From: a virus
Strand: one strand, 5' to 3'
IMG/VR virus record: IMGVR_UViG_3300007639_000015
Coordinates: 1-23,040 of that record
Length of the DNA: 23,040 bases
The notes below the pieces were generated by a model, which searched no databases, had not been told where the DNA came from, and was given only the letters and a program-made list of their open reading frames with translations. Made by a program: the position numbers and the translations under genes. This document shows, piece after piece, positions 1 through 23,040 of this stretch (position 1 is its first letter; each line of letters opens with the position of its first letter).

Positions 1-122
1 AAGAAGCTCTTATCGCAGCATTGTCTGACGCTGGTCAAGAAGTTGACGAAGAAATCGTTAGCAAGTTGACTGGTAAAGCAGCGCAGTACTTCGCAGCAGT
101 TATCGCAGCAGTAACTAAATAA
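1..122 (+). CDS. 3' end of an unrecognised CDS (partial)
   Basis: An open frame enters from the left edge, with its first whole codon at base 3, and ends at TAA 120-122. The 39 visible residues are Ala/Val/Glu-rich and end in AAVIAAVTK. Codon choice (GCA, GAA, ATC, GGT, GTT) is more selective than in most genes here and resembles the repeat protein at 2653 and the SSB at 13456, so the gene is probably well expressed. No domain can be named from so short a tail. Confidence 0.7.
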   Translation, partial: EALIAALSDAGQEVDEEIVSKLTGKAAQYFAAVIAAVTK

Positions 123-263
123 GATGAGCTTAGTCTTCACAGACTAACTACCTTAGTCCAGGAGGGATGCGCTGCCTGGGACATCAAAAAAACGGCGCAC
201 TCTCACAAGCCCTAAAAGTCAGTACGACAGAAGATTCTGCCAACCTGCTTTAAAGGAGCAACT
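123..263 (+). other. Hairpin-rich leader between genes
   Basis: This 141-base gap holds two clear inverted repeats. TTAGTCT/AGACTAA (130-147) gives a 7-bp stem with a 4-base loop. GTCCAGG/CCTGGGAC (156-182) gives a stem with one bulged G and a 12-base loop. A third pairing, TGCGC (168-172) with GCGCA (195-199), would compete with the second. An SD-like AGGAGG lies at 160-165, inside the second hairpin and directly before an ATG at 167. No T-run follows either hairpin, so they do not look like standard intrinsic terminators. An RNA structure or leader is inferred. The AAAGGAG at 252-258 belongs to the next gene. Confidence 0.4.
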
Positions 264-536
264 GTGAGAAAACAAGAGCTGATACAGCTTGTTGTTGAAT
301 ACGGCGATGCTATTATCACTTATCGTAGTGAGAATAGTAAAAAACTAAAGTACAATGTATGCACTTTGGATTTTACAACCCCTTACATACAACAAAAAAC
401 GAATCGGGCGAAAGAAACCGATGCTACACTCCTTATGTTTTGTTGGGATACGGACTCTTATCGTCTCCTGAAACCAGACCACGTAACAAGTGTAGTACCT
501 TTATCTTCTATTTTGAAGAATGAAGGCAAACGCTAA
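264..536 (+). CDS. Small hypothetical phage protein (90 aa)
   Basis: I do not recognise a family with confidence. The protein is 90 residues, starts at GTG 264 behind a good AAAGGAG at 252-258, and alternates hydrophobic and polar residues as in a small beta-rich fold (IITYRSE, YNVCTLDF, LLMFCWDTDSYRLL, VTSVVPLS). It has no signal peptide or membrane segment. Its TAA stop shares the A of the next gene's ATG (TAATG at 534-538), so the two are probably translationally coupled. The downstream PC4-like and ligase genes suggest, only by association, a role in DNA metabolism or early takeover. Confidence 0.75.
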   Translation: MRKQELIQLVVEYGDAIITYRSENSKKLKYNVCTLDFTTPYIQQKTNRAKETDATLLMFCWDTDSYRLLKPDHVTSVVPLSSILKNEGKR

Positions 537-823
537 TGGAACTTTACGAAGCTCCAGATGCGTATGAGCGTGTCATTCATTATGATACGGTCAAAGAGGT
601 ACAGGTCAGACTCACTGTAAATATCTTTCGTGGCGTAGAATATCTAGGTCTACGAAAGTTTTATCTTGACTTTGATGAAGAGTGGAAGCCTTCTCCTGAA
701 GGTATTTCTATAGCTCTTGACTTGAGTAATTCTAAGGAACTATTTATCGGACTGTGTGAGATTCTATCTCTAGCAGAAGCCGATGAAATAGTTAAAGAAA
801 TTTTTCCCCTTAAAGAAAAATAA
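536..823 (+). CDS. PC4-like ssDNA-binding protein
   Basis: The 95-residue product resembles the PC4/Sub1 ssDNA-binding core. A short N-terminal extension is followed by strands around LTVNIFRGVEYLGLRKFY (26-43), then an acidic turn DFDEEWKPSPEGISIAL (45-61), matching the family's layout of fixed strands followed by a 'W.P...GISL' turn, and a C-terminal helix (about 67-90). PC4 proteins bind ssDNA as dimers. Phage T5 is known to encode a PC4 homologue implicated in recombination-dependent replication, which fits this gene set. The start overlaps the preceding stop. The 3' end runs into a promoter cassette, so its TAA stop lies inside the AAAAATAA block. The family call rests on pattern recognition, not a search. 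Confidence 0.65.
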   Translation: MELYEAPDAYERVIHYDTVKEVQVRLTVNIFRGVEYLGLRKFYLDFDEEWKPSPEGISIALDLSNSKELFIGLCEILSLAEADEIVKEIFPLKEK

Positions 824-855
824 TCCTTGACTTGAATTGCTGAAGCCTGTATAAT
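816..855 (+). promoter_or_regulatory. Promoter cassette 1 (sigma70 type), ahead of ligase N half
   Basis: Block AAAAATAATCCTTGAC (816-831) contains -35 TTGACT (827-832), followed by a 17-bp spacer and -10 TATAAT (850-855). The predicted transcription start near 862 leaves about 19 bases of leader before ATG 881. The block overlaps the stop of the PC4-like gene. Downstream bases ATACATTC are shared with cassette 2. Confidence 0.88.
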
Positions 856-880
856 ATACATTCGTTCAGTGAGGAAAGCA

Positions 881-1804
881 ATGAAAGACTTTTTAGATAC
901 AGCAGCTAAAGCATACTACGAAGGTGAGTCTATACTTACCGATGACGAGTTTGATACCTTAGCCTCTAAGTACGATTATAAATCTGTAGGACATACTATC
1001 ACTGATGGTATACCTCACCTATTTAGAATGTACTCTCTACAAAAGTATTTTGATTTGCAAGATGCTCCAGACTTGTCTGGTTATGTATCTACACCCAAAC
1101 TGGATGGCGCTGCTGTAGCTATTGTCTATGTAAATGGTCAATTAGTACAAGCACTAACCCGTGGTGATGGTACTGTGGGACGGGACATAACAGAGAAACT
1201 TAAACTCTTAGTACCTACGGAGATACCCTATCAGGGCATTATCCAAGTTACTGGAGAAATTGTCTGCCCTTCTCACATTACTAATGCTAGAAACCTTGCA
1301 TCAGGGTCGCTAAACTTGAAAGATATGGAGGAGTTTCGTACTCGCCCACTTACTTTCGTAGCTTACGGTCTGCAAGGCTCTAGTATCTTTACTTGGACTG
1401 GTTCTATGAAATACTTGGAAGCCCACGGCTTTCATACTGTGCATAGTTTCGATTCAAGTAACTACCCTACTGATGGTACTGTCTATCGCATAGATGATAG
1501 CCTGACGTTTGATAGCATGGGTTATACTGCTCACCACCCTCGCGGGGCTTTTGCTCTAAAAGAGCAGAAGGAAGGAGTAGTAACTAAATTACTCGATGTT
1601 GTGTGGCAAGTCGGCAAGTCTGGTGTTGTCAGCCCTGTAGCTATTCTCGATCCTGTATTGGTTGGAGACGCTACTGTAAGCAAAGCAACGCTACACAACA
1701 TAGAGTATATTCGTGGACTAAACTTAGAGATTGGATGTATGGTTGAAATTATTAGGTCGGGTGAGATTATACCTCGTATAATAAAAAGAGCTGAAGTTTG
1801 TTAG
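881..1804 (+). CDS. NAD+-dependent DNA ligase, N-terminal (adenylation + OB) subunit
   Basis: This is the N-terminal half of a LigA-type ligase, which joins nicks using NAD+. From ATG 881 (SD GAGGAA 871-876) it is 307 residues. A short Ia-like segment (AYYEGESILTDDEF, 11-24) would bind NMN. The adenylation domain follows, with KLDG (catalytic K73), RGDG and NARNLASGSL. An OB-type segment with QVGKSGVVSPVAIL and SKATLHN ends in RSGEIIPRII. The protein stops exactly where a full-length LigA (about 670 aa) would continue into zinc finger, HhH and BRCT domains, and those are encoded by the gene at 1883. A GTG at 869 would extend it by four codons but uses the SD itself as coding sequence and lies 7 bases from the predicted transcript start, so ATG 881 is preferred. 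T5 also splits its ligase in two. Confidence 0.92.
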   Translation: MKDFLDTAAKAYYEGESILTDDEFDTLASKYDYKSVGHTITDGIPHLFRMYSLQKYFDLQDAPDLSGYVSTPKLDGAAVAIVYVNGQLVQALTRGDGTVGRDITEKLKLLVPTEIPYQGIIQVTGEIVCPSHITNARNLASGSLNLKDMEEFRTRPLTFVAYGLQGSSIFTWTGSMKYLEAHGFHTVHSFDSSNYPTDGTVYRIDDSLTFDSMGYTAHHPRGAFALKEQKEGVVTKLLDVVWQVGKSGVVSPVAILDPVLVGDATVSKATLHNIEYIRGLNLEIGCMVEIIRSGEIIPRIIKRAEVC

Positions 1805-1813
1805 GTAGCTTTC

Positions 1814-1854
1814 AAAAAATAGTTCTTGACATTTTACCAAAAGTTTCATATAAT
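1814..1854 (+). promoter_or_regulatory. Promoter cassette 2 (perfect consensus), ahead of ligase C half
   Basis: Block AAAAAATAGTTCTTGAC (1814-1830), -35 TTGACA (1826-1831), a 17-bp spacer and -10 TATAAT (1849-1854) match the sigma70 consensus exactly. The predicted start near 1861 gives a short leader to ATG 1883. It lies in the gap between the two ligase genes. Confidence 0.93.
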
Positions 1855-1882
1855 ATACATTCAGATTTACGGAGAGTTCCAC

Positions 1883-2653
1883 ATGATTACCATAGAAGCC
1901 CCAACGCATTGCCCTAGTTGTGCATCGGTTCTTACGTGGAAAAATCATCTTCTGTACTGTGTAAACACATTCTGTGGTTCGCAGTCTCAGAAAAAACTAG
2001 AACACTTTGCGAAAACCGTTAAGATCAAAGGTCTCGGGCCTAGCAGCATTGCTAAGTTAGATATTGATGACATATCGGAACTCTACTCTTTATCTAAAGA
2101 GCAGATAGCAAAGTGTCTCTCTTCTGAAAAGATTGCAGAGAAACTTTACTCCGAGATACAGAATTCAACTTCTATATCTCTGGAGTTATTGTTGCCTGCA
2201 TTTGGCATTCCGTTGATCGGATCGACCGCAGCAAAGAAGTTATCTACAGCAATCACTAATATAACTGAAATTAGTAGAGAGACTTGTGCAGAGGCAGGCC
2301 TAGGGCCGAAGGCAACGGATAGCTTGATAGAGTGGCTTCATAATGACTTTTATGGTTATTATGATAGCCTTCCATTCAGCTTTAAATTTAAAGAAACAAA
2401 GAGTACGAATACAACGACAACTACGCGTGGCATAGTATGTATTACAGGAAAACTAAAGAGTTTTCGTAGTAAAGCAGAAGCTACAGCTCACCTTGAGCAC
2501 TACGGTTATCGAGTAAAATCGACTCTTACTAAAGACTGTACTCATCTTATAAATGAGTCAGGAATTGAATCAACCAAAACCCAAAACGCTCGTGCTAAGG
2601 GAGTCATCGTGACTACCATCAACGAGCTAACTAACTCTGGAGAGTATATCTAA
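1883..2653 (+). CDS. NAD+-dependent DNA ligase, C-terminal (zinc finger, HhH, BRCT) subunit
   Basis: The 256-residue product carries the DNA-binding half of LigA: a four-cysteine zinc finger (C10-x2-C13, C26-x4-C31), helix-hairpin-helix segments (about 45-150, e.g. IKGLGPSSIAKL and AFGIPLIGSTAAKKL), and a C-terminal BRCT domain (183-256, beginning GIVCITGKLKSF). It lacks the adenylation domain encoded just upstream, so the two products presumably assemble into one ligase. ATG 1883 has SD GGAGAG (1871-1876) and follows the promoter. A longer frame open to TTG 1826 would begin inside the -35 box and is rejected. The stop overlaps the next ATG (TAATG at 2651-2655). Confidence 0.92.
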   Translation: MITIEAPTHCPSCASVLTWKNHLLYCVNTFCGSQSQKKLEHFAKTVKIKGLGPSSIAKLDIDDISELYSLSKEQIAKCLSSEKIAEKLYSEIQNSTSISLELLLPAFGIPLIGSTAAKKLSTAITNITEISRETCAEAGLGPKATDSLIEWLHNDFYGYYDSLPFSFKFKETKSTNTTTTTRGIVCITGKLKSFRSKAEATAHLEHYGYRVKSTLTKDCTHLINESGIESTKTQNARAKGVIVTTINELTNSGEYI

Positions 2654-3375
2654 TGGCTACACCTAAATGGACTGAAGAGCGCACAGCTCAACTGACTGAT
2701 TTTGTCGGCGGCGAAAGCCCCGTTTCTCAAGCTACTGTTGCAGATGCAGCAGGTCAACTTGAAACCTCTACTCGTTCTATCTCAAGCAAATTGCGTAAGA
2801 TGGGCTACGATGTAGAATTAGCCTCTGCTGGCGCTGGTAAGTCTTTTACCGATGCTCAAGAAGCTACCCTGGCTGCTTTTGTAGCCGATAACAGCGGCTC
2901 TTACACTTATGCTGAGATCGCCGGCCTGTTTGAAGATGGCGCTTATAGCTCTAAGTCAATCCAAGGCAAGATTTTGTCTATGGAACTGACTGCACACGTC
3001 AAGCCTGCCCCTAAGGTAGAAGCTGTACGTACTTATAGCGAAGCTGAAGAAGCTACGTTCATCGGTATGGTACAAGACGGTGCCTTCGTAGAAGCTATCG
3101 CCGAAGCTCTTGACCGCACTGTAAACTCTGTTCGTGGTAAGGCTCTTAGCCTCCTTCGTTCAGGTTCTATTGATGCGATCCCACGTCAAGAACACACCAA
3201 GGGTACTGACAAGGCTGATCCTTTGGCAGACCTAGACGTTGCAAGCATGACTGTTGAAGCTATCGCTGAAGCAATCGGTAAAACTGCACGTGGTGTTAAA
3301 ACTATGCTGACTCGCCGTGGCGTTTCTGCTGCTGACTACGATGGCGCTGCTAAAGCCGCTAAAGCTGCTCAGTAA
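2653..3375 (+). CDS. Abundant-type protein with four Myb/HTH-like repeats
   Basis: The 240-residue protein is built of about four degenerate three-helix repeats: 5-55, 64-117, 127-178 and 194-230. The first three open with W/F/Y-T/S and acidic residues (KWTEER, SFTDAQE, TYSEAEE). All end on a recognition-helix-like pattern (SISSKL, SIQGKI, SVRGKA, GVKTML). This resembles Myb/SANT or HTH DNA-binding repeats, though no named family is certain. The C-terminus is an Ala/Lys tail (GAAKAAKAAQ). Codon use is richer in C- and G-ending optimal codons than in its neighbours, and an efficient terminator follows directly. Both suggest heavy expression. A DNA-coating, nucleoid-like or regulatory role is inference. 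Confidence 0.75.
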   Translation: MATPKWTEERTAQLTDFVGGESPVSQATVADAAGQLETSTRSISSKLRKMGYDVELASAGAGKSFTDAQEATLAAFVADNSGSYTYAEIAGLFEDGAYSSKSIQGKILSMELTAHVKPAPKVEAVRTYSEAEEATFIGMVQDGAFVEAIAEALDRTVNSVRGKALSLLRSGSIDAIPRQEHTKGTDKADPLADLDVASMTVEAIAEAIGKTARGVKTMLTRRGVSAADYDGAAKAAKAAQ

Positions 3376-3390
3376 TCGTTGTTAAGTTTT

Positions 3391-3427
3391 GCCGACACAT
3401 ATTACTAGTAGTGTGTGTCGGCTTTTT
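3391..3427 (+). terminator. Intrinsic terminator after the repeat protein
   Basis: A 9-bp GC-rich stem GCCGACACA (3391-3399) / TGTGTCGGC (3414-3422) with a 14-base loop is followed by five T (3423-3427). It ends the ligase/repeat-protein transcript, yet the helicase start lies only 18 bases beyond with no recognisable promoter between. Read-through or antitermination must therefore feed the helicase. Confidence 0.9.
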
Positions 3428-3444
3428 ATTGTTCGGGGGAACTT

Positions 3445-4797
3445 TTGAATCTAGCAAGTGCGCTAATACGACAAGTTATCAATACACAGGACTTCGAGAC
3501 TTGGAGCTACCTGCGTAAAGAATACTTGCCCGTAGAATATCATGTGCTTTATAAGCTCATTGATAAGCATTGCGAGAATTTTCATTCGCTTCCTTCGTTC
3601 GATAACCTCAAGCTAGGCATTCGAGATCGTCAGACACAAGAAAAGGTGTTTGCAATCGAAAGTGTAGATGTTGACATTGACGCTGACATTCTACTAGAGT
3701 ATCTTAAAAATGAGTATACTCAGAAAGAGATACTTAACTCGCTTGAGACTTATATTGATGAGTCTGTTCTGTTCGCAGATGCAGACGAATCAGTAGGTGC
3801 TCTCCATCAGATCGTCCTTGACATTGAAGATAAGGTCGATCTAACGGAACCTTCCGAGAATATGCAACGCATACGTTTGTTTGAGCCAGAAGAAGAGATT
3901 GGAAAGTACATCGGTTTAGGTCTTAATGATGAGTACGACCACGAAATCAAGTTCTCCCCCCGAGACTTGGTTCTCGTTGGTGGTCGCCGAGGTGCTGGTA
4001 AGTCTCTAACTTGTGCTAACATTGCTAATAACGTCTACAACTCAGGACGTTCAGCTATCTATTTCACCATCGAAATGGACAGTCGATCAGTACTACAACG
4101 TATCTGTTCGATTGCTACTGGAGTGCCCTTCGCCCGATTACGTACTATGAATCTAAGTGTTACGGAATGGGAGAAAGTGGCTGGTTGGTGGGCTGCACGC
4201 TACCAACAAGGACAGGAACGGTTAAAAGAATACAAAGAACATCGAGACTTTGATAAGTTTCATGACAGCTTATGGACAACCTGCGAGCTTCTCCCGACTC
4301 AGCAGATTGACGTAGTGTATGATCCCTCATTAACTTTGGCGAAGATTCGCGCCGAGCTTGACAAAAAAGTCAAGAAGTTAAATGTCGGTGTTATTATTGT
4401 AGACTATATAAACCAAGTAAAGCGTTCCAACGTCCCCTCACGAGGAGGGCAGTATGACTGGACAGAACAGATTGAGGTTAGTAAGGCGTTAAAAAGTATG
4501 GCACAGGAGTATGAATGCACTGTATTCTCTCCCTACCAAACAGACGCAACTGGTGAAGCTCGCTTTGCTAAAGGTATTCTTGATGCTGCCGATGCTGCTT
4601 ACGCATTGGAAACCTGGGATCAAGAAGATAACTGCATGACATTTAATTGTGTCAAGATGCGAGCAGCCAGTATGCGTTCATTCTCTTCGGTTGTTGACTG
4701 GGAGACTCTAAAGATTGGCCCAGAGACTCAACAGACACCAAAAGAGAAAGAGGACTCATCGCATAAGACAAACGAAAGTATTGATGACCCTTTCTAA
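3445..4797 (+). CDS. DnaB-like replicative DNA helicase
   Basis: This is the hexameric 5'-3' fork helicase. From TTG 3445 it is 450 residues. A helical N-terminal region (about 1-130) resembles DnaB/gp41-type interaction domains. The RecA-like ATPase follows, with Walker A GGRRGAGKS (179-187), a TIEMDSR segment just after it, and Walker B VIIVDY (D320). The tail is acidic and disordered. SD GGGGGAA (3435-3441) is correctly placed for TTG 3445. A GTG at 3415 would put the start inside the terminator stem and is rejected. Primase follows two genes later. I favour a DnaB-family replicative helicase over a RadA/Sms-type protein because of the N-terminal domain and the context. Confidence 0.88.
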   Translation: MNLASALIRQVINTQDFETWSYLRKEYLPVEYHVLYKLIDKHCENFHSLPSFDNLKLGIRDRQTQEKVFAIESVDVDIDADILLEYLKNEYTQKEILNSLETYIDESVLFADADESVGALHQIVLDIEDKVDLTEPSENMQRIRLFEPEEEIGKYIGLGLNDEYDHEIKFSPRDLVLVGGRRGAGKSLTCANIANNVYNSGRSAIYFTIEMDSRSVLQRICSIATGVPFARLRTMNLSVTEWEKVAGWWAARYQQGQERLKEYKEHRDFDKFHDSLWTTCELLPTQQIDVVYDPSLTLAKIRAELDKKVKKLNVGVIIVDYINQVKRSNVPSRGGQYDWTEQIEVSKALKSMAQEYECTVFSPYQTDATGEARFAKGILDAADAAYALETWDQEDNCMTFNCVKMRAASMRSFSSVVDWETLKIGPETQQTPKEKEDSSHKTNESIDDPF

Positions 4798-4835
4798 AAA
4801 TAGTTCTTGACTCTCCTTTCATTTTTTAGTATAAT
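4796..4835 (+). promoter_or_regulatory. Promoter cassette 3 (sigma70 type)
   Basis: Block AAAAATAGTTCTTGAC (4796-4811) holds -35 TTGACT (4807-4812), then a 17-bp spacer and -10 TATAAT (4830-4835). The block begins inside the helicase stop codon. The predicted start near 4842 leads to SD GAGGGGAGAG (4851-4860) and ATG 4868. Confidence 0.92.
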
Positions 4836-4867
4836 ATATATCTAAACTGTGAGGGGAGAGTTTTTTT

Positions 4868-5149
4868 ATGTCAATTTCATTTGGTAATCTCAGGTACACT
4901 ACATCTGGCCGTAAGCGCAAGCCGCTACCTAAAGCCCGTGGTTATACCCCAAAATTTCAACCATTAGAGCCAGTAGACACTTATCGTAGAGAGACACCAG
5001 AGTATAAGTCTGTATCTGACACTAATAGTATCTGTACTATGCCTGATAGGTCTTACACCAAGGGCTCCAAGTACACCATAGCACCTGCCTATAACAAAGG
5101 CGCGTATCAAGTAATTAGTCAAGAAAATATAAAGGATATTGGTCGGTGA
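4868..5149 (+). CDS. Small basic hypothetical protein upstream of primase (93 aa)
   Basis: No function is recognised. The 93-residue product is basic and rich in Arg, Lys, Tyr and Pro, with a strongly charged N-terminal stretch (GRKRKPLPKARGY, 13-25) and little hydrophobic core, suggesting a flexible nucleic-acid- or partner-binding peptide. It starts at ATG 4868 with an unusually long purine SD (4851-4860) separated by seven T. It is the first gene behind promoter cassette 3. Its TGA overlaps the GTG of primase (5146-5149), so it may also set primase translation. A primase/helicase accessory role is a guess from position. Confidence 0.75.
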   Translation: MSISFGNLRYTTSGRKRKPLPKARGYTPKFQPLEPVDTYRRETPEYKSVSDTNSICTMPDRSYTKGSKYTIAPAYNKGAYQVISQENIKDIGR

Positions 5150-5979
5150 ATGTTCAGGAATTACTCGATAGTAAGAATATAAAGTACATGCCCAAAGGGG
5201 CTGACTTTGTCGTTCTATGCCTAAATCCAGAACATGCTGATAGAAGTCCTAGCATGAGAATCGATCAAGTTACAGGTATCTTTAATTGTTTTTCTTGTGA
5301 GTTCAAAGGTAATGTGTTTACTCACTTTGGTGAGAAGCCTAACCAGATGCAGCTACGCAGAGAGTTCTTAAAGAAGAAGATCAATGACAAAAGAGCAGAA
5401 AGTATCGGCTTAGATTTTCCTAAAGACTCTATGCCTTACCACGGTAACTGGAGAGATATTAAGGCAGAGACTTACAAGAAGTTCGAAGCATTCCAACATA
5501 GTGGTAAAGATTATATCTCTCGTATCAACTTTCCGATACGAGACAGAACAGGCAAGATAGTAGCCTTTCAAGGACGACATACTTCAATGGGCATGCCTAA
5601 GTATCTTAACACCCCCGCTGGTGCAAAGTTACCGTTATTCCCAGCATCAAAACCAATACAAGGTAGTATATTACTAGTAGAAGGTATATTCGATATGCTT
5701 AATCTACATGATAAGGGACTAACCAATGCAGTGTGTTGTTTCGGTGTAAAGAATGTAACAGAAGAAAGATTAAGTGTACTAGCTATGCAAGGTGTAGATA
5801 ACATAGACATCTTTCTAGACAATGATGAGGCAGGACAGAATGCTGCCGAAAGAATTAAAGTAATGTGCGAGAAAGTTGATCTCACTAGCCGCGTAATCAA
5901 GTTCGGCAATAAAGAACAAGATGCAGGTGCACTAACAGAAACTCAAGTAATTAAATTAAAGAGTAAATTATATACATAG
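5146..5979 (+). CDS. DNA primase (zinc-binding + Toprim domains)
   Basis: A 277-residue primase that would make RNA primers for lagging-strand synthesis. The N-terminal CHC2-type zinc module has ligands C25, H30, C48 and C51 (CLNPEH and CFSC). The Toprim catalytic core has LLVEGIFD (E179) and FLDNDEAG (D225, D227), the acidic metal-binding set. It is much shorter than bacterial DnaG (about 580 aa) and has no helicase domain, consistent with a phage primase working with the separate helicase at 3445. The GTG start overlaps the preceding TGA. Confidence 0.88.
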   Translation: MNVQELLDSKNIKYMPKGADFVVLCLNPEHADRSPSMRIDQVTGIFNCFSCEFKGNVFTHFGEKPNQMQLRREFLKKKINDKRAESIGLDFPKDSMPYHGNWRDIKAETYKKFEAFQHSGKDYISRINFPIRDRTGKIVAFQGRHTSMGMPKYLNTPAGAKLPLFPASKPIQGSILLVEGIFDMLNLHDKGLTNAVCCFGVKNVTEERLSVLAMQGVDNIDIFLDNDEAGQNAAERIKVMCEKVDLTSRVIKFGNKEQDAGALTETQVIKLKSKLYT

Positions 5980-5980
5980 C

Positions 5981-6021
5981 AAAAAATAGTTCTTGACTTT
6001 TTGTCTCTATTAAGTTAAAAT
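5981..6021 (+). promoter_or_regulatory. Promoter cassette 4 (sigma70 type), ahead of HNH gene
   Basis: Block AAAAAATAGTTCTTGAC (5981-5997) holds -35 TTGACT (5993-5998), then a 17-bp spacer and -10 TAAAAT (6016-6021). The predicted start near 6028 leaves a leader of only about 13 bases carrying GGAG (6030-6033) before ATG 6041. It would also drive the polymerase gene. Confidence 0.87.
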
Positions 6022-6040
6022 ATAAAAATGGAGACAACTT

Positions 6041-6616
6041 ATGATTAAAATTAAACACAAACCACACTCAAAAGAAGATTTTGTAAAAAATTGCATAGAG
6101 TACGATACCAGGACTAGAATAGCTGAGTACTATCAGTGTGCACCTAATACGATAACTTCGGTTTTAAAAAAACATTTTCCAGACATTTTAAACTATCCCT
6201 CTAAAATGTCTATAGGTACAAGGTTCTTAGCTCAGCAAGGCAAAAAAACTTGCACTAGCTGTAATCTTATAAAGGACTACACAGAATATCATATAGATAA
6301 CCACACCACAGACGGTAGGGTTGGTAAATGCAAGGAATGCCGAAAAGAGGTAAGTGCAGAGTATTATCAGAATAATAAAGCTAAATTTTACGCTAATAGG
6401 GCAAAATATCGTGCTGCAAAACTTCAAAGGACTCCTAAATGGGCAAATACACTGTATATAGAAGAATTCTATTCTAGATGTCCTAAAGGGTATGAAGTAG
6501 ATCACATAGTGCCTTTACAAGGGGAGAAAGTATGTGGGCTACACGTTTTAGAAAACCTACAGTATCTAACTGTATCAGAAAATAGAAGTAAATCAAACAA
6601 ATACGAGGAAGAGTAA
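6041..6616 (+). CDS. HNH endonuclease (free-standing, homing-like)
   Basis: A 191-residue nuclease. An HTH-like N-terminal segment (about 12-45, RIAEYYQCAPNTITSVLKKH) precedes a C-x2-C...C-x2-C zinc-ribbon pair (CTSC near 72 and CKEC near 98), a basic linker, and a C-terminal HNH core (YEVDHIVPLQG, then HVLENLQYLTVSENRSKSN). The DH, the LENLQ Asn and the N-x3-SN ending are typical HNH features. It lies between primase and polymerase, has its own promoter cassette, and its TAA abuts the polymerase ATG with no gap. Its 3' end also supplies the polymerase SD (GAGGAAGAG, about 6605-6613). Behaviour as a mobile homing endonuclease is inferred. Confidence 0.85.
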   Translation: MIKIKHKPHSKEDFVKNCIEYDTRTRIAEYYQCAPNTITSVLKKHFPDILNYPSKMSIGTRFLAQQGKKTCTSCNLIKDYTEYHIDNHTTDGRVGKCKECRKEVSAEYYQNNKAKFYANRAKYRAAKLQRTPKWANTLYIEEFYSRCPKGYEVDHIVPLQGEKVCGLHVLENLQYLTVSENRSKSNKYEEE

Positions 6617-8908
6617 ATGACTGGCACTCTAATAAAGCCAAAAGTAGCTATCGTGGAAACTAAACAAAGCAGAACTAATTTTAAACAAGAATTTGAACAC
6701 GCGTTCGAGTTCGATCAATACCAGCTTTGTTCAGACCCTACAATTAAAAAGGTTCTGAAGAGAGACTGCGATATTCAAATAGACGTTGACGCTTACGACT
6801 GGATAATTCTCGTAGGGTCTGACGCACTCAAATACTTTACTAAGAACGGTTCTGTAACCGAGTATTCTGGTAAATCTGTAGACGGTAGGTACTTGCCAAT
6901 CATTAATCCAGCTATGCTTGCATTTAAGCCAGAAGCTAAGAAAACCTGGGACAGCTCTAAAGATAACATCATTGCTTATATCGCAGGGGATATTGAAGAG
7001 GTTATAATTGACGAAAGTATTGCTTTTGGTATCCAAAGTACCGAAGAAGCAAATAGATTTATTCAGGCGGCGATTGATGCTCCTAAATCTTATATTGCTC
7101 TTGACTCGGAGACCACAGGACTATATCCCCGTGATGGTTATATGCTTGGTATATCCATAGCCTATGACAATAAGCGTGGAGCATACATTGATACCGAGTG
7201 TTTCGATGAACGAACAGAAGAGCTGCTACAAGAACTATTTAGTAAGAAAACTGTAGTATTTCACAATGCTAAGTTCGATATGGCGTTCTTTGAGTACCAC
7301 TTTAACTTCAAGTTCCCTAGCTTTGAAGATACTATGCTTCTGCACTATCTCATTGATGAGAACCCGGGCACTCATGGTCTAAAGTCTCTAGCGATCCAGT
7401 ATACGCCTTATGGTGATTACGAGAAGCCAATGTACGATTGGATGGATAATTACAGGAAGGAGCGGGGTCTCAACAAAGATCAGTTCAGTTGGGGAATGAT
7501 TCCATTCGACATTATGAAACTATACGCAGGTATGGATGCTTTGTGTACCTTCCTGCTTTACGAGAAATTTGTAAAAATTAAACAGAATCCAAAGCTAAAG
7601 TGGGTATATGATAATATTCTTATTCCTGGCTGTCGATTCTTGACTGATATTCAAGATAACGGTGTACCTTTCGACCGAACACGTTTGGAGTTCTCGCAAG
7701 AGGCTATGCAGACAGACATTGATAATGCTGTTACTGAAATGTACAAAAACCCTGCAATTAAAAAGTTTGAGGAAATAAATGGTAAGCCCTTTAACCCTAA
7801 TAGTACTATGCAGCTTCGTAAGCTCATGTTTGATTTTTTGGGTTTATCGCCCACTGGTAAAAAGACTGGTACTGGTGCGGACTCCACAGACGCTGAAGTA
7901 CTTAAAGAACTATCCGAACAGTCCGAGATTCCTGCACTTATCCTTGATATTCGACAAAAAGGCAAGATCAAGAATACCTATCTCGATAAGATTATACCTC
8001 AGTTGGATCGCGACTCTCGACTTCGTACTGGTTTCAATCTTCACAGTACAACTAGTGGTCGGTTATCATCTAGTGGCAAGTTGAACATGCAGCAGCTTCC
8101 ACGTGATAATCCTACTGTAAAGGGTTGTATCAAAGCTGCTCCAGGACATAAGATTGTAGCGATGGACTTAACAACAGCAGAGGTATATGTAGCTGCTGTA
8201 CTCGCAAAAGATACTGCTCTTATAGAAGTTTTCCGTACAGGTGGTAACTTCCACAGTGCGATCGCTCACAAAGTATTTAGACTACCTTGCGAAGTAGATC
8301 AAGTGGCAGAACTGTACCCTATGCAACGCCAGGCTGCAAAAGCAGTAACCTTTGGTATTATGTACGGTGCTGGTGCCAACAAGATCAGTGAGCAGGTAAC
8401 AAAAGATAGTGGCAAACCTTTTAGCCGCAATGATGCACAAGAAGTTATTAACGACTATTTTAAAGAGTTCCACAAGCTAAAAGCGTGGATTGAAGACAAC
8501 CAAAAGTTTATCCAGCAGAATGGATTTATTTATAGCTTCTTCGGAAGAAAGCGGAGATTACCAAATGTCCACTCGACTGACAAAGGTATACAGAGTCATA
8601 GCGTTAGGTCTGGTCTTAATTTTCTGGTGCAGTCTGCTGCTTCTGATATTAACCTCTTAGGTGCAATCGACATGGAAGCACATATTAAAGCGAAGAAGAT
8701 GAAGGCACGTATATTTGCTCTAGTACACGACTCCATCCTCGCAGAAGTACCAGACGAAGAAGTAGAAGATTACACAGCAGCATTACAACATTACATTCAG
8801 TTAGACAGGGGTTTAAGTATCCCAGGTGCCCCCGTAGGATGCGACTTTGAGATTGGCGATGACTACTCAATGGGCAAGTTTGAGAAATTATATGGAATCA
8901 TTACTTAA
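6617..8908 (+). CDS. DNA polymerase, family A, with 3'-5' exonuclease
   Basis: The replicative polymerase, 763 residues. A phage-specific N-terminal region (1-150) precedes the DnaQ-like proofreading domain, with LDSETTG (D163, E165) and HNAKFDMAFF; ED-MLLHYL and HGLKSLA follow. The polymerase domain has motif A MDLTTAEVY (D517, E522), motif B RQAAKAVTFGIMYG (R571, K575, F579, Y583) and motif C VHDS (D705). Motif A reads DLTTAEV rather than DYSQIEL, and motif C is HDS rather than HDE. I recall DLTTAEV from T5-type polymerases. There is no 5' nuclease domain; that activity is encoded at 17369. The start abuts the HNH stop, and the end overlaps the radical SAM gene. Confidence 0.95.
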   Translation: MTGTLIKPKVAIVETKQSRTNFKQEFEHAFEFDQYQLCSDPTIKKVLKRDCDIQIDVDAYDWIILVGSDALKYFTKNGSVTEYSGKSVDGRYLPIINPAMLAFKPEAKKTWDSSKDNIIAYIAGDIEEVIIDESIAFGIQSTEEANRFIQAAIDAPKSYIALDSETTGLYPRDGYMLGISIAYDNKRGAYIDTECFDERTEELLQELFSKKTVVFHNAKFDMAFFEYHFNFKFPSFEDTMLLHYLIDENPGTHGLKSLAIQYTPYGDYEKPMYDWMDNYRKERGLNKDQFSWGMIPFDIMKLYAGMDALCTFLLYEKFVKIKQNPKLKWVYDNILIPGCRFLTDIQDNGVPFDRTRLEFSQEAMQTDIDNAVTEMYKNPAIKKFEEINGKPFNPNSTMQLRKLMFDFLGLSPTGKKTGTGADSTDAEVLKELSEQSEIPALILDIRQKGKIKNTYLDKIIPQLDRDSRLRTGFNLHSTTSGRLSSSGKLNMQQLPRDNPTVKGCIKAAPGHKIVAMDLTTAEVYVAAVLAKDTALIEVFRTGGNFHSAIAHKVFRLPCEVDQVAELYPMQRQAAKAVTFGIMYGAGANKISEQVTKDSGKPFSRNDAQEVINDYFKEFHKLKAWIEDNQKFIQQNGFIYSFFGRKRRLPNVHSTDKGIQSHSVRSGLNFLVQSAASDINLLGAIDMEAHIKAKKMKARIFALVHDSILAEVPDEEVEDYTAALQHYIQLDRGLSIPGAPVGCDFEIGDDYSMGKFEKLYGIIT

Positions 8909-9833
8909 AAATATTTATAGAATAGACTTGGATACGACAGGATTGTGCAATAAAACTTGTACATTCTGTCCTCGAACTAATATCAGCTACCCTAATGTAA
9001 ATGAGCATATGAGCTTAGAAACCTTGCAGATAGTGATAGACGAGATGAAGTCTTTCCACTTTACTGGTTGGGTAGAGCTTGCAGGTCGTGGAGAGCCAGT
9101 ACTCTATAAACACTTTGCCAAAGCAGTAGAGTTACTAACACAGGAAGGCAGGACTTGGAAACTGCGAGTCACTACGAATGGGTATAAGATTGATACACAT
9201 TGGAAGAAGTCTTTTTCAAAGATAGACCATCTCATTTTGAATACGTACACGGATGAGGCGGAGTTTAAGTCAAGACTAGTAAAGTATCAATATTTGCACG
9301 GTACTGATAAGAAGGTAGAGCATTACTTCAAGCCAGATGGGTTGAGTATACAAGAAATAAATAACTTACCTCCTATAGAAGATACATTACACCCCGGTAA
9401 GTATTTTAATTATGTATTCAATAACCGAGCGGGTTGGTTTAATGATAATACAGTTGATACACCTTGTTGGCATCCAATGCGACAAATCTTTATTGACTGG
9501 AAAGGTAACTATCAGATGTGTTGTAACGATTGGAAGTACCAGATTATTATAGGTAATATCCATGAAAGAAGTATGGTTGATATGTACCTGAATGATCCGA
9601 AGCTAAATAGAATACGTTGGAGTCTACTAAATAAAAGACGCAGTGATATTCTACCCTGCTCTAGATGTGACGATTCCCAAGGCGGCAGTAAAAATACAGT
9701 TAAAACCATAGAAAAATTTAGGCAGTCTAACGAATATAAGTTCCATGTAGCTAAGATTGCAGGTGGCGAAGGGGCTAAGTTTAGAAAGGAGTTGTTAGGT
9801 GGTGATCTCATTCCGGTCTATCAAGAAGATTGA
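8892..9833 (+). CDS. Radical SAM protein with SPASM-like C-terminal cysteine region
   Basis: A 313-residue radical SAM enzyme. CNKTCTFC (C19, C23, C26; C-x3-C-x2-C) binds the 4Fe-4S cluster that cleaves S-adenosylmethionine, and GRGEP (65-69) is the family's second motif. The C-terminal part holds C192, C210, C211, C256 and C259 in the pattern C...GNYQMCCND...GN...C-x2-C, typical of SPASM/twitch auxiliary-cluster domains, which often act on peptides or proteins. The substrate is unknown. ATG 8892 overlaps the polymerase end by 17 bases; a longer frame back to 8847 starts deep in the polymerase without an SD. The last 35 bases overlap the next gene, suggesting coupled expression. Confidence 0.88.
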   Translation: MESLLKNIYRIDLDTTGLCNKTCTFCPRTNISYPNVNEHMSLETLQIVIDEMKSFHFTGWVELAGRGEPVLYKHFAKAVELLTQEGRTWKLRVTTNGYKIDTHWKKSFSKIDHLILNTYTDEAEFKSRLVKYQYLHGTDKKVEHYFKPDGLSIQEINNLPPIEDTLHPGKYFNYVFNNRAGWFNDNTVDTPCWHPMRQIFIDWKGNYQMCCNDWKYQIIIGNIHERSMVDMYLNDPKLNRIRWSLLNKRRSDILPCSRCDDSQGGSKNTVKTIEKFRQSNEYKFHVAKIAGGEGAKFRKELLGGDLIPVYQED

Positions 9834-10293
9834 GTGGCCAGTATATGCCCTACCTTCTAGTAATTGGGAGTTGGCAGATGGTTTACTTTTTCTAGACGGT
9901 CAGTTACTAGATGATAAAAACGTAAAGGAAAGGACTTTAGGGCTGCGAAGATTGAAAACACCCTTACAAGGTTTGATGCCTTTACGTAAACAGATTGATA
10001 CAATTACTGCTTTACTCAAACAAAGTACTAATTGCTTCATAGACTCGTTAGGTAGACCTTTTATCTACGAGAAAACTACAATGTGCGAACTAAAGTATTA
10101 TAAGATATTGAGAGTTGATCGAAAAGATACCGCATCATTGTTATGGGTAAAAGGTGTTAGTTTTCCTTTTACTATACCGCGCCCACCAGAAGATGGAATG
10201 CTCTGGGCGGGTGTTTTACACTTTCACGGACTTCCGTGGATACTATACGAGTATGCAGAGACTAAACTCAAAGACACTCGAAGAAAGGTATAA
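9799..10293 (+). CDS. Unknown protein coupled to the radical SAM gene (164 aa)
   Basis: No family is recognised. The 164-residue protein starts at GTG 9799 behind AAGGAG (9786-9791), inside the radical SAM gene. Visible features are a mixed fold with WELADGLLFLDGQLLDD near the N-terminus, a GLRRLKTPLQGLMPLRKQ basic segment, and aromatic-rich beta stretches towards the end (LWAGVLHFHGLPWILYEY). It has no cysteine cluster, signal peptide or obvious membrane span. The 35-base overlap with the radical SAM gene suggests a partner or substrate, but this is inference only. It is followed 8 bases later by the PhoH-like gene. Confidence 0.75.
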   Translation: MVISFRSIKKIEWPVYALPSSNWELADGLLFLDGQLLDDKNVKERTLGLRRLKTPLQGLMPLRKQIDTITALLKQSTNCFIDSLGRPFIYEKTTMCELKYYKILRVDRKDTASLLWVKGVSFPFTIPRPPEDGMLWAGVLHFHGLPWILYEYAETKLKDTRRKV

Positions 10294-10301
10294 GGATAAT
10301 C

Positions 10302-10961
10302 ATGGCAAAAAGAAGTAGGACTCTCGCAGGAGCAAGCCTAGTCTTAACAGAAGTAGAGCCACTAACTAGAAATCAAGTAAAAGCATTTGATTCTACTAAG
10401 CATCTAATTCTGCATGGATTAGCGGGAACAGGCAAGACGTTTATATCATCTTACCTCGCTTTTGACGATATGGCAAAAGGAGCGTTCGAAAAGCTTGTAA
10501 TTATTCGTAGCGCAGTACCAACAAGAGACATAGGGTTTTTACCTGGAACAGAGAAAGAGAAGTCCTCTGTTTATGAAGAGCCTTACAAAGATATAGCTAA
10601 TGAGATTTTTGGCAGAGGAGATGCTTATGGCATTCTAAAGCAAAAAAGCTTAGTGGAGTTTATGACTACTTCGTTTATCCGAGGTATTACACTGAAACAT
10701 GCTGTCATTCTTATTGACGAATGTCAGAATATGTCTTTTCATGAACTAGACTCAATTATAACCAGAATAGGTCAAGGTTGTAGGGTTATCTTTTGTGGCG
10801 ACTTTAGGCAGGCTGATCTTAAACAAAACGGTATGCAAGACTTTATGAAAATACTTAAACGTATGGGCGACTTCGATTTTATCGAGTTTGAAGTAGAGGA
10901 TATTGTACGCTCCGAGTTCGTTAAGAACTATATTATCGCTAAGAATGAATTAAACCTATGA
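10302..10961 (+). CDS. phoH: PhoH-like P-loop ATPase
   Basis: A 219-residue single-domain PhoH family ATPase. Visible motifs are Walker A GLAGTGKT (39-46), the family segment VIIRSAVPTRDIGFLPGT (66-83), Walker B VILIDECQNM (D139, E140) and FCGDFRQADL. PhoH proteins occur widely in phages. Their exact role is unsettled; RNA-related ATPase or helicase activity has been proposed. ATG 10302 follows AAGGAT with good spacing. The end overlaps the next gene as ATGA (10958-10961), placing it in one translational unit with the SF2 helicase. Confidence 0.93.
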   Translation: MAKRSRTLAGASLVLTEVEPLTRNQVKAFDSTKHLILHGLAGTGKTFISSYLAFDDMAKGAFEKLVIIRSAVPTRDIGFLPGTEKEKSSVYEEPYKDIANEIFGRGDAYGILKQKSLVEFMTTSFIRGITLKHAVILIDECQNMSFHELDSIITRIGQGCRVIFCGDFRQADLKQNGMQDFMKILKRMGDFDFIEFEVEDIVRSEFVKNYIIAKNELNL

Positions 10962-12241
10962 AAGCAGTGATTAGTAACAGGATTTATCTAGAATGCACGA
11001 AAGAGTATAGGGAAGTTATAAATAAAGAACTAACATATACTATTCCAGGCTTCAACGCACATGAGCCACCTCAGGTAATTAAGAATATGTCGCGTATTAG
11101 AGAAAATCTTGTTACTATTCCTGTAGGAAGGTTGGACTTAATACCAGACGACTACGAAATAGTCGATAAGCGTATTGAGGTGCCAGTTGACTTTCCAGAG
11201 TTTAGGTTCCCTTTACGAGAAAGCCAGCAAGCGGTTTATGACCAAATTGATAGCAGTGCTATTATTAACGCATGGGTCAGTTGGGGAAAGACTTTTACAG
11301 GATTAGCCATAGCAGCAAAACTTGGTCAAAAAACACTTGTGATTACCCATACTGTACCACTGCGTAATCAGTGGGCAAAGGAAGTACAGAAAGTCTTTGG
11401 AATTGAGGCTGGCATCATAGGCAGTGGTAGATTTGAACTTGACGCTCCTATCGTTATTGGCAATACTCAGAGTTTATACCGCAATATTGAGAAGATAAAA
11501 CGAGAGTTTGGAACCATCATACTAGATGAAATGCACCACGTATCTAGTCCGACCTTTTCTAAGATTTTAGATACAAATTACTGTAAATATAAGATAGGAT
11601 TATCAGGCACTATAGAAAGAAAAGATGGTAAACATGTTGTGTTTAGAGACTACTTTGGCCCGAAGCTGTTTCAGCCACCTAAAGAGAACTATATGGTACC
11701 TACTATCGAGATACTTAGTTCTGATATAAGATTTATGGATGGTGCCAGCATACCGTGGGCGAATAGAATCAACCATCTGTCCAATAACAGCGACTATCGC
11801 CATACTATTGCCATGTTGGCAGCGGCCTACGCCGCAAAAGGGCATAAGGTGTTAGTGGTGTCTGATCGAGTCGCGTTTTTAAAAAGCTGCGCCGAACTGA
11901 CTGGTGATAAAGCGGTTTGTGTTACGGGTGAGGTATCTCATGAGGACAGAGAAAAACTAGTAGATGAGATATTGTATGGAGATAAAAACGTACTTTACGG
12001 AACACAAGCAATTTTTAGTGAGGGTATCAGCGTAAATACGCTTAGCTGCCTTATACTGGGCACTCCTATTAATAATGAACCCTTGCTTACTCAGCTTATT
12101 GGCCGTGTTATACGTAAGCAAGAAGGGAAGCGTGACCCAGTAATAATTGACATACATTTAAAAGGTAAAACAGCTCAAAGACAGGCGTCAAATAGAATGG
12201 GCTATTATATGAAACAGGGGTATAAAATTAAACAAATATGA
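10958..12241 (+). CDS. SF2 DNA helicase, T5 D10 / UvsW-like
   Basis: A 427-residue superfamily 2 helicase. Motif I is AWVSWGKT (105-112), an A-x4-GKT version of the Walker A loop. Ia is ITHTVPLRNQW (129-139), II is DEMHH (190-194), III is LSGT (215-218) and VI is QLIGRVIR (379-386). The N-terminal region (1-80) would contact DNA. The T5 D10 and T4 UvsW helicases of this type act on branched DNA in recombination and replication-fork remodelling, which matches the SbcCD-like pair and resolvase further on. It overlaps the genes on both sides by 4 bases. Confidence 0.9.
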   Translation: MKAVISNRIYLECTKEYREVINKELTYTIPGFNAHEPPQVIKNMSRIRENLVTIPVGRLDLIPDDYEIVDKRIEVPVDFPEFRFPLRESQQAVYDQIDSSAIINAWVSWGKTFTGLAIAAKLGQKTLVITHTVPLRNQWAKEVQKVFGIEAGIIGSGRFELDAPIVIGNTQSLYRNIEKIKREFGTIILDEMHHVSSPTFSKILDTNYCKYKIGLSGTIERKDGKHVVFRDYFGPKLFQPPKENYMVPTIEILSSDIRFMDGASIPWANRINHLSNNSDYRHTIAMLAAAYAAKGHKVLVVSDRVAFLKSCAELTGDKAVCVTGEVSHEDREKLVDEILYGDKNVLYGTQAIFSEGISVNTLSCLILGTPINNEPLLTQLIGRVIRKQEGKRDPVIIDIHLKGKTAQRQASNRMGYYMKQGYKIKQI

Positions 12242-13032
12242 ATAGACCACAATTCACTTTCGAGGACTTAATACACCCTCTAACAGACGCAGCTTTTCAA
12301 AGTACTGTAAAAGACAAAAAGCCTATGGTATTTAGAGCTAACTCGTTTAAAACAAATTTCTTTGGAGACATTACTAGCTGGGATGATATTTCCAAATACA
12401 TAGCTAATGACAGAGCCGTAGCGGGGTTACAAGTAATTAAACCTGACGGCAGTAAATTATGTATGGAAAAAGATAACTTACGCCGAGTAGATAAGCCTGC
12501 GTGGACTGGAGAAGTCTGGTACGAAAAGAAATACGTATCTGATATATGGAAACGAGGCGGCAGTATGATACTTACGAAAGCTTCTATGTTTAGCCCCAAC
12601 ATTTCCGCTATTGCTCATTGCCTAGAACAACGCTATAAGAACACTGCAGCAGATGCACACTTCTACTGCTCTCCAAAAAAGAATGCAGTATCGTTTGAGT
12701 GCCATGCAGATGCAGATGATAATTTTTTAGTGCACGCAATTGGTTCGGTACATTGGAAAGTATATAACGTACATGCGCGTAGCGAGAAGATGGAAAACGG
12801 TAAAAAACGCTTTACTAGTAGAATGGTAATGACACCAGAGGAGGAAGCTAAGCACGTACCCATAATTGACACGGTATTAACAGTAGGCGACTTATTATAC
12901 ATTCCTGCAGGCATGTTCCATAAAGCTGTACCAGATTCTGCACGAGTATCAATCTCAGTACCCCTATCTGAGTTTAGTAATAATAAGCCGATAGACAGAG
13001 ATTACTATGACTTTACGAAAAATAATTCTTGA
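12238..13032 (+). CDS. JmjC/cupin-type 2-oxoglutarate-Fe(II) oxygenase, RoxA-like
   Basis: The 264-residue protein has the double-stranded beta-helix pattern of the Cupin_4/JmjC ribosomal oxygenase group (YcfD/RoxA, MINA53). ECHADADDNFLVHAIGSVHW holds the metal pair H156-x-D158, and VGDLLYIPAGMFHKAV supplies the distal H228. Spacing and surrounding residues resemble those of E. coli YcfD, which hydroxylates an arginine of ribosomal protein L16. Such enzymes need oxygen, Fe(II) and 2-oxoglutarate. It lacks a clear dimerisation/winged-helix tail. The substrate here is unknown. The start overlaps the helicase stop by 4 bases. The last codons (KNNS-stop) are encoded by promoter cassette 5, whose -35 box contains the TGA stop. 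Confidence 0.82.
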   Translation: MNRPQFTFEDLIHPLTDAAFQSTVKDKKPMVFRANSFKTNFFGDITSWDDISKYIANDRAVAGLQVIKPDGSKLCMEKDNLRRVDKPAWTGEVWYEKKYVSDIWKRGGSMILTKASMFSPNISAIAHCLEQRYKNTAADAHFYCSPKKNAVSFECHADADDNFLVHAIGSVHWKVYNVHARSEKMENGKKRFTSRMVMTPEEEAKHVPIIDTVLTVGDLLYIPAGMFHKAVPDSARVSISVPLSEFSNNKPIDRDYYDFTKNNS

Positions 13033-13057
13033 CAAATGCTGGATAGTTTGATATAAT
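13018..13057 (+). promoter_or_regulatory. Promoter cassette 5 (extended -10), ahead of SSB cluster
   Basis: Block AAAAATAATTCTTGAC (13018-13033) holds -35 TTGACA (13029-13034), a 17-bp spacer and -10 TATAAT (13052-13057), with TGA immediately before the -10 giving an extended -10. It overlaps the end of the oxygenase gene. The -10 is followed without a gap by the ATG of the next frame, so a transcript starting near 13064 would lack that ATG. It most likely serves SSB at 13456. Confidence 0.92.
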
Positions 13058-13456
13058 ATGCTCTTATATAATTGGAAGAAGATATTCGAGACAACGGAAG
13101 GAAATGCTTCTGATTGTGTTCTTATTTTTAAAATGCTGACAATGGGTCTAATCCCTAAGAACAGATATGATAGAATATATAAATTCTATATGAAGGACTA
13201 CAAAGGTGAATCATTTCTCGCACACCCCGAAGTTCTTGTTTACAACTTATATAAATATACCAATATCGAGGTAGGTCAATACCTTGCTCTAGCATCAATG
13301 AGATCTTTAGCAGACTACTTAGCAACTGGTAACACAGCCCTAGACCTGTTTCATAATAATATAGACAGGTCATTATTTGAAAACAATAGACTACTAACTA
13401 TAGAAAACGATATAATGACTTTTCTATACGAAGAAGTCCCAACGGAGAAACACTAA
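13058..13456 (+). CDS. Hypothetical protein between oxygenase and SSB (132 aa)
   Basis: The function is not recognised. The 132-residue product is mostly helical with aromatic clusters (MLLYNWKKIF; FLAHPEVLVYNLYKYTN, 53-69) and an acidic end. The only in-frame ATG near the 5' end is at 13058, directly against the -10 hexamer of cassette 5. A stop codon lies three codons upstream. The next in-frame ATGs (13133, 13142) lack an SD. The protein is therefore either translated from read-through transcripts of the upstream operon or begins at an unrecognised start. The TAA overlaps the SSB ATG (TAATG), and GGAG in its last codons is the SSB SD. Confidence 0.75.
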   Translation: MLLYNWKKIFETTEGNASDCVLIFKMLTMGLIPKNRYDRIYKFYMKDYKGESFLAHPEVLVYNLYKYTNIEVGQYLALASMRSLADYLATGNTALDLFHNNIDRSLFENNRLLTIENDIMTFLYEEVPTEKH

Positions 13457-14082
13457 TGGCTTTAACATTCGCAAAATCAAAGGGCGCTGCCCAAAAATCA
13501 TCTATCTCTTCTTTCGCTTACCGCGATGGTGACAACTCAGTACGACTAGTTGGCGATGTACTCGCTCGTTATGTATACTGGATTGAAGGCAAAAACGGTA
13601 AGAACATTCCTTTCGAGTGTTTGTCGTTCGACCGTAACGAAGAGCGTTTCAATAACAAAGAAAAAGATTGGGTTCGTGAATACTACCCCGATCTGAAGTG
13701 TGGCTGGAGCTATGCGATGCAGTGCATCGACGGTGGCGAAGTCAAAGTAATCAACCTAAAGAAGAAACTGTTTGAACAGATCATGACAGCAGCAGAAGAT
13801 CTCGGTGATCCAACCGATAACCAAACTGGCTGGGATGTTAAGTTTAAGCGTACCAAGACTGGCCCACTCGCCTACAATGTCGAGTATCAGTTGCAGGTAT
13901 TGAAATGTAAGCCACGTCCTCTTGACGAGACTGAGCTTGCACTTGTAGAAGGTCTGAAGTCTATGGATGACGTTATGGCTCGTCCTACCCCAGACGCACA
14001 AAAAACTTTGCTTGACGAAATCCGTGAAGCTGGTGCAGAAGAAATTGATGAGTCACTGGAAGACGAGTTTAAAATCGGATGA
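13456..14082 (+). CDS. ssb: Single-stranded DNA-binding protein (gp32-like)
   Basis: A 208-residue phage SSB that would coat ssDNA at forks and recruit partners. The N-terminus is basic (FAKSKGAAQKSS). The core, from about residue 20, has aromatic and basic strands (RLVGDVLARYVYWIEG, WSYAMQCID, LAYNVEYQLQVLKC). It ends in the acidic tail (EEIDESLEDEFKIG) common to phage SSBs, where replication proteins dock. Codon use is of the highly expressed type, as expected for a stoichiometric protein, and promoter cassette 5 lies upstream. The stop overlaps the SbcD-like start by 4 bases. Confidence 0.87.
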   Translation: MALTFAKSKGAAQKSSISSFAYRDGDNSVRLVGDVLARYVYWIEGKNGKNIPFECLSFDRNEERFNNKEKDWVREYYPDLKCGWSYAMQCIDGGEVKVINLKKKLFEQIMTAAEDLGDPTDNQTGWDVKFKRTKTGPLAYNVEYQLQVLKCKPRPLDETELALVEGLKSMDDVMARPTPDAQKTLLDEIREAGAEEIDESLEDEFKIG

Positions 14083-15038
14083 TTTTATTTACGGCAGACT
14101 GGCACATCAAGCTAGGTCAAAAGAACGTACCACGAGAGTGGGCACTAAATCGCTACAAGCTGTTCTTTGAACAGCTTTATGCCCTTGAAGAACAGTGCAG
14201 TATGCACATTATTGGAGGAGATTTATTTGACCGTCTGCCTAGTATGGAAGAACTGGAACTTTACTTTTCGTTTATTCGGAAAGTAAAGATTCCAACAATA
14301 ATCTATGACGGTAATCACGAAGCTACTAAGAAAAATAAGACTTTCTTTACACAATTAAAGCAAGTCTCAAGGGACATCAATCCCCTAATAAATATAGTAG
14401 ATATATCGTATATTGATAAAGACTTAGGTTATGGTATTCTGCCATATGCAGACTTACATAGAAAAGATATTATAGATCATTTTGACAAAACAAAACCTCT
14501 GTTTACTCATGTTCGTGGAGAGATTCCACCACACGTAAAGCCTGAGATTGATTTAGACTTACTAGAAGATTTCCCTGTAGTATTTGCAGGCGATCTACAT
14601 GCTCACAGTAATACACAACGTAACATTGTATACCCAGGCTCACCAATGACTACTTCTTTTCATAGGAATGTAGTTGAAACTGGTTATTTACTTATTAATG
14701 ATGAAGATTGGAGTTGGTTCTGGGAACGCTTTGAGCTGCCTCAGTTAATTCGTAAGACTGTCACTGACCCAAATGATATGATAAGTACTAAATACCACCA
14801 TACAATTTACGAGATAGAAGGTGATATTCAAGAGTTAGCAGGTATCAAGAATACAGACCTCTTAGATAAGAAAGTAGTAAAAAGATCCTCAGAAACAGCA
14901 CTTGTTATAGATAAAGATATGACCGTAGAGGAGGAGTTAGTTGAGTATCTAACTTATATCCTAGAAATAAATGAAGAACGAATACCTGATATTATAGGAC
15001 TTTTTAATGATTACGCTTCAAAAGTTGAAATGGAGTAA
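14079..15038 (+). CDS. SbcD-like recombination nuclease subunit (T4 gp47 / T5 D12 type)
   Basis: A 319-residue calcineurin-like metallophosphoesterase, the nuclease subunit of a Mre11/Rad50-type complex that resects DNA ends. Metal-binding motifs in order: ADWH (D7, H9), GGDLFDR (D48), DGNHE (N79, H80), THVRGE (H144) and GDLHAH (171-176). The C-terminal third, lacking these motifs, would contact the ATPase partner. It overlaps SSB by 4 bases and the SbcC-like gene by 32 bases, so the two subunits are probably co-translated. Confidence 0.92.
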   Translation: MILFTADWHIKLGQKNVPREWALNRYKLFFEQLYALEEQCSMHIIGGDLFDRLPSMEELELYFSFIRKVKIPTIIYDGNHEATKKNKTFFTQLKQVSRDINPLINIVDISYIDKDLGYGILPYADLHRKDIIDHFDKTKPLFTHVRGEIPPHVKPEIDLDLLEDFPVVFAGDLHAHSNTQRNIVYPGSPMTTSFHRNVVETGYLLINDEDWSWFWERFELPQLIRKTVTDPNDMISTKYHHTIYEIEGDIQELAGIKNTDLLDKKVVKRSSETALVIDKDMTVEEELVEYLTYILEINEERIPDIIGLFNDYASKVEME

Positions 15039-16806
15039 CTGCTTCAGCTACGGTGCAGATAACGAGTTAGACCTCTCAGATAATACTGTAACACAGATAA
15101 TCGGTACAAACGGTATGGGTAAGTCTTCCATACCGTTAATTATCGAAGAGGCTTTATATAATAAAAACTCAAAAGGCATCAAGAAAGCAGACATACCAAA
15201 CAGGTATGTAGATAATGGATACAGTATTAGCTTATCCTTTAAGAAAGACTCGAATAGTTATGAAGTTATAATTAATCGAAAAACTAACATCAAGATACAA
15301 TTATTACATAACGGAGAAGATATTAGTAGTCATACGGCTACAAACACCTATAAGAGTCTCCAGGAAATTATTGGTATTGATTTTAAGACATTTACTCAGC
15401 TTGTTTACCAGAATACAAATACTAGCTTACAGTTTCTAACTGCAACAGACACAAACAGAAAAAAGTTTCTGATCGATTTGTTACACTTAGAAAACTATGT
15501 ACAGTTGTTTGATTTGTTCAAAGACGCGGCTAAGAGTAGTGTAGCTAATTTGACCGCATTCGAAGCAAAGATGGCTACAATAGAAAAATGGTTACAAGAT
15601 AATAAATTGAGTGATACTACCATACTACCACTCGAAGAAATAGAAATTAACACGGAAGAAGATGAGAAAGAGTTACGTTCTCTACAACTGAAAAATCAAA
15701 ATATCTCAGAAATAAATAAAAAGATTTTTCAGAATAATCAATATAAGGATATGTTGAGTAAGATAGATTTGACCTCAGTGCAAAGTATTACAGCTACAGA
15801 GAAGCTGTCTTACGATAAACTGCAAGGAGAGATGGGAGGTCTTAAACAAATCGCAGCGGGGTCAAAGCAAGCCATCGAGAAGATGATGAAGCTAGGAACA
15901 CACTGCCATACTTGTGAGCAATCTATCGACCAAGATCGTATGCAAGAGCTAGTCAATGCAGAGCAAAGTAAGATAGACGATGCACGACTACGAGCTGCGG
16001 AGATCAAAGAGCAGATTGATATAATTATGGAAAATAATACTCAATTTGATAAGAAAGTAAAGATGCAGAAAGAATGGGAAGATTTATACAGAAGTATTGA
16101 CTCTACTATACCTGCCGAACGTTTGTCAGGTTCTTCTATTGAAGAAAGAATAGCAGAGTTATTATCGCGTATTGAGGAAGCCAAATCAAAGCTGAACGCT
16201 ACTGCAAAAGAAAACGAACGTAGAACTAAAAGGAACACACGAATTCAAGTGATTCAGGAGCAGACGGATAGCTTCTTGCAAGATTTGAACAAGTGTAAAG
16301 AATTATTCAATGACGAGCAGAAGATTGCCTCGAACTTGGAAGTATTGAAGAAGTCTTTTAGTACGAATGGCCTGTTGGCATATAAGATAGAAAATCTAGT
16401 TAAAGAACTAGAAGAACTAACAAATATATACCTTGCAGAACTTTCGGATGGTCGTTTCACACTTGAGTTTGTTGTTTCAAACGATAAACTGAATGTGCAG
16501 ATTACAGACAATGGAAACATAGTTGATATTCTAGCACTTTCAAGTGGTGAATTAGCACGTGTAAATACAGCTACACTTATTGCGATTCGTAAGTTGATGA
16601 GTAGTATCTCTAAGTCTCAAATCAACATACTGTTCCTCGATGAAGTAGTAAACGTATTGGACGATACCGGCAGAGAGAAGTTAGTAGAAGTACTGTTAGG
16701 TGAAAAAGGTCTGAATACTTATATAGTTAGCCACGGTTGGACACACCCGCTACTTGAGAAAGTAGAAGTGGTCAAAGCTGGCAATGTAAGCAAACTGGAG
16801 AAGTAG
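15007..16806 (+). CDS. SbcC-like recombination ATPase subunit (T4 gp46 / T5 D13 type)
   Basis: A 599-residue SMC-like ATPase partner of the preceding nuclease. It has Walker A GTNGMGKS (33-40), a long heptad-rich coiled coil (about 165-460) interrupted by a CHTC zinc hook (C300, C303), the ABC signature LSSGE (511-515) and Walker B ILFLDE (D545, E546). The length fits phage versions rather than bacterial SbcC (about 1000 aa), so the coiled-coil arms are short. ATG 15007 lies within the SbcD-like gene. The TAG stop overlaps the GTG of a small gene at 16806. Confidence 0.92.
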   Translation: MITLQKLKWSNCFSYGADNELDLSDNTVTQIIGTNGMGKSSIPLIIEEALYNKNSKGIKKADIPNRYVDNGYSISLSFKKDSNSYEVIINRKTNIKIQLLHNGEDISSHTATNTYKSLQEIIGIDFKTFTQLVYQNTNTSLQFLTATDTNRKKFLIDLLHLENYVQLFDLFKDAAKSSVANLTAFEAKMATIEKWLQDNKLSDTTILPLEEIEINTEEDEKELRSLQLKNQNISEINKKIFQNNQYKDMLSKIDLTSVQSITATEKLSYDKLQGEMGGLKQIAAGSKQAIEKMMKLGTHCHTCEQSIDQDRMQELVNAEQSKIDDARLRAAEIKEQIDIIMENNTQFDKKVKMQKEWEDLYRSIDSTIPAERLSGSSIEERIAELLSRIEEAKSKLNATAKENERRTKRNTRIQVIQEQTDSFLQDLNKCKELFNDEQKIASNLEVLKKSFSTNGLLAYKIENLVKELEELTNIYLAELSDGRFTLEFVVSNDKLNVQITDNGNIVDILALSSGELARVNTATLIAIRKLMSSISKSQINILFLDEVVNVLDDTGREKLVEVLLGEKGLNTYIVSHGWTHPLLEKVEVVKAGNVSKLEK

Positions 16807-16982
16807 TGCGTAGACGACAAATTGCACAACAAAGACAACAATTATCTGCGAGGCGTAGAATTGCGTTTCATCATTTAGATACAGAACAGCTATTAGCTAA
16901 GCCGGAGAAATCCGAAGAGGACAAAGAGTCAGAGTATGGTAGATTCGAGAGCGAAGGGAGCGAGAGGAGAGTATCTAATTAG
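16806..16982 (+). CDS. Short basic/acidic protein overlapping two genes (58 aa)
   Basis: A 58-codon frame starts at GTG 16806, overlapping the SbcC-like stop as TAGTG, with SD GGAGAAG at 16797-16803. Without it the 129 bases between flanking genes would be empty in an otherwise gapless operon. The product starts with an Arg/Gln-rich helix (MRRRQIAQQRQQLSARRR) and turns strongly acidic after residue 32. It overlaps the next gene by 47 bases in another frame. No family is recognised. A small nucleic-acid- or nuclease-binding accessory peptide is possible. Confidence 0.6.
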   Translation: MRRRQIAQQRQQLSARRRIAFHHLDTEQLLAKPEKSEEDKESEYGRFESEGSERRVSN

Positions 16983-17379
16983 GGATATGCTTAGAGAAAC
17001 TACAGGACATAAGTTTGAGAGAGTGCCCGCTTCGGGCGCTCTTGAATACTTAAAAGGTGATTTGTACGTACCACATGCAAAAAACCGGTTCTGTATTGAA
17101 GTTAAAAACTATGCAGAGTCGCCGTTAAATGATTCAATCTTTACAGCTCAGAAAACAAACAACTTAATACGTTGGTGGAAGAAAGTAGTAGCACAAGCAA
17201 AAGGCGGTAACCAGGAGCCTTTATTGTTTTTCAAATATAACCGGTCAAAACCATTTGTAGTAACTGCAGTACAGCCAGAAAATGTAGATTATATGTATAT
17301 AAACTGGCTAGATTGTTACGTAGCACTAGCTGCAGATTGGTTAGCACAAGAGAAGGTAGAATTTCTAGATGGCGTTTAA
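16936..17379 (+). CDS. Holliday junction resolvase-like nuclease (Hjc / PD-(D/E)xK type)
   Basis: The 147-residue protein shows the Hjc-like nuclease layout: GARGEYLIRDML (E12), RVPASGALEYLKGDLYV (D42) and CIEVKNY (E55-x-K57). Together these form the PD-(D/E)xK metal site with the family's R..SG serine loop. Such enzymes cleave four-way junctions, here presumably replication or recombination intermediates made by the SF2 helicase and SbcCD-like proteins. Other PD-(D/E)xK specificities cannot be excluded. The SD before ATG 16936 is weak, so translation may depend on the overlapping small gene. The end overlaps the 5' nuclease start by 11 bases. Confidence 0.8.
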   Translation: MVDSRAKGARGEYLIRDMLRETTGHKFERVPASGALEYLKGDLYVPHAKNRFCIEVKNYAESPLNDSIFTAQKTNNLIRWWKKVVAQAKGGNQEPLLFFKYNRSKPFVVTAVQPENVDYMYINWLDCYVALAADWLAQEKVEFLDGV

Positions 17380-18214
17380 TTTTACAGATAAGCTAAGCAT
17401 AGAAAAACCAAACACCACACTAATAGTAGATGCCTTAAACTTGGCATTCCGATGGAAGCATCAAGGTCGTACAGACTTTAGATATGACTTCCAAAGAACA
17501 GTACAAAGTTTAGGCCAGTCATATGGCTGCAACAATATTATTATTACGGCAGATTGGGGATCTTCCACATATAGAAAGAATATATGTGAAGACTATAAGC
17601 AAAATAGAAAAGACAAGTTCGCAGAGCAGACAGAAGCGGACAAGATAGCATTTGAAGAGTTCTTCGAGGAGTTTGAAGAATCACTGAATGTACTAGCGGA
17701 AGATTACTTAGTTCTTCGATATAAAGGTGTAGAGGCAGACGATATTGCAGCGCACCTAGTAAAAGATAAAGATATTTATGGTTTAGATCATATTTGGCTT
17801 ATATCAAGTGACCGAGATTGGGACTTGCTTATACAAGACAAAGTATCACGATTCTCTTATGTTACACGAAAAGAAGTAACCTTAGATAACTGGAGTGAGC
17901 ATTATGATGTATCTCCTGAACAGTATATATCTTTAAAGTGTCTAACAGGCGATAAAGGTGATAATGTAGCAGGTATTCCAGGCATAGGGCCAAAGAGAGC
18001 AGAGCAACTTATTCATGAGTATGGCGATGCAATGGACATTTATAACATATTACCTATCAGCAGTAAGTATAAATATATACAAGCTCTGAATGAAAATGCA
18101 GAAACCTTGCTAGTAAACTATGAGTTGATGGATTTAATAAGTTATTGCGATGATGCAATTGGTGCCGATAATGTGGCAGATATAGGGCGGAGAATGAATG
18201 AATATAAAGATTGA
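17369..18214 (+). CDS. 5'-3' exonuclease / flap endonuclease (T5 D15-like)
   Basis: A 281-residue FEN-family 5' nuclease that would remove RNA primers and flaps. Acidic metal-ligand motifs are LIVDALN (D21), GVEADDIAA (E122, D124, D125), SSDRDWDLL (D148, D150) and GDKGDNV (D195, D198). The last leads into a helix-hairpin-helix GIPGIGPKRAEQL (202-214) that binds duplex DNA. The polymerase at 6617 lacks this domain, so the two genes together equal a complete Pol I set. It overlaps the resolvase gene and the NrdA gene (17 bases). Confidence 0.93.
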   Translation: MAFNFTDKLSIEKPNTTLIVDALNLAFRWKHQGRTDFRYDFQRTVQSLGQSYGCNNIIITADWGSSTYRKNICEDYKQNRKDKFAEQTEADKIAFEEFFEEFEESLNVLAEDYLVLRYKGVEADDIAAHLVKDKDIYGLDHIWLISSDRDWDLLIQDKVSRFSYVTRKEVTLDNWSEHYDVSPEQYISLKCLTGDKGDNVAGIPGIGPKRAEQLIHEYGDAMDIYNILPISSKYKYIQALNENAETLLVNYELMDLISYCDDAIGADNVADIGRRMNEYKD

Positions 18215-19973
18215 TTACAAAAGAGATAACTACTTGTCAGAGTTTAGTCACAAGACTCTACGGGATAGATATTTAGTTGGAGACGAAAAATCTCCTCAAG
18301 ACGCCTTTGCTCGTGCAGCTATGGCTTTTGCGGATGACGAAGCACACGCACAAAGGTTATACGACTATGTTAGTAAATTATGGTTTATGTTTAGTACTCC
18401 AATACTTTCTAACGGTGGTACTAATCGCGGCCTTCCCATTAGCTGCTTTCTTAACTATGTGGAAGATTCAAGGTCAGGCATTACAGATCATTATACTGAA
18501 AATGCTTTCCTTTCTAGTGTTGGTGGCGGTATTGGTGGATGTTGGAATGACATTCGTTCCGTAGGTAGTAAAACCTCAGCGGGGTCAGAGAGTACTGGAG
18601 TAATCCCCTTTCTGAAAGTGGTCGATGCAGAGATGCTTGCATTCTCCCAAGGCGTAACACGACGAGGTAGTTATGCAGCGTATTTGGACGTATCTCATCC
18701 AGAAATCGAAGAGTTCTTGGATATACGTAAGCCGACTGGTGGAGATATTAACCGTAAGTCTACTAATCTACATCATGGAGTTGTTGTCTCTGACAAATTT
18801 ATGGAATTGATCGAGCAAGCAACACTTACTGAAGGTTTTGATGATTCTTGGCCGTTGATTGACCCACATAGTGGTAGAGTTACAAAAACTGTATCAGCTA
18901 AAACTATTTGGGTAAAGTTGATTCAGAATCGTGTTGAAACGGGCGAACCTTACATTATGTTTGGTGACACTGTACAGGCAGGATTGCCACAATGCCAAAA
19001 AGATTTAGGGCTACAAGTACACCACTCAAATCTATGTAGTGAAATTACGCTTGCAACGGATAAGGATCGTACAGCAGTATGTTGTTTATCTAGTGTAAAT
19101 TTGGAAGAGTATGACGAGTGGAGTAATAACGAGAAGTTTATTCCTGATTTAGTACGTATGTTAGATAACGTATTAGCTCACTTTATTCGTAATGCTCCAA
19201 ACGAGTTAGAACGTGCACGATTTAGTGCCGAACGAGAAAGAAGTATTGGATTAGGAGCAATGGGATTTCATGCGTATCTTCAAAGACACAATATATCATT
19301 TGAAAGTGCAATTGCAAAAAGCAGAAATATGTCTATCTTCAAGCATATCAAAAATGAAGCAGTCAGAGCTAGCAAAGAACTGGCTATACAAAGAGGTGAA
19401 GCACCGGATGCTACAGGTACTGGAATGCGTAATTGTCATTTGTTGGCTATTGCTCCTAATGCCAGTAGCAGCATTATTTGCGGTAACACTAGTCCTAGTA
19501 TCGAGCCTTACAGAGCTAACGCTTATACTCAAAAAACAAAGTCAGGATCGAGTCTAATGAAGAATGAGTATCTTGAGCATATTCTTCAGGAGTTAGATCA
19601 GGATACAGACGATGTATGGAAAAGCATTGTAACAAAGGGCGGTAGTGTACAACATCTAGACTTCCTTGATGATTGGACGAAAGATGTGTTTAAGACGGCA
19701 GTAGAGATTGATCAGCGTTGGGTTATTGATATGGCAGCAGACCGTCAGAAAGAGATCTGCCAAAGCCAGTCGCTAAACGTATTCTTTCCTGCGAATGTGT
19801 CAAAGCAAGAACTTCATGCTGTACATATGATGGCATGGAAAAAGAAAGTAAAAACGCTATACTATTTGCGTAGTGAAGCATTAAAACGAGCTGAGACAGT
19901 TTCTGACGAAGCCTTAAGACAGTATATGTTTGATAGCATAGACGAGAACGCCTGCGTTGCGTGTGAGGGATAA
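18198..19973 (+). CDS. nrdA: Ribonucleotide reductase, class I large subunit
   Basis: The 591-residue catalytic subunit that reduces ribonucleotides to deoxyribonucleotides. It has C83 (PISCFLN) and C295 (AVCCLSSVNL) as the redox pair, the active-site set NLCSE (N278, C280, E282), the radical-transfer tyrosines KTLYYLRS (Y555, Y556) and the C-terminal shuttle cysteines C586-x2-C589. It starts directly with the catalytic barrel and has no N-terminal ATP-cone (E. coli NrdA is about 760 aa), so dATP shut-off is probably absent. It overlaps the 5' nuclease gene and is separated from nrdB by 2 bases. Confidence 0.96.
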   Translation: MNIKIDYKRDNYLSEFSHKTLRDRYLVGDEKSPQDAFARAAMAFADDEAHAQRLYDYVSKLWFMFSTPILSNGGTNRGLPISCFLNYVEDSRSGITDHYTENAFLSSVGGGIGGCWNDIRSVGSKTSAGSESTGVIPFLKVVDAEMLAFSQGVTRRGSYAAYLDVSHPEIEEFLDIRKPTGGDINRKSTNLHHGVVVSDKFMELIEQATLTEGFDDSWPLIDPHSGRVTKTVSAKTIWVKLIQNRVETGEPYIMFGDTVQAGLPQCQKDLGLQVHHSNLCSEITLATDKDRTAVCCLSSVNLEEYDEWSNNEKFIPDLVRMLDNVLAHFIRNAPNELERARFSAERERSIGLGAMGFHAYLQRHNISFESAIAKSRNMSIFKHIKNEAVRASKELAIQRGEAPDATGTGMRNCHLLAIAPNASSSIICGNTSPSIEPYRANAYTQKTKSGSSLMKNEYLEHILQELDQDTDDVWKSIVTKGGSVQHLDFLDDWTKDVFKTAVEIDQRWVIDMAADRQKEICQSQSLNVFFPANVSKQELHAVHMMAWKKKVKTLYYLRSEALKRAETVSDEALRQYMFDSIDENACVACEG

Positions 19974-19975
19974 CA

Positions 19976-20938
19976 ATGAGTAACTTACTAGAAGAAAGAG
20001 AGTATTACAAGCCGTTCAACTACCCGTGGGCATTTGAGCATTATAAGAGCCAGCAGCATATGCACTGGCTTCCAGACGAAGTAAACCTTGCAGACGACCT
20101 GAAAGATTTTCGTGAGAACCTGGGAGAAGGAAACAAGAAGCTATTATCTAACATCTTTCGTTTCTTTACGCAGGCAGATGTTGATGTATGTTGTGGATAT
20201 GCGAAGCACTATCTTCCTACATTTAAGCAGCCAGAAGTACGCATGATGCTTTCTGCTTTCGCTGCGATGGAAGCTGTGCATCAAGAAGCATACTCTCTAT
20301 TACTTGAAACACTTGGGTATGGAGATAATGAGTACCAAGAGTTCATGAAGCATAAAGCGATGATGGACAAACACGAACACCTTAGTAACTTTGGAATGGG
20401 TACTAAGATGGACATTGCTAAAACAATGGCGATTTACTCCGGCTTCACAGAAGGGGTACAACTATTCAGTAGCTTTGCAATTCTATTGAATTTTCCACGA
20501 CATAACCTTATGAAAGGCATGGGGCAGATTGTAACTTGGTCTGTTCGAGACGAGAGTCTACATGTTGAAGGTATGTCACAATTATTTCGCACTTTTATTC
20601 AAGAGAACCCAGAATTATGGAATGATGATCTAAAGTATGAAATTTATTGCGCGGCGGAACGCTCGGTAGAGCTGGAAGATGCGTTTATTGACCTGTGTTT
20701 TGAAGGCGCAGATGTGCCAGACTTAACACCTGAAGATGTGAAGCTATATATTCGTTATATCGCGGATCGAAGACTATTAGGGCTAGGCATGAAGAAGATT
20801 TTTGGTAGTGAGAAAAATCCTTTGGACTGGCTAGACTATATGTTAAACGGCGTAGAGCACGCAAACTTTTTTGAAAACAGAGCCACCGAATACTCAAGAG
20901 CGAGTACAACTGGTAATTGGCAAGATATATTTAAATAA
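19976..20938 (+). CDS. nrdB: Ribonucleotide reductase, class I small (radical-generating) subunit
   Basis: The 320-residue ferritin-like subunit carries a complete di-iron and tyrosyl-radical set: D68 (TQADVD), E99-x2-H102-x3-Y106 (MEAVHQEAY), E159 (TEGVQLF) and E193-x2-H196 (DESLH). Y106 is in the place of the radical tyrosine, which supports a class Ia-type enzyme requiring oxygen. The C-terminal tail (TTGNWQDIFK) would dock on NrdA. It follows nrdA by two bases and probably shares its message. Confidence 0.96.
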   Translation: MSNLLEEREYYKPFNYPWAFEHYKSQQHMHWLPDEVNLADDLKDFRENLGEGNKKLLSNIFRFFTQADVDVCCGYAKHYLPTFKQPEVRMMLSAFAAMEAVHQEAYSLLLETLGYGDNEYQEFMKHKAMMDKHEHLSNFGMGTKMDIAKTMAIYSGFTEGVQLFSSFAILLNFPRHNLMKGMGQIVTWSVRDESLHVEGMSQLFRTFIQENPELWNDDLKYEIYCAAERSVELEDAFIDLCFEGADVPDLTPEDVKLYIRYIADRRLLGLGMKKIFGSEKNPLDWLDYMLNGVEHANFFENRATEYSRASTTGNWQDIFK

Positions 20939-20949
20939 GGAATATAAAA

Positions 20950-21165
20950 ATGGCAGAATTTGAAAAGCAATTAGTAACTATTGATGAAGTAGAGTATTAC
21001 TACGAAGATTTACCGCAGGGCGTACAACACGCACTAATGCAGATTGGTTATACTCGTAACATGGTAGAAGAGTCTCAATTGAATGCACAAAAGTACGAGA
21101 TGATGCAAGTCGGGTATGTACAAATGCTGAAAGATGAGATGGAAAAGTTTAAAGCAGGAGAGTAA
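20950..21165 (+). CDS. Small hypothetical protein after nrdB (71 aa)
   Basis: A 71-residue acidic protein preceded by AAGGA. A short beta start (LVTIDEVEYYYEDLP, 8-22) is followed by helices ending in a Lys/Glu-rich coil (QMLKDEMEKFKAGE). The layout resembles small phage proteins of the type 'V.IDG..Y....L....Q..L' with a C-terminal helix; this similarity is by eye. It has no catalytic residues or membrane segment. It is the last plus-strand gene before the bidirectional terminator. Confidence 0.75.
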   Translation: MAEFEKQLVTIDEVEYYYEDLPQGVQHALMQIGYTRNMVEESQLNAQKYEMMQVGYVQMLKDEMEKFKAGE

Positions 21166-21166
21166 C

Positions 21167-21195
21167 AAAAAAAGCCCCTTAATTGGGGCTTTTTA
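21167..21195 (+). terminator. Bidirectional intrinsic terminator between convergent operons
   Basis: The perfect stem AAGCCCC/GGGGCTT (core 21172-21191) with loop TTAATT has an A-run (21167-21173) on the left and a T-run (21190-21194) on the right. It therefore terminates both the plus-strand array and the minus-strand operon. It separates stops at 21165 (plus) and 21196 (minus). Confidence 0.95.
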
Positions 21196-21384
21196 TTAAC
21201 CAAAGAAACGTAATATAGGAAAAGGCTCCATACCAAAAAATAAGATACCTATACCATTTATAATAATAATCTTAACGGCTATACCAAAAATCAGTAGTTT
21301 AAGCATAAATTTAAAGGTCAGAGGCTCTTTTCCAGTTATCACCTTCCAAATAGGCCAATCCCATTTGCCGTTCTTTATAAACAT
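21196..21384 (-). CDS. Small single-helix membrane protein (62 aa)
   Basis: A 62-residue product with a charged and aromatic N-terminus (FIKNGKWDWPIWK) and one long hydrophobic segment (about 26-52, MLKLLIFGIAVKIIIINGIG and on), ending PFPILRFFG. It is the last gene of the minus-strand operon, overlaps the Coq4-like gene by 10 bases and stops one base before the terminator, which argues that it is real. No SD stands out, so coupling to the upstream gene is likely. Lysis-related or membrane-anchoring roles are possible, but nothing identifies one. Confidence 0.6.
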   Translation of the reverse strand: MFIKNGKWDWPIWKVITGKEPLTFKFMLKLLIFGIAVKIIIINGIGILFFGMEPFPILRFFG

Positions 21385-22178
21385 TGCAATACTTTATCGT
21401 TGTATTCTGGGTGTATAGAGTCAAGTCTAAAATCTTCTCTGTGTTTAGATACATAGTCATAAAACTTAACCGCTGTACCTATATTATATTTAGCTCGGGC
21501 TTCTTCAATATCTAGCTCAATAATCTCTAAAGGATTAATCTCAAAGAAAGATCTATCAGCAGCTCTGGCTAGTTTGTAAGCTTCTCTCAGAACTCTAAAA
21601 GGCTCTATGCTTTTATGATCCCAGGCCACTCTACTTGCCATAACATAAGATAGATATTTAGGGCCTACATGCCCACCAATCATAACCGAGGTAACAGCTT
21701 GAATACAGGCCTCTCCCAGTCGAGATGTATCATATCGAAACATAATATGTTGAAAGTCATGAGCTAGAAATACGTGACGAGCGATATTCCCTCGTATATC
21801 TTGTATAGCTGTTGGAAGTTCTGGTTCTTCAAACCTTTTATCCCACAACTCTTGAAAAGACCATTGTTTGATTAAATAGTTATAATGACCCCCAACCGTA
21901 TTAGGGGCAAAGGATTCCATAGTTTGCTGGTTAGTAATAACTGGGATAATATTATTTAACTGAAACTCTTTTGTTTTATCCTTCCTTCCCCACATGATAT
22001 CTCTACCTCTAGGCGTTGCTCTAAAGGTACGTAGCGTTTTAATGTTAGAAGGAAACTCCATTTGAGTATTCATATCTCTTGCAATAGAGGCTGCAGCTAT
22101 AACATCACTGCTATCTTTATCTTCTGCTTTTAGCCACATGGCTTTTGTAAGTTTAGCTATCTTTATGGGATTCCACAT
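21375..22178 (-). CDS. Coq4-like protein (HDxxHx11E motif)
   Basis: The 267-residue protein contains AHDFQHIMFRYDTSRLGEA (139-157), an exact H140-D141-x2-H144-x11-E156 metal-binding motif as in the COQ4 family, followed by the family's GxE/helix region. COQ4 proteins act in ubiquinone biosynthesis; the eukaryotic protein has been linked to removal of the C1 substituent of the ring. Length and overall helical character match. The N-terminal 50 residues are less typical. SD AAGGAG precedes the ATG with good spacing. It lies in a minus-strand operon of apparently virion- or late-type genes, so a role in host quinone metabolism is plausible but not shown. Confidence 0.72.
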   Translation of the reverse strand: MWNPIKIAKLTKAMWLKAEDKDSSDVIAAASIARDMNTQMEFPSNIKTLRTFRATPRGRDIMWGRKDKTKEFQLNNIIPVITNQQTMESFAPNTVGGHYNYLIKQWSFQELWDKRFEEPELPTAIQDIRGNIARHVFLAHDFQHIMFRYDTSRLGEACIQAVTSVMIGGHVGPKYLSYVMASRVAWDHKSIEPFRVLREAYKLARAADRSFFEINPLEIIELDIEEARAKYNIGTAVKFYDYVSKHREDFRLDSIHPEYNDKVLQCL

Positions 22179-22189
22179 TATATATCTCC

Positions 22190-22873
22190 TTATTTGTATA
22201 AGCGCATAATTCGTACACGCTTAGTACCCTTATTTGTTAGTACTTTTGACTCGGACGTTATTTTATATATTTCAAAACGTCTTAATACATTGTCTCCGCT
22301 ATTAATTTCACCAAATGCAGCAATAAAGCATTCTGTACCTACTCTGTTAATTTGTATATCGGCACCCGGTTCCACAGTTATACTTTCTTTAGTGTAAGCC
22401 TCGAACTGGCCATTTAATATAGAACAACAAAACAACTCGGCATTATCTGACAAAGCTGTAATTGTCGCCTTACGCGAAGCAAGAACCCAGTTATATGTAG
22501 GGTTTGTCCAGTCAGGCAGATAAAAATCAGCATCTAATACGGTCTTAGTTACTTTATTCGCTTCAAAATCTTTCACAGTAGTAGCATAAGGTGAATCGCT
22601 TAACTCAATAAAAGTATCTATCTCACTCTCTGTAAAATCTCCTGCATCCCACTCCCAACACACCTGCCAAGACCCAGCTACAAAAGCATTTAGGTTACGA
22701 TTTTCGAGTAAAAAAGAGTAGTCTGGGTGACGCACAGGGGTACCATTATGATGTATACTATCAAGCAAGTCCTGTCTCTGGATATATTGACCAGTACGAA
22801 TATTTTGAGCAAAAGTTACGTTTAAGTCACCGTAACAGCCTGGCCAATAGAATATAATAGTAGTTTCTATCAT
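22190..22873 (-). CDS. Hypothetical protein, possibly virion-associated (227 aa)
   Basis: No family is recognised. The 227-residue protein appears beta-rich, with many aromatic residues (FYWPGCYGDLN, WQVCWEWDAGDF, YNWVLASRK). A C-terminal segment with the cadence of a small jelly-roll or OB-like module (ALSDNAELFCCSILNGQFEA, then ITVEPGADIQI) precedes a basic end (TKRVRIMRLYK). There is no signal peptide. SD GAGGAG is well placed. Its ATG overlaps the stop of the 27-residue gene upstream, and it is followed 11 bases later by the Coq4-like gene. A tail or receptor-binding accessory protein is one possibility. Confidence 0.7.
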   Translation of the reverse strand: MIETTIIFYWPGCYGDLNVTFAQNIRTGQYIQRQDLLDSIHHNGTPVRHPDYSFLLENRNLNAFVAGSWQVCWEWDAGDFTESEIDTFIELSDSPYATTVKDFEANKVTKTVLDADFYLPDWTNPTYNWVLASRKATITALSDNAELFCCSILNGQFEAYTKESITVEPGADIQINRVGTECFIAAFGEINSGDNVLRRFEIYKITSESKVLTNKGTKRVRIMRLYK

Positions 22874-22956
22874 TACAGCTCCTCAGGTATTACTGGAGGC
22901 AGATCCGTAAGCTGTGACTCATCGCCCTCATATGTTAATATTATATCTTCTTCCAT
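22873..22956 (-). CDS. Very short protein (27 aa) with strong SD
   Basis: On the minus strand, ATG at 22956-22954 follows AAGGAGGG with ideal spacing and opens a 27-codon frame ending TAA at 22875-22873. That stop overlaps the next ATG (TAATG). The product is very acidic (MEEDIILTYEGDESQ ... PEEL). The strong SD and stop-start overlap on both sides suggest a real gene or a translational-coupling leader for the 227-residue protein. Confidence 0.55.
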   Translation of the reverse strand: MEEDIILTYEGDESQLTDLPPVIPEEL

Positions 22957-22966
22957 TGCTCCCTCC

Positions 22967-23040
22967 TTATTTCTTTAGGTCTACTAAACCTTTGCGAAGT
23001 TTACCCACTCGAATGCGGGTTTTGTTTGCTAATTTTAAAA
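22967..23040 (-). CDS. 3' end of a minus-strand gene (partial)
   Basis: A frame entering from the right edge ends at TAA 22969-22967. The visible C-terminus is basic (ANKTRIRVGKLRKGLVDLKK). The stop sits 10 bases before the next ATG and merges with its SD (TAAGGAGGG), the usual operon spacing. Too little is visible to name a function. Confidence 0.6.
   Translation of the reverse strand, partial: LKLANKTRIRVGKLRKGLVDLKK

Follow-up and report, generated by a model that had tools for sequence, protein, structure and literature searches.

A phage branch of the COQ4 family paired with a small membrane protein

Introduction

COQ4 (PF05019) is a metal-binding family of the biosynthetic pathway of ubiquinone (coenzyme Q), and its chemistry is debated. 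The HDxxHx11E motif has been described for these proteins (PMC7615680). For ancestral animal COQ4 a separate decarboxylation is proposed: removal of the C1 carboxyl group requires Zn and the HDxxH/E residues, and the activity is lost in metal-site mutants (PMC7615680). Human COQ4, on the other hand, is reported to be an oxidative decarboxylase that performs the decarboxylation in one step (reviewed in PMC11495197). The solved structures closest to the protein described here are those of the cyanobacterial COQ4-like proteins Alr8543 (6e12), crystallized with oleic acid and Mg, and Npun02000094 (3msq). Several COQ4 homologues per genome occur in some Synechococcus and Myxococcota, with five to six matches in Synechococcus WH7803, and for this reason a COQ4 fold is no proof of work on ubiquinone. 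Cyanobacteria synthesize plastoquinone, not ubiquinone.

Phages carry photosynthesis, nucleotide and redox genes. A search of open-access papers turned up no published phage COQ4. This report describes a COQ4-family gene of T5-like, T4-like and podovirus-like phages, together with the small membrane protein encoded beside it.

The window and its minus-strand genes

The stretch of DNA analysed (the window, 23,040 nucleotides) makes up a viral record of 23 kb that is probably a fragment. T5-like genes occupy its plus strand: NAD ligase, D5-like regulator, helicase, primase, DNA polymerase A and SbcC/SbcD. Putative ribonucleotide reductase-like ORFs can also be read on this strand. The DNA polymerase is approximately 44% identical to the polymerases of Vibrio phage pVp-1 and its relatives. 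The NAD-dependent DNA ligase is apparently split across two plus-strand ORFs (869–1804 and 1826–2653), the first with adenylation/OB and the second with weak HHH/BRCT similarity. A Radical SAM/SPASM protein is encoded within the replication block (8847–9833, plus strand); it reaches no curated subfamily cut-off in NCBIfam. The COQ4 gene is read from the minus strand and converges on the T5-like early/replication genes. Only three complete genes are found on its strand, and the features are as follows.

21169–21194, minus strand: hairpin resembling an intrinsic terminator, closing the minus-strand operon within the convergent gap
21196–21384, minus strand: single-pass membrane protein of 62 amino acids, the conserved COQ4 partner, with a 10-base overlap
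21375–22178, minus strand: COQ4-family protein of 267 amino acids with an ATG start, identified by sequence, profile and fold comparison
21711–21761, minus strand: HDxxHx11E metal-site motif (H140, D141, H144, E156; residues 140–156) at the aligned COQ4 position
22190–22873, minus strand: bicupin-fold protein of 227 amino acids, adjacent to COQ4 on the upstream side in 19 of the 27 representatives

The original prediction spoke of a late-strand operon. The minus-strand location is correct; late status would follow from the upstream minus-strand genes, which have a tail-like appearance in relatives that share the window's phage type. The overlap of the one-helix membrane gene with the COQ4 ORF, given there as 10 bases, is exact.

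Membership of the COQ4 family

The motif stretch HDFQHIMFRYDTSRLGE spans residues 140–156 of the 267. Taken alone it is weak evidence, since HDxxHx11E arises in 80 of 100,000 shuffles of the window protein. In the alignment, however, it coincides with the metal site of COQ4. By itself the window protein scores 15.5 bits (E 0.011) against Pfam Coq4, where the cut-off of 22.9 bits is a detection threshold and no biological trait. That cut-off is passed by 20 of the 21 related records tested, and G002 (locus L004), 57% identical to the window protein, lies above it. Each of 12 members has a Pfam Coq4 match with E ≤ 0.1, the best at 2.1e-9. Their joint profile finds the solved COQ4 structure 3msq (E 8e-4), and hhalign against proteobacterial COQ4 gives 99.4% and E 6e-22 over 214 columns. 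The AlphaFold model of the window protein, of moderate confidence (pLDDT 78), has the all-helical COQ4 fold. Its only strong fold matches in the PDB are the COQ4-family structures 6e12 (Z 19.4, 2.4 Å over 202 residues) and 3msq (Z 17.4); the next, unrelated row stands at Z 4.3. Single-sequence and annotation searches were weak: phmmer of the window protein against the PDB returned noise only, there was no PHROG match and no relevant NCBIfam match, and PADLOC matched neither COQ4, nor the membrane partner, nor the bicupin.

The relatives' Pfam scores, the profile–profile alignment and the fold matches make membership of the COQ4 family firm. Homology, fold and motif conservation are direct observations here, and the original reading of HDxxHx11E as the mark of a COQ4 family member is borne out. 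A predicted structure unlike COQ4 had been named as grounds for abandoning that reading; the model proved to be COQ4-like. An amphipathic N-terminal helix was considered as a membrane anchor of the window protein and rejected: its hydrophobic moment is no better than that of shuffled sequences.

A phage clade apart from cellular COQ4

Successive IMG/VR searches yielded 55 related loci, down to approximately 28% identity. HDxxHx11E is present in every one, and its four metal-site residues are invariant (55/55; 51 + 4). The carriers are a group of mostly uncultured phages. A tblastn search with four divergent queries gave no match in 50,697 phage records, and phage-type COQ4 was not found in 84,980 cellular genomes by a pattern-limited search based on the phage alignment. 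In the closest relative, a highly repetitive Thr/Ser-rich protein with TSRGTVTSRATTTAYTTTYNT repeats is encoded in a tail-like region (L001:578–1900, plus strand).

A phylogeny against cellular proteins, proposed with the original prediction, places all 27 phage representatives on one side of a branch of length 2.2 with support 99/99; the cellular sampling was limited to Pseudomonadota, Bacteroidota, Cyanobacteria and a few others. The phage proteins are thus a single clade, far from the cellular COQ4 sampled. Their best cellular profile matches are COQ4 proteins of Pseudomonadota. Residues common to both are V95, G96, Y99, the four metal-site residues, Y149, G155 and R228, whereas N131, H135, Q160, E199 and D223 are phage-specific. 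The (near-)invariant glycine that follows HDxxHxL in proteobacterial COQ4 (HDxxHxLxG) is mostly arginine in phages (R-Y versus GY), and phages lack the F..Q pair that follows the glutamate (GE). The second-shell signature of proteobacterial COQ4 (GY, F..Q) is accordingly absent from the phage proteins. Judged by these residues, the metal centre appears to have been retained while its surroundings were altered.

The phage protein resembles COQ4 in fold, in HDxxHx11E, in the TVG and E.R elements and in a profile alignment of 214 columns. It differs in forming its own clade with other second-shell residues, in carrying a conserved C-terminal tail beyond the COQ4 domain and in being paired with a conserved small membrane protein. 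The cyanobacterial proteins of known structure share the HD..H, T and GE motifs, but are cellular and only 12–15% identical to the phage protein.

The membrane partner and selection on the locus

A membrane ORF of 60–80 amino acids lies directly downstream of COQ4, overlapping or abutting its stop codon, in 25 of the 27 representatives; only L025 and L030 lack it. The product has one hydrophobic helix, preceded by an N-side net charge of +3 to +8. Five residues are invariant (W8, P11, K38, N43 and P56), and K38 and N43 lie within the helix. The partner profile is essentially absent from 200 Pseudomonadota genomes, with one marginal partial match. A membrane setting had been suggested from the single neighbouring gene of the window; a partner that is conserved and co-transferred supports it strongly.

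Between the window and L003, dN/dS is 0.083 for COQ4, 0.060 for NrdB, 0.21 for the partner and 0.40 for the upstream bicupin gene. COQ4 evolves like an enzyme. The bicupin, unlike COQ4, evolves like a surface-exposed structural protein; it is probably a virion or tail accessory and outside the core COQ4–partner pair. Its model is confident (pLDDT 93) and it has no PHROG match. A metal-dependent cupin was ruled out for this gene, as there is no invariant His. Weak Pfam matches of neighbouring genes to TM250 and PH_34 fall below the cut-off and were taken as chance.

Exchange between phage types

COQ4 is carried by T5-like phages (the window, L003, L004, L006 and L009), by T4-like phages (the L008 group and L030) and by podovirus-like contigs (L033). 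The nearest exonucleases to that of the L008 group belong to Methylophilales phage Melnitz and Sinorhizobium phages, the L030 terminase is 69% identical to that of Kyanoviridae phage C48C1, and the stabilization protein of L033 is common to Octadecabacter and Pelagibacter phages. L032 is T4-like by its neighbouring genes. Compared with the T5-like L004, its COQ4 is 72% and its partner 80% identical, against 28% for the backbone exonuclease. Compared with the T4-like L008, COQ4 is 43% and the partner 25% identical, against 84% for the exonuclease, 76% for peroxiredoxin and 79% for the IscU-like protein. The pair thus matches a T5-like phage and the other genes match T4-like kin, and COQ4 with its partner makes up an exchangeable module across the three phage types. 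L009 is T5-like (NrdB 92% identical to the window), yet its COQ4 is only 37% identical. Purifying selection, genetic linkage and joint transfer are observed directly, and the joint movement of the two genes speaks for cooperation between their products. In belonging to a metabolic family, occurring in several kinds of phage, being under purifying selection and moving between phages, the gene is like known phage auxiliary metabolic genes; it differs from them in travelling with a membrane protein.

In the L008 group, peroxiredoxin, phosphoribosyltransferase and glutaredoxin genes form a block beside COQ4, joined in most members by IscU- and IscA-type Fe–S genes. The order in L008:6862–10068 and relatives is peroxiredoxin, phosphoribosyltransferase, small membrane protein, COQ4, partner, IscU-like, IscA-like and glutaredoxin. 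Such a neighbourhood suits a redox setting for COQ4.

Proposed function

The metal ligands of the phage protein and their spacing are identical to those of animal COQ4. Because these are kept and because the neighbourhood is of redox type, the favoured reading, to which we give about an even chance, is a COQ4-type enzyme that docks at the membrane, depends on a metal and works on a host quinone precursor or a similar prenyl-lipid. The phage-specific COQ4 protein, a putative metalloprotein, and the small inner-membrane protein would form a membrane-docked two-protein unit. (i) The positively charged N-terminus of the partner, with its W-x-x-P motif, would face the cytoplasm and keep COQ4 docked on the surface of the membrane. 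(ii) Its single helix would put the invariant Lys and Asn inside the membrane. (iii) The COQ4 pocket, by homology, may accept a long-chain prenyl or acyl lipid. (iv) A metal bound by HD..H/E would act on the lipid head group. (v) By comparison with C1 decarboxylation in animal COQ4, the most likely substrate would be a prenylated aromatic compound from which the host makes its quinones. (vi) Infection would thereby sustain or redirect ubiquinone supply, presumably to the benefit of the phage. Together the data suggest that this module, swapped between unrelated phages, changes the quinones or similar lipids of the host membrane during infection. If so, a viral lineage of a quinone-pathway family, with its own partner and traded as a unit, would indicate that infection targets quinones or prenyl-lipids. 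Small, divergent phage COQ4 proteins would also be material for resolving the debated chemistry of the family. More speculatively, COQ4 and the partner with its intramembrane Lys and Asn might carry out a reaction unlike the established COQ4 step and in this way rewire the pool of host quinones or prenyl-lipids, for instance to gain control of respiration and membrane potential while the cell is infected.

The original prediction of a COQ4 auxiliary metabolic gene stands as to homology, and its respiratory-quinone role is best worded conditionally, given the phage clade's own second-shell residues, the multicopy cellular homologues and the apparent isolation of the gene. COQ7 and UbiE/COQ5 homologues, the two coq functions searched for, were detected in none of 21 related viral records, all of them fragments. 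The long branch to the cellular COQ4 sampled, the absence of the partner from L025 and L030 and the moderate confidence of the model also tell against the favoured reading. A narrower proposal is that phage COQ4 supplements host ubiquinone synthesis by the alphaproteobacterial or animal reaction and could replace the host enzyme. The Pseudomonadota profile matches and the shared V95, G96, Y99, metal ligands and R228 speak for it, but the altered second shell, the missing pathway genes and the near-absence of the partner from Pseudomonadota make it doubtful; its likelihood overlaps that of the favoured reading, so the two are not additive.

It is also possible, though rather unlikely, that the COQ4 fold serves as a lipid carrier or membrane scaffold which, with the partner, remodels the inner membrane (lysis timing, superinfection exclusion or envelope change). 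The oleic acid held by 6e12, the paralogues in genomes such as that of the cyanobacterium Synechococcus WH7803, a COQ4 homologue within a natural-product cluster (PMC10783134), the phage-specific second-shell residues and a one-helix partner whose membrane segment contains charged and polar residues are all consistent with such a role; however, the invariant metal ligands and enzyme-like dN/dS favour catalysis, and no known defence or phage protein family is matched. A virion or tail-assembly component reusing the fold, the alternative raised originally, would fit the position of COQ4 after bicupin and tail-fibre genes in T5-like and podovirus-like contexts, but is improbable in view of strong purifying selection far below the bicupin rate (0.08 versus 0.40), the invariant metal site, the metabolic neighbourhood in T4-like phages and passage between phage types together with a membrane protein.

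Sensor cyclases of the T4-like contigs

The T4-like marine phage contigs also carry a gene for a membrane CHASE2–class III nucleotide cyclase (L008:3596–5503, plus strand), with scores of 8.9e-32 for Pfam CHASE2, 6.6e-19 for Guanylate_cyc and 2.6e-23 for the PADLOC Pycsar cyclase profile. Genes of the same cluster are present in L012, L019, L024, L031 and L032. A phage-encoded sensor cyclase is unusual.
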